From the IMG/VR virus record IMGVR_UViG_3300046507_000667, positions 62,001 to 126,000 of that record: a stretch of DNA of 64,000 bases. The stretch is one strand, 5' to 3'. Each line of letters starts with the position of its first letter. Positions within the stretch are counted from its first letter, which is position 1. Shown piece by piece: positions 1 to 64,000 of this stretch. Below the pieces are notes generated by a model, which saw nothing but the letters and a program-made list of their open reading frames with translations, had not been told where the DNA came from and ran no database searches. The stretch is from a virus. The translations under genes were made by a program, and so were the position numbers.

Positions 1-254
1 ATACTGGGTGGTTTGATTTTTCATATAAGCCAGATGTCCTTGGTCCAGTAGTTCGTATTGCTGGTAATAAGTCAGTAGATGCATTTATTAGCCTAGCTAA
101 GAAGTATAAAGCTCGTGCTGATGAGATTGCAGGACTTATTAAGAAAGATCCACGTAATGCTAAGGCAGTTAAACATGAAATGAAGATTGTTGCTGCAGGT
201 GCAATGGATTTTGATTTAATGGTTAAAAACCTAGTACGTATGGCAGCAGTGTAA
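1..254 (+). CDS. 3' end of an unidentified gene, cut by the window edge
   Basis: An open frame enters from the left edge and stops at TAA 252-254, giving 83 visible residues. The visible part is helical and rich in Lys and Ala. I recognise no family. It ends a few bases before a strong rightward terminator, so it is the last gene of its operon. Its position before two unknown genes and a polymerase subunit gives no firm hint of function. Confidence 0.75.
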   Translation, partial: TGWFDFSYKPDVLGPVVRIAGNKSVDAFISLAKKYKARADEIAGLIKKDPRNAKAVKHEMKIVAAGAMDFDLMVKNLVRMAAV

Positions 255-261
255 TAAGTAT

Positions 262-302
262 CCCTTAACTCTCTTTACTGAGGGTTAAGGGGTTTTATTT
301 TT
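262..302 (+). terminator. intrinsic terminator
   Basis: Stem CCCTTAACTCTC pairs with GAGGGTTAAGGG and is followed by GGTTTTATTTTT. It closes the operon that enters from the left edge. Confidence 0.85.
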
Positions 303-338
303 CCAACAATTCCTTAGTTTTCAATAGGAATTTAGAAT

Positions 339-1511
339 ATGTCAAGAATTCTCCTAGATACATATGGATCTTTGATTCATACTGCAGTAAACGATAAACC
401 TAGATTAACTAAATTTATCACTCATATTGAGAAGTACTTTGATAAGAACCATGCTATCGTTTTTGATCAAGGACCAACTAAGAAATTACTATTTGCTAAT
501 AGTGATAAGCAAGTAGTATATGATTTTCTCGGTATGTCCGATAAAGATGTAGCTGATGTAAAGAAAGTTATTAAGACAGTACCTACTATTTACTCTAAAG
601 GTATTATGCTTAATGACCCATTCGTCATCTTATCAGTATATATTGTACGTGAACTTCATGTTCAAAAGCTTGTTAGACAGCGTGATTTAGTTCTTATGTA
701 TTTAGCATTTAAGAACTATTCAAGCTCTCAGAATAAGTTCTTCAAGTATGGTGCTAATGAACAGGTTATGGCCTTTACTTTGAATAATCTATCAGATAAG
801 TTCAAATATAAGGTATTAAAGAATAACTATGCTGTACTTAAAGATACAGTAATGAATTCACACATGACATATGAAAAACTGTTAGAAACTGGCACAGATG
901 ATATGCCGCCAATTTACTATATTCAGTTACATAGTCGTGTCAATAAGATCATTCGTAATATTGCTGGGGAGTATTACACAAACTATAATGAGAAGCGTTA
1001 TATCAATTCAGTTAAGACCTATGATGAAGAATCAGGTGGACTTATTGATTATGAAAATTCTTCTGCTCTTATTAGTGGTTTAGCTGAAGGTACACTAAGC
1101 TATTTTCTAAGCTCTTCTGTCAATATGAATCTTGTAAAGACAGTATCTGAACGAAATTCTATTCCTTCTAGTACTGTATTTCAGGCTCTTAATGCTATTA
1201 AGAAAGAAGAAGATCCTTTAGTAATCCAACTAATGATTACTAAGATTCTAACGATTATCTATGATGATAATCCAGATCTTTTAGGACGAGTTTGTTCACA
1301 AGACTTTGCAATTAATGCTATTAAGCAATTGTCAATTTCTAATACAACTAATCCTAATCTTATTGAGCTAAAGAATATTCTTGATAAGTGGCTAATGACA
1401 TACAATATTAAGTATGCACAGACACAACGATTAGCTACTAAGATGGCTTATCGTAATGCATTATATAGCTACTTTGTATATATTCTTATTCTCAATAAGT
1501 GTAAGAGTTAA
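339..1511 (+). CDS. unknown protein, 390 aa
   Basis: The start has an AGGAATTTAGA-like ribosome site upstream and the frame is open for 390 codons. The protein is soluble-looking and mixed helical, with many Asn, Lys and Tyr residues and no signal peptide. I see no motif that identifies a family. It is followed after 8 nt by the metallopeptidase gene and then by the RNA polymerase beta C-terminal gene, so the three are probably one transcript. A virion or assembly role is possible but is only inferred from this grouping. Confidence 0.85.
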   Translation: MSRILLDTYGSLIHTAVNDKPRLTKFITHIEKYFDKNHAIVFDQGPTKKLLFANSDKQVVYDFLGMSDKDVADVKKVIKTVPTIYSKGIMLNDPFVILSVYIVRELHVQKLVRQRDLVLMYLAFKNYSSSQNKFFKYGANEQVMAFTLNNLSDKFKYKVLKNNYAVLKDTVMNSHMTYEKLLETGTDDMPPIYYIQLHSRVNKIIRNIAGEYYTNYNEKRYINSVKTYDEESGGLIDYENSSALISGLAEGTLSYFLSSSVNMNLVKTVSERNSIPSSTVFQALNAIKKEEDPLVIQLMITKILTIIYDDNPDLLGRVCSQDFAINAIKQLSISNTTNPNLIELKNILDKWLMTYNIKYAQTQRLATKMAYRNALYSYFVYILILNKCKS

Positions 1512-1519
1512 GGAATAAT

Positions 1520-3019
1520 ATGCTCATTAATTCATTAGAAGAAGCAGGTATTATTAGGCAAGAGTATAAACCTACTCTACTTGAAGCGGTATATAAGAGA
1601 CATCCAGTTCTTATTCAATGTGAAAAACTACTAGATCAATATATTCAAAAAGTAACTTCACCATTAAATGCTAATTTCTTTGATAGCGAAAAGATTCTTC
1701 AAGAAGTTCAGACTTTACTAGGAAAGCATTTTGGATATAGCGAGTTAGTTATTTCCAACCAACGGTTTTCATTTGGTAGACAAACTGAAACTACTGTCTA
1801 TAAGGATGGTAATACTGTAACTGGTATTGAATCTAAAGAAGTAGTTAACTTTAGAACAAACTTCAAGAATATTGATGCTCATACTTTTAAGTCTATTTCA
1901 GTACAGAAATTAAATCCTTTTGTAGATGACTTAGATATATATGAAAATACAGGCTATAATATTCGATATAAGCCTGGAATGAATTCATTCAATCTTATCC
2001 ATATTTCTCCAGCAATGGTTGCTGCAGGTCTTAATGGTGCTGAATTACTAGCAATATTACTTCATGAGATTGGACATGATTTCTACAATACATCAATTCT
2101 TACTAAGTCATTTAGATTACTAGCAATTATTGGTAATGCTCTAGAAATGGCTACTAGCGTAGTGATTCATTATATCACTAGACTACCATCTATTCTAGTA
2201 CCAGATAATCTAATTACTCAAGTAATTGGTGCGGTTATTGCATTCTTTGAATCATTAGCTACAGATGTAATGTATATGATTAAGCATCGAAAGATGACAA
2301 ATGCATTAGCACAAAGTCTTGGAGTTATTGGTGAATTCATCAATACTATCTTTGGTATTGTAGGTGATTATGCTACTACTCTAAAAAATATTTTTGTTGG
2401 TCCACTTTTGCTAATTCTTGCATTACCAAAGCAGCTACTAAGTTTCTTCCTCATGGATGGTCTTACTGAAGAAAAATTCTGTGATGAATTTGCAGCTATT
2501 CATGGCTATGGTGGTGAATTAGCTTCAGCATTAATGAAGACAAAGAATCCTACTTTATTGTATGATTCAAATCAGGGCACAATCCAAGGTCAAATTGCAG
2601 TATTAAGTGCATATTTTAAAGATTGGTCTAATTCAGCTATTAATCTTCTTGATCCACATCCATCAATTCAGACTAGAGCTAACTATATGGCGGATGCTTT
2701 AAAGAGTCACTTAAAGCATGCTAAAACTCCTGAAGAACGTGCATTGATTAATAGTCAGCTTAGAGCAGTTATTAAGGGTAGTTATTTAGCCACTATTAAT
2801 CGAAATATTACTGGCAGCTCTAAAGATATTGAAAATGCAATGATGACTGCAAATACTACTTCATCATTTAAATTTACATCTGACTTATTTGCAAGTGTTC
2901 CAAAGATTGCTACTGATTTAATCTTGTCTCTCTTCAGTTTCTTTGGACCTGAAGGTAAGCGTCCAGATTCAGTACTTAAGCTACAGCAGAATCTTGTAAA
3001 ACAAGGCTCTAGTAAGTAA
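1520..3019 (+). CDS. M48-like membrane zinc metallopeptidase, 499 aa
   Basis: A zinc-protease signature HEIGH lies at about residues 182-186, inside the hydrophobic helix LAILLHEIGHDF. A second acidic motif, CDEFAAIHGYG, at about residue 320 looks like the third zinc ligand of M48 peptidases (Glu followed by an Ala-rich helix). Between them are several hydrophobic stretches (about 200-250 and 295-315) that could be membrane segments, as in HtpX/Ste24 enzymes. The start has AAGGAATAAT before the ATG. It sits directly before the RNA polymerase beta C-terminal gene. Its substrate is unknown: it may process virion proteins or act on the host membrane. Protease class is fairly sure from the motifs; the role is not. 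Confidence 0.75.
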   Translation: MLINSLEEAGIIRQEYKPTLLEAVYKRHPVLIQCEKLLDQYIQKVTSPLNANFFDSEKILQEVQTLLGKHFGYSELVISNQRFSFGRQTETTVYKDGNTVTGIESKEVVNFRTNFKNIDAHTFKSISVQKLNPFVDDLDIYENTGYNIRYKPGMNSFNLIHISPAMVAAGLNGAELLAILLHEIGHDFYNTSILTKSFRLLAIIGNALEMATSVVIHYITRLPSILVPDNLITQVIGAVIAFFESLATDVMYMIKHRKMTNALAQSLGVIGEFINTIFGIVGDYATTLKNIFVGPLLLILALPKQLLSFFLMDGLTEEKFCDEFAAIHGYGGELASALMKTKNPTLLYDSNQGTIQGQIAVLSAYFKDWSNSAINLLDPHPSIQTRANYMADALKSHLKHAKTPEERALINSQLRAVIKGSYLATINRNITGSSKDIENAMMTANTTSSFKFTSDLFASVPKIATDLILSLFSFFGPEGKRPDSVLKLQQNLVKQGSSK

Positions 3020-3039
3020 CTAATATAATAAGGAAGCAT

Positions 3040-4217
3040 ATGGCAATTACAGCTAAAAATCGTAAAAAGGCAGAGAAGTTAATCCTTGATACTTTAAGTA
3101 AGCTTGAGCCATCAGGTATGAATACCGAGAAGTATCGAAAGATCTTCTCGGAAATGTCGGATAAACAGTTCGTAGATTACTTCAAAAAACTTAAAGAAGA
3201 TCGTAATGCACACTTATATGTGGAGTGTGACTTATACGGTAAAAATCAGATTACTTTAGGATCAATCCAAAAAGCTGCTGATTTCTTGAAAGTACCTTTA
3301 GAAGAATATGTTTATATTCGACATAAAACACCTGATGGAACTCCTATCAGAAGTAAGTTCCGTGTACCGGTGATGTATATTCATTTGAAGCGTAATTGCG
3401 CCCATATACTAGAAATAGTGTATGCGTATTACATTAATTGCTGGAAGTCCCTAAAGCTAGTTTAATCTAGATTGAGTATAGCCAAAAGCTATATTTCTAT
3501 ACAATGGGTAATCAGCAGCACTATTTTAACTTATACTTTACCTCGTAAAAATAAATAGTGTTCAACGACTATTCCTGCAATGGAAGTACATATCAAGTGA
3601 TATGGAAATGTGTAATATCCTTCTAGGATAATGATATAGTCTCTTCTTATGTGAAAGCATAAGCTGATAGTTAACAACTATCAATAAGATTAAGTATGCA
3701 ACAGATCCAGACTAAGAAAGTCAAGACTTCTATTGATATTGAATCTGGTAATGTACGTTCGAATATTACTGGTAACTTAAATCAAGATAATAAGTCGGGC
3801 CGATTCACTGATGCAGATACACAAGCTTTTCTATCTATCTTATCTGATAAGAAACTTGAAATTGGAAAGACTGGTAAGAAAGAATCTGCTATTCTTAATG
3901 AATTACTATTGGCTCGTGGTGGTAATGCTGCTATGAAAGCTGCAATGTCAAAGAATATTTCACTCTTTGGCGCTGCTTCCCTACAAGACGTTGATGTAGG
4001 TACATCATATGCAGCAGTATCACCGGGAATTAGTAGTGCATCAGCTATTACAGCAGAACCAGCTAAGAATACTATTGATGCATTCTTAATTGGTGCTGGT
4101 ATGAAGTCTGACATCATCTATAAGTCATTAGTTACACTACAAGGTGAAGCTAGTAAGTCTGAAGGTGGTGATGGTGATGAATTTGCATCATTAAGCAGAG
4201 CATTAGGTCGTGAATAA
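3040..4217 (+). CDS. RNA polymerase beta subunit, C-terminal piece (two exons, spliced 298 aa)
   Basis: Proposed join 3040-3407 and 3689-4217. Exon 1 carries VPVMYIHLK, which matches the VGYMYMLKL segment of bacterial beta. Exon 2 carries DNKSGRFTDADTQAF, in the place of the GGQRFGEMEVWAL segment. This is the part of beta that follows the SRMN motif, and it is missing from the long beta gene at 40168-45533, so the two polypeptides together would make one beta. Splitting of beta into two chains is known from phiKZ-type polymerases. The exon-2 ATG at 3696 has no Shine-Dalgarno, which argues for splicing rather than a separate gene. The C-terminal third of exon 2 is Ala/Ser/Gly-rich. A 3' splice site at 3694 would also stay in frame. 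Confidence 0.75.
3408..3688 (+). ncRNA. group I intron in the RNA polymerase beta C-terminal gene
   Basis: P1 is exon CATAT with GTATG, extended by ACTA/TAGT and capped by GAAA, with the U.G pair at the 5' splice site (3407). P4 strands are in AATTGCTGGAA (3436-3446) and GGTAATCAGCAGC (3507-3519). P6 is GCACTATTT with AAATAGTGT. P7 is formed by GTTCAACGACTATT (3560-3573) and GATATAGTC (3633-3641). P9 is CTTATG/CATAAG. The exon after G3688 begins ATTA, which can pair with TAGT as P10. No endonuclease gene is inside. Core type is certain by eye; the 3' end could shift by 6 nt. Confidence 0.85.
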
Positions 4218-4222
4218 AATAG

Positions 4223-4261
4223 TCCCTATACCTTCGAAAAGAGAGTATAGGGATTTATTTT
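4223..4261 (+). terminator. intrinsic terminator after the beta C-terminal gene
   Basis: CCCTATACC and a GGGTATAG-like arm enclose a TTCGAAAAGAGA loop, followed by ATTTATTTT. Confidence 0.85.
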
Positions 4262-4270
4262 AAATTTTGA

Positions 4271-4308
4271 ATAAAGAAAACCCCTAACCTCCAATTGGAA
4301 GTTAGGGG
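4271..4308 (-). terminator. intrinsic terminator of the tail tube/sheath operon
   Basis: CCCCTAAC...GTTAGGGG stem around TCCAATTGGA; on the minus strand it is followed by TTTTCTTTATTC. It faces the rightward terminator 10 nt away, so the two operons converge here. Confidence 0.85.
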
Positions 4309-4340
4309 ATTCTTTTCTACTACATTTTTTTTTCTAAATA

Positions 4341-5087
4341 TTAGCCTGTGAAGGTACCAATATTGTCGAAAGAATTTTCTGTGTAGAATGGGTAGACGCG
4401 ATCGGCAATATAACTTGATGCAAAAGCGTCAACAGCCTGACCAAAGTTTAGAACAGCCGAGAAAGGTTGATCTAGCTCTGCTAGGTTGTGGTCGCCTGAA
4501 GCAAAGTTATAGTGCTCAAGGTTCAGACGTTTTGGCATGACATGTGTCCACAGGAAAGCACGCTCGATGTTTTTACCTGAAAAATTATCAGCATCGGGAC
4601 GTGTCACCACGTAGAGAAGCACACCGGTATGGTTTGAGCTATGATATTCTAAGTTATACTGCTTAGGATATGTAGCAATACCAGTTTTAGGATCACGAAT
4701 ACCTGATACCCATTGATCGTAGCACTTTGTCAATGGGGAACCAGAGTGTTCTTGATACTGTAGTGTAAATTCAGTTGGCTTACCTGCCATGCTCTTAGCA
4801 TAGTGGGTTTCGTTAGAAGTAAATCCAGCATGTACGCCATCTGTATCAATATCAAGGTTGCTTAGACCTTGGAACGATTTGAAGTTTTTCTGTGATAGTT
4901 GCTTAAATTCTTCAACGTTATCTAACCATGTTGGAACCTTAATCCAGGTAATGAAAGCATAACCCGATACATATGGGTCAAAGCTTCCAGAACCTGTATT
5001 AATAGAACCAGTGAAAAAGTTAGTAGCGGTAGCTGAAGCGTCATGTGACGTTAGGCTCTGATCACGTGAAAGTGTATTACCTGCCAT
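4341..5087 (-). CDS. tail tube protein, 248 aa
   Basis: This gene directly follows the tail sheath gene with 25 nt between them, the usual order in contractile-tail phages. The product is 248 aa, acidic, rich in Gly, Asn and aromatic residues and without membrane segments, as expected for a T4 gp19-like tube subunit. Motifs such as GFTSNETHYAKSMAGKP and a C-terminal segment with KRLNLEHYNFASGDHNLAELDQPF fit a beta-rich structural protein. The call rests on position, size and composition. It ends at the operon terminator. Confidence 0.75.
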   Translation of the reverse strand: MAGNTLSRDQSLTSHDASATATNFFTGSINTGSGSFDPYVSGYAFITWIKVPTWLDNVEEFKQLSQKNFKSFQGLSNLDIDTDGVHAGFTSNETHYAKSMAGKPTEFTLQYQEHSGSPLTKCYDQWVSGIRDPKTGIATYPKQYNLEYHSSNHTGVLLYVVTRPDADNFSGKNIERAFLWTHVMPKRLNLEHYNFASGDHNLAELDQPFSAVLNFGQAVDAFASSYIADRVYPFYTENSFDNIGTFTG

Positions 5088-5112
5088 AATTTTTCCCTAG
5101 CTATAGTTTGGA

Positions 5113-6942
5113 TTATCGGTTTACAACGATATCAGTGTAAATACGCTCAATGATACCTGTAAATTCTAGTTCAATACGTACGCGAGCAATCTTTTGCTGA
5201 CGATCGTAATCTGAGGCATATACGGTCGCAGTAATGTATGTTAGCGCACGATTTGATACCCACTTCTGTAGATTGTTATTAAGATTGTAATTAATAGAAT
5301 CGTAAGTGTTCTTATCGTTGAACTCCATACGATAATCGCTAAGCATTGTCTCTGTTTCACGCTTAATACGTAGAAGAGCACGGACATTGTTGATGTCTGA
5401 AAGTGCTGATGCTACTGTTTGTGTAGTAAGCTGTGTAGCAAAGTTAGTCTTACGTGGATCACGTTCGATATAGTTAACTTGTGCCTTGTAGAGATTTTCC
5501 TTCCACATTTCGTTAGGAATGAAGTTAATGTTATCGAAACCACTGATAACACCACGACGTGGACCAACAAATGGCCATTGAATACCGAATGCGGCATCAT
5601 TGGCTGGAATCATGCTTGCTAGTAGATATAGTGATGTAACAGTGACTGTTTCGCCATTGTATGCATCATAAATATCACCATGCTGTGCATAGATACCTGT
5701 GTAGAAGTTAGACATTGAGATTGAGCTACGACGGAAGTCGATAGACTGTTGCTCATTGCCTTGGAAACCTACATCTAGAAGACCAATACAATCCTGACGA
5801 GTATCTACAATTAGATCACTAATTGCATTCTTGACAGCGGCATCATAGTTAGCATCAAGAATAACGTCAACTTCATAGATCTTTGGATCTAGAAGGTTGT
5901 TATCGATTAGACCTGAGTATGCCTTAACATATAGTGCTTCTTCAGCATTACCACCTGTCCAAGTACCTTCTGAGCCTGAAGCTAGATGAATAACTGAATT
6001 AAGGTCGGTACCAGTTGCATCCCATGTAGCGCCACCATGAATTGGTGCTGGAGCTGGTGTGCTATAAACACTACGCTCTTGACCAAATAGGATATCAATG
6101 AAAGCTGGATTGGTTGTACTAGCTAGATCGCCAAGAATCATTGCTGCAATCTTGTCGAAGTTATCACGACGACCAAGAATCTGGAAATAGTCTGAAGCGT
6201 ACTTGTTCACTACTGTTGGTAGGAACATTGAAGCACGTGACTTATCCTTAGCATCTGGATCAAGACTTACTAGGAATGGACCTGCTACTACTACGTCTGC
6301 ACCAGTCGCATCTTTAGCAGTGATTGAGAAGTTATAAGTACGTGAATCGTATGTTGAATCAAGATCGCTACGGAGAGAGATCTGCATACCCATACCATTA
6401 TAACCATCACCACGACCGGGAGGTAGTGCTACGAATAGTGGTAGTTCATATGTAGTTGAACCATCTTCATTTGTAGTTGTCTTATCTTGATTAAGAACTG
6501 TTTGAACTGCTGCTTTTGAAGTAATGCTTGCAACTAGAGGAGCAAAAACAGGTTTAACCTTAACTGAGCGTGGTACACCTACTACTGGTGGTTGTGCATC
6601 TGGATCAGCAACAACTTCTGGTGTTACAGTAACGATAAGCTTAGCCATGACGTTTGCAAAAGTTGCATCGTCTGGTAGAATACGTAGACCATATACGCCA
6701 CCACCGCCACGTAGCCATTGAGCGGCATTGTAAGCTGCTTGACCATATTTAGAAAGATTGGGAACACCAGTCTTAAATAGGAATTCAGCTTCAGAACCGT
6801 ATTCAACGATCTGATTATCGACACCAAGTGGAGAACGGAAAGCAACAAAGAGTTTTGTAGTACCTTGTGCTGTCTGAAAAACTTGAGAGTTATCGATAAT
6901 TCTTGTGGCTACTGACGGATGTAAATATTCTGTATTAGCCAT
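5113..6942 (-). CDS. contractile tail sheath protein, 609 aa
   Basis: The N-terminus (YLHPSVATRIIDNS) followed by FVAFRSPLGVDNQIVEYGS and the Gly-rich AAQWLRGGGGVYGLRIL is typical of myovirus sheath proteins, in which the N-terminal arm links neighbouring subunits. The C-terminal domain has RDPRKTNFATQ and ends in a conserved-looking strand (IARVRIELEFTGIIERIYTDIVV), as sheath proteins do. Length fits the T4 gp18 class. The gene has an AAGGAAATGT ribosome site and a 130-nt leader containing TTTATAATAAAC. It is the best evidence in the window that the phage is a myovirus. Confidence 0.92.
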   Translation of the reverse strand: MANTEYLHPSVATRIIDNSQVFQTAQGTTKLFVAFRSPLGVDNQIVEYGSEAEFLFKTGVPNLSKYGQAAYNAAQWLRGGGGVYGLRILPDDATFANVMAKLIVTVTPEVVADPDAQPPVVGVPRSVKVKPVFAPLVASITSKAAVQTVLNQDKTTTNEDGSTTYELPLFVALPPGRGDGYNGMGMQISLRSDLDSTYDSRTYNFSITAKDATGADVVVAGPFLVSLDPDAKDKSRASMFLPTVVNKYASDYFQILGRRDNFDKIAAMILGDLASTTNPAFIDILFGQERSVYSTPAPAPIHGGATWDATGTDLNSVIHLASGSEGTWTGGNAEEALYVKAYSGLIDNNLLDPKIYEVDVILDANYDAAVKNAISDLIVDTRQDCIGLLDVGFQGNEQQSIDFRRSSISMSNFYTGIYAQHGDIYDAYNGETVTVTSLYLLASMIPANDAAFGIQWPFVGPRRGVISGFDNINFIPNEMWKENLYKAQVNYIERDPRKTNFATQLTTQTVASALSDINNVRALLRIKRETETMLSDYRMEFNDKNTYDSINYNLNNNLQKWVSNRALTYITATVYASDYDRQQKIARVRIELEFTGIIERIYTDIVVNR

Positions 6943-7076
6943 TACATTTCCTTAAAAATAAAAATTAGCTTCATTTCCATAGTTTTTTGAATAATGGATT
7001 TTCTTCGAAAAATTCAAGAATCTAATTTTTTGTTGATTGTTTATTATAAACAACCCATAGAAAATTCATTATCCGT

Positions 7077-7772
7077 TTAGGCAAGATCAATTAGATCATC
7101 AACCGGGGAAACATTGTCCATACTCTTTGTTCTTGAGAGATAAACACCTGCTTGCAAGGATTTCTTTACATCTTCAAAAGAAAGAGCACCAAATACTGAA
7201 CGATTACGCCCAATATCCTTAATATTGATTAGCGTATAGTCAGTTGGACTTACACCTTTCTTGTCAATAGCCATTCGGAAAGGCATAGTTAAATCATCTT
7301 TATATCTGACCATTTCAGAAATCATTGCTTCTAGAAGTTCACTAGGTACATTTAGTGATACACCATTAAAAGACATATTTTGAATGAATAATTTCAGTAG
7401 ATCTTCGAAGTTATCTACTGGAATTCGAGCAGATGTAAAGTACTTCATAAATCTATCAGCAGATTTAACGTGTCCAACGAAATATTGCTGTTCTACAATA
7501 ATATCATTAGTTTTATAAAAGAGAGTAACACTTTCTCCATCTGACTCTCGTTCAAGGACATTTAACTTTATAGCTAATGGAAATTTTACTGTGAACTGAT
7601 CTTTATCATCAATAGAATGGATTCTGAAGAGGCCATATGTAGAGATATTAGAATCTACTTCTTCTGCAAGACCATTATCAAACATATCTTTTGAAATGAT
7701 AATTTTAAGGTCTTTCTTAGCAATAAGTTGGATTCCGTCTTTATAAAGATACTGATCAATTTTGTTAGCCAT
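7077..7772 (-). CDS. unknown protein, probably virion-associated, 231 aa
   Basis: Open frame of 231 codons with GGAAAAACA before the ATG. The product is mixed alpha/beta with no transmembrane segment and many Asp, Lys and Ile residues. It lies between the terminase and the sheath gene in the late leftward cluster, the place where neck, completion or tail-chaperone proteins are often found. No family motif is visible, so a structural or assembly role is only inferred. Confidence 0.8.
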   Translation of the reverse strand: MANKIDQYLYKDGIQLIAKKDLKIIISKDMFDNGLAEEVDSNISTYGLFRIHSIDDKDQFTVKFPLAIKLNVLERESDGESVTLFYKTNDIIVEQQYFVGHVKSADRFMKYFTSARIPVDNFEDLLKLFIQNMSFNGVSLNVPSELLEAMISEMVRYKDDLTMPFRMAIDKKGVSPTDYTLINIKDIGRNRSVFGALSFEDVKKSLQAGVYLSRTKSMDNVSPVDDLIDLA

Positions 7773-7792
7773 TGTTTTTCCAATAATAAAAG

Positions 7793-7830
7793 CATAAAGA
7801 ACCCTATACCTTTGTTTAAAAGGTATAGGG
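7793..7830 (-). terminator. intrinsic terminator after the 7841-8623 gene
   Basis: CCCTATACCTTT pairs with AAAGGTATAGGG; the minus-strand tail reads TTCTTTATGC. Confidence 0.75.
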
Positions 7831-7840
7831 ACTTAAATAT

Positions 7841-8623
7841 TTACTTCATCGACTTGCGATAATCACATACTTTATTGATGAAGCTTACATCAGATGCAGT
7901 TGAGAATGCCACTGTAAGAATATTTGTAGTAAGCTTTGCATAAATCAGCTTGCTCTGCATAATATCTTTACGGTTAGCATTAACGAACTTCAAGAAGAAA
8001 TACACAAAGTCAATCTTATTCTGCATAAACTTACGACCTTCAGGCTTAATAGCATGAATCTTCTGAAGAAGAACGCCAAGACCTTCAAAGAACTTAAGCT
8101 TATTAGTACGAGCAAAATGGTCAACCTTATCGTATTCCATTTGTACTAGACCAAGAGAGATTTCTAGTTGTGGATTAATAGTCTTACCAACAAAAAGAAT
8201 CAGTGATGATTGCTCTTCAAATTCATGAATATTCTCTAGAAGAAGACGAGCATTCGCTAGTTGCTGAAGCTGTTCTGCAGTAGGAGCCGAAGTTAGTTGC
8301 TGAATATCAGAAATTACAGTAGTTGCTGAAGTTTTAAGATTTTCTACCATCTTTTCAGCTACATTTTGTACATGCTGTACAGCTTTAAGATTCTGATTAT
8401 CCATTGCAGATTCCAGAGTCTTTACATCTTGCTGAAGCTCTTCAGGAGTCTTCTTAGCTAATTCTTCTTCGCTTGTATTTAGAAGACTTTCAATCTTTGC
8501 TTCATCAGCAATAATCTCAGTAGTAGCAGCATCTAGTTCATTTAAAAGAACTGCATCTGAGTCAACTACAGGAGCAGCTTCAACTACTGGTTGAGTATTA
8601 TGATTATGATGATGGTTGGACAT
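7841..8623 (-). CDS. unknown helical protein with His-rich N-terminus, 260 aa
   Basis: The protein opens with SNHHHNHN and then an acidic Ala/Glu-rich region of about 100 residues that looks like long helices or coiled coil (many Leu, Glu, Gln). The C-terminal half is more basic and hydrophobic. No known family is recognised. It is in the late cluster just downstream of 8651-9412, separated by 27 nt, and ends at a terminator. A scaffold, chaperone or neck role would fit the composition but is speculation. Confidence 0.82.
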   Translation of the reverse strand: MSNHHHNHNTQPVVEAAPVVDSDAVLLNELDAATTEIIADEAKIESLLNTSEEELAKKTPEELQQDVKTLESAMDNQNLKAVQHVQNVAEKMVENLKTSATTVISDIQQLTSAPTAEQLQQLANARLLLENIHEFEEQSSLILFVGKTINPQLEISLGLVQMEYDKVDHFARTNKLKFFEGLGVLLQKIHAIKPEGRKFMQNKIDFVYFFLKFVNANRKDIMQSKLIYAKLTTNILTVAFSTASDVSFINKVCDYRKSMK

Positions 8624-8650
8624 GATGTAGTTCCTAAGTGTAATTTACTA

Positions 8651-9412
8651 TTATGCTGTTGGTGCAGCTACGATTTGCTTAATTGTGTCAATAAGTCTAT
8701 GCTTAAATGCAATTAAGAAATCGGGGAAGTGTTCTGATGAAAGAACGTTAGACATAAGAGTTTGATATGATTCACATGATTCCGAATCAAATAACTCATC
8801 AAGTGCTTCTCGTTCTTCAGAAGTTAGGTCGATATAATCAAAGAATGTACCAATATCAACATTTTCAGCACCTAGTACTGTATTAGCAATATCTAATGCA
8901 TTAACGATAAGAATGATATATTCAGGATTATCTAGATTAAGCTCAGTCTTGATATTCTGATATACTAGATCTTTTCTAGGTGTAGATTGCTTAAACTCAG
9001 GAGCAAGAGTCTTCTTATTGTTATAAGCAAAGCTAATTAGATAAGTTAGTAGATTCTCACGGAATCCAATATAGAAAGTATTGTAAATCAAATTAACTAA
9101 GAAGCGTGCCTGTGGTGCTTCATTAAATTGGTCTGAAATAGCTTTCTTATCAACACCAAAATCTTGACAGAATTGATTGACAATTAATGTATTAGCGGCA
9201 GCTTCTACATTAGTTGCATCATCAATTTGATCTTGATCTAAATCAAATCTATCTTTAATAAAATCAACTTTAGTTACAATCGTATTGTATAAATCATTAG
9301 ATGGTTTATTTGCAATAAGATCTTGGCGGTTTGATAGATATTCATCTAATCCTTCTTGTAAAATGGAGGCTGTCTCCTTTACAAGAATACTGTCACTGTC
9401 TAAACTAAACAT
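8651..9412 (-). CDS. unknown acidic helical protein, 253 aa
   Basis: An acidic, mostly helical protein with no membrane segment. It follows the second terminase exon by 7 nt, so it is expected to be co-transcribed with the terminase. Gene order just after terminase suggests a head-completion, portal-adjacent or neck factor, but no motif supports a specific name. The ATG is preceded by a weak site in the terminase stop region, suggesting translational coupling. Confidence 0.82.
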   Translation of the reverse strand: MFSLDSDSILVKETASILQEGLDEYLSNRQDLIANKPSNDLYNTIVTKVDFIKDRFDLDQDQIDDATNVEAAANTLIVNQFCQDFGVDKKAISDQFNEAPQARFLVNLIYNTFYIGFRENLLTYLISFAYNNKKTLAPEFKQSTPRKDLVYQNIKTELNLDNPEYIILIVNALDIANTVLGAENVDIGTFFDYIDLTSEEREALDELFDSESCESYQTLMSNVLSSEHFPDFLIAFKHRLIDTIKQIVAAPTA

Positions 9413-9419
9413 AATTGTC

Positions 9420-10838
9420 TCACGATCTAAAATGTCTTAAAGGGTCAGCACTAGCTTTACCAGCTAGCATATTGGCTAAATTAGTATCGATACCACTTGA
9501 CTGTGGTCCCTTTACCTTATTATTTTTCTGTCCTAGAATCTTAGCTAGCTGGTCTGGTGGTACACCGTCTAGGATCATTTGGGTTAGTTCAGCAAAGTCA
9601 TGATTTTGACCCTTATTAACTGCAGGATCATCCACAACTTTTCGAGTAATAGCATTGAAATTCTTAGCATTTTGAGCAACTTTAGCTCGTGTTCTTAAGA
9701 ATCTACCAATATTATTACCATATCGAACTACATATTTTACGAATAAGTATGAGAATAAGACGTCATCATGCATACCTACTTCGTGGTCAATACGTCCATT
9801 CTTATAGATAAGACCTTTGACATCATCATATAACTCTGGAATTGCTAAAAGCTCAGGTTCATCTGCAACGATTTCTTTAAGAATATCGATCATTAGAGGA
9901 CGTGAGGCTTTATCAGTAGTAATACCATACTTAATACTATCTGTCTTAGTAGCAGGATTATTAGCTGTTTTGTCTTTATCAGCTAATTTATATTCATAGT
10001 AAATATTCTTAGGAATTACATCTAAGAGATTTTCTACCAGACCTTTACCATAACTATTAAATTCAGGGACTACAATACAGTTAGGCAATTCTTCTTGAAC
10101 TAGCTGTGCAATAAGAGAGCTATATACATTAATATCAATAGTATTATGCTTAAATACTGCTACAGGAGCAAAATCTTTTTCAGGATCAGTAATAGTAAAT
10201 GCTGAATTATCTGCATCAAGACCACCTGCAGTATCAACACCCATGAAATAGACTTTCTCTTTCTTTAGTTCTTCATAGAGTACGATAGGGAATTTGAAAG
10301 TACGGATTTCACCAGTACTCTTGATTACCTTCTTGATATCCATATATTTGATACCAATAGGTGTTCTTTTCTTACTATCAATAATATCTAATTGCTCTTC
10401 AGTAAAGACCGAATTATCTGATGATTTTGTCCATTGTAGGTCAATTTCACGTTTGATAATAGCACGGTCATTATTAAGAACACGACATTCTTTCTTATAC
10501 CACTCTTCATCAAGACCTAATTGTTTCCATGTATAAGAAATATACAAGAAGTCATTTGATGAGTTAGTAGCAATGTAATCTTTTAATATATCACGGTCCC
10601 AATCATACATCTCTTCAACGAAGACACAAGCGTTATCTATAAGACCTTTACAGAAAGCGCCCGCCGGATTGTCAATGTTTGAAGGAGTTGTAGAGATAAT
10701 ACGACCGTGTGGTCTACCATGAGCTTCAGCAATTTCAGATACTTTTGAAATAGCTGGACCTGCTGACTTAAAGATAATATCGTTATACTTTAAGAATGCG
10801 AATTCGTCAGGCCAATAGATCGGGATAGACATACCACG
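9420..10838 (-). CDS. terL: terminase large subunit, exon 2 (Walker B and nuclease domain)
   Basis: This exon joins to 15639-16307 to give a 695-aa terminase. It begins RGMSIPIYWPDEFAF, the Walker B strand with the catalytic Asp-Glu pair. The ATPase coupling motif (IISTTPSN) follows, and then the RNase-H-like nuclease domain starting with FMGVDTAGGLDADNSAF, whose Asp is the first metal ligand. The first ATG in this exon (10832) has no ribosome site and would remove part of the Walker B strand, so it is not an independent gene. The last coding base of exon 1 and first base of exon 2 are both codon boundaries. The product is the motor and nuclease that packages DNA into proheads. Confidence 0.9.
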   Translation of the reverse strand, partial: RGMSIPIYWPDEFAFLKYNDIIFKSAGPAISKVSEIAEAHGRPHGRIISTTPSNIDNPAGAFCKGLIDNACVFVEEMYDWDRDILKDYIATNSSNDFLYISYTWKQLGLDEEWYKKECRVLNNDRAIIKREIDLQWTKSSDNSVFTEEQLDIIDSKKRTPIGIKYMDIKKVIKSTGEIRTFKFPIVLYEELKKEKVYFMGVDTAGGLDADNSAFTITDPEKDFAPVAVFKHNTIDINVYSSLIAQLVQEELPNCIVVPEFNSYGKGLVENLLDVIPKNIYYEYKLADKDKTANNPATKTDSIKYGITTDKASRPLMIDILKEIVADEPELLAIPELYDDVKGLIYKNGRIDHEVGMHDDVLFSYLFVKYVVRYGNNIGRFLRTRAKVAQNAKNFNAITRKVVDDPAVNKGQNHDFAELTQMILDGVPPDQLAKILGQKNNKVKGPQSSGIDTNLANMLAGKASADPLRHFRS

Positions 10839-10973
10839 CTTATGTTATATGATAATCGTTAATTATCAAGCTTATGCTTTCACATAAGATCAGACTATAT
10901 CTTCACCTGTTAAGGGTTCTACATTTCCATTCTACTTAGAATGTACGTAATAGTCGTTGAACAAATTCATCAA
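10839..10973 (-). ncRNA. 3' half of the terminase group I intron (P6 3' strand to splice site)
   Basis: On the minus strand it reads P6 3' strand TTGATGAATTTGT (10961-10973), P7 5' strand GTTCAACGACTATT (10949-10962), GATATAGTC (10893-10901), P9 CTTATG/CATAAG, an extra hairpin GATAAT/ATTATC, and a final G at 10839. P8 can form between TACATT and AATGTA. The first five exon bases CGTGG can pair with TTACG beside the guide sequence in the 5' half (P10). These same elements are in the introns at 3408-3688 and 42931-44141. Confidence 0.88.
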
Positions 10974-10988
10974 AATTTTTGTATGTTC

Positions 10989-11017
10989 CAAAAAAAACCT
11001 ATGATTTCTCATAGGTT
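10989..11017 (-). terminator. intrinsic terminator of the genes inside the intron
   Basis: AACCTATGA pairs with TCATAGGTT across a 4-nt loop, followed on the minus strand by eight T. It lies 16 nt before the P6 3' strand, so transcripts of the cargo genes should stop before the intron's 3' half. Confidence 0.88.
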
Positions 11018-11032
11018 GCTAACTCCTAAGAG

Positions 11033-11662
11033 TTAGACTTCAAAGGTTTGAATGGTAACTCGGAAACGACCCGGAAGAGAATGTACTTCATCCGAATCAA
11101 GAGTTTTGAAAGTATGTGGACTTGACATAACTTTCTTACCAGTCAGTTTACCATCAATCTTTTCGATCATATCTACTACACGATCGTAATGCTCTTTCAG
11201 TTGATCTGCAAAATCTACTTGATCATGCTTATTGCGAAGTTCCCATTCACCATGAAGAAGTTCTTCCAAATAGTGAGGTAGATGTGTAAGGGAATAGTCT
11301 ATGGAAATACCATCCAATCCCTTTTCATCCAATTCTTCTTTCGAAACATCACGAGTTACTGACCAATCAGCAGCATCACTCAGTTGTCCATAGGACGCAT
11401 AAGGATATTGATTATGCCAAACTCGGTCATCGCCAACTATTTGGCTCTTGAAGATAAAGCCATCATGCTTAGGCTCTGCATCTTCACGATCCCATTCATT
11501 ACGAACCTTATGGTGTTCTGTACATTTCAACCAGAAAATGTGAATTCCTTTCAGAGTATTATCCCAAGGGAGATAAGTATTGCTCATCAAAGCATCATTA
11601 CCATTTGCATAATTGAAATGGACACGAATGAACGGAATGATCGAACCGACTTGAAAACGCAT
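11033..11662 (-). CDS. unknown protein encoded inside the terL intron, 209 aa
   Basis: Frame of 209 codons with AAGGAAATTATC before the ATG. The product is soluble, Asp/His/Lys-rich, with aromatic-rich segments (WLKCTEHHKVRNEWDRED). No family is recognised. It is the last gene of the block inside the terminase intron and ends at the terminator before the intron's 3' half. It follows 11689-12060 after 26 nt. Confidence 0.85.
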   Translation of the reverse strand: MRFQVGSIIPFIRVHFNYANGNDALMSNTYLPWDNTLKGIHIFWLKCTEHHKVRNEWDREDAEPKHDGFIFKSQIVGDDRVWHNQYPYASYGQLSDAADWSVTRDVSKEELDEKGLDGISIDYSLTHLPHYLEELLHGEWELRNKHDQVDFADQLKEHYDRVVDMIEKIDGKLTGKKVMSSPHTFKTLDSDEVHSLPGRFRVTIQTFEV

Positions 11663-11688
11663 GATAATTTCCTTAAATAGAAGAATAG

Positions 11689-12060
11689 TTATTTAGGAGC
11701 AGTAAGACGAATTAGCGTCAATTCTGCATCCTTATAGTAGCCATGTGGATCATCCACTGTTCGGCATTGAATTAAAGCTTCTTCCAAGCTAGATGCTTGA
11801 TATTTGAATTCTTTTGTATCTGACCACCTACCTGTAGTTTTTCTTTGGATATGGTAGGTAGCTCTAATATTAGGCCACTTAATACAATGTAGCTCTGATA
11901 CCATACTGATGCCTTTCAATTTCCATTGAGCACCAATTTCGTCTTCCAAGATTCCAACAAGTGTTACTACATGCTCATGTGCTTGAAAATCAGTATCAAT
12001 TAGTTTTAAAGTACCTGTTGGCATAAGCCATTCAGTGAACTGATTGAAACGAGGTTTCAT
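11689..12060 (-). CDS. unknown protein encoded inside the terL intron, 123 aa
   Basis: A 123-codon frame whose ATG overlaps the stop of the gene before it (12057-12548), indicating translational coupling. The protein is mixed alpha/beta with Trp-rich patches (AQWKLKG, IKWPNIRATYHIQ) and no membrane segment. No motif names it. Part of the leftward block in the intron's P6 loop. Confidence 0.85.
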   Translation of the reverse strand: MKPRFNQFTEWLMPTGTLKLIDTDFQAHEHVVTLVGILEDEIGAQWKLKGISMVSELHCIKWPNIRATYHIQRKTTGRWSDTKEFKYQASSLEEALIQCRTVDDPHGYYKDAELTLIRLTAPK

Positions 12061-12548
12061 AGCGTAATAGTAACTGCATCAGGAAACAGTTTTTGCAGAT
12101 GATTTTCCATTTCCTTACGACGAGCTTCACGAATATGAAAATCCGAATTTGGCGAATCATCACCAAGAAAGAATTCATATACTCGCTTTGGTTCTTCAAT
12201 TCCTTTTTCTTTTCGAAGCGCTATAAGCTTTTCACGCATAGGAGAAGGAGCATGATAAGTATGAACACGCTTAATTGCTTCATCAATACAATTAGTAATG
12301 GATTCTTCATTATCACCAAAGTATTGACCACTACCTTCTTGATAATTATGTAATTGGCGAATAGCAAAGCTAAATCCACCAACAGTCATAGTACGACGAA
12401 TACGAAGAAGTGATAGGAATCCTCCCGGATTATCCTTTACACCATATTCAATATAATTGAAAAGACCTTCTTTCAAAAGAACCATCATAGATGTCAGTTG
12501 CTTCTTAACTTGAAGTTCCTGATCAATCTTTTCTTGAGTCATCAGCAT
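12057..12548 (-). CDS. unknown protein encoded inside the terL intron, 163 aa
   Basis: A 163-codon frame; starts at 12548 or 12542 are both ATG and the first has GGTAAAG upstream. The product is helical and charged, ending DAVTITL, with a basic middle (RIRRTMTVGGFSFAIRQLH). No family is recognised. It is flanked closely on both sides (4-nt overlap downstream, 6 nt upstream), so it is an internal operon gene. Confidence 0.83.
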   Translation of the reverse strand: MLMTQEKIDQELQVKKQLTSMMVLLKEGLFNYIEYGVKDNPGGFLSLLRIRRTMTVGGFSFAIRQLHNYQEGSGQYFGDNEESITNCIDEAIKRVHTYHAPSPMREKLIALRKEKGIEEPKRVYEFFLGDDSPNSDFHIREARRKEMENHLQKLFPDAVTITL

Positions 12549-12554
12549 AATTCT

Positions 12555-12770
12555 TTACCGTTTAATTTCAGGAGGAAGAGCATTATAATAATGATAATTA
12601 GCAAGCCAACCATTAATCAATGCTTTAGCAAGAGTCTCATCTTCAGTGTAATACAATGAAGGCCAAGATTCCTTGACATACATATTGCAAAATCGTTGTC
12701 CAAGGCGAAGTTTATCTTGTTTCCTTGCATTATGGAGACTCAAGAATTTTGCATATGCTTCAGTAGTCAT
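12555..12770 (-). CDS. small unknown protein inside the terL intron, 71 aa
   Basis: A 71-codon gene overlapping the stop of 12767-13048 by an ATGA arrangement. The protein is rich in Tyr, Leu and Lys and looks helical (ALINGWLANYHYYNALPPEIKR at the end). No known domain. The tight overlap is the main evidence that it is translated. Confidence 0.78.
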   Translation of the reverse strand: MTTEAYAKFLSLHNARKQDKLRLGQRFCNMYVKESWPSLYYTEDETLAKALINGWLANYHYYNALPPEIKR

Positions 12771-13048
12771 TGATCACCCTCATCAAGCCACTTCATAATA
12801 CGTTCAAAAAGCGACTCCTTTACTTCACGAAATTCATTAACACAATGAAATCGCTTCTCTCCAGCACCCATAGTACGAAAGGTAATGCTAAACCAATCTC
12901 CAGTTCGATTATCGAAACAAGGATCGACATACTTAATGGAAGGACGATACTTTCCATTAGGAAGAAGACAAGTCCTAAAAGGACTATTTTCTTCTGCAAC
13001 CTTCTTAAGAACTTGTGTAAGTTCTTCATGGGTCATTGGACGGCTCAT
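12767..13048 (-). CDS. small unknown protein inside the terL intron, 93 aa
   Basis: A 93-codon gene with AAGGAAAAGAC before the ATG. It contains Cys, His and aromatic residues (FRTCLLPNGKYRPSIKY, DWFSITFRTMG) and an acidic C-terminus. It resembles no family I can name. It overlaps the next gene by 4 nt. Confidence 0.82.
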   Translation of the reverse strand: MSRPMTHEELTQVLKKVAEENSPFRTCLLPNGKYRPSIKYVDPCFDNRTGDWFSITFRTMGAGEKRFHCVNEFREVKESLFERIMKWLDEGDQ

Positions 13049-13057
13049 GTCTTTTCC

Positions 13058-13261
13058 TTAATGACGAATAATTTTGAAATAGTCCGCAGTGATATTACCA
13101 GCACCTTCAAGGCGCTTGCTATTGTGACCAACCACTCCCCACACAATTGAAGCATTTTTATGTGAATCTACACTGTGGGCAGTTACCATAGCACGTTCAA
13201 GTACATCAAAGTTGGCGAACGGTTTGGTAAATTCAATGATACTACCAGTCTTAACGTTCAT
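13058..13261 (-). CDS. small unknown protein inside the terL intron, 67 aa
   Basis: The start is placed at 13261 because GGAAAGAAG precedes it; an upstream in-frame start would run into the hairpin at 13300-13327. The product is 67 aa, basic at the C-terminus and without a membrane segment. No family is recognised. It is 9 nt upstream of 12767-13048. Confidence 0.78.
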   Translation of the reverse strand: MNVKTGSIIEFTKPFANFDVLERAMVTAHSVDSHKNASIVWGVVGHNSKRLEGAGNITADYFKIIRH

Positions 13262-13299
13262 CTTCTTTCCAAAAATTAAAATGTTTATTAGGAAAGTGG

Positions 13300-13327
13300 G
13301 AGAGACCATTTAGATCTCTCCCTTCGT
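13300..13327 (-). terminator. hairpin between two cargo genes, possible terminator
   Basis: GGGAGAGAC...ATCTCTCCC around CATTTAG, downstream of 13340-14440. The minus-strand tail (ACTTTCC) is poor in T, so it may be a partial terminator or an RNA-stabilising hairpin. Confidence 0.55.
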
Positions 13328-13339
13328 CAATCTGCTTGC

Positions 13340-14440
13340 TTATGCAAACGGATTGAAGAATTCATACCAACGACCATGGTTCAGACGATAGCTCGTTTGC
13401 ATGTTACGAAGCTTTTCAGCTTCGGTATACTTCCAATTGAACAGAATGTCCTTGAAGCCTTCGCCCAGCGTTTTCAGGCATTCACCTGCATCACGCAGAA
13501 CATAGAGCGTCTTGTCAACGATAAAACCACAAACCTTCTTGGTCTTATCGATAACATAGACAGTCACCTTCTTGGTACCATTCCATGCATACACACAAAC
13601 CGACTGAACACCTTCAATCGTCCAGTTGATTGCCTTACCAGCACCTTCAACAACGTCACCGCAGAAGTCGCCAATCTTGTCGAGGATCGTAACTTGTTCG
13701 ACCTTCGCATTCACGGCAGCATTTGCAATTTCTTCTTCAACATCGACACCAGCAGCATGCAGTTGCTCTTCGATAGCGCCTTTCAAGATCTCATTGTCCA
13801 CTGCTTCTTGGACCGATTCCGGCTTGGGCATCGATGCTGAAACTGCTTCTTGCACGATTTCCTTTGCGGGAAGATGTGCATGTTCTGCAGCATTAACGAT
13901 GTTAACCATCGCTTCAGCAGCATTAGCTACTTTCGATGCAATCGGACCGAGATCAGCAGATTCCTTCACTGCTTGAACTTGAGCCTTGATATCGACAACT
14001 TCGATATCTTTCGGAAGAATCAGCATGAAAAGTACGTTGTGATGCTTTTCATCGCTCGTAACCGAAACGATTTCTGCATCAGCACCGCATTCATGAGCGA
14101 TGTGTTGAAGACGAACTTCAACTTCATCACCATTGCTAGGTGCTGCAACTTCTTGACCATCGATTTTTGCATCAAGAGAAACATGCAGAATCTGAGCCTG
14201 ATGGCCATTCAGATCAAGTTGTTCTTCAAGTGCAAAGAACGAATCCTTGAACGTTGCTTGATACACTTTCAGCGATTCTTCCAGCTTGGTCAAGCTGAAT
14301 TTCGAAGCATCCGTATTGAAAGTCGGGATGACGACTTTGATGTCCTTCATCGAACGTGCAACCGGTTTCTTAGCCGAAACCTTCTTAGCTGCTGCGTTGA
14401 CGTTACCATTCTTTGCTGCGACGTTGATGTTCTTTGCCAT
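13340..14440 (-). CDS. large unknown protein inside the terL intron, 366 aa
   Basis: The product has a Lys/Ala-rich N-terminus (AAAKKVSAKKPVARS), an acidic Ala/Glu/Val-rich helical middle, and a C-terminal region with repeated Lys-Thr-Lys-Val and Val-Tyr units (VTVYVIDKTKKVCGFIVDKT) that could be amphipathic strands or helices. Codons end in C or G more often than in neighbours, so its base composition is visibly different, suggesting high expression or recent arrival. A DATATATTATT motif lies at 14523-14533. No family is recognised; nucleic-acid or membrane association would fit the charge pattern. Confidence 0.85.
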   Translation of the reverse strand: MAKNINVAAKNGNVNAAAKKVSAKKPVARSMKDIKVVIPTFNTDASKFSLTKLEESLKVYQATFKDSFFALEEQLDLNGHQAQILHVSLDAKIDGQEVAAPSNGDEVEVRLQHIAHECGADAEIVSVTSDEKHHNVLFMLILPKDIEVVDIKAQVQAVKESADLGPIASKVANAAEAMVNIVNAAEHAHLPAKEIVQEAVSASMPKPESVQEAVDNEILKGAIEEQLHAAGVDVEEEIANAAVNAKVEQVTILDKIGDFCGDVVEGAGKAINWTIEGVQSVCVYAWNGTKKVTVYVIDKTKKVCGFIVDKTLYVLRDAGECLKTLGEGFKDILFNWKYTEAEKLRNMQTSYRLNHGRWYEFFNPFA

Positions 14441-14522
14441 GATTGAAAGAGACCTTATAGAGAATTAGAAGAGTTATTACTAAGTGTCTTGAATTTCGAA
14501 TATTTCTATTCGTGATCAGGTG

Positions 14523-14533
14523 AATAATATATC
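14523..14533 (-). promoter_or_regulatory. early-type promoter motif inside the terL intron
   Basis: Minus strand GATATATTATT, 83 nt upstream of the ATG of the 366-aa gene. Confidence 0.7.
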
Positions 14534-14579
14534 AGCATTATATGCTTTAATACGCTTATTTCACCGGATCATACAAATA

Positions 14580-15176
14580 TTACAAAGAGATAAAGCTACG
14601 TGCATTCAAAAGGAAGTCTTCAAATTCAGGAAGTTCCTTTTGCACATGAAGCAGATTGTTGAAGAGGCTCGTAAGGAATGCTGCCATATCTTCAGAAACT
14701 TCGATAGACGTACGGCCATTCAAACGATATACGATATTGACTTCCTGAACGATACTACAGATAATATCTGAAGCAGCATTAGCAAGATCTTTATCTTCAA
14801 ATCGTTCAATACGAGAAGCAATTGCAAGCAACGTTACAGCCGTATCATTCCAAAGGTGAATTCTCGGAAGATATGCTTCGAAGTTATACTTTAGATAGAT
14901 CTTGAATGATGTCAGATCGACTTCAGTACCTTCTTCCATTGCTCGTTCAATAGCATGCTGAGAAAGACGTGAAAGAGTCTTTTCAATTCTACTATCAGAA
15001 TTATCTCCCAACATACCTTGCTTCTTTAATTCTCCAACGAAATCTTTAATCACTTCATTAGTCTGAAGTTCTTCAAAGAAATTCAGAACACGAGAAGGAT
15101 CTTCCTTATCTAGCTTAATCAGCAGTGCAGCTGCTTTGTTAATGGCTTTATTCGTCAGATTGAAATTCTTCGACAT
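14580..15176 (-). CDS. unknown helical protein inside the terL intron, 198 aa
   Basis: A 198-codon gene with AAGGAAAAAGAATC before the ATG. It is almost entirely helical, with regular Leu/Ile and charged residues (RIEKTLSRLSQHAIERAMEE), and has no Cys cluster or membrane segment. No family is recognised. A weaker promoter-like motif lies at 15227-15236. Confidence 0.85.
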   Translation of the reverse strand: MSKNFNLTNKAINKAAALLIKLDKEDPSRVLNFFEELQTNEVIKDFVGELKKQGMLGDNSDSRIEKTLSRLSQHAIERAMEEGTEVDLTSFKIYLKYNFEAYLPRIHLWNDTAVTLLAIASRIERFEDKDLANAASDIICSIVQEVNIVYRLNGRTSIEVSEDMAAFLTSLFNNLLHVQKELPEFEDFLLNARSFISL

Positions 15177-15226
15177 GATTCTTTTTCCTTGAGAATGTTG
15201 GAATGCTTATATTGCGATCAAGGAAA

Positions 15227-15236
15227 AAATATATAC
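15227..15236 (-). promoter_or_regulatory. weak early-type promoter motif inside the terL intron
   Basis: Minus strand GTATATATTT, 50 nt upstream of the 198-aa gene; it lacks the final TATT of the consensus. Confidence 0.4.
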
Positions 15237-15257
15237 TTATTAGCTATTTAAATACGA

Positions 15258-15431
15258 TTAATCGTTAGTCTGAATATTACCCAATTTCTTGGGAATTAAT
15301 ACTTCCTTAGCTACTTGCTCAAATTCGGGCCATAGCTTACGAAACTTGACAAAAGGAATAGAAATTGTTACTCCTTCAACTTCAATTTCAACTTCACGCT
15401 TTTCTTTATTTGCTTTGATAGATGATGACAT
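15258..15431 (-). CDS. small unknown protein inside the terL intron, 57 aa
   Basis: Start placed at 15431 because TAGGAAAGAAA precedes it. The product is 57 aa with alternating Lys and Glu (KEKREVEIEVEGVTISIPF), probably a small beta-rich protein. No family is recognised. It is the first gene after the 5' half of the intron, 64 nt downstream of a promoter motif. Confidence 0.75.
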   Translation of the reverse strand: MSSSIKANKEKREVEIEVEGVTISIPFVKFRKLWPEFEQVAKEVLIPKKLGNIQTND

Positions 15432-15494
15432 TTTCTTTCCTAAATAGTTAACAAAAATCTCGACTCCGCATATCTGGGTCATAGGCACCAAGAT

Positions 15495-15505
15495 AATAAT
15501 ATATT
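15495..15505 (-). promoter_or_regulatory. early-type promoter motif at the start of the intron cargo
   Basis: Minus strand AATATATTATT, only 20 nt beyond the P6 5' strand. It would let the nine cargo genes be transcribed without the terminase message. Confidence 0.7.
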
Positions 15506-15525
15506 TCTGAAGTATTAGTTAATGC

Positions 15526-15638
15526 TTGATGAATTTGCTGCTGATTGCCATAGATACTAATTTACATTTTTCCGGAATGCTAGTTAGGATCTTTACGGGG
15601 TTCCAGCAATTAATAGAATTTATACAGAGCCGTAAGTA
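15526..15638 (-). ncRNA. 5' half of the terminase group I intron (splice site to P6 5' strand)
   Basis: On the minus strand: intron start TACTTACG, guide GCTCTGT pairing with exon ACAGGGT, P4 5' strand in AATTGCTGGAA (15601-15611), P4 3' strand in GGCAATCAGCAGC (15537-15549), then the P6 5' strand ending at 15526. If not spliced, translation of exon 1 would run on to a TAA at 15519-15521, giving a truncated ATPase of 262 aa. Confidence 0.88.
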
Positions 15639-16307
15639 ACCCTGTTTGTCTGCTTGTTCTTCAGAAATTGGCTGACCATTGACGTCGATCTTATTATTAC
15701 GCTGCACACTATGTACTGATTCAAGATTATCAGTATCACCTCTATCTGCTAAGGCATCTTGAATGTATTTAGGTAAATGTAATGTAATATCCTTAAATCG
15801 CTTTAAGTTATTCTTAGCATCACCTAAGCTCTTATTTGCAAAGAGCATATTAGTATTTTTAGTACTAAAGTTATAGATGTAATTTAGTGCTGCTGCAATA
15901 GAAATTGTTTTACCACGCTGACGAGATAGTAAGCATATCAAGTCAAAGTTATTAAAAATTGCCCAAGTAATAGCTAAGTTACCCGGATGCAATTCAAATT
16001 TAACAGTACCACCCGGAGCTACAATCTTTACTACTTCTCTTAGATAGTAGTAAGGATTTTTTGTAATTTCCGTAATGATTTTTGTCTTTTGTAACTCAGT
16101 TAGATTTTTTCTATGAGGATCAATACCTTTTAAACTTTTATCATAGAGTCGTAGAAAGAACTTGTTATTTTTAATACCACGTTCCTTCAAATACTTAAAC
16201 ATCTTGATGAAAGAAAGGTTCTTAGTCTCGGTGTCAATTACATAGTCACCATAGTCCGTTTCCCCATAGATAGCTTTATTGTAAGCTGCTTTACTAAGCG
16301 ATACCAT
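15639..16307 (-). CDS. terL: terminase large subunit, exon 1 (N-terminal ATPase part)
   Basis: Exon 1 encodes 223 residues. The Walker A-like motif LLSRQRGKT is at residues 126-134, the form seen in T4 gp17-type terminases (SRQLGKT). The exon ends ...EEQADKQG and continues in exon 2 with RGMSIPIYWPDEF, which is where large terminases have a Gly-Arg-Gly turn before Walker B. The start has AAAGGAAAGCTT upstream. It is preceded by the terminator of the 16435-17772 gene, so it has its own transcription start. Together with exon 2 it makes a protein of normal length for a jumbo-phage terminase. Confidence 0.88.
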
Positions 16308-16383
16308 AAGCTTTCCTTTAAAAAGAGGGATTTACTATGTGAGTGTTCAACTTCTCCGTTCACACAAAAAATTCAAGAAAATT

Positions 16384-16415
16384 GAAAAAAAAAGAAGCCC
16401 CGTTAGAGGCTTCTT
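16384..16415 (-). terminator. intrinsic terminator after the winged-helix-like gene
   Basis: AAGAAGCC...GGCTTCTT stem, followed on the minus strand by a T-rich tract. It separates the accessory gene from terL. Confidence 0.85.
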
Positions 16416-16434
16416 CCTAGCTATAAGCTGGAAG

Positions 16435-17772
16435 TTACTTCATTTTGACATCTGCAACAATCGCTAAAAGAACTGACTGTTGTTGTGCATTGAGAGTGAA
16501 GCCACTCTTGATGCCAGAGAGGAATGCAATCTTTTCCTCTTTCGTGATGTCAAGTCTAGCACCAGCTCCAAGAATTGCATCCTTGTAAGTAGCATAGACT
16601 TTCTTGTTGATACTGAAGAATTGGCATTCATTCATTTCTTCAATTTCAACAAGCTTCAGCTTAATGAGCCTATCGACAGCCTGAACGAATGCATATTTGG
16701 TTGCACGCAATCCATTTTCCAATTCATCGAGATAAATCGGAGTAGGATGAACCATGATACGTTCGATCAATGTCGTTTCAAGCAAAGAGAAAGCTACTTC
16801 AGTCTTTGGCTTGGGAGGACGAACAACTGCTCGACGAACAATGTCAGGAGTCTTTTTGCTTGAAGTTTCTGATTCAGGCTCTTTGACAGGAGGTGTTTCT
16901 GTCGGTTCTTCTTTCCTAGGCACGCTCGGAGTTTCTTCCGGTTGTGGTTGAGGAACTGGTTTCGAAGGTACATCCTCGGAAGGAGTGTTATTTGAAACCA
17001 ATGCCAGTTGAGTAGGAAATTTTTCTACTGGCGTGATCATCGGAGAACCTGACTTTGTGTTCGAATACTTCTGAACGATTTCAGTAGTAGGAGAGACCAT
17101 CTTGGCATCCTTCTTTCCAGAGTTCTTATCAGCGTGCATTGCGCTTAATCCGATTGATCTTTCAACATTCAATCCCAATGCATTAAGAATCTTGTCAGCC
17201 ATTTTGTCATCGGGATTGATTTGGTAGGAATAGCGACGATGCGTTCCTTCACGAATAATCATACCAGTCTTATACAACGTAGACAAAGTAGCACTCGTGA
17301 TATTAAACGGTACACCAATTTTCTTGCTGATCATTCCAGAATCATACTTAATTCCATAATTATCAAACAAGAGTTGAAGTACCTCATACAGGATGGTAAA
17401 TTTCCGTTCTTTCTTATCCTTTGTAAGAGAATAAGTTTGATTTACAACGTCATAATCAAAGCCATAATAATGACAAAGACGTTCAACGTCACCAATAGTT
17501 GCAGGAAGGTCATACTTCCTTTCACCATTTGAAGCCTTAAAGGTAATGAGAAAACCGGGATAAACATTGGTCGTGAGATACATACGCTCAATGTAATCTT
17601 CAGTCTTATCATTCCACCCAAGCAGCTTATGAATCTTCTCACAAGAAAGACTACCTTTCTCTTTAAGAAGATTAAGAATATTCAGGAAGTTCTCCTTAGT
17701 ATTCTTAGAGTTAAACTCTGCTGCAGCTGCTTCATTTTCCATTTCGACAACTGACAAAGCCATTGCTTTCAT
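16435..17772 (-). CDS. two-part winged-helix-like DNA-binding protein with Pro-rich linker, 445 aa
   Basis: The N-terminal 200 residues have repeated helix-turn-helix/winged-helix features (ENFLNILNLLKEKGSLSCEKIHKLLGW; ISKKIGVPFNITSATLSTLYKTGMI with a basic wing, EGTHRRYSYQI). A linker of about 110 residues is rich in Pro, Glu, Lys and Thr. The C-terminal part has another small helical domain (FVQAVDRLIKLKLVEIEE). This suggests a transcription or replication factor, by inference. Codon use is GC-richer than in the neighbours, as in 13340-14440. A promoter motif is at 17835-17845. Confidence 0.65.
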   Translation of the reverse strand: MKAMALSVVEMENEAAAAEFNSKNTKENFLNILNLLKEKGSLSCEKIHKLLGWNDKTEDYIERMYLTTNVYPGFLITFKASNGERKYDLPATIGDVERLCHYYGFDYDVVNQTYSLTKDKKERKFTILYEVLQLLFDNYGIKYDSGMISKKIGVPFNITSATLSTLYKTGMIIREGTHRRYSYQINPDDKMADKILNALGLNVERSIGLSAMHADKNSGKKDAKMVSPTTEIVQKYSNTKSGSPMITPVEKFPTQLALVSNNTPSEDVPSKPVPQPQPEETPSVPRKEEPTETPPVKEPESETSSKKTPDIVRRAVVRPPKPKTEVAFSLLETTLIERIMVHPTPIYLDELENGLRATKYAFVQAVDRLIKLKLVEIEEMNECQFFSINKKVYATYKDAILGAGARLDITKEEKIAFLSGIKSGFTLNAQQQSVLLAIVADVKMK

Positions 17773-17834
17773 TGCATTTTCCTTGAATTGAATATTTCTT
17801 ATTAGCGACTAAATTCTTCGATCTAGTCATTAGT

Positions 17835-17845
17835 ATAATATATTC
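17835..17845 (-). promoter_or_regulatory. early-type promoter motif
   Basis: Minus strand GAATATATTAT, 63 nt upstream of the 445-aa gene. Confidence 0.7.
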
Positions 17846-17867
17846 CTATATACTGCTATAATACGAA

Positions 17868-18233
17868 TTATACTTGCCAAGCTAAGTTAGTGACATCGTT
17901 ATTAGTAAGATCACCATCTTTGAAAACTAGCTTATTCAAGTTATTGGGACACTTGCCAAGAAATGCTTCAGCAACTAGCCATGCTACTCGAAAGCTTTTT
18001 GATTTACCTTCCTTACTAAGATTCACACCAATATAGTCAGTAGTATGACTAAGGGCCATCATTTTGCCCTTAATAATGGTAGTCTTTTCAGGTTGATTCA
18101 ATGCAATAGTTGCACCACCTTGACTTAATACTTTTACTTTTCTTGGACGATCTTCTGAACGCACTTTACCAGTATTACTAACTGAATAAGAACCTTCATA
18201 GCCAACTACAGGCTTCCATACAACAGTATTCAT
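17868..18233 (-). CDS. NUMOD4/HNH homing-endonuclease relative with missing catalytic His, 121 aa
   Basis: The N-terminus (WKPVVGYEGSYSVSNTGKV) is a clear NUMOD4 DNA-binding motif. The C-terminal half follows the HNH_3 pattern (AWLVAEAFLG ... LVFKDGDLTNNDVTNLAW), but the two His residues normally found at H-x-LVAxAF and vNHxDG are replaced by Ala/Trp and Phe. The NN and NLxW parts remain. Nuclease activity is therefore doubtful, and it may be a domesticated DNA-binding protein. Its gene stands alone with no intron around it. Family call is strong; loss of activity is inferred from the missing residues. Confidence 0.8.
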   Translation of the reverse strand: MNTVVWKPVVGYEGSYSVSNTGKVRSEDRPRKVKVLSQGGATIALNQPEKTTIIKGKMMALSHTTDYIGVNLSKEGKSKSFRVAWLVAEAFLGKCPNNLNKLVFKDGDLTNNDVTNLAWQV

Positions 18234-18257
18234 TTATTTTCCTTAGTATAGTAAAAC

Positions 18258-18286
18258 TCCCTATCCCTCTTTTTGAAGGATAGGGA
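18258..18286 (-). terminator. intrinsic terminator after the RyR-like gene
   Basis: CCCTATCC pairs with GGATAGGG, and the minus-strand tail is AGTTTTAC. Confidence 0.8.
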
Positions 18287-18291
18287 TTACA

Positions 18292-18570
18292 TCAGTTTGC
18301 TAGTAATGCACCAATCGTATTAAACAAGAGGTAATCTTTAACTCGTTTTTGACGTGGCAATGAAGTATAAGGAATATCGCCATCATAGAAATCTTCTACT
18401 GAAGCTCCAGGTTGTGAAACCATTTGAGCAATAAATCCAATATATGCTTCTTGTTGCTTATCAGTCAAAACGTCCCAATTAGGAATAAGTTCGCCGATAG
18501 TTTTGCAATATGCTTGTTGTGCAGCATGAGCAACTTTTGCAATATCTACGAAGCTAATTGAAGTGGACAT
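18292..18570 (-). CDS. RyR-domain-like phage protein, 92 aa
   Basis: The pattern VAHAAQQAYCKTIGE ... NWDVLTDKQQEAYIGF, and later the run IPYTSLPRQKRVKDYLLF, follows the small phage proteins related to the ryanodine-receptor RyR repeat (HxxNRxYCxxIG ... W ... PYxxLPxxxKxKDxLF). The function of such phage proteins is not established; some RyR-type domains bind nucleotides. It begins with GGAAAGAA before the ATG, 9 nt after the PAAR gene. Family similarity is from memory of the pattern, so moderate confidence. Confidence 0.6.
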   Translation of the reverse strand: MSTSISFVDIAKVAHAAQQAYCKTIGELIPNWDVLTDKQQEAYIGFIAQMVSQPGASVEDFYDGDIPYTSLPRQKRVKDYLLFNTIGALLAN

Positions 18571-18579
18571 TTCTTTCCT

Positions 18580-18852
18580 TTAATTAATGAAAAAATCAGG
18601 TGATCCTTCAATGTTGGTAGAACCATCATCTAAGGAATCACCAACTCTAGCTACTGGAAGGCTATTTATGAATACATCAGGTGAACCTGATTCTTGCACT
18701 GCTTCATGACCATTGCATTCAGCATACTTGTCAGTTACCCTGACTATTCCTTTACCATTTACTGCAGTGTCTTCAGATGCAGTAATACTAGGTCTAGGTT
18801 GACAACTATCATGAGCAGAACATCTATCACCTAATCTTACTACAGCTGGCAT
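18580..18852 (-). CDS. PAAR-repeat spike tip protein, 90 aa
   Basis: The whole 90-aa protein fits the PAAR fold: MPAVVRLGDRCSAHDSC at the start, then GIVRVTDKYAECNGH and SPDVFINSLPVARVGDSL, ending GSPDFFIN. These proteins cap the membrane-piercing spike of contractile tails (T4 gp5.4) and type VI secretion systems, with a metal ion held by His/Cys residues at the tip; His and Cys are present here. Its place among accessory genes rather than in the baseplate cluster is unusual. Confidence 0.88.
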   Translation of the reverse strand: MPAVVRLGDRCSAHDSCQPRPSITASEDTAVNGKGIVRVTDKYAECNGHEAVQESGSPDVFINSLPVARVGDSLDDGSTNIEGSPDFFIN

Positions 18853-18861
18853 AGTATTCCT

Positions 18862-19149
18862 TTAAGCGTCTTTATCAGCACTAAAGACACATCGAGTATT
18901 TTCATATGAAATATTACCATCTATCCACCATGCTGTGCCGAACATGTTGTGATGGTCAGGTAGCTTATGTACCTTTTCTAAATCTTTTTCTTCAATTGAT
19001 AGGATTATACTTCTACCAGTTTTTACACACCATGCCAAAGCTGCTTGAAGATTACTAAATCCTCGAACAGGACTACAAATATGTCCTGTGTCTTTATATA
19101 ATTTTGCTTTTTTAGGAGTAGTGCAATGAAAAAGAATTTGTGGTTTCAT
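18862..19149 (-). CDS. small protein with possible ADP-ribosyltransferase-like pattern, 95 aa
   Basis: The protein begins ILFHCTTPKKAKLYKDTGHI, continues with PVRGFSNLQAALAWC and has LPDHHNMFGTAWWID. A His-x-Thr at the start, followed by a Gly-Phe-Ser and an Ala-rich helix, recalls small ART-like folds (tRNA 2'-phosphotransferase or Rifampin ADP-ribosyltransferase style), but the match is weak and I do not assign activity. Its ATG overlaps the stop of the downstream gene's neighbour at 19146. It may be a conserved phage protein of unknown role. Confidence 0.7.
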   Translation of the reverse strand: MKPQILFHCTTPKKAKLYKDTGHICSPVRGFSNLQAALAWCVKTGRSIILSIEEKDLEKVHKLPDHHNMFGTAWWIDGNISYENTRCVFSADKDA

Positions 19150-19445
19150 TTAGATTGAATATGATCTTCTAATTGATCAATCGGAACAAGCTTATTTTTC
19201 TTATCACGAGGGTTAATATGAACGACTTTATACTTATTAGGCACTTCACCATCTGCATTGGATCGTAGGACAATACTCTTATTAGAACCAATGATAAGAT
19301 TTTCAATCGCCTTCATAACTACTTTATTTTTACTTTGAATAACGATTTGATCAATATTATCTAGATCAATAAACAAAGTTCTATCTTCAACTCGAAGTAC
19401 AGGAAGTTTAGTTTCCTGTTTTGTATCTTCTTTAATTTCCGGCAT
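19146..19445 (-). CDS. unknown protein, 99 aa
   Basis: The start at 19445 overlaps the stop of the gene before it (TAATG), so the two are translationally coupled. The protein is charged and beta-rich in the middle (LFIDLDNIDQIVIQSKNKVV) with a basic C-terminus. No family is recognised. It overlaps 18862-19149 by 4 nt. Confidence 0.78.
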   Translation of the reverse strand: MPEIKEDTKQETKLPVLRVEDRTLFIDLDNIDQIVIQSKNKVVMKAIENLIIGSNKSIVLRSNADGEVPNKYKVVHINPRDKKNKLVPIDQLEDHIQSK

Positions 19446-19954
19446 TAGCAAAAATCTCCAATACGCTTCCGATTATTATTTCCTGCCAATCTAGTTTGCA
19501 TAAGACCCAAGAATGTCTCATTGGATGAGATATCTCTAATTTTACGTTTCATTTCTTGATACTTAGCATTATTCGGAAGACTTAGATTACGCAGAGGAAT
19601 ATTGCGCTCTTCACCATTAATTAGTACTTGACGAGTAGTGTGTCCTTCATCATTAAGTACTTTACCATAACCTTCAGTACAAATAACAATAGTACCATTT
19701 GTAAAAGAAGATACTTTTAGGTAATCATGGAATTCAAATTCAATAAGATTCTTTGCCTCAATTGTCTTAAGAGTACGAAGCGGTGATGCTTCCATTACTC
19801 GAAGATGGAGCATACCATTTTTAATAGTCTTAATTTCATCAATAGCCATAATTTGATAGGCATGGTCTTCATCTGTAGGAATGACCATCATACCAATTTC
19901 AAAGCCATAGGACTTCATCATTTGTGCTGCCTTTGCTGCGAATTCTTGATTCAT
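19445..19954 (-). CDS. unknown protein, 169 aa
   Basis: The ATG at 19954 is chosen over a TTG 18 nt upstream. The ribosome site is weak. The product is a mixed, soluble protein with a basic C-terminus ending in GDFC. No family is recognised. The gene begins about 50 nt after the terminator of 20038-20421, so its own promoter must be close by; none of the early-type motifs is seen there. Confidence 0.75.
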   Translation of the reverse strand: MNQEFAAKAAQMMKSYGFEIGMMVIPTDEDHAYQIMAIDEIKTIKNGMLHLRVMEASPLRTLKTIEAKNLIEFEFHDYLKVSSFTNGTIVICTEGYGKVLNDEGHTTRQVLINGEERNIPLRNLSLPNNAKYQEMKRKIRDISSNETFLGLMQTRLAGNNNRKRIGDFC

Positions 19955-20001
19955 CTTATTAATGTACAACAAAAAGAAAATTTATTAAAATTAGAATAAA
20001 A

Positions 20002-20030
20002 AAGTAAAGGGTACTGCAATCCCTTTACTT
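20002..20030 (-). terminator. intrinsic terminator after the 20038-20421 gene
   Basis: AAGTAAAGGG pairs with CCCTTTACTT; the minus-strand tail is TTTTATTC. Confidence 0.85.
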
Positions 20031-20037
20031 TCCTACT

Positions 20038-20421
20038 TTAGAACGATTGAACCCAAGGATGATTAATACCCATATTATCTGTAGAGTAATTAATTACACC
20101 CAAGCAAATGTCACGAAGAGTATATGCACGTGTACCAGATGCAATGCCATGTTCAATCGCCCATTCAATTACATGGAGATAGAAAATAGCACGGGAGAAA
20201 TATAGACCATTCAGTCCATGTTCTCCCATATACGATTTATCTGAGTGACGAGTAAATCTATCTTGAAGCTTTTTGAGTTCACGAAAACGTCCCATAGCAT
20301 TAAGGTAGCTAGCGATGTCAATGTTTCCTCCATTGAAAGTGTCTTTGAATTTTTCAACACAATCAACTTTATTATGCATCAAATGGACTGAACGATTATT
20401 GCTGGAAAACGTTGCGAGCAT
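20038..20421 (-). CDS. unknown protein, 127 aa
   Basis: A 127-codon gene with TTAGGAGTTCTTC before the ATG. The product contains several His, Arg and Tyr residues and two helical stretches (AIFYLHVIEWAIEHGIASG). No family is recognised. An early-type promoter motif lies 57 nt upstream, and the gene is followed at once by a terminator, so it is transcribed alone. Confidence 0.83.
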   Translation of the reverse strand: MLATFSSNNRSVHLMHNKVDCVEKFKDTFNGGNIDIASYLNAMGRFRELKKLQDRFTRHSDKSYMGEHGLNGLYFSRAIFYLHVIEWAIEHGIASGTRAYTLRDICLGVINYSTDNMGINHPWVQSF

Positions 20422-20477
20422 GAAGAACTCCTAAGTTAGTAAATTATTTCGATAGGAGTTTCTTGCTCCTTCACCGA

Positions 20478-20488
20478 AATAATATATC
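20478..20488 (-). promoter_or_regulatory. early-type promoter motif
   Basis: Minus strand GATATATTATT, 57 nt upstream of 20038-20421. Confidence 0.7.
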
Positions 20489-20519
20489 TATAAAAGTTCA
20501 CCAGTTACGATGTTTCCAA

Positions 20520-20738
20520 TCATTCCCCGTTGTTTCCCTGATTGTGTAAGGCTGCATAGATTGATTGAGCTATACAAAGCGGTGCCCAGATAATCACTAA
20601 TACAAAGCCAGTCACAATTCTACCAGACGGTTGTGGGTTTGCTTCTTCAATCATTTTCCACATATCGGCATTATTATTAATCCATACTAAGCCAATAATT
20701 ACATAAATCACCATCCAAATGATGTAATAGACTATCAC
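20520..20738 (-). CDS. small membrane protein with two predicted segments, 72 aa
   Basis: Probable GTG start at 20738 (an internal ATG exists at codon 9). Two hydrophobic segments, IIWMVIYVIIGLVWI and IVTGFVLVIIWAPLCIA, flank a short acidic loop, giving a two-pass inner-membrane protein with a polar tail. No family is recognised. Such small membrane proteins in early regions are often involved in lysis control or superinfection exclusion, but nothing here shows which. Confidence 0.65.
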   Translation of the reverse strand: MIVYYIIWMVIYVIIGLVWINNNADMWKMIEEANPQPSGRIVTGFVLVIIWAPLCIAQSIYAALHNQGNNGE

Positions 20739-20778
20739 TTTATACTATCCCAGTTAGTATTGTGAATAACTTAGAAAA

Positions 20779-21117
20779 CTACTCCATATCTTGAAGTAAG
20801 TAGACTAATACTCTTGCTGCATCTTGATAGAATAGTCCATACATTTTTTGATTTTCATCACTGAACCATTCGTTATTTGTTTCTGCTGCTTCTTTACTAA
20901 TGACACTAATCATTGGATTATTCAATGTCATATAGAAAGCAACCCATTGCTCTTTAGCAGATGCTTCAAATAATGCTCCAAAGATAGGAGCTAGAATATT
21001 GTTAGGAGAATGGACCTTTCCCATAAGTTTGGTAAAGGATAAGAAGCTTGTAGGAAAGTATAGAGACTCTCCAGATGACTTCTCAATAACTTCTTCCTGT
21101 TTATTACTAAATCCCAT
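20779..21117 (-). CDS. unknown protein, paralogue of 21392-21712, 112 aa
   Basis: It shares a pattern with the gene at 21392-21712: a YFPTSF/YLFPENF start, LFEASAKEQWVAFYM versus LYGAAYREKWAAIYI in the middle, and YGLFYQDAARVLVYLL versus EGLYYQDAGKLLALL at the end. The two are diverged copies. The product is soluble and rich in aromatic residues. Function unknown. GAGGAAGTAAT precedes the ATG. Confidence 0.82.
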   Translation of the reverse strand: MGFSNKQEEVIEKSSGESLYFPTSFLSFTKLMGKVHSPNNILAPIFGALFEASAKEQWVAFYMTLNNPMISVISKEAAETNNEWFSDENQKMYGLFYQDAARVLVYLLQDME

Positions 21118-21118
21118 A

Positions 21119-21328
21119 TTACTTCCTCACTCTAATCTGTGTTATGAGTTGATTCAAAGGAATTTTATCAGTATTAGCAAGCAATCTTTTAATTTTTAGT
21201 AAATTATGTGGTTTTAATGAGATTGCATTACGAACATCTGAATTCCATATAATATTTTTCGATTTGTCGATACTAGCATAAAACGTATCGCCATATCTGA
21301 TAATACAAGTCCTTCTAATCTTTCTCAT
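21119..21328 (-). CDS. small basic unknown protein, 69 aa
   Basis: A 69-codon gene 1 nt from the next. It is strongly basic (many Arg and Lys), with a pattern RTCIIRYGDTFYASIDKSKN that looks like short beta strands. No family is recognised. An early-type promoter motif lies 29 nt upstream of its ATG. Confidence 0.75.
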   Translation of the reverse strand: MRKIRRTCIIRYGDTFYASIDKSKNIIWNSDVRNAISLKPHNLLKIKRLLANTDKIPLNQLITQIRVRK

Positions 21329-21357
21329 GATACCTCACTTACAGTACTAGCCAAATT

Positions 21358-21368
21358 AATAATATATT
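21358..21368 (-). promoter_or_regulatory. early-type promoter motif
   Basis: Minus strand AATATATTATT, 30 nt upstream of 21119-21328. Confidence 0.7.
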
Positions 21369-21391
21369 TGCATAGTAACCGCAAGTACCTA

Positions 21392-21712
21392 CTACCAAGC
21401 AGTTAGTAGGGCAAGCAGCTTACCAGCATCTTGATAATAAAGTCCTTCTTTATCGTTGGTCTTATCTTCAAAATACTGATTATTTTGTCTTGCTAATGGG
21501 TGATGTTCAATATGTACTTTAAGTCGGTTATCCTCAATATAAATTGCAGCCCATTTTTCTCTATATGCTGCACCATAGAGTTCACTAAGCATTTTAGCAT
21601 TAGCTATCTTATGCTTAGGATCTTGTGATGTAAAATAGTCATTGAAGTTTTCTGGAAAGAGATATTCTTCACCATCATATTCTACAACATCTTGAGTGTT
21701 TGCAAATGCCAT
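21392..21712 (-). CDS. unknown protein, paralogue of 20779-21117, 106 aa
   Basis: It is the second member of the pair described at 20779-21117: similar length, with the same central (KEQW/REKW) and C-terminal (LFYQDAA/LYYQDAG) motifs. It has its own early-type promoter motif at 21762-21772, so the two copies are separately controlled. Function unknown. Confidence 0.82.
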   Translation of the reverse strand: MAFANTQDVVEYDGEEYLFPENFNDYFTSQDPKHKIANAKMLSELYGAAYREKWAAIYIEDNRLKVHIEHHPLARQNNQYFEDKTNDKEGLYYQDAGKLLALLTAW

Positions 21713-21761
21713 TACTATACCTATAACGTTAAGTTGATTTTGTTATAGTTGTTATCAATAT

Positions 21762-21772
21762 AATAATATATT
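21762..21772 (-). promoter_or_regulatory. early-type promoter motif
   Basis: Minus strand AATATATTATT, 50 nt upstream of 21392-21712 and just after the capsid terminator. Confidence 0.7.
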
Positions 21773-21784
21773 CGCAAAAAGCAA

Positions 21785-21820
21785 ATAAAACTCCCTAACC
21801 CTCTTTCGAAGGTTAGGGAG
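21785..21820 (-). terminator. intrinsic terminator of the major capsid gene
   Basis: CTCCCTAACC pairs with GGTTAGGGAG around CTCTTTCGAA, followed on the minus strand by TTTTATTT. Confidence 0.9.
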
Positions 21821-21848
21821 ATTATTCCAACAGATACTAAGTTACAGC

Positions 21849-23405
21849 TTAAGCATTGTTAGCAATTGTTACCTTACCAATCATGGGGGTAACCATGTTG
21901 AATAGGTGACGCTTGATCATCTGAATGCTTGGTAGGTTAACTGTGTTTGGTGAAGCTGAACCGCGAACAGTTAGGAAGCTGTATGGGTAGTACTTGAAGG
22001 TTGTGAAGTCTGGTTCTGAAGGAACGTAGATCACAATGAATTCACCTTGTGTGAAGTAAGGTGATTGTAGTAGAGTGTAGGTTGTGATACCTGATGTGAA
22101 GGTACCGACCTTGTAGTCTACTGATACATCATTTGGTTGCTCATCATTGTTGTAAACCCAACGAACGTTTGAAACAACTTGTGCATCGAGTGGGTGTGCG
22201 AAAATAACTGCATGACCACTGTAGATGTTTACTGATGTTTGAAGCTTGGTTACTAGACGATCGAACTTGATCTTGATCTGTTCACGCCATGCTGCATCAC
22301 CTAGAGCGTAGTTGCTTGGGGGAACTACGTCAAATGCTTCAGTGATACCAGCGGATTGCTGGAATGAACGCTTAAGGAAGTCAATACCTTGAAGGTCAGT
22401 AGCATGAGCGATAACAGTTGACATTGACTCTAGGTGAGCTAGAGTTGAGTCAATCTGGTACATTGCCATAACATCAGTGATTTGCTGAATGTTAATTGGG
22501 CTTTCTACTGGCTGTGCGGTACCAACTACTAGTTCGATAGCATCGATATCGAAACCAACTTGTAGTGCAGCATTGTTAGCTTCTGAAGATACATAACCAC
22601 GAATCTTAAAGTCTGATAGAACACCACCGATTGCGGTAGCATCAATTAGACCCTTTTCACGGTTTACCTTAGCTAGGAAGGTAGCTGTATGTTCAGGAAC
22701 TGGTGTAGCGCCACCAACTGCTGGTACTGTAACTTGACCTTGAATAACGTTGATGTTGGTATCAAGCTTGAATTCAACAGGGAAAACAACGCCATCAACT
22801 GTTACTGAAGTAACTGCGAAATTACCATCGATTTCATCGCCGAGTGCTGCATTCTTGCTGATTGGGGTGAGTAGGTCGAAACCTGATACAGCACCACCAG
22901 TTACAGGAACATCAGCATTTAGCTGTGGAAGACCAAATAGGTCACGACGTGCTGTCATTGCACCTGGAAGGTAAACCTTCTCATTGGTAGCATGATCAAC
23001 GATGTAAGGACGCTTTGTAGTAATCTTGAACTTTGGTTGCTCGACTGGTTCGGTAGGAAGACCTTCACGAACAGCAATCTTTGGGAAACCAACGCGTAGA
23101 ATTGGGAGTGAAAGCGCTGTAATTGGGTTCGCACCGGCGATTGTACTTTCGGTAAGAGTACCCATACGGACGTTTTCAGCTAGCATAATAAGGTCTTGAC
23201 GTGTTTGTTCGTCAGTACCTTCAACTAGGCGCTCAACGTATTCGTTGAAAGCTACCTTGTTGCTCATTACGTCTAGAGCTGCTTCTGAGAAAATATTTAC
23301 GCCTTCGCCTTCGAAGTGTTCTTGTAGAGCCTTAACTGTACCAAGAGCCTTTGAAGTATATTGTTGACCACGGCGATGGCTTGGAGCACCATATGAAACT
23401 GCCAT
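21849..23405 (-). CDS. major capsid protein (HK97-type), 518 aa
   Basis: A 518-residue protein with an N-terminal helical and basic part, a long Ala/Gly/Val-rich body, and C-terminal segments (VYNNDEQPNDVSVDYKVGTF; FIVIYVPSEPDFTTFKYYPY) typical of major capsid proteins of large myoviruses. GC content and codon choice indicate a highly expressed gene, and it has its own strong terminator. The leader holds TTATAAATG at 23511-23520, like a T4-type late promoter. Cleavage by a prohead protease is not evident. Assignment rests on composition, size, expression signals and position next to the acidic core-like protein. Confidence 0.82.
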   Translation of the reverse strand: MAVSYGAPSHRRGQQYTSKALGTVKALQEHFEGEGVNIFSEAALDVMSNKVAFNEYVERLVEGTDEQTRQDLIMLAENVRMGTLTESTIAGANPITALSLPILRVGFPKIAVREGLPTEPVEQPKFKITTKRPYIVDHATNEKVYLPGAMTARRDLFGLPQLNADVPVTGGAVSGFDLLTPISKNAALGDEIDGNFAVTSVTVDGVVFPVEFKLDTNINVIQGQVTVPAVGGATPVPEHTATFLAKVNREKGLIDATAIGGVLSDFKIRGYVSSEANNAALQVGFDIDAIELVVGTAQPVESPINIQQITDVMAMYQIDSTLAHLESMSTVIAHATDLQGIDFLKRSFQQSAGITEAFDVVPPSNYALGDAAWREQIKIKFDRLVTKLQTSVNIYSGHAVIFAHPLDAQVVSNVRWVYNNDEQPNDVSVDYKVGTFTSGITTYTLLQSPYFTQGEFIVIYVPSEPDFTTFKYYPYSFLTVRGSASPNTVNLPSIQMIKRHLFNMVTPMIGKVTIANNA

Positions 23406-23510
23406 TTTGAATTCCTTATTTAAATAAAGTAACCGTAATTTTTAAAAATTAAGGCCGACGACTTCTCAAGTACGTCTGCTTCTATACAAATGTTTGATAC
23501 AGTTACAAAT

Positions 23511-23520
23511 CATTTATAAC
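23511..23520 (-). promoter_or_regulatory. possible late promoter before the capsid gene
   Basis: Minus strand GTTATAAATG, 106 nt upstream of the capsid ATG; similar to the TATAAATA box of T4 late promoters. Similar words occur before two HU-like genes. Weak evidence because AT-rich words are common here. Confidence 0.4.
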
Positions 23521-23526
23521 AAAATC

Positions 23527-24183
23527 CTACTTTGCCTTCTTTTTAGTTTGATTATTAATACTATTAGCCTTAACGAAAAGTTGAAGGTTAGTGTTAATAC
23601 CTCTAAGGTCAGACATATAGGTGTTATAAATTGCTAAAAGATCAGCATATTTTTTTGTGGTGAAAAATTCCACATCAACTAATAGAGAATCCAAACTAGT
23701 AATGTTAAATTGAATCTTATCTTTGATAAATTTAACTGTATATAGATTGGATGCAGGTAAATCTAAGTCTGCTAGCTTAGTATAGATATCTAAAAGATTT
23801 CTATAACTGATTTGTAATTGTGTAAAGAGATCATAGAGAAGCACGCGCTTCTTCTGAGTTTCTTCATCTTCTGGAGTCTCAGGTGATGGAGTATCCGTAT
23901 CTGGATCGAATTCTTGAGAACTATCATCATCAGCCGCCACAGCATTATCTGTGTTCTCACTACCTTCGTTCTCGTCAGGATATTCTACATCATACTGAGA
24001 ATCATCATTGGAAGAATCATCATCAGAATTACTAGAGTCATCATCGGAACTTGAATTATCGCTAGACACATCTTCTTTGTCTGCGGTTATATCTTTGTTG
24101 CTATCGTCTTTATCTGAAGCCTTGGGATCTTGGGTATCTGTATCGCCGTCAGCCTCTAATAAAAACTTAAGAAATGAATCCAT
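23527..24183 (-). CDS. very acidic protein, possible prohead core or scaffold component, 218 aa
   Basis: Residues about 12-110 are almost only Asp, Ser, Glu, Asn and Thr, while the C-terminal 100 residues are helical and Lys-containing (LLYDLFTQLQISYRNLLDIYTKL). Its position just upstream of the major capsid gene and its composition resemble small acidic prohead core proteins such as T4 gp67. This is an inference from context; no domain is recognised. GGAACTAGAAACC precedes the ATG. Confidence 0.6.
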   Translation of the reverse strand: MDSFLKFLLEADGDTDTQDPKASDKDDSNKDITADKEDVSSDNSSSDDDSSNSDDDSSNDDSQYDVEYPDENEGSENTDNAVAADDDSSQEFDPDTDTPSPETPEDEETQKKRVLLYDLFTQLQISYRNLLDIYTKLADLDLPASNLYTVKFIKDKIQFNITSLDSLLVDVEFFTTKKYADLLAIYNTYMSDLRGINTNLQLFVKANSINNQTKKKAK

Positions 24184-24270
24184 GGTTTCTAGTTCCTATG
24201 ATAATTCTTAAAACTATCTGATTGTTTATTGATTTTCAATAACAGGATGACATTTCGTAAATCTTCTAGA

Positions 24271-24298
24271 AAAAGAAAAGGCATAGTAACCTATGCCC
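24271..24298 (-). terminator. intrinsic terminator after 24308-24784
   Basis: GGCATAG-TAA-CCTATGCC with a minus-strand tail TTTTCTTTTT. Confidence 0.8.
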
Positions 24299-24307
24299 CT
24301 TCTTTAT

Positions 24308-24784
24308 TTATTTGACAGCATATCCAGTAGTGAATACTTTACTGAATAAATTTGTCATAATATCATTAGCCTCTTCTTCGGGCTTTTCTTTTTTAGAGGG
24401 TCCAACAATAGCTTCAAACATGTCATGAATTTCATTACATGCTTGACAGACAGGTTCCATTGTTTCTAATAACTTAACGAATGGTAGTGTGATTAGGTCT
24501 TTTGCGTCTTGTGAGACAATTAGTTCATTCTGTAGTTCAAAGAAAGAAATTGCTTCAAGTGCTTCTTCTTTTCTTCTTTGAATGTGAACTTTCATATTGA
24601 AAAGCTTTTCATATTCAATGGCCGACTTCTTTAACAGTCTTCGTGCTGACAAAACTGAGATTTCAGTACAATCCTTGTATTTTTCAGTGGTTTTATAAAC
24701 CCAATTGGCAATGCCAATAGTACTGAAATGAAAATTATGAAACTCGATTGCATCATGTATGCGTAGGCCTGTTAGGTCATACAT
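24308..24784 (-). CDS. unknown protein, 158 aa
   Basis: The ATG at 24784 is preferred over an in-frame GTG 12 nt upstream because GTGGGG sits at the right distance. The protein is helical with a Cys pair and His (VCQACNEIH) and a Lys-rich segment (HIQRRKEEALEA). No family is recognised. It is transcribed alone between two terminators. Confidence 0.78.
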   Translation of the reverse strand: MYDLTGLRIHDAIEFHNFHFSTIGIANWVYKTTEKYKDCTEISVLSARRLLKKSAIEYEKLFNMKVHIQRRKEEALEAISFFELQNELIVSQDAKDLITLPFVKLLETMEPVCQACNEIHDMFEAIVGPSKKEKPEEEANDIMTNLFSKVFTTGYAVK

Positions 24785-24822
24785 GTCAAACCCCACTTAT
24801 TTTTATTAAACTAAAAAAAAAA

Positions 24823-24852
24823 GAAATCCCATAATACTAATTTATGGGATTC
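24823..24852 (-). terminator. intrinsic terminator after 24870-25280
   Basis: AATCCCATAA pairs with TTATGGGATT, and the minus-strand tail is TTCTTTTTTTTTT. Confidence 0.88.
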
Positions 24853-24869
24853 CTATTAAACCGTTCTAA

Positions 24870-25280
24870 TTAAAGTGGATACCAGTACACTACTTCGTAG
24901 TGTCTTTTATGTTGACGGAACTTAGCAAGATTTCCATCCATCTTAATAAGTTCATGCCGAACGATCCAATAATCTTTTTCTGTTACAGTTCGTTTGTAAT
25001 TATATTGGGTCTTGCCACCAATCTCAACAGATTGGCGGATATTACCATGAATCTTTACCTTCTTGCGATGTTTTTCAAGATGGTAACCAAGCATGTATGT
25101 AACTCCATCCTTGGTGAAACCGAGTCCGGTCCAACTACGGTTCTCCGCATAACTAGAAGTACCGGTAATGAAAGTCAATCCCGGATACTTGCTGCGGATT
25201 TTTGCCATAGCTTCTGCATGGCTAGATGCACGAAAACTACGTGCTGTTTCAGGACGACTATTGATGAACTTCTTAGACAT
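24870..25280 (-). CDS. basic unknown protein, 136 aa
   Basis: A 136-codon gene, strongly basic (Arg, Lys, His) and aromatic, with no membrane segment; residues about 5-25 include RPETARSFRASSHAEAMAK. Nucleic-acid binding would fit the charge, but no motif is recognised. GGAAAGCAAAATC precedes the ATG. Confidence 0.8.
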   Translation of the reverse strand: MSKKFINSRPETARSFRASSHAEAMAKIRSKYPGLTFITGTSSYAENRSWTGLGFTKDGVTYMLGYHLEKHRKKVKIHGNIRQSVEIGGKTQYNYKRTVTEKDYWIVRHELIKMDGNLAKFRQHKRHYEVVYWYPL

Positions 25281-25302
25281 GATTTTGCTTTCCTTTCTTT
25301 TC

Positions 25303-25449
25303 TTAGATTTTTATATCAATATTACGACCAAGAATTTCATTAAAAGAAACTTTAATCGTTTCCTGCTTTTGCTGCGGATACTGCTGTTGCTTATATTGCT
25401 GAAGAGAATCAGTTGTCCTATAAATAGGACTGATTGGCAGAATTAGCAT
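25303..25449 (-). CDS. possible small overlapping gene, 48 aa
   Basis: An ATG inside the last codons of 25418-25672 opens a second frame of 48 codons that ends 23 nt before the next gene. The product is Gln-rich in the middle (SLQQYKQQQYPQQKQET). It fills the only gap between two adjacent genes, and GAAAGATATT lies upstream. Evidence is the length and position only. Confidence 0.45.
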   Translation of the reverse strand: MLILPISPIYRTTDSLQQYKQQQYPQQKQETIKVSFNEILGRNIDIKI

Positions 25450-25672
25450 CGTCAATATCTTTCAGAGTGACAGGAACGAGCACAATAACTTCTTCAGTTA
25501 GCCCATTCTTATTATTGAACTGAGCTTTCTGTATTACTTTAATATCATGCAAAATCAACGGATTATTCGGATCTTGAATCTTTACTATCTTGGCATAATC
25601 GCACAAGAACTCATTATGAAGAGCTTCTTCAAGAGTCTGAGCATCCATACCTACCATAGTTTCCGTTGCCAT
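25418..25672 (-). CDS. unknown small acidic protein, 84 aa
   Basis: An 84-codon gene with AATTAAGGAATTGAA before the ATG and an early-type promoter motif at 25708-25718. It has a helical N-terminus (AQTLEEALHNEFLCDYAKIV) and a beta-like C-terminus. No family is recognised. Confidence 0.8.
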   Translation of the reverse strand: MATETMVGMDAQTLEEALHNEFLCDYAKIVKIQDPNNPLILHDIKVIQKAQFNNKNGLTEEVIVLVPVTLKDIDDANSANQSYL

Positions 25673-25707
25673 TTCAATTCCTTAATTGAATAGGTTAAAG
25701 TCAGCAA

Positions 25708-25718
25708 TATAATATATC
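25708..25718 (-). promoter_or_regulatory. early-type promoter motif
   Basis: Minus strand GATATATTATA, 36 nt upstream of 25418-25672. Confidence 0.7.
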
Positions 25719-25743
25719 TTCAAAAAGAAGATTAATACAATTT

Positions 25744-25771
25744 GATTCCCTTAGCTTTTGCCAAGGGAATC
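25744..25771 (-). terminator. intrinsic terminator after 25783-26127
   Basis: GATTCCCTT pairs with AAGGGAATC; the minus-strand tail is AAATTGTATT, so it is only moderately T-rich. Confidence 0.7.
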
Positions 25772-25782
25772 ATTGTAATACT

Positions 25783-26127
25783 TTATTTACCCGTTGGCCA
25801 ACGAGTTTCCTCTATGGGAATAAATTCTTCACCCTTTTTTCTAGCGAGCATTGTGTATATTTGTAGCTCGTCTTTTTCTTTTACTTCACTATCTAGGACT
25901 TCATAAAAAGTTTCTCCTTTACCAAAGCAAAATCTATGTAGAGGAGTTTTAAATCCATTACTAGCTAAATGGGTACTATATTTAGACACAGTATAATTAT
26001 TATTTATGCTTAAAATGACCCTTCCCGTTTGTATATTAGTACTAGGATCACTTTGAATTTTATTCAGAAATTCTCTACTCTTTGCATGTAAACCAAAGTT
26101 TATAGAATTAGCAGAAGGCTTCAGCAT
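25783..26127 (-). CDS. unknown protein, 114 aa
   Basis: A 114-codon gene with TTTAGGAAAAGTATTT before the ATG and an early-type promoter motif upstream. The protein is mixed, with a basic first half and an acidic end (KEKDELQIYTMLARKKGEEF). No family is recognised. Confidence 0.82.
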   Translation of the reverse strand: MLKPSANSINFGLHAKSREFLNKIQSDPSTNIQTGRVILSINNNYTVSKYSTHLASNGFKTPLHRFCFGKGETFYEVLDSEVKEKDELQIYTMLARKKGEEFIPIEETRWPTGK

Positions 26128-26173
26128 AAATACTTTTCCTAAAGAGTTATATTAATTACAGTACTACATAAAT

Positions 26174-26184
26174 ATAATATATTT
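26174..26184 (-). promoter_or_regulatory. early-type promoter motif
   Basis: Minus strand AAATATATTAT, 47 nt upstream of 25783-26127. Confidence 0.7.
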
Positions 26185-26222
26185 TCAAGATGATTGCAAC
26201 TACAATGTAAAAGCAAAGAAAA

Positions 26223-26253
26223 CCCCATAACCCTTTTTTCAAGAGTTATGGGG
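26223..26253 (-). terminator. intrinsic terminator of the HU-like gene
   Basis: CCCCATAAC pairs with GTTATGGGG; the minus-strand tail is TTTTCTTTGCTTTT. Confidence 0.88.
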
Positions 26254-26272
26254 AGATTATAAGCTAATTAGC

Positions 26273-26680
26273 TTACTTCTTCTTTGCTACGACAACCTTC
26301 TTAGCTGGTGCAGCAACTACCTTCTTGGCAGGAGCAGCAGGAGTCTTCTTAGCAGCAGGAGCTGCCTTCTTTGCTGGAGCGGCTTCTGCTTCAGCAGCAA
26401 CTTCTTCACCAATAGCATATGCCTTGAGTGCAAAAGTTTGCTTTGCTGGAACTTCAACTGATTCGCCAGTACGTGGGTTACGTGCTGTACGAGCAGCTTG
26501 GTCCTTACGCTTGAAGGTACCAACGACTGTACGGATTGAACCTTCAGCCATTGCAACCTTACGGATACCCTTTAGAACTGCGTCTAGAGCAACGCCAACG
26601 TCCTTCTTGGTTGAGCTTTCAACACCAGCGGCTGCTAGTTCTGATTGTACTGCTGCGATTAGATCGTCACGATTTGCCAT
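26273..26680 (-). CDS. HU-like DNA-binding protein with H1-like Ala/Lys tail, 135 aa
   Basis: Residues 1-90 follow the HU/IHF fold: MANRDDLIAAVQSELAAAG at the start, a helical dimer core, and the beta arm with TARNPRTGE, matching the RNP-x-TG motif that kinks DNA. The last 40 residues are Ala/Pro/Lys repeats (PAKKAAPAAKK) like the tail of histone H1 or of some bacterial HU proteins. It probably binds and compacts phage or host DNA. It has its own terminator and a TTATAAATT word at 26729-26737. Family call is strong. Confidence 0.93.
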   Translation of the reverse strand: MANRDDLIAAVQSELAAAGVESSTKKDVGVALDAVLKGIRKVAMAEGSIRTVVGTFKRKDQAARTARNPRTGESVEVPAKQTFALKAYAIGEEVAAEAEAAPAKKAAPAAKKTPAAPAKKVVAAPAKKVVVAKKK

Positions 26681-26728
26681 GATAATTTCCTAAAAATGAA
26701 AAGATGATAATGAAGTTAAATTTGAAAA

Positions 26729-26737
26729 TTTATAAAT
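26729..26737 (-). promoter_or_regulatory. possible late promoter before the HU-like gene
   Basis: TTATAAATT-type word (both strands) 49 nt upstream of the ATG; compare the capsid gene leader. Weak. Confidence 0.35.
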
Positions 26738-26835
26738 TCTGAATTTCAGAACTCTATACCTATGTTAGTTACAACTCTGAAAATTCTACGATATAAAAGT
26801 GCTTGAATTTTGAGGGGAACTTGTATAGAGTAAGA

Positions 26836-26869
26836 AGTTCCTTACGGCCGGTTAAAGCCATAAGGAACT
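26836..26869 (-). terminator. hairpin after 26887-27495, probable terminator
   Basis: AGTTCCTTA pairs with TAAGGAACT, extended inside by GGC/GCC. The minus-strand tail (CTTACTCTATAC) is only partly T-rich. Confidence 0.65.
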
Positions 26870-26886
26870 AGGGGATTTACTACCTA

Positions 26887-27495
26887 TTACTCTGCTGCGT
26901 CAGCTGCCTTGATGAAACAAACATCAATGATTTCGATAAGGCGATCCTTCTTAGCCGAATCAATCTCAGCGATGATATCTGCTTCTAGGTAAGCTTCGTG
27001 TTTGTGCAACCATCCGCGTAGAAGTGCAACACTCATCTTCTGGTAAGCTTCTAGAGAAAGAATCTCTACTTCGCCTTCCTCACCTGCTTCGCTCTCATCT
27101 GAAGAGGATTCTTCAGACTGCTCTGATTCAGATGATTCTTCAGCTTGATCTTGTGCAGCAATGATCTCAGCGACAGGAGTCTCTGGTTTCACTTCTACTA
27201 CAGGAGGAAGCTCAATTGAAGTTGGAGTTGGTACTAGTGGAGTAGGCATATTCTTTGCGGTTTCTACAACCTCACCTTCAGGGAGTTTGGCGAAAACGTA
27301 AGGAAGTACACGGTTACCAGCAATATCGATCGTCACATCTTTTGTAGCATGCTCTTTTACATCAAAACCCATCTTTTTAAGCTGTGCTGCATGAGTCTTT
27401 AGAATGCTAATTGGTGATGAGATAGGACCGATCTTATTAATAAACGGAATACGCTTATTATTGCTGATTGTAACAAAAACGTTTGTATCAGACAT
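26887..27495 (-). CDS. acidic virion-region protein with folded ends, 202 aa
   Basis: The N-terminal 90 residues look folded (VFVTISNNKRIPFINKIGPI). The middle is very acidic and Ser-rich (SSESEQSEESSSDESEAGEEGE), and the C-terminus has a small helical domain (VALLRGWLHKHEAYLEADII) similar in pattern to SAP-like folds. No exact family. It is two genes upstream of HU and downstream of 27534-28139, another acidic protein; both may be head components. AGGAGGACATC precedes the ATG. Confidence 0.75.
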   Translation of the reverse strand: MSDTNVFVTISNNKRIPFINKIGPISSPISILKTHAAQLKKMGFDVKEHATKDVTIDIAGNRVLPYVFAKLPEGEVVETAKNMPTPLVPTPTSIELPPVVEVKPETPVAEIIAAQDQAEESSESEQSEESSSDESEAGEEGEVEILSLEAYQKMSVALLRGWLHKHEAYLEADIIAEIDSAKKDRLIEIIDVCFIKAADAAE

Positions 27496-27533
27496 TATAA
27501 GATGTCCTCCTAAGAGATTATAATTGATTCTTA

Positions 27534-28139
27534 TTAGATTACGAGGTTGTCGTCGTCTGAGTCGTCCCAGCCGTCGTCTTCATCGTCATCCATATCACCA
27601 TCGGAGAGGATGCCTTCTACTTCATTTGCGCCTAGATCATCTAGAGCAACTTCATCATCACCTTGGTCAAGGCTACCAGTGTCAACGCCACCAACTACAC
27701 CACCAACATCGCTGAACTTAACTGAAGAATCTTCAGAAGCTTCGTTGATGCCGAGTAGATAACCGACCATATCTGATTGGCTTTGAGCAGCACTTGTAGC
27801 ACATGATGGCTTTAGTGATGACTCAGGAGCTTCACCTTGATTTTGGTGTTGGAAATAATTATCTGGAGCTAGTGTATCAGTTAGATCATTATCGTTAACT
27901 TGTGGAGCACGATTCTGATTGAAGAACTGAAGATTGTCAACACCAGCATCTGTTGGTTGCTCATGTGGACCAGCGGCATCAATGAAGGTTGCTTCGTCAA
28001 GGCCGATTTCTTCGAAAAGTAGTTCTTCAACTGATTCAGCGATAAAACTTGCTGAATTTTCAAGCATAGAGCCGGTCTCAGCTAGTGCTTCGTTTAGTGA
28101 GATTGCATCTACTTGCTCTTGTAGAGTTAGAGTAGTCAT
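27534..28139 (-). CDS. acidic protein of the capsid region, 201 aa
   Basis: An acidic 201-aa protein with long Asp/Glu runs at the C-terminus (DGDMDDDEDDGWDDSDDD) and Gly/Val-rich segments in the middle. No domain is recognised. It is next to 28191-29444 and 26887-27495 in a leftward transcript. It may be a scaffold-like or internal head protein by composition. Confidence 0.75.
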   Translation of the reverse strand: MTTLTLQEQVDAISLNEALAETGSMLENSASFIAESVEELLFEEIGLDEATFIDAAGPHEQPTDAGVDNLQFFNQNRAPQVNDNDLTDTLAPDNYFQHQNQGEAPESSLKPSCATSAAQSQSDMVGYLLGINEASEDSSVKFSDVGGVVGGVDTGSLDQGDDEVALDDLGANEVEGILSDGDMDDDEDDGWDDSDDDNLVI

Positions 28140-28190
28140 TTAAAGTTTCCTTACTGTGTTTAAAATAAAACAAACAAGCTATTTGTTTGT

Positions 28191-29444
28191 TTACTCAGCA
28201 TTACTGATATGCTTAAAAATGTCTTTTAATGCAAATAGCAAGAAAGAAGTCAGATAAAAGTCACTAGACGCAATCTTCAATTCTGAAGAGGAGTCTGTAT
28301 ATCTATCTTCAATTGTATGTATTGCATCCAATACGGTATCAAGCTTATCTGAGTCTGTAGCATTTCGCTTCCAATCTAGATACTTGATAAAGAAAATTTC
28401 ATTTGGATCTTCAGTTAGTCCGTCTGCAGGAGTACGGAAAATTTGAGTATTAAATGTATCTAGTAGAGTCTGACGTACATCTAATGGCGTACCATCATAT
28501 AGATAGTCTACGAATGACTGTTTCTTTTGAATATAGAAATTATATCCATAGTCACCAGTAAGTCCAGCCATACTTACAATCTGGAAGGTATTCTGAGTTG
28601 TAGGTAATTTAGATACATCCATCAAGTTATTCTGAAGATAATAAAAGATGGACTTGCGGTAAGTCTGACCTGATGCATACTTCAATACAGTTGGATTGAT
28701 TCGAGTAGAAGTTCTTAATGATTGATAACGTTCAGTCAGCTTATTATCAATTAAAAACTTATTCAAATACTGATCTACTGTACTTCCACTAAGGAAGACC
28801 ATATTAGCTTCTACATAGAAGCGTTCTCGGAAGCATGCAAATACATCATCAAATACTAATCGAATTTGCTTCACAGAGTCGGCATGACTCTTAGGAAGGA
28901 CAGGATTGGTCGATCTACCAATAAGCTTAAAATCTACTTCTAGCTCTTTTACTACCTGTCTAAGAATCTCATCAACTTTATAGTTGCTGATTCTTAAGGT
29001 AATCTTATAAAACTTTTGGTTATTGTAGTTATCTGCTTCTACATTCATAACCGTGAATAGGTATTTCTTAGAGTTTCTACTAATTTCTACCTGATCTTCA
29101 TACATTGGTATGACTGTATCAGGAATAATAATAGCAGTAGTTTCAATCTCACTCTGAATACCATTATCACTTTGACTTGTACCGAAATCTGCCTGTTGCA
29201 GATCGTATAATGGGAAGTTGTCAATCCGATAATAACCAGATGGTGATTCCTCACCCACTGATTCGTTATATGCTGTAAAAGGTACATCAAAATCGGAGGC
29301 AAACTTACTTCGGCTAAAGTATGATACGAATGTCGGTGCTGACTCTAGGAAATTAGAATATCTAGCTGTAGCGTCCTTGACATACTCAGACACATTCATG
29401 TCAATCAGCTCTTCCACAGAAACTACGGAGTTGACGCGTCCCAT
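28191..29444 (-). CDS. probable virion structural protein, 417 aa
   Basis: A 417-aa protein with many Asp, Tyr, Phe and Asn residues and mixed alpha/beta regularity (IIIPDTVIPMYEDQV; RYQSLRTSTRINPTVLKY), no membrane segment and an acidic C-terminal helix. Its N-terminus begins MGRVNSVVSVEELID. The size and position between head-region genes fit a neck, tail-completion or baseplate component, but no motif names it. Confidence 0.7.
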   Translation of the reverse strand: MGRVNSVVSVEELIDMNVSEYVKDATARYSNFLESAPTFVSYFSRSKFASDFDVPFTAYNESVGEESPSGYYRIDNFPLYDLQQADFGTSQSDNGIQSEIETTAIIIPDTVIPMYEDQVEISRNSKKYLFTVMNVEADNYNNQKFYKITLRISNYKVDEILRQVVKELEVDFKLIGRSTNPVLPKSHADSVKQIRLVFDDVFACFRERFYVEANMVFLSGSTVDQYLNKFLIDNKLTERYQSLRTSTRINPTVLKYASGQTYRKSIFYYLQNNLMDVSKLPTTQNTFQIVSMAGLTGDYGYNFYIQKKQSFVDYLYDGTPLDVRQTLLDTFNTQIFRTPADGLTEDPNEIFFIKYLDWKRNATDSDKLDTVLDAIHTIEDRYTDSSSELKIASSDFYLTSFLLFALKDIFKHISNAE

Positions 29445-29520
29445 AGAAATTCCTTTAAGTTTTTTCTAAAGCTTTGTTATTTTACAAAAATGAGCAAAAA
29501 ATAAAGCAGGATAAAATAAA

Positions 29521-29552
29521 CCCCTATACTCCCAATTAAGGAAGTATAGGGG
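29521..29552 (-). terminator. intrinsic terminator after the small 29562-29711 gene
   Basis: CCCCTATACTCC pairs with GGAAGTATAGGGG, and the minus-strand tail is TTTATTTTATCC. Confidence 0.85.
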
Positions 29553-29561
29553 TATTAAAGC

Positions 29562-29711
29562 TTAACCATTTAGAATCTTGCTAAGTTGCTCAGTTTCTTT
29601 AGTATTGGCAGTTTCTAAGAATCCACCAGAGAAATGATCATCTACCTTTTGATTTTCAATAAGACCTTCACTAACTACTACATCGGGAATTTGATTTACG
29701 TTCTGTTCCAT
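29562..29711 (-). CDS. small acidic protein, 49 aa
   Basis: A 49-codon gene with AAGGATTAATC before its ATG, ending 10 nt before the terminator. The product is acidic (NVNQIPDVVVSEGLIENQK) and has no membrane segment. The good ribosome site and position between two genes support translation. Unknown function. Confidence 0.7.
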   Translation of the reverse strand: MEQNVNQIPDVVVSEGLIENQKVDDHFSGGFLETANTKETEQLSKILNG

Positions 29712-29720
29712 GATTAATCC

Positions 29721-30095
29721 TTAATGAAAGAATACAGTTTGTTTAGCATGGTGTACTGCATCAGCAAATTGAACGAAAAATTCAATTAGCTTATCTTCAC
29801 TATCGATACTATGATCTCGTAAAGGACGAATCATATTACCAATATTTGCTTTGTCATCTCGTTCATCATAAGCTAAATAGGTGGTACTATAATTAGCTTT
29901 TTCAACTGACTCAAAAGATGCAAATGAACCAATAATCAAATTACCAAGATTTTTGATATTCGGTTGATTATCAATATATACTTGGTTGTCTTCAATATAC
30001 TTTTTCATTTCTGCACGAGTAGCAGTATAGCAGAAATCTAAGTGTGGTTCTGACTTTTCCCTTTTAGGTGGAATAAATTCATCTGAATAAAACAT
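29721..30095 (-). CDS. unknown protein, 124 aa
   Basis: A 124-codon gene whose start overlaps the stop of 30095-30646. The product is charged with Tyr, Asp and Lys (AEMKKYIEDNQVYIDNQPNI) and ends VHHAKQTVFFH. No family is recognised. Coupling to the gene before it suggests joint action. Confidence 0.8.
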   Translation of the reverse strand: MFYSDEFIPPKREKSEPHLDFCYTATRAEMKKYIEDNQVYIDNQPNIKNLGNLIIGSFASFESVEKANYSTTYLAYDERDDKANIGNMIRPLRDHSIDSEDKLIEFFVQFADAVHHAKQTVFFH

Positions 30096-30646
30096 TAGCT
30101 AAAGATCCTTTTAATCCAAGATTTCTTATTTAGTTTGGCATCTAACTGCTTTGCTTCGAAAACAGTATCTTTTCTTATTTGCCTAATATTAGTTTTATGA
30201 TTATCAATATCATCAAAGAATTTATCAATATCCTTTGTAATTTTATTAAATTTAGGATATTGAACTTGGTATGTGATATGTAACCACTCTTCACCATTAT
30301 TAAAATTTTCTCTATTCTTTCTTTCAGCCTTAAATGAGGAATACCAAAAGTTATAAGCAATAAACCACTTATTTTTAAATACAGTCAGTACTGAAAGAAT
30401 TTGGCAAATATGCACATGTAGATTGATTGCTGTATCATCATCAAGAAGATAACCAATTCCTTCTTTTAGATATTTACGATATTCTTCTCGAATAATCTTT
30501 TCAACATGATCTACATTGTTTAATAGATCAAAGATATTCAGATTCTCTTCATCAGCATCTCGAAAATTTCTAGTTGACAATTCAAAATCAACTAATTGGC
30601 TAAATGCAATTACTTTGTTCAAGAAATCTAAGTATTCCTTAGACAT
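30095..30646 (-). CDS. unknown helical protein, 183 aa
   Basis: The start at 30646 is used because AAAGGAAAGATC precedes it. The protein is helical and Lys/Asp-rich (LDFLNKVIAFSQLVDFELS) with a basic C-terminus (KQLDAKLNKKSWIKRIFS). No family is recognised. Confidence 0.8.
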   Translation of the reverse strand: MSKEYLDFLNKVIAFSQLVDFELSTRNFRDADEENLNIFDLLNNVDHVEKIIREEYRKYLKEGIGYLLDDDTAINLHVHICQILSVLTVFKNKWFIAYNFWYSSFKAERKNRENFNNGEEWLHITYQVQYPKFNKITKDIDKFFDDIDNHKTNIRQIRKDTVFEAKQLDAKLNKKSWIKRIFS

Positions 30647-30656
30647 GATCTTTCCT

Positions 30657-31295
30657 TTATTCTTCTTCCTCGATAACAAGGTTAGATTTAAAATATTCCT
30701 TGTTAATAAGCTGATTGGCCATGTGAATCGACAGAAGTGTATTTGCCATTTGAGCTAGATTAAAATCATAGATCATATTAGCAAATACTCGAAATTCTTT
30801 AAGAGGCATAAAATCTGCATGCTCATCAGTTTCAACAAGAATCCGAAATCCTAACTCATAAGGGTCTTCTCCAGAACCACGAAAGTCAGGAATAATCACA
30901 AGTTGTTGATTAGACCGATTAGTCAGTGCATAATCTTTATTGTTTCTTTTAACCTTGAATCTCTTCTTGGTTGGTAAATCAGGGTGTTTGATTTCTTCGA
31001 TAACTGCATCAATATCATCATAAAATGCTAAAGCATTTACAAAGACATCTCGTAAATCATAGATATCAAAGTGTGATACTGCAAACTGCTTAGTTTTATC
31101 AGCCCAATCCATTTCTTCCTTTGGACTGGTAAGTTTAAAAATTAGATATGAAGAAGTAAGGAGGGTCGCAGTATTATTGTACATATTGAACCATCCAGCG
31201 GCCTTACCAGCACGATTTTTACTCTTTCCTTTACTAACTTTAAACTCCAGACTGAAATTACCGAAGCTTAGTAGGATTTGCTTTGGATCTGCCAT
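30657..31295 (-). CDS. unknown protein, 212 aa
   Basis: A 212-codon gene. The product has an N-terminal beta-like part (QILLSFGNFSLEFKVSKGKS), a middle rich in Lys and Asp, and an acidic end (VIEEEE). No family is recognised. Two TATAAATG words lie close to its start (31302-31324), again like late promoters. It is the first gene of a four-gene transcript running to 29521. Confidence 0.8.
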   Translation of the reverse strand: MADPKQILLSFGNFSLEFKVSKGKSKNRAGKAAGWFNMYNNTATLLTSSYLIFKLTSPKEEMDWADKTKQFAVSHFDIYDLRDVFVNALAFYDDIDAVIEEIKHPDLPTKKRFKVKRNNKDYALTNRSNQQLVIIPDFRGSGEDPYELGFRILVETDEHADFMPLKEFRVFANMIYDFNLAQMANTLLSIHMANQLINKEYFKSNLVIEEEE

Positions 31296-31386
31296 TTATA
31301 GGTCTCGTACTAGGACATTTATAGACTAATTATATTCTGATGTTTCATATTCTTTTAAGACCTATTCTACATTAGAATATAATCCC

Positions 31387-31411
31387 CCTTACCCACATAT
31401 AGTGAGTAAGG
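31387..31411 (-). terminator. intrinsic terminator after 31431-31757
   Basis: CCTTAC-CCAC pairs with GTGAGTAAGG, but the minus-strand tail (GGGGATTATATTC) is poorly T-rich. Confidence 0.65.
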
Positions 31412-31430
31412 AGAACTTTTATGCTAATGC

Positions 31431-31757
31431 TTACTTGCCAAAGCGAGCAACATCTGCACCTGTTGCACCAGCAATTGTTGTTGTAGCTTGATTGTAGTGT
31501 GTTTCAAGCTCAAGAGCGGCTGTAGCTTCATAAATAACTGAATACTTGCCGATTGGTAGAGTATCACCTTCTAGGCCATTCCAAAGCTGTTGCATTTCAC
31601 CAAATGGAATAAGCATTAGACGTGGTTGTTCACCGGGAGCTTGTGGTGGTTGAATATGGATTAGACGTGGTTTACGCATATAAAATTTTGCGTCATCTTC
31701 CTTTGTTACATCACCAACTACTGCTTGATTTGATGTAAGAACTAGAACCTTGATCAT
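31431..31757 (-). CDS. small conserved-looking phage protein, 108 aa
   Basis: A 108-aa protein with short strands and a Pro-rich turn (PRLIHIQPPQAPGEQPRLML). The segment DDAKFYMRKPRL followed by strands and LIPF recalls small Sm/OB-like phage proteins that have ...YYLKNPxxV...; this is a pattern impression only. GGAAAACATC precedes the ATG. No function is assigned. Confidence 0.72.
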   Translation of the reverse strand: MIKVLVLTSNQAVVGDVTKEDDAKFYMRKPRLIHIQPPQAPGEQPRLMLIPFGEMQQLWNGLEGDTLPIGKYSVIYEATAALELETHYNQATTTIAGATGADVARFGK

Positions 31758-31786
31758 GATGTTTTCCTTTATTGAAAAAATAAGAA

Positions 31787-32419
31787 TTATTCTTGTACTA
31801 CAGGTGCTTCTTCTGGAAGCATTGCAAAAATCTGGCGGACTGTCAAGCTATTAGCAATGACTGTTTCCAACGGATATTCTTCTTTGTCATCTAGACAGAC
31901 AACATAGCTTTCATCCCATTCATTTGCCATACGAATCTTATCATGGTCAGTTAGAAGACCAAGTTGTAGTGCGGCAATGGGAGATACTTTTTGATGAAGG
32001 CTACCAAATTCAACTAGCTCTTCAGTAAAGACATTAGTACCAAGATGTTTTAATACATTAGTATCAAGTTGCTTTAGATCGCGATCGAGAAGATACTCAG
32101 CGAATTGGCGCTTTGTAAGAAGATGCTCTGCTGGCTGAAGTTGAATGACATCACCATCTTCACTTGCTGGAAGAGCAGCAAGAATTTGACGAACTGACAG
32201 AATGGCCTGTTGCCATTGATCGCCAACCTTCTTTACATAGTGGATAAATACTCCACCACGAGCAGCAGCATACATGTCATGATCTTTGCTAGTAAGCTTA
32301 CCTAGAAATTGAGCAGCAACTGCAAGGGTGCTACTTTGATAAATCAAACCTTGCTCAAATTCTTGTCCATTTAGAACTTGGTCGAAAATGAATTGAGCAA
32401 ATTTGGTTTTAGTCAGCAT
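31787..32419 (-). CDS. protein with internal duplication, 210 aa
   Basis: The two halves are similar: LTKTKFAQFIFDQVLNGQ versus LTKRQFAEYLLDRDLKQL, QFLGKLTSKDHDMYAAA versus QLGLLTDHDKIRMANEW, and ILSVRQILAALPASE versus SLTVRQIFAMLPEEA. So each half is a copy of one 95-105-residue unit. The repeat ends in a short VRQI-LP motif. No known family is recognised. It has its own early-type promoter motif at 32474-32484. Confidence 0.82.
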   Translation of the reverse strand: MLTKTKFAQFIFDQVLNGQEFEQGLIYQSSTLAVAAQFLGKLTSKDHDMYAAARGGVFIHYVKKVGDQWQQAILSVRQILAALPASEDGDVIQLQPAEHLLTKRQFAEYLLDRDLKQLDTNVLKHLGTNVFTEELVEFGSLHQKVSPIAALQLGLLTDHDKIRMANEWDESYVVCLDDKEEYPLETVIANSLTVRQIFAMLPEEAPVVQE

Positions 32420-32473
32420 CTACTTTTCCTTAGAAGTTTAATGAAAGCACTTTATTATAGTTGTGCTCAATTT

Positions 32474-32484
32474 AATAATATATT
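32474..32484 (-). promoter_or_regulatory. early-type promoter motif
   Basis: Minus strand AATATATTATT, 55 nt upstream of 31787-32419. Confidence 0.7.
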
Positions 32485-32500
32485 TCTAAATTGAGGTTTA

Positions 32501-32535
32501 AAATCCTATAGCAGTTTGCACCACTATAGGATTTT
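32501..32535 (-). terminator. intrinsic terminator after the SF2 helicase
   Basis: AAAATCCTATAG pairs with CTATAGGATTTT around a 12-nt loop; it is symmetrical and may work on either strand. Confidence 0.85.
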
Positions 32536-32537
32536 CT

Positions 32538-34052
32538 TTACTCATCTTCTTCTTCGACATTTGTCTCAGGAGGATTCAATGTTACTTTGTGAATTTCAGT
32601 ACAAATATCTTCGACAGTTCGAGTCTCATTGTAAAGACTCTTTTTACACTTCTTAAGTGTACCATCACATAATTGCATAAATATACTCTTCTTATTAGGC
32701 TCATCACGAATACGTCCCATGATTTGCTTAATATGTGATTCAGAAGTAATTGGATAGATATTGATAATTACTTCTAAGTCTTTGATGTTGATAATACCAG
32801 CAAAACTTTTATCAGTACTTACAATAAGTTGAGCATCAGTTTCTTTCCAACGTTCATCAATATCTTCAATATCACTATTGAATAAGCCAACTGTCCTCTT
32901 AGGATACTTTTCTTTTAAGTAACTATAGATAATGTCATTGTCTTCTTTAGTTCTACCAAGAATAGCAATCTTATTGGTAGGCTTAGATAGCATCTTAGTA
33001 GCTTGATTGACACATTTCCTAATAACTGTATCTAAGAAGAAATCCCTATAAGGTAATTCTTTATTAGGATTAAAAATGATTTTCTTACCATAGTTGATAT
33101 AGTCAAAACCATTTGGTTTAGCTAAACCTTTAGTATGCCCCTTTGGTGCATTTGAATGATATGTAAGTGCCCAGAAATCAAACCTCTGCTTTGCACCTTC
33201 ATCATAAATACACTCTTCAGAAGGCATTAATGATTCTAATAACTTAGTCTCCTTATACATCTTTCGAGTAGGAGTTGCTGTTAGATATAAAGTATTCTTG
33301 GATGAAACCATCATCTCAAGATAGAAAAGTACAATGATATTTAAGTGAACTTCATCGTGCACCATAAGACCCGGTTGAAGTTCATCAAAAAAGTTTTGCA
33401 TTAGATCAAATTGTCGATCAATAATAAGACTACTAAAAGTCTTAGATGATGCTAAGACTAATTTGTACTTTTCTTTATTCTTTAAAAGCTTAGCTAATGA
33501 ATCTCTACCAGCAAGAGTAAAGATTTCTGTAGGTTTGATATCAGTAAATTTCTCTGCTTCTTGTTTCCAAGTAAGAATAGCTTTATCATCTGGACAGTTG
33601 ATGAATGCTAAAGTTTTCTTAATTGAAATGTATTTTAGAGTTAAGAAAGTTTTACCAGTACCAGTACTAGCAAATAATGCCCTTCTAGCTAACTTAGCAA
33701 GCTTACTATAATTTCCTCTGCCTAAAAGAAAATCAAGCATTTCTGCTTGTAACTCACTTCTTGGCTCAGCTTCTACATTGACATCTCTAGATGATGCAGG
33801 AATGTAGTATGAATCTTTGATTTGTTCCGAGGTATCAGCAATATCTTCTAGAATATCTCGTTTAAAGCGTCGTGGTACTGCAATGGCAGGTTCTCCATTA
33901 TACATTACTTCAAATGCAGCTACCCATTCAGATAGCCTCTCGAAGTACATACCTGTCTTTACAATAGTTACCCAACGCAGAAACTTTTGAAAAGCATCAT
34001 CATCTCTGAATTCTGTTATCAAAAGCCTCTTAGGTTGTAAGATAATAGCCAT
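32538..34052 (-). CDS. SF2 DNA/RNA helicase (UvsW-like), 504 aa
   Basis: Superfamily 2 motifs are in order: motif I ASTGTGKT at about residue 128, motif II DEVH at about 233, motif III TATPT at about 258, and motif VI QIMGRIRDEP at about 447. A 100-residue N-terminal extension precedes the helicase core. The pattern resembles phage helicases such as T4 UvsW, which remodel branched DNA and R-loops. Start chosen at an ATG with a weak site. It is followed by the terminator at 32501-32535. Specific function is inferred from family. Confidence 0.85.
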   Translation of the reverse strand: MAIILQPKRLLITEFRDDDAFQKFLRWVTIVKTGMYFERLSEWVAAFEVMYNGEPAIAVPRRFKRDILEDIADTSEQIKDSYYIPASSRDVNVEAEPRSELQAEMLDFLLGRGNYSKLAKLARRALFASTGTGKTFLTLKYISIKKTLAFINCPDDKAILTWKQEAEKFTDIKPTEIFTLAGRDSLAKLLKNKEKYKLVLASSKTFSSLIIDRQFDLMQNFFDELQPGLMVHDEVHLNIIVLFYLEMMVSSKNTLYLTATPTRKMYKETKLLESLMPSEECIYDEGAKQRFDFWALTYHSNAPKGHTKGLAKPNGFDYINYGKKIIFNPNKELPYRDFFLDTVIRKCVNQATKMLSKPTNKIAILGRTKEDNDIIYSYLKEKYPKRTVGLFNSDIEDIDERWKETDAQLIVSTDKSFAGIINIKDLEVIINIYPITSESHIKQIMGRIRDEPNKKSIFMQLCDGTLKKCKKSLYNETRTVEDICTEIHKVTLNPPETNVEEEDE

Positions 34053-34139
34053 GATTTTTCTTCACAATAAGGTGAACAGTATAACTTATTGTTATATTTT
34101 CATGGAATTTTACAAAAAATAAAGGAAGTATAAAGAAGT

Positions 34140-34165
34140 CCCTTACTACCCGGAGGTAGTAAGGG
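34140..34165 (-). terminator. intrinsic terminator after the dCMP deaminase
   Basis: CCCTTACTACC pairs with GGTAGTAAGGG across CGGA; minus-strand tail ACTTCTTTATAC. Confidence 0.8.
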
Positions 34166-34189
34166 ATTTAGCTTATAAACGTTTATATG

Positions 34190-34732
34190 CTATTGATATT
34201 CGTCCTCTTCCATTTCTTCTGGAGAGAGAACTTCATCAATACTTCCATCATTGTCCCAACGCCGAACTCTATCATCGATAGAACGTCTAACATTTAGGAC
34301 TTGCATTACCTTTACTCCATGCTTATCTAGCCATAGAGCACCTTCACCATCATCATGATTTTCTAGAAAGAAGACTTTTGAAATTCCTGCTTCCAGAATC
34401 CTAGCTGCGCATCTAAGACATGGGCACAATGTGACGAATAGGTAATTACCTTCGCATAGCTTATGACCTGCTTTAATGATTGCTCGTTCTTCAGCATGAA
34501 GTAGAGTAACATCAGACTTACCGGTCCTTGGATCGACACAGTCATGATATGTATCTACTCCAAGTGGTTTTGCATTAAAACCAGTACTGATAATTTCATA
34601 TTTAGTATCAGTAATAATGCAACCTACTTGCTTACGAAGATCTGGAGAACGATGAGCTTCTATAAGAGCTTGCTCAAAAATCCGCTTATAATGGCCATGC
34701 GGACCTTGGTAAAAAGTCTTTGATTTTGCCAT
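34190..34732 (-). CDS. deoxycytidylate deaminase, 180 aa
   Basis: Zinc-binding signature HAEERAI with the catalytic Glu, and CPCLRCAARIL with the two Cys ligands, show the cytidine/dCMP deaminase family. Length 180 aa and the early GFNAKPLGVDTYHDC motif fit the dCMP deaminases of T4-like phages, which feed dUMP to thymidylate synthesis. The C-terminus is an acidic extension. Its neighbours are the polymerase beta' piece and the helicase. Zinc and catalytic residues are all present, so activity is likely. Confidence 0.92.
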   Translation of the reverse strand: MAKSKTFYQGPHGHYKRIFEQALIEAHRSPDLRKQVGCIITDTKYEIISTGFNAKPLGVDTYHDCVDPRTGKSDVTLLHAEERAIIKAGHKLCEGNYLFVTLCPCLRCAARILEAGISKVFFLENHDDGEGALWLDKHGVKVMQVLNVRRSIDDRVRRWDNDGSIDEVLSPEEMEEDEYQ

Positions 34733-34765
34733 AATTCCCTATTCTTATTAATAGGAAAAGACTAT

Positions 34766-36571
34766 TTAGAAAATACCATCAATAATCGATTCCTCTGTCT
34801 TATCAAACAGGTTAGTTTCTAGAAGCTGGCGGAGTCGTTCGAATGCCAATGATACAGCAACCGAATTAGAATTGATAATTGCATTGGTTAGCTTAAGGAA
34901 ATAAGGACGAGTTCCTTGAGCATGACGTCGTTGAATATTTTCAGGATCACGAGCCAGTTCCCGTACAATCATTTCTACACCGACAGATGAGGAGCGGATG
35001 TTTGACTTGTTAAGCAAGTCGATGATATCTGCTACTAATTCATCTGTTGATTCACGCTTATTCAATTCTTCTTCAGATTCGAGCAGCTTTAGCAGTTTCT
35101 TGAGTGGTGCCGAGATTTCATTATTCTCGATCGACATACGGAATACTTCTTCTCCTTTTCGAATGTCAACACGGTTTTCTTCATCAAGGCGATTTTCAAT
35201 ATTGTCAGCAAAGAGTTCGATGTCTTCAATACTGAATTCATATGCTTCTTCTTCAGAATGTACAGTTAGCTTACCAACTGTCTTTGTATTAGATTCTTCA
35301 TCTGTTACAAATTCATCGATAGAGATAGTGAATCCATCTTTAGCAATCAAGGAATTCTTATCAATATCAAAGAAGTCTTCCATACCTACTGGAAGTTCAA
35401 TCTTATCAGTCTTAACTGCAAGCAAATGCTTAGATGATAATAGCATCTGAGTAATCTGTTCAGTCAAGAGCAGAACTGCAGCCATACCAATATGATAATC
35501 ATTCATATCAGCTAGACCACCATAACATGCTTTACAAATCTTATTGCCTGTGAGACTACAGCCAATTGGACCACGCATGTGGATGGTTTTGCCGATTAGA
35601 TAATTGCCATCTGGACCTGAGTCACTGAATCCTTCATCGCCTTCTTCAAAATAGAATCGATGTAGGACTCGCTTTGCAATATCTTTATCTTTGATTTCTA
35701 GACTTGTATATTCTTCAGAGCCACAGTCTTCTTCATCACGAGCAAGTGTTGTATTAATCAATAGCAATGCTAATTTCCGTGACAGATAACCTGCACTACG
35801 AACTTGAGTTGCATTGATAATTAATGCTTTACGTGCGCCCAGAGCATTTGTAAAGTAGTCTGTAGAATTACGAAGACCACGATAGAATGATGTATTAATA
35901 GGCTTCTCAATAATCCGACCATATAGATCTGGCTTAAGAGAAATATTTACGAACACTTGCTGGAATTGCTTCAAAGATACTGAACTTAAAAGATTCTTAT
36001 AGCATGTATCTGATGCTTTCAAGATCTCAATGAGTTTCTTAGCCTGCTCTTCAACTGTACGTTCAATTTCAGAAAACTGTGAATTCTCATTGGATTCAAA
36101 TTCTAATAGCTTCTTGACTTCTGGATAATCTTTTGCAAGATGCACCATGTCATAAATATTAATTGAATTACCCTTTAAGTAATTAATTTGCCAAGCATAT
36201 CGTGCCAATTCTTTAGCAGTATTTGCCATAGCGTCAGTGAGACTAATACGATCTTCGCCATCATATGTAATGATAGACTCATTAAAATACTTCAAAATCG
36301 TACCATTTACATCACCTGTGACATTAACGAAATCATCGAATGTCAACTTACGCTTAAATGAGAATCTTGTACGAATTAGCAGTAATGATAAGATCAAATC
36401 ATTGACCTTAATCTCTTTTGTCTTCTTTCCTAGTTGTAGAGTTACTACTTCGTCTTTATAGGCGAAATCACCTTTGATTAAATCAATAAGCCCGTCAATA
36501 AGTTTATTGACTTCCTCTGAGCTTTTATTATTAATATAATCTACATTAATAACTTCAGTAGTTTCTGACAT
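34766..36571 (-). CDS. RNA polymerase beta' subunit, C-terminal piece, 601 aa
   Basis: The segment YRGLRNSTDYFTNALGARKA followed by AGYLSRKLALLLINT matches the bridge helix/trigger loop region of bacterial beta' (SYFxSTHGARKGLADTALxTAxSGYLTRRLVD). The next block, MRGPIGCSLTG, ICKACYGG and NDYHIGMAA, matches the C-terminal zinc-like site and the following helix (CxKCYGxxLA...GEAVGIIAAQSIGEP). It is only the C-terminal part of beta'; the N-terminal part with the catalytic NADFDGD motif is not in this window. Splitting of beta' into two chains is known in phiKZ-type phages. It lies between the small basic 36578-36865 gene and the dCMP deaminase. Confidence 0.85.
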   Translation of the reverse strand: MSETTEVINVDYINNKSSEEVNKLIDGLIDLIKGDFAYKDEVVTLQLGKKTKEIKVNDLILSLLLIRTRFSFKRKLTFDDFVNVTGDVNGTILKYFNESIITYDGEDRISLTDAMANTAKELARYAWQINYLKGNSINIYDMVHLAKDYPEVKKLLEFESNENSQFSEIERTVEEQAKKLIEILKASDTCYKNLLSSVSLKQFQQVFVNISLKPDLYGRIIEKPINTSFYRGLRNSTDYFTNALGARKALIINATQVRSAGYLSRKLALLLINTTLARDEEDCGSEEYTSLEIKDKDIAKRVLHRFYFEEGDEGFSDSGPDGNYLIGKTIHMRGPIGCSLTGNKICKACYGGLADMNDYHIGMAAVLLLTEQITQMLLSSKHLLAVKTDKIELPVGMEDFFDIDKNSLIAKDGFTISIDEFVTDEESNTKTVGKLTVHSEEEAYEFSIEDIELFADNIENRLDEENRVDIRKGEEVFRMSIENNEISAPLKKLLKLLESEEELNKRESTDELVADIIDLLNKSNIRSSSVGVEMIVRELARDPENIQRRHAQGTRPYFLKLTNAIINSNSVAVSLAFERLRQLLETNLFDKTEESIIDGIF

Positions 36572-36577
36572 GTATCA

Positions 36578-36865
36578 TTATTTTAAGAAACTGGCAAGTT
36601 TACCAGTGAAATCAGGAAACGCAATTCCAATCTTATTCTTTCTATCATTGGTAGAAGTTGAATTAGAATTGTTCGAATGGACATTGATTACAACTGACTG
36701 TGCAGTGATAGATGGAAGCTGACTCAATACATCAGAGACATTAACCACCGACTTCGATGCACTATTCTTAGGTTTATTTTTTGTCTTGCTTGAATCGCTC
36801 TTTTGACGGTTCATAGACTTTTTTTGCTTTCCTTTAGTGTTTACATAACTACCGACATTACTCAT
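36578..36865 (-). CDS. basic Ser/Asn/Lys-rich protein, 95 aa
   Basis: A 95-codon gene, 6 nt from the beta' gene, so probably coupled. The N-terminal half is strongly basic and Ser/Lys-rich (NRQKSDSSKTKNKPKNS), the second half is Ser/Val/Asn-rich with a Phe-Pro-Asp motif near the end. It looks disordered with nucleic-acid affinity. It could be a small partner of the polymerase, by neighbourhood only. Confidence 0.7.
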   Translation of the reverse strand: MSNVGSYVNTKGKQKKSMNRQKSDSSKTKNKPKNSASKSVVNVSDVLSQLPSITAQSVVINVHSNNSNSTSTNDRKNKIGIAFPDFTGKLASFLK

Positions 36866-37185
36866 TTTATACGCCCTTTATAATAAGTCTAAGAGGGACG
36901 AATAAAACCTGATCAATCTAAGAATTTTATTTTACGAACTGTTTCATGTCTATGAATTTAAGTATGTTTCTTATTGAGAAACAGGGACTAAATTGATTCC
37001 AACCGGTACCAACCTCAGATTGCCTTATTATTAATATTCCGGCGCGCTTATGGTTTACAGGCGCATTTGAAAAGCTAAAATTACATCAGATTTCAAGTTA
37101 ATTCGCTATTTTTATTTATATTCAATCAGATACTACTAAATAACAAATAGTGATTATTTTGAAAAATAAAACTTTGGGTAAAACC
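36866..37185. other. non-coding stretch
   Basis: I see no convincing gene here on either strand. It holds a hairpin GTTTCT/AGAAAC at 36967-36983 and a GC-rich patch GGCGCGC...GGCGC (37042-37064), unusual for this AT-rich DNA. It must contain the promoter of 36578-36865, though no early-type motif is visible. A small RNA is possible. Confidence 0.4.
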
Positions 37186-37215
37186 CCCTATACCACCGGG
37201 AAGGTAGTATAGGGG
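37186..37215 (-). terminator. intrinsic terminator of the H1/HU-like fusion gene
   Basis: CCCCTATACCACC pairs with GGTAGTATAGGGG; the minus-strand tail is GTTTTACCC. Confidence 0.8.
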
Positions 37216-37239
37216 TTACAGTTTTAAAGCTTTACTGAT

Positions 37240-38166
37240 TTACTTCTTGCCTTTCGCTGCAGGAGTGAAAGTTTGTTGACCTTCTTCATCGGTTGACCAA
37301 GTACCGGCAACAAAGTTACCCTTGGCGTCGAGATTACCTTCAACGAATTCACCATCATCGTTCACTTGACCCTTAACGCTTACCTTACCAATAGCAATGC
37401 TTGCCTTGATAGCGATATGCTCATGGACGAATGTAGCGAGTGGGTTTGCTTCAACTTCCAGACCACCTGTACCAGCATAGATACGGCTTTGAACTGGTGA
37501 GCGACGGAACTTAACACCGAATAGATTGACGCTATACTTCGGGAAGATTTCTTCAGCGAAGAATGCTTCAAACTTTTCAAGAGTACGACGTGCATCAGCG
37601 ATCGTAACGCCTTCCTTCTCTGCAAACATACGGAGGAAATCATCGCGTGGAATGATCGAACCTTCGTTTGGCAGTTCCTTGGGTTGACGTGGTTGACGAG
37701 CAGCACCGAAAAGTGTCTTAGCCTTAGCACCACCTTCTTCAGCAGCAGCTGCCTTAGCAACTGGCTTCTTGGTAGCAACTGGACCTGCCTTCTTGACAGC
37801 TACAGGAGCCTTCTTAGCAACGACAGTCTTCTTTGCAGCAGGTGCAGGAGCAGCTTCTTCTTCAGCAACTTCTTCTTCACCCTGATCTTCTTCACCAGCA
37901 ACTTCTTCACCAGCGGTATCTTCTTCGCCAGTTACTTCTTCTTCACCTTGCTCTTCGTCAGCAGCGGCTTCTTGTTCTTCTTCGCTTGGCTCTTCAACAA
38001 CAGGAGCAGCCTTCTTTACAATAGCCTTCTTACCAGGAAGAGTCTTCTTTGCAGCAGGAGCAGCAGCGGCTTCTTCTTCGTCTTGCGCTTCTACTTCATT
38101 AGCTTCAACTTGTGCCTTAACGGGAGCCTTTGCAACGATCTTCTTCTTGAGTTGTGGTAGTGCCAT
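37240..38166 (-). CDS. H1-like/HU-like fusion protein, 308 aa
   Basis: Residues 1-160 are alternating Lys/Ala and Glu/Ala blocks (KKTVVAKKAPVAVKKAG; EEEQEAAADEEQGEEE), like a bacterial H1 tail fused to an acidic tail. Residues about 170-235 resemble a HU/IHF domain (RDDFLRMFAEKEGVTIADAR; FEAFFAEEIFPKYSVNLFGVKF) but the RNPxTG motif at the arm is absent. The C-terminus is a small beta-like segment. It probably binds DNA or a phage chromatin component. It is a larger partner of the 26273 HU-like gene. TTTATAAATT and an early-type motif lie upstream. Confidence 0.82.
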   Translation of the reverse strand: MALPQLKKKIVAKAPVKAQVEANEVEAQDEEEAAAAPAAKKTLPGKKAIVKKAAPVVEEPSEEEQEAAADEEQGEEEVTGEEDTAGEEVAGEEDQGEEEVAEEEAAPAPAAKKTVVAKKAPVAVKKAGPVATKKPVAKAAAAEEGGAKAKTLFGAARQPRQPKELPNEGSIIPRDDFLRMFAEKEGVTIADARRTLEKFEAFFAEEIFPKYSVNLFGVKFRRSPVQSRIYAGTGGLEVEANPLATFVHEHIAIKASIAIGKVSVKGQVNDDGEFVEGNLDAKGNFVAGTWSTDEEGQQTFTPAAKGKK

Positions 38167-38198
38167 GATGATGTATTCCTAAGTTGTGTTAAAATAAA

Positions 38199-38207
38199 AT
38201 TTATAAA
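38199..38207 (-). promoter_or_regulatory. possible late promoter before the H1/HU-like gene
   Basis: Minus strand TTATAAATT, 33 nt upstream of the ATG. Weak. Confidence 0.35.
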
Positions 38208-38282
38208 GTTTTCAAACTTACTACGAGATGGAAATTGCAAGAATTTATAGATTTTATTAAAATTCTTTCTTCTCTCCATTAA

Positions 38283-38293
38283 AATAATATATC
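38283..38293 (-). promoter_or_regulatory. early-type promoter motif
   Basis: Minus strand GATATATTATT, 117 nt upstream of the H1/HU-like gene, so this gene may have both early and late transcripts. Confidence 0.6.
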
Positions 38294-38379
38294 TCTATTT
38301 TAGTCTTTAAATTTTTGACCTCATATGACCTCAAGTATCTTATTGTTGAACATCTACCAAATTTACATAAGGTAAGGAT

Positions 38380-39441
38380 TTACTTTACGTAAAGGCTCAA
38401 AACGATTTTCTCAAGGATCTCGACGAAGACATTATCAAATGCCTTTCCTCGATGATCATTGTTCACCTTTGTCGCAGGATCCAGTGAATCCAGTGGCTCT
38501 TCAAATCCATTCGGAATGAAGATTGGATTATATCCAAGTGGTGTCTGATAATGATTCAATAGATGTGCTAGGAAGTTAGAATATCCAATCTTTCCATAGC
38601 GATAATCTGTATAAAGTCCCAACCAAATCTTTCCAGCAAATACTCCAGTATGATTACTAATTTCACTCTGGAACATAGAAGCTGATGCAGTTGTGCTTAG
38701 AAAAGCTGGTACATATCTAGGAGGTTTCTGTCCACTCTTAATATATTTATGGAACAGATTGTCTAGAAGCACAATATTATTTAGCGTACCCACATGAAGC
38801 TTCAAAGCTGCAGAACCCATTGCATCTTCAATACGCTTCAGAGTAGCTTTATTCTTATCTAGACGACTATAACGAGCAGATACTACTCCGGGATCACCAT
38901 TAAGAGAAGGTACAATCAAACCAGAGTCTTCTGAAATTACTACTCGGAAAGAATCATTGTCTTCCCTTTGTGAATGAATAAATGCATCATTCTCAATACT
39001 CTTAGTACAAGCATTTTCAATAAAGCTGTACTCATTCTCAGGTGTATCTAGTAGATTAAAAATTCCCATATCTTCTAAAGAAGTAAAATGGAAGATTCTT
39101 TCAATCAAGCGATACAGCTTATTCTCTTCTAAATACTCTACAAATTCCTTATTCTTTCCAGGATTTGTAGAAGCAAATGTCATCTTAATCCTACCTGCAG
39201 GATTAACTACATTACGGATATTCAATACTTCCATATGTGTAGCTAATTGATAACTATCAAGCTTACTTAGTTCTTTAATAAGCTCATTAGCTCGATTAGT
39301 TATGCTAGATAGTCTTACTGCTAGATTGGTATGATGATGCTGATGATTATTCTGCATGAAATCATAGATATCACCATTACTTACATATTCTCTAATAAGC
39401 TTAAGAAGATATTTCAAACGATATTGATTTTCTGAATCCAT
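38380..39441 (-). CDS. HAM1/RdgB-like inosine triphosphate pyrophosphatase, 353 aa
   Basis: The core carries the HAM1 signatures: FASTNPGKNKEF (normally ATxNxGKxxE) at about residue 83, EDSGLIVPSLNGDPGVVSA near 170-190, and GYNPIFIPNGFEE near 310. These bind the triphosphate and base of non-canonical purine nucleotides (ITP, XTP). An extra N-terminal part of about 80 residues is helical and unlike the bacterial enzyme. This would clean nucleotide pools or alter them in the infected cell. It has its own early-type promoter motif at 39514-39524. Family call is strong; substrate is inferred. Confidence 0.85.
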   Translation of the reverse strand: MDSENQYRLKYLLKLIREYVSNGDIYDFMQNNHQHHHTNLAVRLSSITNRANELIKELSKLDSYQLATHMEVLNIRNVVNPAGRIKMTFASTNPGKNKEFVEYLEENKLYRLIERIFHFTSLEDMGIFNLLDTPENEYSFIENACTKSIENDAFIHSQREDNDSFRVVISEDSGLIVPSLNGDPGVVSARYSRLDKNKATLKRIEDAMGSAALKLHVGTLNNIVLLDNLFHKYIKSGQKPPRYVPAFLSTTASASMFQSEISNHTGVFAGKIWLGLYTDYRYGKIGYSNFLAHLLNHYQTPLGYNPIFIPNGFEEPLDSLDPATKVNNDHRGKAFDNVFVEILEKIVLSLYVK

Positions 39442-39513
39442 ACCAATTCTTTATGGTTAGTCTAATGGAGAATTTTAACTGATTTCTACTTAATAGTATA
39501 CTTTCATCAAGAA

Positions 39514-39524
39514 AATAATATATA
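39514..39524 (-). promoter_or_regulatory. early-type promoter motif
   Basis: Minus strand TATATATTATT, 73 nt upstream of the HAM1-like gene. Confidence 0.7.
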
Positions 39525-39587
39525 CCTATCTTGAGAGTTAAATTTGGATATACCATCTTTCGACAGTATATCCAGTTTCAAAGTTCC

Positions 39588-39832
39588 ATATTTCGCTTTT
39601 ATATTAATATTTTAAGACTCGTTAGAGGATTAAAATATTAATATAAATTAATTAAATAATTTAATTTTTTAAAATATAAAGAATATTTATTAATTTTTAA
39701 AATTTTATAAATAGTTTAAATTTTTAATAAAGTATTAATTAAATATATTTAATATTGACGCTTAAGCGTCAATAATTTATTAATACTTAATCGGCTTCGC
39801 CGTTAAAATTATTAAATTATTTAAAATATCAA
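39588..39832. other. extremely AT-rich segment between diverging transcripts
   Basis: About 240 nt of almost pure A/T with long runs, including an exact 22-bp palindrome at 39753-39774 (left half TATTGACGCTT, right half AAGCGTCAATA) and a small GC hairpin CGGC-TTC-GCCG at 39792-39802. It lies where leftward transcription (to 38380) meets rightward transcription (from 40168). It is the best candidate in this window for a replication origin or a regulatory hub, but this is inference. Confidence 0.5.
39753..39774. repeat. 22-bp perfect palindrome in the AT-rich segment
   Basis: TATTGACGCTT and its exact reverse complement meet at the centre. A dyad of this size suggests a dimeric protein site or a cruciform. 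Confidence 0.75.
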
Positions 39833-40138
39833 TTAAACGCGCGAGGGCACAAAAAAGCCATGGATTTTCCATTCTGCTATTTTGGCCTCAAGGCGTAGTT
39901 CTCCCGGCTTCATTTCTGAAGAAACTGCATGGCATGTGCACGCATGGAAGTTCAATGAAGTACTGTGATCAGCAAATACCCCAAGGAGAATAATATCCAT
40001 CTGCAGATGGACAATCCTAACTGGTTGTTGGAAATTTGAATGAAGCATGATCTTTCCAGAAAGTCCTTTAGTTATATCCAATTTACTGATAGATACTGAT
40101 ACCTCTTTTTGAGGCAAAAATCCTATGATTTTTAACAA
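39833..40138 (-). CDS. possible small gene with TTG start, 101 aa
   Basis: An open frame of 101 codons, starting with TTG at 40138 and without a clear ribosome site. Its base composition is less AT-rich than the flanks and it ends right at the AT-rich segment. It overlaps the leader of the beta gene in antisense. It may be a real gene, but evidence is weak. Confidence 0.3.
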   Translation of the reverse strand: MLKIIGFLPQKEVSVSISKLDITKGLSGKIMLHSNFQQPVRIVHLQMDIILLGVFADHSTSLNFHACTCHAVSSEMKPGELRLEAKIAEWKIHGFFVPSRV

Positions 40139-40167
40139 ACTTTTAGAATCTTAAAGGAAGATATATC

Positions 40168-43100
40168 ATGTCTGTAATTAACCTAGCAAGAATGAATTCT
40201 TCGAAGCTTTACAAGGCTTCTCAGTTACTTATTGTCAACAACTCACGCACTAAGCCAGTTCTTAACCTCTTCTTCGGTAAGGAAGGGACGACTGACAGTC
40301 TCGTTGAGGACGTTAATTATATTCACTTTTCGCCAAATGCGCCGAAGAAAATTTGGTTCCCGGACTATAAACTTAACGTCGCAAACCTAAAGACCTCCAG
40401 AGACCTTACAGTTCGTAATAGTTTCTTCAACGATCTTAAGTCTCATAAGCTTAGCTTCAATAAGGTGAATAACCTAGCTACCATTGATGATAAATGGGCT
40501 AAAAAGCCTATTATTGTAGACCTAAGCAAGTTCCGTGACGAGTACAATCAATACTGTAACGACCATAAGAAGACATATACTACAGGATATCGTTTCCTAA
40601 AGGCTATGCTTCAATTGGTACTTAAAAATCTTCCTACTGGAATGGAAACTCGATTCTTTATTGAGATTCCTTCAGAGCAAGATACATTTATCAAAAGTCT
40701 TAAATATGGTCTAGACCATGACTATAAAGCGCTACATCCAATTTTAAAGGACTATAATGTCATTTTCTACAATCCCAATACAGGGATAGTGTATAAAACT
40801 GACTTTAATAATCCTCAGATGAAGGCAAGAGGCAATATCCTGATTGGTAAGTTTATGCGTATGCATACTACTGGTCTACCAGATGATGCTATTCTTGCTA
40901 ACGATCCAGATATTGAAGTAACAACAGATGCTAATACGCCTACTGAAGATAAGAAGATTGTTGCAGCTACACAAGATGTAGTTCGTGATGAATCAGATAA
41001 AGATCAGAATGGCGATTCAGAGGAAGTTGAAACTACTATTCCAGCTAAGCCTACAGAGCCATTAGATGATGAATCTGATGAATCTGAAGAAGTACAGCCA
41101 GATCAAGTTGCACCAGCAGAAGAAGAGCAACAAGCTCCTCTTGACCTAAGTATGATTCTTAGTACTGCTGAAACTGAAATTAATACTCTTTATGCAGAAA
41201 ATCAAGCATTTCTTAAAAAGCACATGCCTAAACAAGAGGCTGCTTTAAAAGAACTTGAAAAGGAAGCAGATAAGCTTGCTGCAGATAAGACATTGGATCC
41301 ACTAGTGATTAATGATAAGACAATTATCAATGATCACGTTCGTGAAACTACAATGTCATCCATTACAAATGGATACTATAAGAAGCAATTTAAGCGAGAT
41401 GTGCTTAATATTGTAAAAACATTAAATACTGATCCAGAGAATCCAGTAGTCATTACTAAATTTGCAGTCAATGATAGTTCTACAGCTATTAGCCGACTAG
41501 ATGAACTTCATATTGAATTTATTGATAAAAAGTTCAAGAAGCATACTTTCAAAGTAGATGTACCACGTCTAAGTCACGATGGTTTCCTTTATATAAATGG
41601 TAATAAGCAATTTATTAGTAAGCAAGCAACGCTTCTGCCAATTATTAAAGAAGCAGATGATCGAGTTCAGATTACTACCAATTACCAGAAGACCTTCTTA
41701 TTCCGTAAAGGAGATAAGATTAATGGTCAAGTTGATAGAATTCTAAGACTTATTGTAGGTACAAAGTTTGATTCAATTAGTAAAATTCCCGGTAATTCTA
41801 CTGAATCTAACCTTGGATACAATGTATCTATTCCTTATAACTATCTTGCCAAGAAGCTATTCACTGCAAAGTTTAATGGTGCAGAAGGAATTATTTTCTT
41901 CTTTAACCAACAAAATGCAAGAGAAAAAGCTGAAGAAGCTGGTTTTAAGGTTGACTATACAAAGTACAATGTAGTTGGTGCATATTTATTACATGACAAG
42001 GAACAAGATTTAATTCTTGAAGATATCAATGATCGTTCTATTTGGCAATACTATAGACCAAATCAACGCAATGTCAATTCTGGAAAGATTGTAAAACTTG
42101 ATACATCAATTGTAGGATTTCTTACAAGTATTATTTCAGTATCAAAAGATGAATCGCTTCAAACTGCATATCGTGCATTAAAGCCTTCTTTAAGTCTTTC
42201 CTTCACAGAAGTAAAGATTGCAGCAAAAGCTATGGGTCTTGGACCACTTATTGCATCATTCAAGGGTCTCATTCCAGCACTTGATCTTTATCATGTGAAG
42301 TATCATATTGAAGAGAAACGTATTGCTAAAAAAGAAAGTGAAATCATGCTTGCTTTTAAGGATTACTATCTCTACATTGATACAGAATTTGATTCAGCTA
42401 AAGAACTTTATGTAAATAGCTTACTAGCTTTAAATAGTGCTGATTATACTTTAGCAGAAACAACTCGCATGTCACCAATTTTCCTTGAATATTATGAGGA
42501 ATATACTGGTAATCGTAATACAGCTAAGGCTCTTTTGAACTTTGAATCATCAATGATTGATCCGATTACAAAAGAAATCTTAGAAGAAATGAAGCTTCCA
42601 ACAGATTTTCCAGAGCTTCTTCTTGTAGCTAATACGATGCTAGGTGACTATCAGCGTAAGCTTAAGAATGACATGAGTAACTTCCGTTTCCGTGATTCGG
42701 AAGTAATTGCAACAGCAGTCTATAACGTACTCCGTGATTCATTTAATGCTTACAAGCGTACAGTTCGTTCTGGTACAGTACAGCCTATTTCTGCAAAAAA
42801 GGATGAGGTTATTAAGCGCATTCAATCAATGCCTAATGTTGAACCATATTCAACACTTAATCCATTCCTTGAGCTAGAAACTAAAGCAAAATCAACTTTT
42901 AAGGGACCATCTGGATTAAATCCAACATATCCTTAATATGTTTTAGGGTATGTTTTATGAGAAAAGCATTAACAACAGAAAAATTTCAAGAAAATGTAAA
43001 TACTATTTTTGGAGCTGATACATATACTGTAATTTCAGAGTATACCAAATCTAGTGGATATATTTCAATTAAGCATTCAAAATGTGGAAATACATTTGAT

Positions 43101-45533
43101 ATAGTTGCCAATGATTTTACCAAAGAGTCTAAAAGGGCTAGATTTTATGATACATGTCCAGCATGTAGAACTTCTAAAAGAAGTCCTTTGGATAAGGTAA
43201 AAGAAGATATCAGAATTGCTACTAAAGATAGATTATTACTTTTAGAATATGGTGGAACAACACATACCCCATCTAAATTTAAATGTAAAATCTGTAATTA
43301 TGATGATATCAAAATATCTACGCATAGTTTATTAGGAAATTTAAAGTCAAGATCAAATTCTAATTCATGGGGATGTGCTGTTTGTTCAAAAAAGAAACAG
43401 AAAACTACTCAAGAATTTAATAAAGAAATTGATCAACTTTTTAATGGTAATATTGCACTTATTTCAGAATATGTAAATGTAGGGACTTATGTATCTTTGA
43501 AATGTAATAAATGTACATATGAATGGAATACCATGCCATCAACTATTCTAGGCGGATCCCAGTGTCCAGCATGCTTAAGAAGTTTTAGAGATTCTAAGCA
43601 AATTAGAAGAGTGATTGAATTTCTTGATAAATATGAAGTACCTTTTGAAAGAGAAGTAACTTTTGAAGGTCTAGTTTATAAAAAGCAACTGTATTTTGAT
43701 TTTTGTATTGAAACAGAAGATACTTATTTCTTGATTGAATTCGATGGACAGCAGCATTTTAGAGGCTGGCAAGGTAATGAAGATAATCTAAATGAAAACC
43801 AAATTCGAGATAATATCAAGAATGATTTTTGTAAAGATAATGATCTTCCTTTACTTCGTTTGCATTATAAAATGACTCTGTCTGAAATTGATAAGGCTAT
43901 TTATGATTTTCTCTTCAGTCCAGAATAAACTTCTTTAATTGCTGGAAACCCTCTAACAAAGGCAATCAGCAGCGAAGCCCTTAATTGGGAACGTTCAACG
44001 ACTATTATGTACTTATCAAATGATAAGGAAATAGGAAGCACCTAATTAGGTGAAGATATAGTCTATTCTTATATGAAAATATAAGTTATGAGCTAATGAC
44101 TCATAGTAAATATAAAAGTAAATTCAGATGATGCATATACGCCTGAAATTCGTGCATATGATAAGTCAATGCTAGGTGTGTATGGTATTTATACGCCTAT
44201 TTCATCACAAGTTGGTGTAAGTCGTGGTCTTGTAATGAATCCACGCTATCATTCAACTCGTGGCTATCTAAAGGATATGGATCTAAAGACTGCTCGTGCT
44301 GATAATTTATTCACTGCGGCAGAACTTCTAAATGTCTTTACACCAAAGCATGCTGATAGTCCTCGTGCTATTATGGCTTCAGTACAAGGTCGTCACTTGA
44401 CACCAACAAAAGTACAGGATCCTTACCTAGTTGGTAGTGGTGTTGATAAAGCACTTCCGCATATGGTTGGTCAAGACTTCGCCTTTAAAGCAACAGATGA
44501 TGGCACAGTTATTAAGATTGACCAGAAGAAAGAACTAGCAATTCTACAATATAAGAATGGCGAGAAAGCAGCAATTGATTTCTCACCAAAACCAGCTAAA
44601 AATAGTGGTGGTGGCTTCTTTATTCAGAATAAGCTTGATCTTAATGCAGAAGTTAAGGTAGGCTATAAATTCAAGAAAGGTGATATTCTTGCTAAGGATG
44701 ATAACTTCTTCAAGGATATGCTAGATGGTTCTACTGGCTTTGCGGCTGGTCGTCTATCAAAGCTTGCTGTTCTCGCTCTACCTGAGACATTCGAAGATTC
44801 GTGTGTTATTACACAACAAGTTGTAAGTGATATGTCATCGGATATTATTAATGAACGTGAAGTAGTTTTAAAGAAAAATTCACGTATCATTAGTGTGGCT
44901 AACGTTGGTGATGAAGTTGAAGTTGATACACCACTAGTTGTATTCGAAGAAGTAGGTTCTGATGAAACATTAGCTGTTGCTGCTTTAGAAAAGCTTGATG
45001 CACAAACTAAAGGCACTATCAGTGAACTAGCTCGTTCGACTGCAAAGTCAAAGTTTGCTGGTAAGATTTTCGCTATTCGTATTTATTACAATGCAGAATT
45101 AGATGAAATGCATCCAACGCTAAAGAATATTGTCGAGCAGTACAAAGACAAATATGATTCTAAGGCAAAGATCATTCAGACACTGAAGAAGGATGAAATT
45201 ATTCAGCAACCTTCAACTGAAAAGCATAATGGTGAAAAGCTATTAGGTAATGATGTTGATGGTGTTGTTATCAAGTTCTTCATCATGCATGATGATAAGA
45301 TGGCTATTGGTTCAAAGGTAACTGCATTCACTTCACTAAAGTGTATTATTGCAGAGACTATTCCAGAAGGAAAGGAACCATATACAGAGTACAATAAGGA
45401 TGAAGAACTATCAATGTTCCTAAGTCCATTATCTATTGTCTCTCGTATGACTACTGACTTCTATCTCTTAGGCTTTAGTAATAAAGTTATTATTGAACTA
45501 GAGAATCAAGTATTAGATCTTCTAGAAGAATAA
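40168..45533 (+). CDS. RNA polymerase beta subunit, N-terminal piece (two exons, spliced 1,384 aa)
   Basis: Proposed join 40168-42930 and 44142-45533. Exon 1 includes a very acidic loop at about residues 255-330 (SDESEEVQPDQVAPAEEEQQ) and ends GPSGLNPTY. Exon 2 begins PEIRAYDKSMLGVYGIYTP, which matches the [21 protein letters not shown] segment of bacterial beta. Later LSPLSIVSRM matches LNPLGVPSRMN. The rest of beta (MYMLKL and GEMEVWAL segments) is encoded at 3040-4217, so this is the larger of two beta chains. AAGGAAGATATATC precedes the ATG. Exon-2 ATG 44169 has no ribosome site and should not be taken as a separate gene. Confidence 0.88.
42931..44141 (+). ncRNA. group I intron in the RNA polymerase beta gene, with endonuclease gene
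   Basis: 5' splice site after exon CATAT (42930), pairing with GTATG (42950-42954) and CC/GG inside. P4 strands in AATTGCTGGAA (43937-43947) and GGCAATCAGCAGC (43961-43973). P7 from GTTCAACGACTATT (43993-44006) and GATATAGTC (44055-44063). P9 CTTATAT/ATATAAG. The exon after G44141 begins CCTGAAA, which pairs with TTTTAGG beside the guide (P10, 7 pairs). Both splice points are codon boundaries. The endonuclease gene fills the region between P1 and P4. Confidence 0.9.
42957..43928 (+). CDS. intron-encoded homing endonuclease with zinc modules and Vsr-like nuclease, 323 aa
   Basis: Three Cys-rich modules (KHSKCGNTFDIVANDF..CPAC; FKCKICN..CAVC; LKCNKCTYEW..CPAC) resemble the zinc-binding repeats of DUF723-type homing endonucleases. 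The C-terminal 75 residues (KKQLYFDFCIE, then FLIEFDGQQHF, then LPLLRLHY) are the EDxHD/Vsr-like nuclease fold known from I-Bth0305I, with Asp, Glu and His in place. The gene lies inside the intron at its expected position. It would cut intron-less beta genes and spread the intron. Family call is from motifs. Confidence 0.85.
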   Translation: MRKALTTEKFQENVNTIFGADTYTVISEYTKSSGYISIKHSKCGNTFDIVANDFTKESKRARFYDTCPACRTSKRSPLDKVKEDIRIATKDRLLLLEYGGTTHTPSKFKCKICNYDDIKISTHSLLGNLKSRSNSNSWGCAVCSKKKQKTTQEFNKEIDQLFNGNIALISEYVNVGTYVSLKCNKCTYEWNTMPSTILGGSQCPACLRSFRDSKQIRRVIEFLDKYEVPFEREVTFEGLVYKKQLYFDFCIETEDTYFLIEFDGQQHFRGWQGNEDNLNENQIRDNIKNDFCKDNDLPLLRLHYKMTLSEIDKAIYDFLFSPE

Positions 45534-45545
45534 TACAAAACTTAA

Positions 45546-45580
45546 ATTCCCCTATACTCTAACATTGGAGTATAGGGGAT
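45546..45580 (+). terminator. intrinsic terminator after the beta gene
   Basis: ATTCCCCTATACTC pairs with GAGTATAGGGGAT, followed by ATTTTTGTG. Confidence 0.88.
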
Positions 45581-45616
45581 ATTTTTGTGTGATCCGATAA
45601 CATGCTTTATTTCAAG

Positions 45617-45627
45617 GATATATTATT
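45617..45627 (+). promoter_or_regulatory. early-type promoter motif
   Basis: GATATATTATT, 49 nt upstream of 45676. Just after it, GAGT...ACTC can form a leader hairpin. Confidence 0.7.
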
Positions 45628-45675
45628 TGAGTGGATAGAAGTACATGACTCTCTTAATAATTCAGAAGGTATACT

Positions 45676-45870
45676 ATGTTTCATATTGATAGTTTTACTC
45701 TTTTCGTTATTACACTTGGCCTTGCATTGATTGGCATGATTGTATTTGCATTTTTCAATAATGCACGTATTAAACGTGAATCGAGAGAACTTAACAGGAT
45801 ACGTGCCAATATGTTGAATACACTTCCTATTGATATGCGTGAAAAACTGCTTGCAAATAAGCAGACTTAA
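45676..45870 (+). CDS. small membrane protein, 64 aa
   Basis: An N-terminal membrane segment (TLFVITLGLALIGMIVFAFF) is followed by a charged helix (ARIKRESRELNRIRANML) and a short polar tail. AGAAGG precedes the ATG and an early-type promoter motif is upstream. Function unknown; topology suggests an inner-membrane protein with a cytoplasmic helix. Confidence 0.8.
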   Translation: MFHIDSFTLFVITLGLALIGMIVFAFFNNARIKRESRELNRIRANMLNTLPIDMREKLLANKQT

Positions 45871-45897
45871 AAAACAAGTCTCAACTTGTTTTTTCTT
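45870..45897 (+). terminator. intrinsic terminator between two small genes
   Basis: AAAACAAGT-CTC-AACTTGTTTT followed by TTC; it directly precedes the start region of the DUF1289-type gene. Confidence 0.75.
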
Positions 45898-45906
45898 GGA
45901 GAATTT

Positions 45907-46077
45907 ATGACACATCGAGATTATTCTAGTAGTCCATGTGTGGGTATCTGTACTACACTTTTTGATGAAGTTTGCAAAGGTTGTGGTAGAACTGCAACTG
46001 AAGTATCTCATTGGGTTCTTATGACTAATGAAGAAAAGGAAATAGTTTGGCAAAGGCTTGAGAAAAATAAAAGCTAG
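45907..46077 (+). CDS. DUF1289-type Cys-rich protein, 56 aa
   Basis: The start at 45907 follows TTGGAGAATTT. The sequence SSPCVGICTTLFDEVCKGCG and then RTATEVSHW contains four Cys in the spacing of DUF1289 proteins (SPCxxxCxxD...CxGCxRTxxEixxW). This family is small and widespread in bacteria, its function not established; metal or FeS binding is plausible from the four Cys. Probably host-derived. Confidence 0.85.
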   Translation: MTHRDYSSSPCVGICTTLFDEVCKGCGRTATEVSHWVLMTNEEKEIVWQRLEKNKS

Positions 46078-46083
46078 AATGTA

Positions 46084-46094
46084 AATATATTATT
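46084..46094 (+). promoter_or_regulatory. early-type promoter motif
   Basis: AATATATTATT, 45 nt upstream of 46139. Confidence 0.7.
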
Positions 46095-46138
46095 TAATTG
46101 AAGTAAATCGATAATACTTTTTACAAAGAGAAAGAATT

Positions 46139-46555
46139 ATGCTGAACCACAAAGCTTTGATCCAAGAAGAATTTGAAGCAAATACACATATTGTTAATCT
46201 AGCTCAAGCTATGACTAATCTTGGTGACGAGATTATGTATAGTAAGGGAACTACTAAGATTGACAATATCTCTGGTAGAGATGGCTTTGCAGTTACAGTA
46301 CAGCTTTCAAAAGAAGTTGCAATTAAGAAAGTAGTACCTGCTGCAATTGTTTCTGCAACTGAGAATCAGCTTATTACAATTGTAGAGCAAGCTCTTGAAG
46401 AGTTGGTGGTACTTGCCATTAATTCTAAAGATGAAAAACGTAAGCTTACGTCAATTATCAATAAGATTAATAAGCATATGGATCGAGTCACAAGGATCCA
46501 GCCTACTAGCTTTCAACCTAAATTGTCGTTGAAAGAAGTAAAAGACAACTTCTAA
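46139..46555 (+). CDS. unknown protein, 138 aa
   Basis: A 138-codon gene with AAAGAGAAAGAATT before the ATG. The product is helical, rich in Val, Ile, Thr and Lys, with a basic C-terminal third (KRKLTSIINKINKHMDRVTR). No family is recognised. It precedes the deaminase by 4 nt and is probably in the same transcript. Confidence 0.82.
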   Translation: MLNHKALIQEEFEANTHIVNLAQAMTNLGDEIMYSKGTTKIDNISGRDGFAVTVQLSKEVAIKKVVPAAIVSATENQLITIVEQALEELVVLAINSKDEKRKLTSIINKINKHMDRVTRIQPTSFQPKLSLKEVKDNF

Positions 46556-46559
46556 TTAA

Positions 46560-46997
46560 ATGCATCAAACAAATAAATCTAAAAGATATTTTGATGCTGC
46601 TGAGATTGCTGCAATGACATCTACTCATAGATGTCAAATCGGTGCTGTTATTGTATATAAAAATAAGATCATCTCGGCAGCAAATAATGAGTCAGAAAAG
46701 ACTCATCCAATGCAGTACAAATACAACCAAGTAAGTAAAAGACTTCCTAGCTTTAGGGCTGGTCGAATCCATGCTGAAATGGCAGCAATCATTAGGGTTC
46801 GAGATAGAGAAGTATTGAAGAAGTCTACGATGTATATCTTTAGAAGAAACCGTGATGGTAAAATCGGTATGTGTCGTCCTTGTACTACCTGCATGGAAGC
46901 AATCAAGGATTATGAAATCGGGGAAGTTTGTTACACAACTCCAGAGGGTTTTGCCTCGGAATTGATTGAATCAATCAATAATTCTACCAATAGGTAA
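46560..46997 (+). CDS. cytidine/dCMP deaminase-family protein, 145 aa
   Basis: It has HAEMAAI with the catalytic Glu and CRPCTTCMEAIKDY with the zinc Cys pair, plus the early CQIGAVIVYKNKIISAANN strand pattern of the deaminase fold. It is a second deaminase besides 34190-34732 and shorter. The substrate could be free cytidine, dCMP or an RNA/DNA base. Zinc residues are complete. Confidence 0.85.
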   Translation: MHQTNKSKRYFDAAEIAAMTSTHRCQIGAVIVYKNKIISAANNESEKTHPMQYKYNQVSKRLPSFRAGRIHAEMAAIIRVRDREVLKKSTMYIFRRNRDGKIGMCRPCTTCMEAIKDYEIGEVCYTTPEGFASELIESINNSTNR

Positions 46998-47001
46998 TAG
47001 T

Positions 47002-47403
47002 ATGGCTCTATTTCATAAGGCACTTTCACGGAATAATAAAGAACGTGCTAATGGAACAACATTGTTTGGTGTAAAGAGGTTGAATGATCAAGGAGAAGAA
47101 GAATATCTTCGTAAAGTATTTTCATATCCTGATATTGCAGTAGATGCAATGCTTAATGCTATTGAACGAAAGTTCAATAATAGTATTAAACGAAATGATC
47201 CTAAGTTCAAGTATATCTTTACAGAAGCTCAAGCAATTGCTCATCGTGAAGAAATTGTAAAGAGACTTCAAGAATCTGGACAGAAGGAATTCAGTTATAC
47301 TATTCTGTACAATCAACCTAATGGTACAGAAAGTGCAGAATATTTCAAGATCTTTCCAGTGTCACTTCATTGTGATCCTTATAATATTCCACAAAGAATG
47401 TAA
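47002..47403 (+). CDS. unknown protein, 133 aa
   Basis: Start placed at 47002 (an upstream in-frame ATG at 46966 lies within the deaminase gene). The protein is basic and mixed alpha/beta (TTLFGVKRLNDQGEEEYLRK; SYTILYNQPNG). No family is recognised. It is followed by a hairpin and the structured region before the tRNA. Confidence 0.78.
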   Translation: MALFHKALSRNNKERANGTTLFGVKRLNDQGEEEYLRKVFSYPDIAVDAMLNAIERKFNNSIKRNDPKFKYIFTEAQAIAHREEIVKRLQESGQKEFSYTILYNQPNGTESAEYFKIFPVSLHCDPYNIPQRM

Positions 47404-47415
47404 TCTCTAAGAAAG

Positions 47416-47441
47416 TCTCAACCTTCGAAAGAGGGTTGAGA
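47416..47441 (+). terminator. hairpin after 47002-47403
   Basis: TCTCAACC pairs with GGGTTGAGA around TTCGAAAGA. No T-run follows, so it may be weak or a processing site. Confidence 0.5.
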
Positions 47442-47442
47442 T

Positions 47443-47503
47443 AGTACTCTACCTTTAGTATCCTCGATTAGATCAAACAAGAGAATACTAATTCTAGAGT
47501 ACT
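47443..47503 (+). ncRNA. long imperfect hairpin just upstream of the tRNA
   Basis: AGTACTCTA (47443-47451) pairs with TAGAGTACT (47495-47503), then TTAGTAT with ATACTAA and CTC with GAG, with matching CCT/TTC and C/A internal loops and a 15-nt apical loop. The stem ends 4 nt before the tRNA. This symmetrical long stem is a likely RNase III processing site or a stable RNA, comparable in position to the small stable RNAs near the T4 tRNAs. Confidence 0.7.
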
Positions 47504-47507
47504 AAGA

Positions 47508-47581
47508 GCGACTATAGTTCAGACGGATAGAACACAAGCCTTCTAAGCTTGGGGTCACTGGTTCGAATCCAGTTAGTCGCA
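47508..47581 (+). tRNA. tRNA-Arg (anticodon TCT)
   Basis: Full cloverleaf: acceptor GCGACTA/TAGTCGC, D stem GTTC/GAAC, anticodon stem CAAGC/GCTTG with loop CTTCTAA (anticodon TCT at 47542-47544), variable GGGTC, T arm ACTGG-TTCGAAT-CCAGT, discriminator A. CCA is not encoded. It reads AGA, the Arg codon favoured in AT-rich genes, so it would help translate this genome. Confidence 0.97.
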
Positions 47582-47620
47582 CTTAGAATTTTAGTTTTAA
47601 ATCACAAATATTTTAAAGAA

Positions 47621-48373
47621 ATGGCTAAGCATCTTACACCAGAAGAATTCTTCGAAAAAGCTCGTCTCTCGCATGGTTTGAAATATGACTATACAAAGAC
47701 TAAATTTGAAGGTACAACTAAGCTTGTAAATATTACTTGTAATCTTCATGGTGAATTCTTCGTTCTTGGTTCAACACATCTTAGGGGTGAAGGTTGTCCT
47801 AAATGTGATTCAGATAAAGTTACAAAGAATTTCATTGGTCAATCTATCATTGTTCATGGTGATAAATATGACTATAGTAAAGCTGTAGTAACCAAGTACA
47901 AGATTCCAGTAACTATCATTTGTCGTGAACATGGTCCATTTGAAATGATACCACGTGTGCATGCAATTGAAGGCAAATCTTGTCCCAAGTGTGTGCCAGA
48001 TAGAAAGAAAGTTGGAACCTACACTCCAGAAGAACTTCATAAGATTTTTGTGAAATCTCGTATGGGAGTTTTCTTTAGAATTAAAGAGGACTTTGTAAAA
48101 TCATTTGTAACAGCTGATAGTACGCTGCCAATCTATTGTATTAGCTGTGACAATCGCATGTTTACAACTTTGCTTAAGATTAAATCAAGAGCATTGCATC
48201 GTTGTTTTATCTGTAATCCTGTAAAAAAGAAACCTAAATCACAATCAAAAATAAAGGCAGAAGTACATGAAGAAATACTAAACACTAACGAAGATAAACA
48301 AGATGCACCTAAAGACATGAAAGCTAATTCAAATGTCTTTAGTATGGTCAATTCAATCTTTTCAGTAAAATAA
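47621..48373 (+). CDS. DUF723-type zinc-module protein without nuclease domain, 250 aa
   Basis: The start at 47621 is used because an earlier in-frame start would be inside the tRNA. Two tandem modules contain HGLKYDYTKTKF...VNITCNLHGEFF...GEGCPKCDSD and HGDKYDYSKAVV...VTIICREHGPFE...GKSCPKC, and a third partial module has CISCDN...CFIC. These zinc modules are known from homing endonucleases, but no nuclease fold follows: the end is Lys/Glu/Asn-rich. It may be a DNA-binding remnant or regulator. It follows the tRNA by 40 nt. Confidence 0.82.
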   Translation: MAKHLTPEEFFEKARLSHGLKYDYTKTKFEGTTKLVNITCNLHGEFFVLGSTHLRGEGCPKCDSDKVTKNFIGQSIIVHGDKYDYSKAVVTKYKIPVTIICREHGPFEMIPRVHAIEGKSCPKCVPDRKKVGTYTPEELHKIFVKSRMGVFFRIKEDFVKSFVTADSTLPIYCISCDNRMFTTLLKIKSRALHRCFICNPVKKKPKSQSKIKAEVHEEILNTNEDKQDAPKDMKANSNVFSMVNSIFSVK

Positions 48374-48406
48374 TTCTTTTAACTTTTCATTTATATCAAT
48401 ATCATC

Positions 48407-48679
48407 ATGGCAAAGAATAATCAAGCTCAAGCTAAGGTACAAGACCAAGAACGTCAAGGCCAAATCGTTTACCTGACGAAAACCTTTGCAAATAAAGAAG
48501 AGTATAAAACCCATGTCGTGACTGCTGCAAATATTATGCTTCAGCTTAAGGGTATGCGTGCTCGTCCAGAAGCAATCGAACGTGCTATGAAGCGTTTTGA
48601 ACATGTAATGAGTGAGCAAAGTCTTAATAGCATCATTCGCAAGATTCGTATTGAATCTGGTGAAGATCTTAAAAACTAA
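48407..48679 (+). CDS. unknown basic protein, 90 aa
   Basis: A 90-codon gene without a strong ribosome site. It is basic and helical (GMRARPEAIERAMKRFEHVM), ends in an acidic tail, and is followed by a good terminator. No family is recognised; nucleic-acid binding would fit. Confidence 0.75.
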   Translation: MAKNNQAQAKVQDQERQGQIVYLTKTFANKEEYKTHVVTAANIMLQLKGMRARPEAIERAMKRFEHVMSEQSLNSIIRKIRIESGEDLKN

Positions 48680-48690
48680 GTAGTGTTTGA

Positions 48691-48720
48691 TTCCCTAACC
48701 TTCGAAAGAGGGTTAGGGAA
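48691..48720 (+). terminator. intrinsic terminator after 48407-48679
   Basis: TTCCCTAACC pairs with GGTTAGGGAA around TTCGAAAGAG, followed by TATATTC. Confidence 0.85.
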
Positions 48721-48765
48721 TATATTCTAATGTATTTCTTTTTATGTATTAGAATTGCATTAAAG

Positions 48766-48776
48766 TATATATTATT
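48766..48776 (+). promoter_or_regulatory. early-type promoter motif
   Basis: TATATATTATT, 42 nt upstream of 48818, followed by TGAGTGAAGTAATTATAACT; the GAGT...ACTC leader hairpin resembles the one at 45617. Confidence 0.72.
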
Positions 48777-48817
48777 TGAGTGAAGTAATTATAACTCTTT
48801 TAACTAAAGGAAAGAAG

Positions 48818-49345
48818 ATGTCTGACTTGCATTCGATGATCAATGAGCCGATTACTTTCCCATGGACTTTGACAGTCTATGAACTCAGTGATACGCTCTG
48901 GATTCATCATAGCAAAATTGGTTTTGTGCAATTTCAGCCAGTAAGTAAGTGTGTGGTTGAAACGTTGGCAGCTTTTGCCAATGGTACTACCAATGGTGTT
49001 CGAGAAGTCTTGAAACACAATCCCAAAGCATCAATTGCATGGGATGTCAAAATCAAAATGATAAAGGCGCTTCGTAGTCTCTTTACCCGGTTAGATGTCC
49101 ATGCAGGAAAAGTTCTTCAGGAATTCATTCTTGAGGGAAAGAAAGAAGATGAATCTGGTCGTCAGATTGTCTTTTGGATGAAGTCTAATGGTATTGAAGA
49201 TACACGAAAGGTTCTTTCTGACTTTAATAAAATCTTCCAGACAGATCAAGAGTGCTTTGATATCCTTGTAAAAAATACAGAAGATGCCTCTGATGCAAAG
49301 CTAGTTGAATTTGCTGGTATGCAAGGTTTTCGTGTCAATAACTAA
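48818..49345 (+). CDS. unknown protein, 175 aa
   Basis: Start at 48818 after AAAGGAAAGAAG; an earlier frame opening has no ribosome site. The protein is mixed with Trp and Thr in the first half (FPWTLTVYELSDTLWIHHSK) and a helical, charged second half. No family is recognised. It is the first gene of a rightward group with its own promoter motif. Confidence 0.82.
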   Translation: MSDLHSMINEPITFPWTLTVYELSDTLWIHHSKIGFVQFQPVSKCVVETLAAFANGTTNGVREVLKHNPKASIAWDVKIKMIKALRSLFTRLDVHAGKVLQEFILEGKKEDESGRQIVFWMKSNGIEDTRKVLSDFNKIFQTDQECFDILVKNTEDASDAKLVEFAGMQGFRVNN

Positions 49346-49358
49346 TTGAAGTAATAAG

Positions 49359-49385
49359 AGCCAGAAATTTCTGGCTTTCTTTTTT
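49359..49385 (+). terminator. intrinsic terminator after 48818-49345
   Basis: AGCCAGAAATTTCTGGCT is a perfect short palindrome followed by TTCTTTTTT. Confidence 0.85.
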
Positions 49386-49397
49386 CTTGAAAAGAAT

Positions 49398-49688
49398 ATG
49401 GATAAATATCTTGAATTAGTAGAACGCTTTCAACGTCTTGCTAAAATTACTGGTAAAAGTAAGATGGACTCATATGAAGTTACTCTTACAGCAATTCCGC
49501 CAGTATATGATTCTGAACCTGTTAAGTATGCAATGTGTCTTGAAGCGGCTGATGTGCCGGGAATGAGTACTCATCATCGAATTGGAAATACTCACGATAA
49601 TCCTATTCTTTGGGATGATCTTTTGCTGGTTCTTGATGAAACAGTCAAACAAGCTGAATACAACGTCATTCAAGCTAGCTGTGCTTAA
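49398..49688 (+). CDS. unknown protein, 96 aa
   Basis: A 96-codon gene with TTGAAAAGAAT before the ATG. The product is acidic and helical at both ends with a Met/His/Cys-containing middle (MCLEAADVPGMSTHHRIG). No family is recognised. The gap after it holds antisense microORFs. Confidence 0.78.
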   Translation: MDKYLELVERFQRLAKITGKSKMDSYEVTLTAIPPVYDSEPVKYAMCLEAADVPGMSTHHRIGNTHDNPILWDDLLLVLDETVKQAEYNVIQASCA

Positions 49689-49721
49689 ATTGGCTATTTA
49701 AATAAAGATTCTTACAAACTA

Positions 49722-49790
49722 CTAACTGAAAACTTGAATAACATAAGTATAGTTATGCGGTTGAGCCTTGCGGTTCTGGTCGGTTGGCAT
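49722..49790 (-). CDS. possible microprotein, 22 aa
   Basis: On the minus strand, AAGGAGAAAGGAGACAATC precedes an ATG opening a 22-codon frame. The ribosome site is one of the strongest in the window. It overlaps the microORF at 49753-49848 in another frame. Very small, so only the ribosome site supports it. Confidence 0.35.
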   Translation of the reverse strand: MPTDQNRKAQPHNYTYVIQVFS

Positions 49791-49848
49791 GATTGTCTCC
49801 TTTCTCCTTGTGGTTGAGTAGGTGAATCCTAGTTCTTTTGGTTTTCAT
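49753..49848 (-). CDS. possible basic microprotein, 31 aa
   Basis: On the minus strand AAAGGAGGAAT precedes an ATG with a 31-codon frame (KTKRTRIHLLNHKEKGDN...). It is basic. It sits in the largest gap of this rightward region, and both its strong ribosome site and its strand are unusual here. No promoter is clear. Confidence 0.4.
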   Translation of the reverse strand: MKTKRTRIHLLNHKEKGDNHANRPEPQGSTA

Positions 49849-49923
49849 ATTCCTCCTTTGTTGTTGACCTTTTGTAAAGCTTCGTCCCTTTACTTATTGA
49901 ACTAGGTAGTAACCACTTCTTTT

Positions 49924-49960
49924 ATCCCATATCCCTCTACAAAGGGATATGGGATTTTTT
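49924..49960 (+). terminator. intrinsic terminator before 49977
   Basis: ATCCCATATCCCT pairs with AGGGATATGGGAT, with TTTTTT on the plus strand and an A-run on the other side, so it may act in both directions. Confidence 0.85.
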
Positions 49961-49976
49961 ATTCTTTTAAAATATT

Positions 49977-50306
49977 ATGAATATCTTTCTGAAACTTACT
50001 GTTGGTTTTACAGATAAAACTCAAGATCCAATGAAGACTGCCATGGATCAATACTACTATCCAGTTCAGCAAGCTGATGGTACTATTACTATTGAGAAAC
50101 TGGATGATCAATCAAAGGCAATGCAATTTGATTCAGCAGATCAAATTGATCTTGCTGTCAAAGATGTATTCGGTCCACTAATTAAAGAAAAGTATGCCGA
50201 TACTCTTCTTTGTGATATGGAATTCCAGACCAATAAGTATGTAGCATACCATGTACTTGCTGCAGCTTATACTGAAACTCAATTCAAGCGAGTAGCCGTT
50301 TTCTAA
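49977..50306 (+). CDS. unknown protein, 109 aa
   Basis: A 109-codon gene soon after a terminator, so it needs its own promoter; none is clear. The product is mixed, beginning MNIFLKLTVGFTDK and containing an acidic helical part (SADQIDLAVKDVFGPLIK). No family is recognised. Confidence 0.78.
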   Translation: MNIFLKLTVGFTDKTQDPMKTAMDQYYYPVQQADGTITIEKLDDQSKAMQFDSADQIDLAVKDVFGPLIKEKYADTLLCDMEFQTNKYVAYHVLAAAYTETQFKRVAVF

Positions 50307-50382
50307 TGAAAAAGTTCTTAATGAAAATTTATACTTCTTTACATTTATGTAGCAATACCGCTACAACTAATGAGAGAGAAGT

Positions 50383-50700
50383 ATGGCACGCACCATTCGT
50401 CGTAAAAACATCCACAAAGCATATCGCTGGCTGACTGATTTTAATATCAATGAACATGGTTGTTTGCAGTGGATGCTTTTCAAGGACTCTAAGGAAGCTG
50501 ATAAGAAAAAAATCATGCTCTTTGGAGATAACCATGCTGGTAAATGGAGTGGCTACAAATCCACTCGTCAACGCAACCAACGTAAATATCGCAAAGAATG
50601 TCGTGAGCAAATTCGCTACTTCATGTTGAATTCTGAGTTCGAAATTCAGCTAGATCGGAAGCCGGACTGCTGCTGTGATATTTGGGGTGATCCCTTGTAA
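50383..50700 (+). CDS. basic unknown protein with C-terminal Cys cluster, 105 aa
   Basis: Strongly basic (Arg, Lys) for most of its length (YKSTRQRNQRKYRKECREQI), with PDCCCDIWGDPL at the end. GAGAGAGAAGT precedes the ATG. It looks like a nucleic-acid-binding protein, and the Cys cluster may bind metal. No family is recognised. Confidence 0.8.
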   Translation: MARTIRRKNIHKAYRWLTDFNINEHGCLQWMLFKDSKEADKKKIMLFGDNHAGKWSGYKSTRQRNQRKYRKECREQIRYFMLNSEFEIQLDRKPDCCCDIWGDPL

Positions 50701-50707
50701 TTAATAT

Positions 50708-50742
50708 ACCCTAACTCTCACTTCCGAGGGTTAGGGTTCTTT
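50708..50742 (+). terminator. intrinsic terminator after 50383-50700
   Basis: ACCCTAACTC pairs with GAGGGTTAGGGT, followed by TCTTTC. Confidence 0.82.
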
Positions 50743-50758
50743 CTAGTTAAAAGTGAAA

Positions 50759-51190
50759 ATGGAAAACAATACTCGTCGTAAACGTCAGTATCCCTTTGCT
50801 CTCAATATGGAATTGATTGATATGGAATTTTTGATTGATTCTATCTTAGATCAAGTCTGGCATCGTCGTGTTGAAATTGTTCCTGATTACATGCCTCCTT
50901 TTCCGAGCGATGATACGAAGCCTAAGTGTATTGTCCGCTATAAGACTGAAAGTGGTAATTATACTTATCTTCGTTATGGTCGTGGTCCGCTTCCTGATTA
51001 CTTCTGGGATCTCTATGGTGATGACTTCCATCAACCGGAATGTGCATTGCTGTGTATTGCAAAGGCACCCGCTCCTCGTGGCGTAGATACCTATCCAGCA
51101 ATGGATAATGGTGTATATTATGATATGCAAGATCGCAATGAAGCACGTCGTGAAAAGCATGGCATTCAGCAAGAAGCAAAACCGAACTAA
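50759..51190 (+). CDS. unknown protein, 143 aa
   Basis: ATG at 50759 is used; a GTG 6 nt upstream is possible. The product is Pro/Asp/Tyr-rich (DYMPPFPSDDTKPKCIVRYK) and has a Trp-Asp-Leu-Tyr-Gly-Asp motif. No membrane segment and no family. Confidence 0.78.
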   Translation: MENNTRRKRQYPFALNMELIDMEFLIDSILDQVWHRRVEIVPDYMPPFPSDDTKPKCIVRYKTESGNYTYLRYGRGPLPDYFWDLYGDDFHQPECALLCIAKAPAPRGVDTYPAMDNGVYYDMQDRNEARREKHGIQQEAKPN

Positions 51191-51203
51191 ATAGATGGAT
51201 AGG

Positions 51204-51214
51204 GATATATTATC
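51204..51214 (+). promoter_or_regulatory. early-type promoter motif
   Basis: GATATATTATC, 57 nt upstream of 51271; CACTGTG just after is a small dyad. Confidence 0.65.
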
Positions 51215-51270
51215 ACTGTGATTAGAATAATAAATTCATCGGGGATTCTTAGAACTACTTGGAGTAAGGA

Positions 51271-51414
51271 ATGCCTTGGATTTATGACCGTGCACATTAT
51301 ACTAAGCAGCAGAGATTGAAATCTATCGGTAGATTTTTCGGTGGACTTCTTATTACTATGCTTGTAGCATCGTTTCTTCATTCACTTTATAATATGGCTG
51401 CATTGCTAAAATGA
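51271..51414 (+). CDS. small single-pass membrane protein, 47 aa
   Basis: ATG at 51271 follows GGAGTAAGGA. A basic, aromatic N-terminus (YDRAHYTKQQRLKSIGR) is followed by one membrane segment (FFGGLLITMLVASFLHSLY). Its stop overlaps the start of the pilin-like gene (ATGA), so the two are translated together and may work together. Confidence 0.75.
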   Translation: MPWIYDRAHYTKQQRLKSIGRFFGGLLITMLVASFLHSLYNMAALLK

Positions 51415-51542
51415 AAAGTATTCGAAAGCAAAAAGGTTTCACCCTCATTGAAATTACCGTAGTGCTTGGTGGTTTGGGCGCTCTTGCTGCAGTTTGTGGT
51501 GTGCTTTATATGGCTGCACATTTCATCAGCAAATGGTGGTAA
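51411..51542 (+). CDS. pilin-like microprotein with prepilin signal, 43 aa
   Basis: The sequence RKQKGFTLIEITVVLGG is a classic type III (prepilin) signal: basic leader of 9 residues ending in Gly, cleavage before Phe, and Glu at position 5 of the mature part, then a hydrophobic helix. After cleavage only 34 residues would remain, with no globular pilin head. The host prepilin peptidase would probably process it. A headless pilin could enter or block the host type IV pilus or type II secretion machinery, for example to exclude other phages. The motif is clear; the role is inferred. Confidence 0.72.
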   Translation: MKSIRKQKGFTLIEITVVLGGLGALAAVCGVLYMAAHFISKWW

Positions 51543-51548
51543 ATAAAA

Positions 51549-51911
51549 ATGAACGATAATATCTATACCCCTCGCATTTGCATTAACCTCATTCAACGTA
51601 AGCCTACAAATGGTGTCAATACTGCAGTAGTAATTCCTTATCGGGATTACGAAATCAGTATTGGTATGGATGATAGTTGTGGAGCCATGGAAAATCTTGG
51701 TCGCTCTGATCTTATCATTATGAAAAATGGTAAGAATGTAACTGGTGATTTCTTTGCCGGTTATACCAAGGGAACTATCATTACTGCAACTGCAGCCCAT
51801 TTGAAGATTATGATGGACGCAATTGACCATCATTATCGAAATAAGGATTCGTTCTTTAAGACTAAAATCGAAATTCCAAATCCAGATAATCAGGACTTGG
51901 TGATCCGATAA
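51549..51911 (+). CDS. unknown protein, 120 aa
   Basis: A 120-codon gene 6 nt after the pilin-like gene, so in the same transcript. It is mixed alpha/beta (TAVVIPYRDYEISIGMDDSC) without a membrane segment and ends in a Pro/Asn turn. No family is recognised. Confidence 0.8.
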   Translation: MNDNIYTPRICINLIQRKPTNGVNTAVVIPYRDYEISIGMDDSCGAMENLGRSDLIIMKNGKNVTGDFFAGYTKGTIITATAAHLKIMMDAIDHHYRNKDSFFKTKIEIPNPDNQDLVIR

Positions 51912-51921
51912 CTCGAAAGTC

Positions 51922-52041
51922 ATGTATAGCAAGAGCAATAGAAATAGTCTTAATACTACTGACATAGTAATTCTTTCTAGTTGGGCTGTAGTTTTAATTA
52001 TATTTAGTTTTACTACAGCTAAATTGCTTGTCAGTATTTAA
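51922..52041 (+). CDS. small membrane protein, 39 aa
   Basis: ATG at 51922 opens 39 codons: a polar Ser/Asn N-terminus and one hydrophobic segment (DIVILSSWAVVLIIFSFTTA). It fills the gap before the terminator. It is the third membrane-type microprotein in this short operon. Confidence 0.6.
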   Translation: MYSKSNRNSLNTTDIVILSSWAVVLIIFSFTTAKLLVSI

Positions 52042-52051
52042 TCTGAAATTA

Positions 52052-52079
52052 CCCTTACAATACTTCGGTATTGTAAGGG
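52052..52079 (+). terminator. terminator of the pilin-like operon
   Basis: CCCTTACAATA-CTTCG-GTATTGTAAGGG hairpin with UUCG-type loop; tail AGATTAAACTTCTTT. Confidence 0.8.
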
Positions 52080-52301
52080 AGATTAAACTTCTTTCTATTT
52101 TTTATCTTATTTCTAAGGGACAGAACGAAAAAGCACATCAAAATGAAGCACTGCAACTTCTTGCAATTCCATGCCGCATCTGGCATGGTGGAAAACTTAC
52201 CTTAGTTTTTTGATTTCTATTTTACAAATAACATAAGAATACTTATTGCATTTCATGCATTTAATTTTCTTAACTTCTTTAGAAAGATATAAATAATTCC
52301 T
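52080..52301. other. leader region before nrdB
   Basis: No gene is convincing here. It holds a hairpin CCATGCC-GCATCT-GGCATGG (52169-52188) followed by TTTTTTG at 52207-52213. The nrdB promoter must lie here, but no early-type motif is present. AGAAAGATATAAATAATTCCT just before nrdB contains a TATAAATA word. Confidence 0.4.
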
Positions 52302-53330
52302 ATGACTACATCAAGCGGGCGTGTTAATGCAGCTGACAAGCGCATCATTAATGGACAAACTGACGTCAATCAGTTAGTACCATTCAAGTACAAATGGGCA
52401 TGGGAAAAATACCTTGCTGGTTGTGCTAATCATTGGATGCCACAAGAAGTAAATATGTCTAAAGATATCGCTCAGTGGAAAACTCCTGGATTTCTATCTG
52501 AAGATGAGAAGCGCATTGTTAAACGCAATCTTGGCTTCTTTGTTACTGCTGACTCACTAGCAGCAAATAACATCGTTCTTGGTACATATCGTTTTATTAC
52601 TGCTCCTGAATGCCGTCAGTATCTACTACGTCAAGCATTCGAAGAAGCAATTCATACACATACTTATCAGTACATTGTAGAATCACTCGGTATTGATGAG
52701 TCAGAGACTTTCAATGCATATAATGAAATTAAGTCCATTAAGGACAAGGATGATTTCCTAATTTCATTTATTAATACAATTACCGATCCAGAATTCACAA
52801 CTGGTACTCTTGAGAATGATCAACGTCTTCTTAAGTGTCTAATTGTATTTGCTTGTATTATGGAAGGTCTATTCTTCTATGTGGGCTTTACACAGATTCT
52901 AGCTCTTGGTCGTTCTGGTAAGATGACTGGTGCTGCAGAGCAGTATCAATATATTCTTCGTGATGAATCTCTACATTGTAACTTTGGTGTTGACCTTATC
53001 AATACTATTAAGTTAGAGAATCCACATCTTTGGACACCAGAGTTCCAAGAAGAAATTAAGGATCTATTTCGTCAAGCAGTTGAACTTGAATATCGTTATG
53101 CAGAAGATACAATGCCACGTGGCATTCTTGGTCTAAATGCAACTCTATTCAAGAGCTATCTACGTTTTATTTGTAATCGTCGTTGTCAGCAAATTGGTCT
53201 ACCTGAACTGTTCCCCGGTGAAGAAAATCCTTTCCCATGGATGTCAGAAATGGTTGACCTTAAGAAGGAAAAGAACTTCTTTGAAACTCGTGTTACCGAC
53301 TATCAGTCCGGTGGTGGACTAGAGTGGTAA
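52302..53330 (+). CDS. nrdB: ribonucleotide reductase class I small subunit NrdB, 342 aa
   Basis: Metal ligands are at positions matching E. coli numbering: Asp84 (TADSLAANN), Glu115 and His118 ([10 protein letters not shown]), with radical Tyr122; then Glu188 (IMEGLFF) and Glu222/His225 (DESLHCNF). So it is a Tyr-radical diiron class I protein. The C-terminus (SGGGLEW) is the flexible tail that binds the large subunit. It reduces ribonucleotides with NrdA, which is not in this window. A small gene with a NrdA-like redox tail follows at once. Confidence 0.95.
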
Positions 53331-53364
53331 TCTCTTTTTAATTTTTTCTTTAAAGGTAATCAAA

Positions 53365-53496
53365 ATGTCACAAGAGCAAGTACAAGCAGTTGAACCTGTA
53401 GTTGAACAAGTTGCTGCAGAAGAAGATGATTTTCTAGCTGAATTCTCAGCACCAGCAGTTTGCTCAATGGAAGAAGGTTGCGAAAGCTGCCAGTAA
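53365..53496 (+). CDS. microprotein resembling the NrdA redox tail, 43 aa
   Basis: Open frame of 43 codons with TTTAAAGGTAATCAAA before the ATG, 34 nt after nrdB. The N-terminus is acidic and Gln/Val-rich. The C-terminus AVCSMEEGCESCQ strongly resembles the swinging C-terminal tail of class I large subunits (CSLENPEDCLMC-type), whose Cys pair re-reduces the active site. It may be a detached tail working in trans with NrdA, or a glutaredoxin/thioredoxin adaptor. Motif is visible; function is inferred. Confidence 0.65.
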   Translation: MSQEQVQAVEPVVEQVAAEEDDFLAEFSAPAVCSMEEGCESCQ

Positions 53497-53512
53497 TCCA
53501 AAGTCATTTAAG

Positions 53513-53523
53513 AATATATTATT
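53513..53523 (+). promoter_or_regulatory. early-type promoter motif
   Basis: AATATATTATT, 73 nt upstream of 53596; a strong hairpin lies between the motif and the gene. Confidence 0.65.
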
Positions 53524-53538
53524 TAAATGATTAAAATT

Positions 53539-53575
53539 CTCCCTAACCTTCTGAAAAGAGGGTTAGGGAGTTTAA
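53539..53575 (+). terminator. terminator-like hairpin between a promoter motif and its gene
   Basis: CTCCCTAACC pairs with GGTTAGGGAG, followed by TTTAAT. It could end nrdB transcripts and also act as an attenuator or protective 5' hairpin for 53596. Confidence 0.75.
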
Positions 53576-53595
53576 TAACACAGAAAGGAGGGTTC

Positions 53596-53850
53596 ATGCG
53601 TATCTTGTTTGATGATAAAGATATTTCCCTCTTGTTATTATCAGAAAAAGAAAGCATTATTAACATCGATGGTTATATGATGGTAATAGGCAAGCAAGAT
53701 GATGATAATTATTACATACGGAAAGAAGGGGATTTTCTCTTTTATGACAAAGTGGAATTGATTGAAGTTCTGAATTCCAAGAATGTAATACTACCATCAG
53801 CTTCATATCAAATCCTTCTTATAAGATACATGTTTGACAATCTTAAATAA
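53596..53850 (+). CDS. small protein, first of three similar genes, 84 aa
   Basis: ATG at 53596 follows AAAGGAGGG. The product has the pattern: strand, Asp-Ile-hydrophobic helix start, strand with Ile-Asn-Ile-Asp-Gly, basic loop, acidic helix, then Leu-rich end (ASYQILLIRYMFDNLK). The next two genes have the same length and order. Function unknown. Confidence 0.82.
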   Translation: MRILFDDKDISLLLLSEKESIINIDGYMMVIGKQDDDNYYIRKEGDFLFYDKVELIEVLNSKNVILPSASYQILLIRYMFDNLK

Positions 53851-53858
53851 GGATTATA

Positions 53859-54110
53859 ATGAAAGTCATATTGAATATGATAGATATTGCATGGGTAGCC
53901 GATATGAATCCAACTGTCGTACTGGACTCTGGAGATAGATACATATTATCATCGGCATCCTATGCATACATTCTCACTTCAGATAATCCTATAAAAAGTA
54001 AAAGATTCAAAGAAGGAGAGATATGTGAGTTTCTATATGACAATGGTGCAAAGTATAGCCGTGATGTAGTAACTGCAATTCTAAAGCATTTTCCAGATCT
54101 TTACTTTTAG
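53859..54110 (+). CDS. small protein, second of three similar genes, 83 aa
   Basis: It follows after 8 nt. MKVILNMIDIAWVADMNPTV corresponds to the start of the first copy, KEGEICEFLYDNGAKYSRDV to the middle, and VTAILKHFPDLYF to the end. Divergence is large, so the copies have separate jobs or target variants. Function unknown. Confidence 0.8.
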   Translation: MKVILNMIDIAWVADMNPTVVLDSGDRYILSSASYAYILTSDNPIKSKRFKEGEICEFLYDNGAKYSRDVVTAILKHFPDLYF

Positions 54111-54121
54111 GAATCATAAAT

Positions 54122-54373
54122 ATGCAAATCGAGTTGTCTGAAGATGATATTCAAGTTCTCTTTACTGAATTTGAAGAAATCGATGTAATAATCGATTATA
54201 ATAATTGTCAAATTCGACGCTTAAATGACGGCATATACAAACTAGAAAATAGTCATGGCATAGAAAGAGATCGACAGTTTCCTAATGCTCAGAAATTGGT
54301 ATATTATTTGAATAATAATGCCGCCAAATATCACGATGCTACTCTTCTATTCCTCAATGGATTAAACGAGTAG
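54122..54373 (+). CDS. small acidic protein, third of three similar genes, 83 aa
   Basis: It has the same layout as the two genes before it: MQIELSEDDIQVLFTEFEEI at the start, LNNNAAKYHDATLLFLNGL at the end (compare DNGAKYSRDVVTAILKHF in the second). It ends just before a symmetrical terminator shared with the leftward tail cluster. Function unknown. Confidence 0.8.
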   Translation: MQIELSEDDIQVLFTEFEEIDVIIDYNNCQIRRLNDGIYKLENSHGIERDRQFPNAQKLVYYLNNNAAKYHDATLLFLNGLNE

Positions 54374-54378
54374 TAAAA

Positions 54379-54410
54379 CCCCTATACCTTCTTTTCAGAA
54401 GGTATAGGGG
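54379..54410 (+). terminator. bidirectional terminator at a convergent junction
   Basis: CCCCTATACCTT pairs with AAGGTATAGGGG. It separates the early rightward genes from the leftward tail cluster that ends at 54434; a run of T lies at 54424-54436. Confidence 0.82.
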
Positions 54411-54433
54411 AACAATCGGAATTTGTTTTTTTT

Positions 54434-55066
54434 TTAGTACATGAACTCAAGAAGGAATTCAGTATCATTATCTAGATTAGCCTCAACTGGAGCAAAGTGA
54501 ATACCACTAGTTGCAGAGAATAGGAAACCTAGAAGGTCTGGATCAATGACATTACCTTCTTTATCCCTTTTGGGGAAAATATTAGTAATAGTGCCACGTA
54601 GACGTTCGACATCCTTATCTTGAATAAGTGAATAAATCTTATCAGCATAAGGTAGATAGTTCTTAGGAATTTCACCATTAACGATGTACATGAATGTACC
54701 GATAATGATATCAACGAACTTAACTACTACCTCATCACGGACAATGATTTTACGAGCATCACATACCTTTCGATGAGCATCTTCAGCTTTAAATGACTTG
54801 CTAATTTTACTTTGGTAAAGATCTTTAGCATTTGGATAAGCCTTTTGAGCCGCTTCCAAGTCTAGTTGAAGTTGAAGCATAGGACGTGTTGGTGAGATAA
54901 ATTTAGCAGCACGCTCACTAATAAATGAAATGCAGCTACTATTTTGAATCAGCTCACGAATGATATCAACTACATTCTGACGATCCAGTGATGATGCGAT
55001 TCCTTTCTTGATTTCATAAAGCTTATCTAAGCCTTCGTCATCAATGTTATCAATTATATTTGACAT
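54434..55066 (-). CDS. unknown protein of the tail cluster, 210 aa
   Basis: A 210-codon gene at the end of the leftward tail operon. It is helical and acidic (ELIQNSSCISFISERAAKFI; ADKIYSLIQDKDVERLRG) with no membrane segment. No family. Position suggests a baseplate, chaperone or completion protein, by neighbourhood only. Confidence 0.8.
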   Translation of the reverse strand: MSNIIDNIDDEGLDKLYEIKKGIASSLDRQNVVDIIRELIQNSSCISFISERAAKFISPTRPMLQLQLDLEAAQKAYPNAKDLYQSKISKSFKAEDAHRKVCDARKIIVRDEVVVKFVDIIIGTFMYIVNGEIPKNYLPYADKIYSLIQDKDVERLRGTITNIFPKRDKEGNVIDPDLLGFLFSATSGIHFAPVEANLDNDTEFLLEFMY

Positions 55067-55138
55067 TTTTGTATGATCCGTAAGAAGTTTTATATTAGTA
55101 GAATTAACTAATGCTAGGTTCCACTAATCAAAACTATG

Positions 55139-56419
55139 TCAAAGGAACTCAACTTCTAAGCTCTGGGAGGAGTTCTTAGGAGAGCTTAGTACTACTTTGC
55201 TTACATCATGACCTTCAAATGTATATGGTAAAGTAATATGAATTCCGTTAGTTAATGATAAGACACCGAAATTAATATCTAAAGCTCCGCTCTTGATATC
55301 ACTGACTAGCCTATTGCTATCAATACCAACTAGTGAAAAGTCCACGGCCATTCCTCTTAAATGCATAGAAAAGGAACTACCGCCAACCTCACTTGTGGTC
55401 ATTTTAAGATCGCAGAGACCAAAAATGATATGTATTTGGCATACTGGAGGAGCAGAAGCTCCGTAGTAATAATTATAAATTGGAAGAAGGATAGAATCAT
55501 GGATTTTCCTAATATTGTCTTTCTTATCCTGAGTAATTAAAGGAACACTTGTTTTACTCATGAATAAGTAGTTATTAAGATCAAAGTCTGGTACAAAACA
55601 CTTGTAATGAGAACTATCAAACGTTAAATTCAATAGGTCATCATCTGGGATATTAGGAAGAATATTCGCACCAGTGCTGATAGTGCCACCAGCTTTAGTA
55701 CCAATATTTCCAATTGATCCAGACCCTCCATTACTACCATTATTTGGAAATATATCGTCTAATGGATTACCATCGGCATCTTTGCCATTGTTGTATCCAC
55801 TATCGATAGGAAACATATCCCCTAGCCCTGGCCCGCTTGAACCGCCACCGCCACCGGACCCATTAGTATTAGAACCGTTGCCGTTAGTTGAAGAACCGGA
55901 TGATGAGTTATTACTGCCGCCAGTAGGTTTACCAGCATTAGTAGTAGAACCACCATTGTTTTTACCATTGCCATTTTGGTCTCTTATAAAATTATCATTA
56001 TTGGCTAAATCATCTGCAATAGCGCCTTTTTGTGCATCAGTAAGAGTAGGAGGAAATGCTGGAAGGCTTCCACCACCATATTGATTCCATAGGTCGTCTA
56101 ATTCAGTTCCTTTACCATCACATTTAAGCTTATCAAATTCATCGATAGCTTGAATGAGAAGATCTCTAGAACCCTTTGCAGTGACATGGCTTAGATCGTA
56201 TGGTTGATTTGTACGATCTTTAGCATATAGATCATCAACTAATTTCTTTAAAGCATACACATTTAGTGCATTGAAATTAGCAAGACCTGTACGTCGTGTA
56301 CCATTATTAGTACATGACATCATATCAGTCATTAAATCAGCCAACCAGCTAGGAAGTAACTTCTTAAACTGGTTGGTAAGATTTTGAACTGAAAGACCAT
56401 AACAGTTTTTCAATGGCAT
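55139..56419 (-). CDS. tail protein with M15-like peptidoglycan peptidase domain, 426 aa
   Basis: The N-terminal 150 residues are helical. A linker of about 100 residues is Gly/Ser/Asn-rich (NNSSSGSSTNGNGSNTNGSG). The C-terminal domain has SFSMHLRGMAVDF at about residue 353 and GIHITL at about 394, the SxHxxGxAxDF...H pattern of M15-type D,D-carboxypeptidases or endolysins. It would thus cut peptidoglycan peptides when the tail penetrates the cell wall. Zinc ligands His, Asp, His are in place. Call as tail lysin is by context. Confidence 0.78.
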   Translation of the reverse strand: MPLKNCYGLSVQNLTNQFKKLLPSWLADLMTDMMSCTNNGTRRTGLANFNALNVYALKKLVDDLYAKDRTNQPYDLSHVTAKGSRDLLIQAIDEFDKLKCDGKGTELDDLWNQYGGGSLPAFPPTLTDAQKGAIADDLANNDNFIRDQNGNGKNNGGSTTNAGKPTGGSNNSSSGSSTNGNGSNTNGSGGGGGSSGPGLGDMFPIDSGYNNGKDADGNPLDDIFPNNGSNGGSGSIGNIGTKAGGTISTGANILPNIPDDDLLNLTFDSSHYKCFVPDFDLNNYLFMSKTSVPLITQDKKDNIRKIHDSILLPIYNYYYGASAPPVCQIHIIFGLCDLKMTTSEVGGSSFSMHLRGMAVDFSLVGIDSNRLVSDIKSGALDINFGVLSLTNGIHITLPYTFEGHDVSKVVLSSPKNSSQSLEVEFL

Positions 56420-56426
56420 AAGTACC

Positions 56427-56684
56427 TCATACTAATTTAGAATACTTACGATCAATGAAAATGGATTGGAAAAGTGACTCATATTCCATTCCAGTATACT
56501 TGATGAATAGCTGATTTCGAATAGCTCTTGCTCTTTCAGCAAAAATATCATCAGCAGAGTTTACACTGTTACCTGCTTTAATAGTCTTAATTGCATTGGC
56601 AGTAGCCTCAATAAGACGTTTTGCAGTATCATTTAAATTATTGGAGTCTAAGTATATTAGTCTCTCATTACTATCAAGAGCCAT
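56427..56684 (-). CDS. small unknown tail-cluster protein, 85 aa
   Basis: An 85-codon gene overlapping the stop region of 56674-58137 by 11 nt. Helical and mixed charge (SNNLNDTAKRLIEATANAIK). No family. Its place in the baseplate cluster suggests a small baseplate or chaperone component. Confidence 0.78.
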   Translation of the reverse strand: MALDSNERLIYLDSNNLNDTAKRLIEATANAIKTIKAGNSVNSADDIFAERARAIRNQLFIKYTGMEYESLFQSIFIDRKYSKLV

Positions 56685-58137
56685 TTAAATCTCCTGCATT
56701 TAAAAAGATAACTTCATTGTCAAAGATATCATATAGCTGTAGAAAGTTACCTACATTGTCTGAATTAACCTTTACATTTACTCCAGATGTAGCTAGATTT
56801 CGGATTGGTAGCAAATAAGCTTGTACCGTACTAATATCTTTCTGCTTAGTTGTAAATGTAATCTGTTCTAGATTGACATTAACTGATTCAAGATCAAGCT
56901 TGGTTAGTTCAAAGTCAAAAGCCGATAGTTGAATACGTTCGTATACTTCTAGCCTAAAATATTCAAAATTTACTCTATCAACATTGATCTTAAAGGTGTC
57001 ATTCACACCATCTACTTGATATACCTGAAGGATGCCTTTTGGTAGCAATTCGGCATATTGCTGTAGAGTAATCTTATTGATCAAGTCAGGATTGAGAATA
57101 TCTCGGATAAAAATAGCTCGACCTGATTGAGCAGAACTGAATTTGACAGTTAATACTGTTTTTGTTGAATCTACAGTAAAAGTAGCCTTATCTGTAATTC
57201 GATTACCATTAGGATCAAATATTTCACAGATGTAGTTAGCAAAACCCTTTTCTGTATCAGTAATTGTCCATGTTGAAGCTGGTGATACTTGTACAAAGAA
57301 TGTAGTATCAAGTCTTACATTAGGTGATTTCTTATTAAGAGCAATTTCAATAGATCTCTTTAAGAATTCAGCTTCATCCATCCTAACAGCAGTATCATTA
57401 TTGGTCTGAACTAAACTAGCATTACTAAATTTGTAGATTAGATTCTTTTTAAGATCAATAATATCTTGCTCGAATTCTTTCATTGTATCTGAATAATCAA
57501 TCTGGATAAATTCAGAGATACCTTGAAGAGTTTGCATATGAATAGATGCAGTAATCGAATTACCAATCATCTTAAGCATCTTCTGTACATACTTAACGTC
57601 ATCATACATATTCTGATCCATAAGACCATCATAGTATTTAGACTTATTAACTACATCATGTACAGCATCACCAGTAGAAATTGGAAGAATTGTCTTAGTA
57701 TTGGAATCAAGATCATTATAGTTTTTACTTATACCTAATGCTTCTTGAATAAGAGGTACTTTACGACGCTCTCGCACCGTAAAGTAGCTAGTACTTGACA
57801 ATTCACTTACTGTTTTATCAATAACTCGCCGTCGTACTAAAGGAGGCTTCCTAATATCTTTGACAAGTACTTTAATCAAAATTACATCTAATTCTTCATT
57901 CTCAGAATACGTTAAAGTTTGATCGAAAAAGTTACCCATTAATACCTTTTTAAGGGTATCAATGGGTATGTCGATTTTAAGATCTTCCTTAGAGGTATCT
58001 GCACTGCCAGTAACCTTATGCTTAAGGGAATTGAATAATGTGACTGCTCTCTTATACTGAGTGGAATCAAAAAATCCACTTCCCTTTTGCTTCAAGTAAC
58101 TAATTGGCAGATTTTTGATATTAAAATCGTATGCCAT
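56674..58137 (-). CDS. probable baseplate/tail structural protein, 487 aa
   Basis: The N-terminal half is helical and basic (KQKGSGFFDSTQYKRAVTLF; RERRKVPLIQEALGISKNY). The C-terminal half has repeated beta-like segments (TFFVQVSPASTWTITDTEKG; ATFTVDSTKTVLTVKFSS) as in baseplate wedge or fibre-anchoring proteins. It lies between a RusA-like gene and the M15-like tail protein. No specific family is recognised. Confidence 0.72.
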   Translation of the reverse strand: MAYDFNIKNLPISYLKQKGSGFFDSTQYKRAVTLFNSLKHKVTGSADTSKEDLKIDIPIDTLKKVLMGNFFDQTLTYSENEELDVILIKVLVKDIRKPPLVRRRVIDKTVSELSSTSYFTVRERRKVPLIQEALGISKNYNDLDSNTKTILPISTGDAVHDVVNKSKYYDGLMDQNMYDDVKYVQKMLKMIGNSITASIHMQTLQGISEFIQIDYSDTMKEFEQDIIDLKKNLIYKFSNASLVQTNNDTAVRMDEAEFLKRSIEIALNKKSPNVRLDTTFFVQVSPASTWTITDTEKGFANYICEIFDPNGNRITDKATFTVDSTKTVLTVKFSSAQSGRAIFIRDILNPDLINKITLQQYAELLPKGILQVYQVDGVNDTFKINVDRVNFEYFRLEVYERIQLSAFDFELTKLDLESVNVNLEQITFTTKQKDISTVQAYLLPIRNLATSGVNVKVNSDNVGNFLQLYDIFDNEVIFLNAGDLNGS

Positions 58138-58140
58138 ATT

Positions 58141-58677
58141 TTACTTTTTAAATAAAATATCTACTTCCACTCTAGGTTTGCAACTATAGAACTTTTCATG
58201 ATTACCCTTAATGACTACCGAGTCATCAGTATAAAGCAGACCGTGAAGTGCATCATAGAATAACTTTTCATAGTTATCTAAGTCAGGCTTCTTTAATGGT
58301 CTAAATACACCCATTTCAGCTAGAATCTTATTGACTCTGGATTCACCTTTGGGAGTAGTTCTATAATACCTAGCAGTAAAGTAAATTTCTTTTGAAATTG
58401 GTTTAAAGTTGTTACCTAGCTGGTGACGAACCTGTTCATTAATATATTGCTTGAATGACTTACTTGGATCGTAAAAATGACTTAGGTTACTAACAGCCCT
58501 AGCACGAGCTTGAGCCTTTGGTTCACCATAGTAAACAAAGCTCATTTTCTCATAGGTACTTTCATCGAAATAATCAGCATGAGCTTTTTCAATTTGGGCA
58601 TATTCTTTGTCAGTAACACCTAACTCATCCATCACTTCTTGTGCCAATTGATTCATTAAATCTGTTGGTTCGATCAT
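58141..58677 (-). CDS. rusA: RusA-like Holliday junction resolvase, 178 aa
   Basis: KKPDLDNYEKLFYDALHGLL followed by YTDDSVVIKG and KPRVEVDI is the RusA signature: KPDxDNxxKxxxDaLnGxxyxDDsqV and a C-terminal strand. The Asp residues for metal binding are present. A 60-residue N-terminal extension is acidic. It would resolve branched DNA before or during packaging; its place inside the tail cluster is unusual. AAGGAAAAGATC precedes the ATG. Confidence 0.88.
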   Translation of the reverse strand: MIEPTDLMNQLAQEVMDELGVTDKEYAQIEKAHADYFDESTYEKMSFVYYGEPKAQARARAVSNLSHFYDPSKSFKQYINEQVRHQLGNNFKPISKEIYFTARYYRTTPKGESRVNKILAEMGVFRPLKKPDLDNYEKLFYDALHGLLYTDDSVVIKGNHEKFYSCKPRVEVDILFKK

Positions 58678-58709
58678 GATCTTTTCCTTATTTTTAACTA
58701 ACTTTTTGT

Positions 58710-60158
58710 TTACTCACCAAAATAACGTTTAACTTTATGAACCCATGCATTGGCTACGTTATATGGTTGGACAACGTTAGTAATGATATCCTTTGTATAG
58801 TTTAATGCTTGTTGAGATAGTGAGGGATCCATTGTTGCATATAATGATAATCCACCCATAGTATTCAAGAAAGCACTAGTACCGAAGTTAGTAGCAAATT
58901 GATTATAGTCTGTTGGAAGGCTTAATGCAGAATATAAATCCATAATGCTAAAGCTACCCTCAATAATCAAAGGTAAACCACGGTTACTAAATAGCATTTC
59001 ATCACCGCCCTTACGGAATGAGAAGTTATTAATAACTCCCATAGGGCAAGAGAAGAATCCCGGAGCATCAACCTGAATTAGATATGGAGTATTTAATGCT
59101 GATACGCCATCTTGCTTAGGTAGAGCTAAAGTTAGTAAGAATAGGAATGGTGTAATGACATGATAGAATACTGATCTATCATCACCATAAGGTGATACAA
59201 ACTTAAAAGATACATCATAGTTTCGAGCAAAGTGTGAATTATCAAACACTTGTGGAAACTGGAATGATGAACCACCATAGGAAGCTGAAATGGCTGATGA
59301 CATTTGACCTACTGATTGTAGATCTTTATTGTCTGATACAACTTCTGTCTGAGCAGCATCTTTATTATAGGAACCAAAGAGTCCACCAGTAGCAAATCTA
59401 AGCTGTTTCATTGCACCAGTCATACCCTGAACTGTACTTTCTAATACTGAAGTAGTAAATGAGTTATCTACTGATTCAGAAATACTAGTACCTTTCTCAA
59501 CCCATACCTTAAAGCCACCAGTAACCGCAGCTTCTGGTATATTGAAGCCAGCCAAGTCAGAAATATATCGTGGTAGACCACCTTCCCATCCAAAGATAGC
59601 AGAACCTACTCGGTTAGCTACAATTTGGAATGATCTTAGATAGTCTGCTGTATCAGGTTTAAAGGATAGATAACGAAGATCACACTTTTGCTTAATAAGC
59701 ATAGCTTGTGTATCTTGAGAAACTTTGACATATTGCTTCTCTTTATCTGGACCTTCTTTCATTGCATCGACTTTCTTAATACGTTCCTCATGATCATCAA
59801 TGATCTTTTCGGCTCTATCAAGCATAGCCTTATCTGAATAAGGTACACCCGGAATCATATTAAGAATAGTATTATTTCGTAAAGTAGTACGCTGATAAAT
59901 ACGCTGATTAGGATCAGCTTTAGGATTCATTGGTAATGGTTTACCAAAGATATAACCATACTTTTCGTCATATAGACGACTATAAGGATTATAGTTATCA
60001 TTGACGTTAAAGCTATTAAGAAGACTACTATTACGAGCAGTTCCCTTAAGAATTGGGTTAATGGCCTTTACAGCACTATCATTTTGAGCTTGTTTAACCA
60101 AAGCTCCTGTCTTTGCAGGAATACTAGAGATAGCATTCGTAATTGAACTGATATCCAT
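58710..60158 (-). CDS. large tail/baseplate structural protein, 482 aa
   Basis: The protein has a mixed N-terminal region and a C-terminal region rich in Phe, Leu and Pro (HVITPFLFLLTLALPKQDG; QVDAPGFFSCPMGVINNFSF; GLPLIIEGSFSIMDLYSALS). Such Phe/Pro-rich strands with a DLYSALSLP motif resemble baseplate-hub-like structural proteins of jumbo phages. It lies directly downstream of the tape measure gene. Membrane insertion is not expected. Confidence 0.75.
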   Translation of the reverse strand: MDISSITNAISSIPAKTGALVKQAQNDSAVKAINPILKGTARNSSLLNSFNVNDNYNPYSRLYDEKYGYIFGKPLPMNPKADPNQRIYQRTTLRNNTILNMIPGVPYSDKAMLDRAEKIIDDHEERIKKVDAMKEGPDKEKQYVKVSQDTQAMLIKQKCDLRYLSFKPDTADYLRSFQIVANRVGSAIFGWEGGLPRYISDLAGFNIPEAAVTGGFKVWVEKGTSISESVDNSFTTSVLESTVQGMTGAMKQLRFATGGLFGSYNKDAAQTEVVSDNKDLQSVGQMSSAISASYGGSSFQFPQVFDNSHFARNYDVSFKFVSPYGDDRSVFYHVITPFLFLLTLALPKQDGVSALNTPYLIQVDAPGFFSCPMGVINNFSFRKGGDEMLFSNRGLPLIIEGSFSIMDLYSALSLPTDYNQFATNFGTSAFLNTMGGLSLYATMDPSLSQQALNYTKDIITNVVQPYNVANAWVHKVKRYFGE

Positions 60159-60188
60159 GATACCTTCTTATAAAAAATGCAAAAATAA

Positions 60189-60216
60189 CCCCATACCCTC
60201 TTTCGAAGGTATGGGG
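60189..60216 (-). terminator. intrinsic terminator after the tape measure gene
   Basis: CCCCATACC pairs with GGTATGGGG; the minus-strand tail is TTATTTTTGC. Confidence 0.82.
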
Positions 60217-60258
60217 AATTATAAATCAACTATTTTGTTGTTACCTAATACAAAACTA

Positions 60259-63200
60259 TCAGCCCATTACACCACCCGTAGCAACTCTTAGAGCGCCGGG
60301 AGATGGTTGTAAATAGCTAGGGATTGTGGATGATTCGAAACTAGTCCTTCTTTTGATTCGATCGTCAGCACGTTCTGCAGCAGCTACCTTATCAGATTGA
60401 ACCTTATCAGCAGATGATGTTTGACCACCACTAAAGAAATTACCACCATTCTTAGTGTTTTCAGCAATCTGTTTGAGTAGATCAACCTGTTGTGATAGAA
60501 GATCAGTATGCTTACCACTATCCTGACTATTAGCTGTATTAGAGCCACCACCTGCACTAATATTAGCAACCTGCTGAATGTTCTGGGAAGCATTACTTCC
60601 TGGAGCATTTGTAGAAACTACTAGAGGAGCCGGAGCACCCTTCATAGATGCATTAGCATTTGGCGCATTATTAGACATTTGAGTAGCCGCAGACATTGTA
60701 GCCTGTGGACTTGCAGAAGCTGAAGTAGCAGTAGCACCCATTTTCATAGGTTCAACCTTACCTGAAGCAACTGTACCCTGTAGTAATGGTGGAGTCTTTA
60801 GCTTACTAGAAGCATAAATATCCCATGCAGAGAGGAATGACTTTGGATCACCAGTAGCAGCCTTACCAGCACCGGGAGGTGGATTGGTAGACATATTACG
60901 TAGTGTACTAGCATCTAATGGCGCTCCATTAACAGCAGCATCATAGATCTTAGCAACTCCACCCGGACCCTGTTGGTGTGCCATATACAGTGAAGTACCT
61001 GTAACTGGAATACCCTTCTTTTCTAGATAAGCTTTATTAGCTAATGTGAAGCGTGCAGCAGCTTCAGTAGCCATAGCTGGATCTAAAGGATTACCTAGTG
61101 GGTTAGGAGAATATTGCTTCCATGCATCAGTACCAAATTGGAATAAACCTGCATAGCCAAACTTATTAACTACATTATTTCGACCACCAGATTCAATTTG
61201 GGACATTCCCTTCAGATAGTCATATGGTAAACCATATTTACCTGAAGCGGCCTTAATAGCAGCATCGATTTGCTCTGGAGAAGCATTGACTGTAGGAAGA
61301 TTACCACTAGAGAATTTAGCAGGTAATGCATTAATAGCAGTACCTTGTGTAGTTTTGCTCTTAGTATCAGCACCATTACCACCAGCCCCAAAGAAGCCAG
61401 CAATACGATCCTTATTAGCTACTAATGCTCCACCTACACCACCAATAAGCGCACCCGGAAGAGCACCGATACCGCCAAAGAAACTACCAGCAGTACCACC
61501 AATACTAGCACCAGTTAAGGCACCATGTAAAGTGTCATTCCAGAAACCACCCTTCTCTGTAGTCTTATCAATGATAGCATCACCAGCTAAACTAGCAACG
61601 ATACCACCTACACCCTTAAGACCCATCATACCAAGCTTACCTGCCTTGGCTAATAGACCCAATTTACCAGCTTTTCCAGCTAATCCTGCAACTCCATTAA
61701 GACCTTTACCAGCTACTCTACTTAATGAACCTTTTGATCTAGATAATTTACGAGCAGTACGCTTTAGCCATGATGAACGACGACGTTTAGCATTTCTCTC
61801 CATACCATCTAAAAGATCACCGGGACCATCACCACCACCTGCAGCCTTAGCAGTAAGAAGAGCAATTAGACCAGTAAAGCCTTTCTTAAGGAAGCCAAAG
61901 AATTTAGCACCAAATGCAAGAAGACCTGCACCAATAGCTGATTCTCCAACATGACTTAAGAGACCACCTAGAATACCCTTGGATACATCACCATCATTCT
62001 TAGCTGTAACGGCACCCTTAATACGCTGCTTAAAGCCCATTGTAAACTTACTAAATCTTGTACCCATTGGTCCAGTATACTGATAGGAACCAATCTTACC
62101 ATCTACTACGTAAACATGTAGAGGACGACGACGAGTTAGATTAATAAGTTCTGAATGATTGCTTACATAAACAGCTTCACCACTCTTACCCATTTGGCCA
62201 AAATGACCTACACCTAGTACTCTACCAGCTACTCTTGATGCAGTATTAACTACTCCACGTGCAGCAGTTAGACCAAATTTAGCTACAGAAGCAGCTAATT
62301 TAAGGAGACCTACAGTAGCATGACCTAAACCCTTTACGAAGGTATTAATTACTGGAACTGCACTCTTAATAAGTGTAGTAGTAATTGATGCTAATCCCTT
62401 AGCTAATGGGACAGCTACCTGTGACATAAAGTGTCCAGCAGCTTCAACGATAGATGAAATAGCTTTAGTTGCAGCCTTTAGTAATGAAGTAGCAACTTGA
62501 CCTACAGATACAATCGCATGACCTAGAAGTTCAACACCAGCCTTAACTGCTTTACCTAATGCATTGGCAAGAGTAGGAATGATATTTAGAACACCCTTGG
62601 TAATACTAATACCTGCTTGGAAAATAGCCTTACCTAATTGCTTAGGAATTTGCCATAGACCCTTTACTACACCACTAATCATACTAGTTGCAGTATTAAG
62701 AAGCTTAAATGGAGCCTTAAGAATCCCCATTGTCATATCTTTCATCCAACGAAGTGGATTACTAAAGAATGATGTCTTGCTTCCTGCATATTTAGCTGGT
62801 TTACCCTTTAGACGACGTAGAATATTTTCAACTCGTGTATCGAGTCTAGTCATATTTTTACGCATAAAGCCTAGAATGCTACCTGTATTTTGAGCAGTTA
62901 GTCGTAGATCTGAACCATTTAGCGGAGTTAATGCTTTACCTGTTCTTGTCTTAGCAGCTTCAGCATGAACCTTTGGAGCAGTTTCTGCTGATAGATTAGC
63001 TACATCTACAGTATTACGATCATTATGCTCATGAATATTGGTACCTACTTGAGCGCCATGTGAAGAATGTGGCTTAAGAACTGTACCATCTTCAGCAATA
63101 TGACCACTTCTTTGTAGAGAAGAGATTTCAGCTGGAGTTACAGTACGTCCTGCAGCAGCCTGAGCAATCTTTACAGCACCTCTAGCACTACCATTAGCTG

Positions 63201-64000
63201 TACCTGATGGACCTAAATTAAGGAAGTTAAAGAACTTACCTGACTTATTTAGACCTTCTAGACGTGCTCTTTCAGCAGCACTAAAGTTTCCTCTACCAGA
63301 CTTTAACTGGTTAAACTTCATTGTATCCGTAACTCCCTTTAGGAAGTTAGTAGGAATACGAAGTAGGAATCTAAATACCTTAGAAAGACCATCTGTAAGC
63401 TTCTTAGTTAGACTATTTAGAGGATCAAGGATATTAGTACGTAGAATATCTACTAACTCATCACCAAAAATCTTCCTAAATAGACCTTTACCTACTGTCT
63501 GGAAGCCACCAAATAATGTAGTCTTTAATTGACCCCATTGATACTTAAGTTCTTCACCTAAAACTGAACGGAATTCCTTAAATACTGGACCAAATAATTC
63601 TTTTGCAGTTTCCTTTAATGGTTTGATGAATTTATCTTGAAATCCACCCCATACTGACTTAAGAAACTTGGAACTTTCTTCCTTTAGGTTAGCCATAAAG
63701 CCTTGCTTAGCTGCTTTATCCTGACCAAATAGAAGTTTATTGAAAAATGGTGAAAAAGTCTCACCTAGATTTCTAAAGAATCCATTCTTTCTCTTGTCTC
63801 CACCAAAAAGTAATGCATTTAACGGCTGAACTAGCTTTTCTTGGAATGCTACACTGATAGATTTGAAAAATGATGTCTTGAAAGCTTCCTTTCTAGAACG
63901 ACCACCTTCTTCACCGCCTAAAAGCCAGAACTTAATTGGAGTCATTAGGTTCTTATTTAAAGAATATCCTAATACTTGACCAAAAGTCATTCTCTTAGCA
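60259..64000 (-). CDS. tail tape measure protein with lytic transglycosylase domain, at least 1,243 aa (5' end cut)
   Basis: The frame stays open to the right edge, so the methionine at 63990 may not be the true start. The protein has long Ala/Gly/Lys-rich helical stretches (TLANALGKAVKAGVELLGHA; VAVPLAKGLASITTTLIKSA) and Gly-rich hydrophobic parts, as in tape measure proteins. A lytic transglycosylase (SLT) domain at about residues 905-1010 has YDYLKGMSQIESGGRNNVV with the catalytic Glu and NKFGYAGLFQFG. Such domains open peptidoglycan during DNA injection. The C-terminus is Ser/Ala/Asn-rich. It heads a leftward cluster running to 54434. Confidence 0.9.
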   Translation of the reverse strand, partial: AKRMTFGQVLGYSLNKNLMTPIKFWLLGGEEGGRSRKEAFKTSFFKSISVAFQEKLVQPLNALLFGGDKRKNGFFRNLGETFSPFFNKLLFGQDKAAKQGFMANLKEESSKFLKSVWGGFQDKFIKPLKETAKELFGPVFKEFRSVLGEELKYQWGQLKTTLFGGFQTVGKGLFRKIFGDELVDILRTNILDPLNSLTKKLTDGLSKVFRFLLRIPTNFLKGVTDTMKFNQLKSGRGNFSAAERARLEGLNKSGKFFNFLNLGPSGTANGSARGAVKIAQAAAGRTVTPAEISSLQRSGHIAEDGTVLKPHSSHGAQVGTNIHEHNDRNTVDVANLSAETAPKVHAEAAKTRTGKALTPLNGSDLRLTAQNTGSILGFMRKNMTRLDTRVENILRRLKGKPAKYAGSKTSFFSNPLRWMKDMTMGILKAPFKLLNTATSMISGVVKGLWQIPKQLGKAIFQAGISITKGVLNIIPTLANALGKAVKAGVELLGHAIVSVGQVATSLLKAATKAISSIVEAAGHFMSQVAVPLAKGLASITTTLIKSAVPVINTFVKGLGHATVGLLKLAASVAKFGLTAARGVVNTASRVAGRVLGVGHFGQMGKSGEAVYVSNHSELINLTRRRPLHVYVVDGKIGSYQYTGPMGTRFSKFTMGFKQRIKGAVTAKNDGDVSKGILGGLLSHVGESAIGAGLLAFGAKFFGFLKKGFTGLIALLTAKAAGGGDGPGDLLDGMERNAKRRRSSWLKRTARKLSRSKGSLSRVAGKGLNGVAGLAGKAGKLGLLAKAGKLGMMGLKGVGGIVASLAGDAIIDKTTEKGGFWNDTLHGALTGASIGGTAGSFFGGIGALPGALIGGVGGALVANKDRIAGFFGAGGNGADTKSKTTQGTAINALPAKFSSGNLPTVNASPEQIDAAIKAASGKYGLPYDYLKGMSQIESGGRNNVVNKFGYAGLFQFGTDAWKQYSPNPLGNPLDPAMATEAAARFTLANKAYLEKKGIPVTGTSLYMAHQQGPGGVAKIYDAAVNGAPLDASTLRNMSTNPPPGAGKAATGDPKSFLSAWDIYASSKLKTPPLLQGTVASGKVEPMKMGATATSASASPQATMSAATQMSNNAPNANASMKGAPAPLVVSTNAPGSNASQNIQQVANISAGGGSNTANSQDSGKHTDLLSQQVDLLKQIAENTKNGGNFFSGGQTSSADKVQSDKVAAAERADDRIKRRTSFESSTIPSYLQPSPGALRVATGGVMG

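Follow-up and report, generated by a model that had tools for sequence, protein, structure and literature searches.

A putative group I intron in the terminase gene of a jumbo phage, with a nine-gene candidate early operon in its P6 loop

The terminase gene (TerL) of a phage known from a metagenome assembly is very probably interrupted by a cis-spliced group I intron whose P6 loop carries an early operon. This reading draws on the insertion point, the empty sites of relatives, a conserved core, covariation between the intron halves and the promoters and terminator that flank the cargo, all taken from sequence and comparison. The window, the whole stretch of 64,000 nt that was analysed, is positions 62,001 to 126,000 of IMG/VR record IMGVR_UViG_3300046507_000667, a phage of 249,347 bp. 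The nearest relatives of its TerL are those of Yersinia phage phiR1-37 and the AR9/PBS1 group, and the phage is therefore considered a phiKZ-like jumbo phage with two RNA polymerases, virion (vRNAP) and non-virion, both of which occur in that group (PMC5312081, PMC7598289).

The interrupted terminase gene

TerL is a late gene in phages. Its two exons in the window are separated by exactly 4,800 bp and both intron halves carry the expected helices, in agreement with the first-pass annotation, which had placed the terminase halves 4.8 kb apart, split by a group I intron. When joined, the exons give a single 695-aa ORF in phase 0 (...ADKQG/RGMSIPIYWPDEF...), so that the codon-to-codon join proposed there holds: the junction is codon-exact, the last codon of the 5' exon is G223, uninterrupted homologues continue with RG at that point, and the join restores the ADKxG-RG motif that these homologues carry, with close variants, at the site. 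The 3' exon is colinear with the uninterrupted genes of BpSp, Goe21, S6 and L005, and in tblastn searches with the joined TerL the alignment crosses the site unbroken in these four and in most of the IMG/VR relatives examined. The site is also intron-free in L103/L160 and L164-L167, the close relative L103 reading GACAAGCAAGGT-CGAGGTATGTCA; a precise insertion into an intact gene, together with intronless alleles, is characteristic of group I introns.

TerL is an intron hot spot among the phages related to the window phage. Inserts of 0.2-2 kb were mapped at several sites, and the inspected TerL introns of relatives contain no ORF or one each, several being annotated as, or resembling, homing endonucleases. 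The 4.8 kb insert is the longest of those mapped, followed by those of phiR1-37 (1,953 nt) and metagenome contig L104 (about 1,800 nt). In total, at least eight group I introns were counted in the window phage. Two loci from a DNA pattern search with P1, L149 and L150, had no TerL match and were dropped.

Structure of the predicted intron

All of the helices named in the first-pass annotation (P1, P4, P7, P10 and P6) are present in the sequence (Table 1). P1 pairs ACAGGGU with GCUCUGU and places a U.G wobble at the 5' splice site, and it is accompanied by omega-G and P10, as in group I introns. The P3-P4-P6-P7 core is likewise found, with P7 as GACTA/TAGTC and the P3 pseudoknot. P6, which pairs one half with the other, reaches 14 consecutive pairs with G-U and flanking pairs included.

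The earlier suggestion of a covariance search on each half was followed with Rfam Intron_gpI (RF00028). The 3' half alone scored 36.3 bits (E 5e-8) and the 5' half alone a weak 17.1 bits, both under the gathering score of 50 bits because the model is split over the two halves. A covariance scan of the whole window did not match the intron, since the 4.5 kb insert exceeds the span of the model, and the halves were therefore searched separately. Compared with shuffled sequences, the fold of the joined halves had z = -3.5, and those of two orthologous introns -3.5 and -4.9. Twelve consecutive P6 pairs in a fixed register would arise by chance with a probability of about 1e-5, and both orthologues again have a P6, built from unrelated sequence. 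Chance is ruled out by the Rfam match of the 3' half, this recurrence, the fold z-scores and the empty sites in intron-free relatives.

Table 1. Positions of exons, intron elements, cargo genes and transcription signals in the window
Feature	Positions	Strand	Basis
TerL 5' exon, residues 1-223, Walker A side	15639..16307	-	61.6% identity to phiR1-37 g143
TerL 3' exon, residues 224-695	9420..10838	-	50.6% identity to phiR1-37 g145, 93% of ORF
Predicted group I intron, 4,800 nt, omega-G at 10839	10839..15638	-	splice sites set by P1, P10 and homologue colinearity
P1	exon 15639-15645 with 15624-15630	-	sequence; identical in phiR1-37 and L104
P10 5' strand	15631-15635, partner exon 10834-10838	-	sequence
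P3 5' strand, UUCUA	15614..15618	-	partner 10917-10921 across cargo
P4, P5 and P6 5' strand, joint span	15526..15608	-	Rfam partial match; joined-halves fold
P4	15604-15608/15539-15543	-	5' half
P6 5' strand	15526-15538	-	5' half
P6 3' strand	10961..10973	-	complement of 15526-15538; compensatory change in orthologues
Catalytic 3' half: P7, P3 3' strand, P8, P9	10871..10955	-	Rfam Intron_gpI alignment
P7	10950-10955/10893-10898	-	3' half; GACTA/TAGTC
P3 3' strand	10917-10921	-	3' half
P9	10871-10888	-	3' half
Putative late promoter of TerL, AACA-N6-TA	16336..16347	-	AR9 late motif
Predicted early promoter (virion RNA polymerase type), AAATATATTAT-N5-TG, P6 loop	15489..15507 (15503)	-	motif
Possible variant early promoter TATATTTTTTCCTTG	15219..15233	-	near match; uncertain
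Second predicted consensus early promoter	14517..14535 (14531)	-	motif
Predicted intrinsic terminator, in intron, past last cargo gene	10988..11017	-	9-pair stem, then T run
Cargo g1, 57 aa	15258..15431	-	coding signal and SD; no family
Cargo g2, 198 aa	14580..15176	-	coding signal and SD; no family above cut-off
Cargo g3, 366 aa, highest G+C of block (45.5%)	13340..14440	-	coding signal; no family
Cargo g4, 83 aa	13058..13309	-	coding signal
Cargo g5, 93 aa, 4-nt overlap with g6	12767..13048	-	coding signal
Cargo g6, 71 aa	12555..12770	-	phrog_6714, E 8e-5
Cargo g7, 163 aa, 4-nt overlap with g8	12057..12548	-	coding signal
Cargo g8, 123 aa	11689..12060	-	coding signal
Cargo g9, 209 aa	11033..11662	-	homologues in other phages

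Comparative evidence

Orthologous introns occupy the identical codon in phiR1-37 (g143/g144/g145) and in L104 (IMGVR_UViG_3300046542_000230), and these introns, with the covariation between their halves, argue decisively for a split group I intron. Identity between the phiR1-37 and window introns is 86% in the first 42 nt and 83% in a 36-nt stretch of the 3' core, and L104 has the same P1 and P7 region as the window phage, with one mismatch in P10. P6 itself reads CAAATTCATCAA/TTGATGAATTTG in the window phage, TAATGAAAAA/TTTTTCATTA in phiR1-37 and TATAGACAAAA/TTTTGTCTATA in L104. In a comparison of these three sequences, with helices aligned by hand, P6 had two-sided changes in 8 of the 10 compared positions and pairing in all 30 cells; two-sided changes were also seen in P3 (3/5 positions, one of the five mismatched in L104), P8 (3/3) and P9 (4/6), and P4 of phiR1-37 was imperfect in the compared register. 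The strands of P3 and P6 flank the cargo, one on each side, and the halves are therefore considered to form a single RNA structure. The published RNA-seq study of phiR1-37 does not mention an intron, and the phiR1-37 genome is deposited with a split gene.

Genes within the P6 loop

The proposal of a nine-gene block in the P6 loop stands as the best-supported reading. Together the nine ORFs take up 86% of the intron, all of them on the TerL strand; every one has a coding signal in its own frame only, with a codon bias resembling that of the phage's own genes. A Shine-Dalgarno-like motif precedes seven of the nine, and there are two 4-nt overlaps between neighbours (g5/g6 and g7/g8). In family scans of all nine proteins the match of g6 was the sole one, and no homologue was found for seven. 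The g6 homologue is in the Burkholderia jumbo phages BcepSauron and BcepSaruman, and homologues of g9 are in phages of Rhizobium, Xanthomonas (LucasX), Pseudomonas (Lu11, HRDY3) and Dickeya; three homologue neighbourhoods that were inspected are small-gene clusters, mostly hypothetical. Searches of the same genome gave no significant cargo homologue, and the fetched loci of intronless relatives contain none of the cargo genes. Searches of Pfam, PHROGs, NCBIfam and PADLOC matched none of the nine products to an endonuclease of the kind that a homing intron would encode, or to any other endonuclease. A free-standing NUMOD4/HNH_3 protein is encoded upstream (17868-18233). Kinship between g3, phiR1-37 g144 and the L104 gene is not claimed, the BLAST matches being marginal (E 0.01-5) and compositional. 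Single-sequence AlphaFold models of g3 and g9 were unusable (mean pLDDT 41 and 32, respectively).

The nine genes look like an accessory early gene set, and a role in host take-over may be guessed from context. A real intron whose cargo is not an early operon, but is expressed only by readthrough from TerL or consists of decaying passengers, is unlikely. Such a reading would fit with the lack of an assigned function for all nine genes, as well as with the seven lacking a detected homologue, but two consensus early promoters, a terminator, Shine-Dalgarno sites and a codon bias that is confined to the reading frames speak against it. The insert is spanned at 99.96% identity (6 differences in 14,555 bp) by L004, a second assembly, which comes from another metagenome; within the cargo genes L004 differs from the window at three positions, two of them synonymous, which also speaks against this reading, although the number is too small to prove selection.

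Transcription signals and proposed expression

Of 249 upstream regions, 33 contain the early motif ATATATTAT-N5-TG, where 0.1 would be expected; the motif agrees with the AR9 early consensus AAATATATATTAT-6N-G (PMC5312081). The AT-rich vRNAP promoter of phiKZ/AR9-type early operons, from which transcription begins a few bases further on, is recognised here by motif match and genome-wide enrichment, with the starts being predicted. For the late motif AACA-N6-TR the count is 50 upstream regions where chance would give 23, only about double, and variants spaced by 5 or 7 show no enrichment. The P6 loop of each of the three introns contains a vRNAP-type early promoter (a variant of the motif in L104), one or more genes and an intrinsic terminator, the last at the same position in phiR1-37, where it is annotated, and in L104. 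The loop holds one gene in phiR1-37, one in L104 and nine in the window phage, none being homing endonuclease-like. Because promoter, gene(s) and terminator recur in three introns, the block is a predicted early operon nested within the intron of the late gene TerL. The first-pass annotation had overlooked that the block, having promoters and a terminator of its own, forms a complete early transcription unit. It had also missed that phiR1-37 shares the layout, with one gene.

In the proposed mechanism, a group I intron separates codons 223 and 224 of the late gene TerL, and an early operon that is expressed on its own would have settled in the P6 loop of this intron. In the early phase of infection, the nine cargo genes would be transcribed by the virion RNA polymerase from loop promoters (15503, 14531 and perhaps 15233), and these transcripts would end within the intron at the terminator (11017-10988); the products might then act early against the host. 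Later, the non-virion RNA polymerase would start upstream of TerL (AACA-N6-TA, 16347) and cross the whole 4.8 kb in cis. The long P6 would close the intron core (P3-P9) over the cargo, and the core would then join the exons to give the 695-aa terminase. Other phage TerL introns are spliced in vivo (PMC11878797).

The main difficulty is the terminator: as it lies between the intron halves, late transcription would have to read through it. Polymerase-specific termination is the simplest answer, with trans-splicing a more radical one. In the latter, the halves would be made as separate RNAs owing to the terminator and reunited by the 13-pair P6 with P3 and P7, which is quite improbable here. The terminator lies between the halves in all three phages and the P6 that would link them is long, with 12-14 consecutive pairs, which would fit trans-splicing; against this, no late-promoter match is found between the terminator and the 3' half, and in phiR1-37 and L104 there is no space for such a promoter because the T-run of the terminator doubles as part of P6. 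Moreover, extended P6 helices are known from ordinary cis group I introns. It would be a long shot to suppose that termination in the loop is the rule and that natural group I trans-splicing via P6 turns packaging on only once both RNAs have accumulated.

Alternative readings of the terminase locus

A terminase of two subunits, in which ORFs of 262 aa and 470 aa are translated separately and the intron remnants are dead, is very improbable. An ATG is present at codon 226, a late-promoter match, at chance level, lies over the 3' splice site (10846), and phiR1-37 is annotated with two genes. The same Met is, however, present in the uninterrupted gene of L103 (RGMSLP), so it is neither a start adaptation nor evidence for a separate start. 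The split would also fall within the ATPase, separating the Walker A side from the Walker B side, and the other mapped homologues are all whole or have inserts at intron sites. In addition, P1, P10, P7 and omega-G are intact and P3, P6, P8 and P9 covary, which a dead intron would not retain. An assembly artefact, or a recent recombination event that brought unrelated genes in between the TerL halves, has a negligible chance: the record is a metagenome assembly, but the whole insert is also in the second assembly, and the block is bordered by the P6 arms in exactly the way seen in phiR1-37, an isolate genome. Back-splicing of the kind seen in corals was rejected because a transcript around the 249-kb genome would be required.

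Implications

Phage introns are usually seen as homes of a single selfish endonuclease. The cis-spliced intron proposed here would instead be an expansion slot in an essential gene, holding a whole early operon; the cargo is wholly different between relatives and the ribozyme core is retained. The arrangement raises the question of how one polymerase halts at the intron terminator early and another must pass it late, and would tie splicing to the timing of packaging. As phiR1-37 is an isolate with published RNA-seq, existing reads could test the central claim. For annotation, genes lying between split terminase halves may signal an intron.

Comparison with known systems

The introns of T4 td, the Bastillevirinae and Staphylococcus jumbo phage TerL resemble that of the window phage in host gene class, core and a peripheral-loop ORF, although typical phage group I introns have, as a rule, no homing endonuclease ORF or one. 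Bastillevirinae introns have a mean of 802 bases, and one has two CDSs (PMC11878797). No report of a phage intron with more than two CDSs was found in a literature search largely limited to openly accessible papers, and nine genes in one phage intron are, as far as found, new. The earlier statement that multi-gene group I introns are undescribed survives for phages, in that no case of nine was found, but not in general: the ND5-717 intron of mushroom corals has 15 mitochondrial genes in P8 over 18-19 kb, and in the circular mitochondrial genome it is removed via back-splicing of a permuted transcript (PMC6545197, PMC3073962). Both introns thus include many non-mobility genes within one loop, although in the window phage the loop is P6 and the precursor could be linear and spliced in cis. 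In AR9, a late-gene intron includes one early gene under a vRNAP promoter of its own (PMC5312081), a similar nesting but with one gene only; judged by gene number and position, the deposited annotation points to an HNH homing endonuclease in the vRNAP beta gene, a match that is inferred because the numbering is off by one. The TerL gene of AR9 differs in having four small group I introns. The TerL intron of phiR1-37 shares the codon, P1, the core and the make-up of the P6 loop (an early promoter, a gene, a terminator), and differs in its single gene, g144 (526 aa), which has no significant BLAST similarity to the nine cargo genes.

Genes and introns around TerL

The early unit adjoining TerL runs from a promoter at 17842 through a gene of 445 aa, with weak similarity to MarR, to a terminator at 16418-16389, and is without a match beside TerL of Yersinia phage phiR1-37 or of L104 (IMGVR_UViG_3300046542_000230). 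The nearby NUMOD4/HNH_3 protein may be a homing endonuclease, either a former one or one that collaborates. Besides the TerL intron, at least seven more group I introns are present in the same phage genome, and those examined contain either no ORF or one.

Features beside TerL and further group I introns (L-numbers in this table: other pieces of the same phage genome)
Feature	Position	Strand	Remarks
Early unit	window 16389-17846	-	directly upstream of TerL
NUMOD4/HNH_3 protein	window 17868-18233	-	free-standing; upstream of TerL
Group I intron	window 3382-3663	+	
Group I intron	window 43854-44085	+	
Group I intron	L084:12509-12752	-	
Group I intron	L086:5243-5442	+	
Group I intron	L091:2426-2653	-	
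Group I intron	L085 about 17400-18180	+	in DNA polymerase-like gene; 187-aa ORF
Group I intron	L090 about 8800-9960	-	in replicative helicase-like gene; 329-aa ORF

Comparison with other phages

In phiR1-37 (L002:2966-3010) and L104 (12220-12270), the 3' strand of P6 is the T-run of the terminator, and the same bases therefore serve both termination and ribozyme folding. Between the TerL halves of Listeria phage LPJP1 (L098:3248-3891) there are matches to group II introns, whereas the other phages have group I introns at this same site. In PBS1 (MF360957.1, 5105-8306; L231), the annotation divides TerL into two genes, 7 and 9, and labels gene 7 truncated, yet the near-identical layout in AR9 is annotated as spliced.

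Follow-up and report, generated by a model that had tools for sequence, protein, structure and literature searches.

The DNA analyzed here, a 64,000-nucleotide stretch (hereafter the window) of a 249-kb virus record, raises the question of what a virus might do with a protein that bears the signal of a pilin and lacks the domain that defines one. The phage origin proposed in the initial annotation is borne out by a tail sheath 53% identical to that of the Yersinia jumbo phage phiR1-37, and the ORF with a prepilin signal to which it had drawn attention lies exactly where it was placed (Table 1). The encoded protein (MKSIRKQKGFTLIEITVVLGGLGALAAVCGVLYMAAHFISKWW) presents the class III prepilin signal of pilins and pseudopilins, composed of a charged leader, Gly(-1), Phe(+1), Glu(+5) and a hydrophobic stretch, and the three residues singled out previously correspond to Gly9, Phe10 and Glu14. 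It scores above the cut-offs of both Pfam N_methyl (PF07963; 23.4 bits for a cut-off of 21.2) and NCBIfam TIGR02532 (19.1 bits for 16.3) and is the sole N_methyl match in the 249-kb record, while a looser search for the motif plus a helix returned one match in the window, where Markov-random sequence would give 0.2 per 64 kb. AlphaFold2 predicts a single helix spanning residues 12-42 (mean pLDDT 80), and the C-terminal globular head that should follow the N-terminal helix is absent from this 43-aa product, in which the predicted helix runs to residue 42. Having the signal without the head, the protein is not classed here as a pilin. Its mature part does comprise 34 residues, as had been noted, but it had been described as consisting of the assembly helix only, a description that missed a conserved tail at the C-terminus.

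The gene belongs to a unit delimited by two hairpins and sits just upstream of nrdB (Pfam PF00268). Because its start overlaps the stop of the preceding ORF and it has no Shine-Dalgarno of its own, its translation is likely to be coupled to that of the upstream 47-aa ORF. The annotated operon with two other single-pass microproteins is thus partly correct: both exist, but the 120-aa gene intervening before the second shows no TM segment. A search for relatives of the 143-aa ORF heading the unit gave none, and no relative of the 120-aa product was found in IMG/VR. In phages with a close nrdB there is no microprotein beside that gene and, therefore, the microprotein is not fixed at this site. 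Among the contigs surveyed, one of 6.3 kb (L007) presents nrdB matches on both strands and is probably a palindromic assembly artefact. Elsewhere in the window, two long ORFs on the plus strand (40168-42936 and 44169-45533) seem by eye to be parts of one RNA polymerase subunit, and they are separated by a 323-aa ORF (42957-43928, plus strand) that weakly matches a treble-clef family (DUF4379) and has the look of a homing endonuclease inserted in the subunit gene. On the minus strand, two ORFs about 4.7 kb apart (9420-10832 and 15519-16307) resemble by eye the ATPase-like and nuclease-like halves of a terminase large subunit, with no Pfam match.

Table 1. Features of the gene unit containing the microprotein (window coordinates).
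Feature	Position	Strand	Remarks
Terminator-like RNA hairpin	50708..50737	+	Upstream boundary of the unit
143-aa ORF	50759..51190	+	Head of the unit
47-aa single-TM microprotein	51271..51414	+	Stop overlaps start of the next ORF by 4 nt (ATGA)
43-aa single-pass microprotein	51411..51542	+	Leader MKSIRKQKG, prepilin motif GFTLIE, TM helix, C-terminal tail HFISKWW
Leader peptide	51411..51437	+	Predicted prepilin peptidase cleavage after Gly9; Pfam/NCBIfam matches, sequence
Codons of conserved tail YMAAHFISKWW	51507..51539	+	End exactly at the stop codon; DNA-pattern scans
120-aa ORF, no TM	51549..51911	+	Next gene after the 43-aa ORF
39-aa single-TM microprotein	51922..52041	+	
Perfect 12-bp hairpin, UUCG loop	about 52052..52079	+	Downstream boundary of the unit; z = -5.0

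The first relative to be identified, annotated as a hypothetical protein in the T4-like Aeromonas phage Ahp1_CNU-2021, is organised in the same way and ends in HFVTKYW, and the second is a protein of the T5-like Aeromonas phage TS3 ending in HFIAKFW, the true reading frame of which carries no gene call. A scan of IMG/VR using both conserved ends yielded three more proteins combining the prepilin motif with the tail, together with two that have the tail without the motif (L024 and L026), as well as longer pilin-like sequences in which the tail is missing; hence, the tail was chosen as the better signature. In one phage (L060; G105:C1:49803-49874) a tail-bearing protein coexists with a second pilin-like ORF of greater length (open frame of 103 aa), which scores 40 bits against N_methyl. 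Searches with tblastn against an annotated phage collection are insensitive for such short hydrophobic queries, and DNA patterns were used instead. The pattern HFI[..]K[FYW]W-stop matched 76 stretches of viral contigs. In about 66 of them the match closes a short ORF whose tail immediately follows a hydrophobic helix, and the remainder are short chance frames. When applied to bacterial and archaeal genomes (257 Gb), the same pattern matched 25 stretches, only one of them a true TM microprotein (L108), located in a 106-kb contig binned as Uhrbacteria that is possibly a mis-binned phage contig. Given this single match, mimicry of a host protein bearing the same tail was considered and found unsupported.

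Several features not imposed by the first scan recur among the members, such as Tyr or Trp at position -11 (54/62 members, whereas these two residues make up 3.8% of the helix) and, commonly, Val at -10 and Ala at -9. Three relaxed scans were then anchored on the Tyr at -11. Dropping the stop requirement gave 18 new true matches, all ending exactly at the Trp (with TGA stops), and no extended member; dropping the His gave no new true member; and dropping the Lys gave one, with Arg in its place. The tail is strictly C-terminal, and its His and Lys are near-invariant. Altogether, the DNA-pattern scans reveal 79 distinct single-TM phage proteins of 29-60 residues sharing the tail [YW]VAxHFI[STAG]K[FYW]W-stop, although most were gathered by requiring the tail, so that the edges of the family are set by the search. 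Under a definition combining a single TM segment with [YW]xxxHF[IV]xK[FYW]W directly followed by a stop, the window protein, ending in YMAAHFISKWW-stop, is a member. A pN/pS of 0.27 in a subgroup of ten sequences points to a translated protein under purifying selection. The phage contigs that carry the tail vary in size, reaching 429 kb in one record. Profile searches of Pfam, PHROGs, NCBIfam, PADLOC and the PDB left the tail unmatched, a literature search with the word 'HFISK' gave nothing for it and no paper describing it was found. The tail therefore appears to define an undescribed, phage-specific family of single-helix membrane microproteins.

Within this family the prepilin signal, with an acidic +5 residue required, is present in 21 of the 79 members and in none of 162 control proteins, namely the other TM micro-ORFs with a Shine-Dalgarno on the same contigs (Fisher p = 9e-12, an optimistic value because some members are closely related). 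The N-terminus is pilin-like in 24 members, 21 of which keep the acidic +5 residue within the membrane helix, and three further cases resemble decayed signals (L098, GFTIVG; L039, GITLVA; L024/L029, GLTLIG). In an apparently homologous trio (L039, L041 and L098) much of the remaining helix and the tail are alike, whereas the prepilin motif differs, suggesting that the signal can be eroded, or acquired, with the tail kept in place. Since about 58 of the 79 members, including a subgroup resembling Bacteroidota phages, have the tail and no signal, the prepilin N-terminus seems to be an optional module, taking the place of an ordinary N-terminal anchor in about a quarter of the members, and the shared function most probably lies in the tail. 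For the members that do carry the signal, its enrichment and the retention of the acidic residue make it plausible that prepilin peptidase processes them and that they dock in a type IV pilus or type II secretion (T2SS) machine.

The distribution of the signal among carriers is in line with the capabilities of their presumed hosts. The commonest non-prepilin subgroup, which lacks the signal altogether, immediately precedes a terminase large subunit gene whose product is 49% identical to that of Flavobacterium phage 11b, and prepilin peptidase (PF06750) was detected in 31 of 36 Gammaproteobacteria but in 2 of the 99 Bacteroidota genomes searched. These data agree with use of the signal being confined to hosts able to process it, the link to hosts consisting of the terminase similarity of that subgroup and the two Aeromonas phages. 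No such microprotein precedes the related terminase of known phages (Flavobacterium 11b, Cellulophaga phi10:1 and others), which indicates that this is an accessory gene. Two contigs (L081 and L090) carry two tail proteins each, and at about eleven loci, including that of the window, another single-TM microprotein lies just upstream, often with a 4-nt overlap; hence, the active unit may be a pair of microproteins. The two tail proteins of L090 are adjacent, an arrangement that suggests hetero-oligomers. Directly upstream of four prepilin-type members (L033, L047, L135 and L143) there are related-looking single-TM microproteins of 37-43 aa, with a TM segment followed by a basic tail, which are a possible partner gene.

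The window protein shares with type IV pilins and pseudopilins (PF07963; TIGR02532; GspG/GspH) the leader, Gly(-1), Phe(+1), Glu(+5) and the hydrophobic helix, but the tail family has no C-terminal head, adds a conserved tail after the helix and mostly lacks the signal. A prepilin-type N-terminus like that of the window protein is also found in the phage families phrog_3433 (the cyanophage 'pilin'), phrog_13280 and phrog_10597; the phrog_3433-type protein of cyanophage ACG-2014f, unlike the window protein, continues beyond the helix (123 aa), and the matches to the other two end before the tail. Tip (D3112) and Aqs1 are likewise small phage proteins that stop pilus assembly, but they are not known to be single-helix membrane proteins; Aqs1 reportedly acts on the ATPase PilB. 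Tip acts on PilB as well (PMC8764522). The closest functional parallel is PfsE (PA0721) of the Pseudomonas filamentous phage Pf4, a single N-in helix of 30 residues that binds the platform protein PilC, prevents both type IV piliation and superinfection, and loses its activity when tagged at the C-terminus (PMC8764522). Like PfsE, the window protein is a phage microprotein with an aromatic cluster; its predicted fold is a single helix, and its prepilin signal suggests an N-in orientation. PfsE differs in being encoded by a filamentous prophage, in having no reported prepilin signal and in its YAWGW motif inside the helix (PMC8764522), a motif absent from the window protein. By analogy, the window protein plausibly works like PfsE with no shared motif, the most plausible mode of action being a block, in the manner of PfsE, on a host membrane machine, in which the tail may grip a host membrane component.

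On these grounds we propose, with moderate confidence, that the window microprotein loses its leader to a host peptidase and that its tail, on the periplasmic face, blocks a conserved inner-membrane target in superinfection exclusion or host takeover. Prepilin peptidase has its active site on the cytoplasmic side, and prepilin-type members would accordingly be inserted N-in/C-out. The window protein would thus enter the inner membrane in this orientation, the host prepilin peptidase would cut off its nine-residue leader, and the 34-residue helix would remain in the membrane with the tail at the periplasmic surface, where it would bind and block the target during infection. In prepilin-type members, the N-terminus would in addition direct the tail towards the machinery of type IV pili or T2SS. 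The topology of the 58 non-prepilin members is not fixed by N-terminal charge, which is positive in 32, neutral in 18 and negative in eight. A broader version of this proposal, which we put forward only tentatively, is that YVAxHFISKxW-COOH is a universal C-terminal ligand, displayed at the membrane face, for one conserved host inner-membrane protein, shared by unrelated virulent phages of several bacterial phyla, about a quarter of which deliver it via a pilin-like helix matured by host prepilin peptidase.

The initial annotation had instead envisaged a headless pilin that would join the pilin pool and stop pilus growth or type II secretion, thereby blocking pilus-dependent phages. In a more detailed form of this model, the processed protein would dock via Glu5 and cap or stall the type IV pilus or the T2SS endopilus. 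The signal on which this idea was built is real, clearing the Pfam and NCBIfam cut-offs, and it is enriched in a family in which pilin-like members tend to keep the acidic +5 residue; in addition, MshA and PilA in the PDB align with the N-terminal half of the prepilin-type profile, and the two cultured relatives come from Aeromonas phages. Yet the same tail occurs without the signal in 58 of the 79 members, some of them in Bacteroidota-type phages whose presumed hosts rarely encode the peptidase, and it outlasts the signal in L039 and L098. Blocking pilus growth is therefore excluded as the general function of the family, and we consider this explanation unlikely overall, even if the prepilin-type branch could have specialised in poisoning pili. 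The opposite view, that the motif is a look-alike in an uncleaved signal anchor and the protein an ordinary N-in anchor carrying the tail, fits the lack of the motif in most relatives and the short span (15-30 residues) of the PHROG and Pfam matches; it is hard to reconcile with the absence of the motif from all control micro-ORFs and with a buried acidic residue that would be costly unless used, and we regard it as very improbable.

A small holin, antiholin or lysis-timing protein, the short helix of which would oligomerise in the inner membrane late in infection, is slightly easier to entertain, but still improbable. Size and the single TM segment fit, lysis genes are often near the terminase large subunit gene, as is the commonest non-prepilin subgroup, and Pfam adds single S11 and M23 peptidases among the neighbours. 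Nonetheless, the neighbours of family members belong mostly to replication, nucleotide metabolism and packaging (DNA polymerase, helicase, MazG, Erf, thymidylate synthase, endonuclease VII and terminase), no lysis family of PHROGs is among the neighbour matches listed, and the window gene adjoins nrdB, the M15 peptidase that might act as endolysin lying about 3.6 kb away on the opposite strand.

The preferred reading, a tail that blocks an inner-membrane target, has implications beyond this locus. A tail so strict, present in phage contigs and hardly ever seen in cellular genomes, points to a conserved bacterial target of phage attack. With only 29-60 residues, its carriers can be missed by annotation, as illustrated by the TS3 copy. 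The prepilin-type branch would represent headless pilins with a family-wide signature, and it bears on whether phages employ host prepilin peptidase to mature a host-takeover factor.
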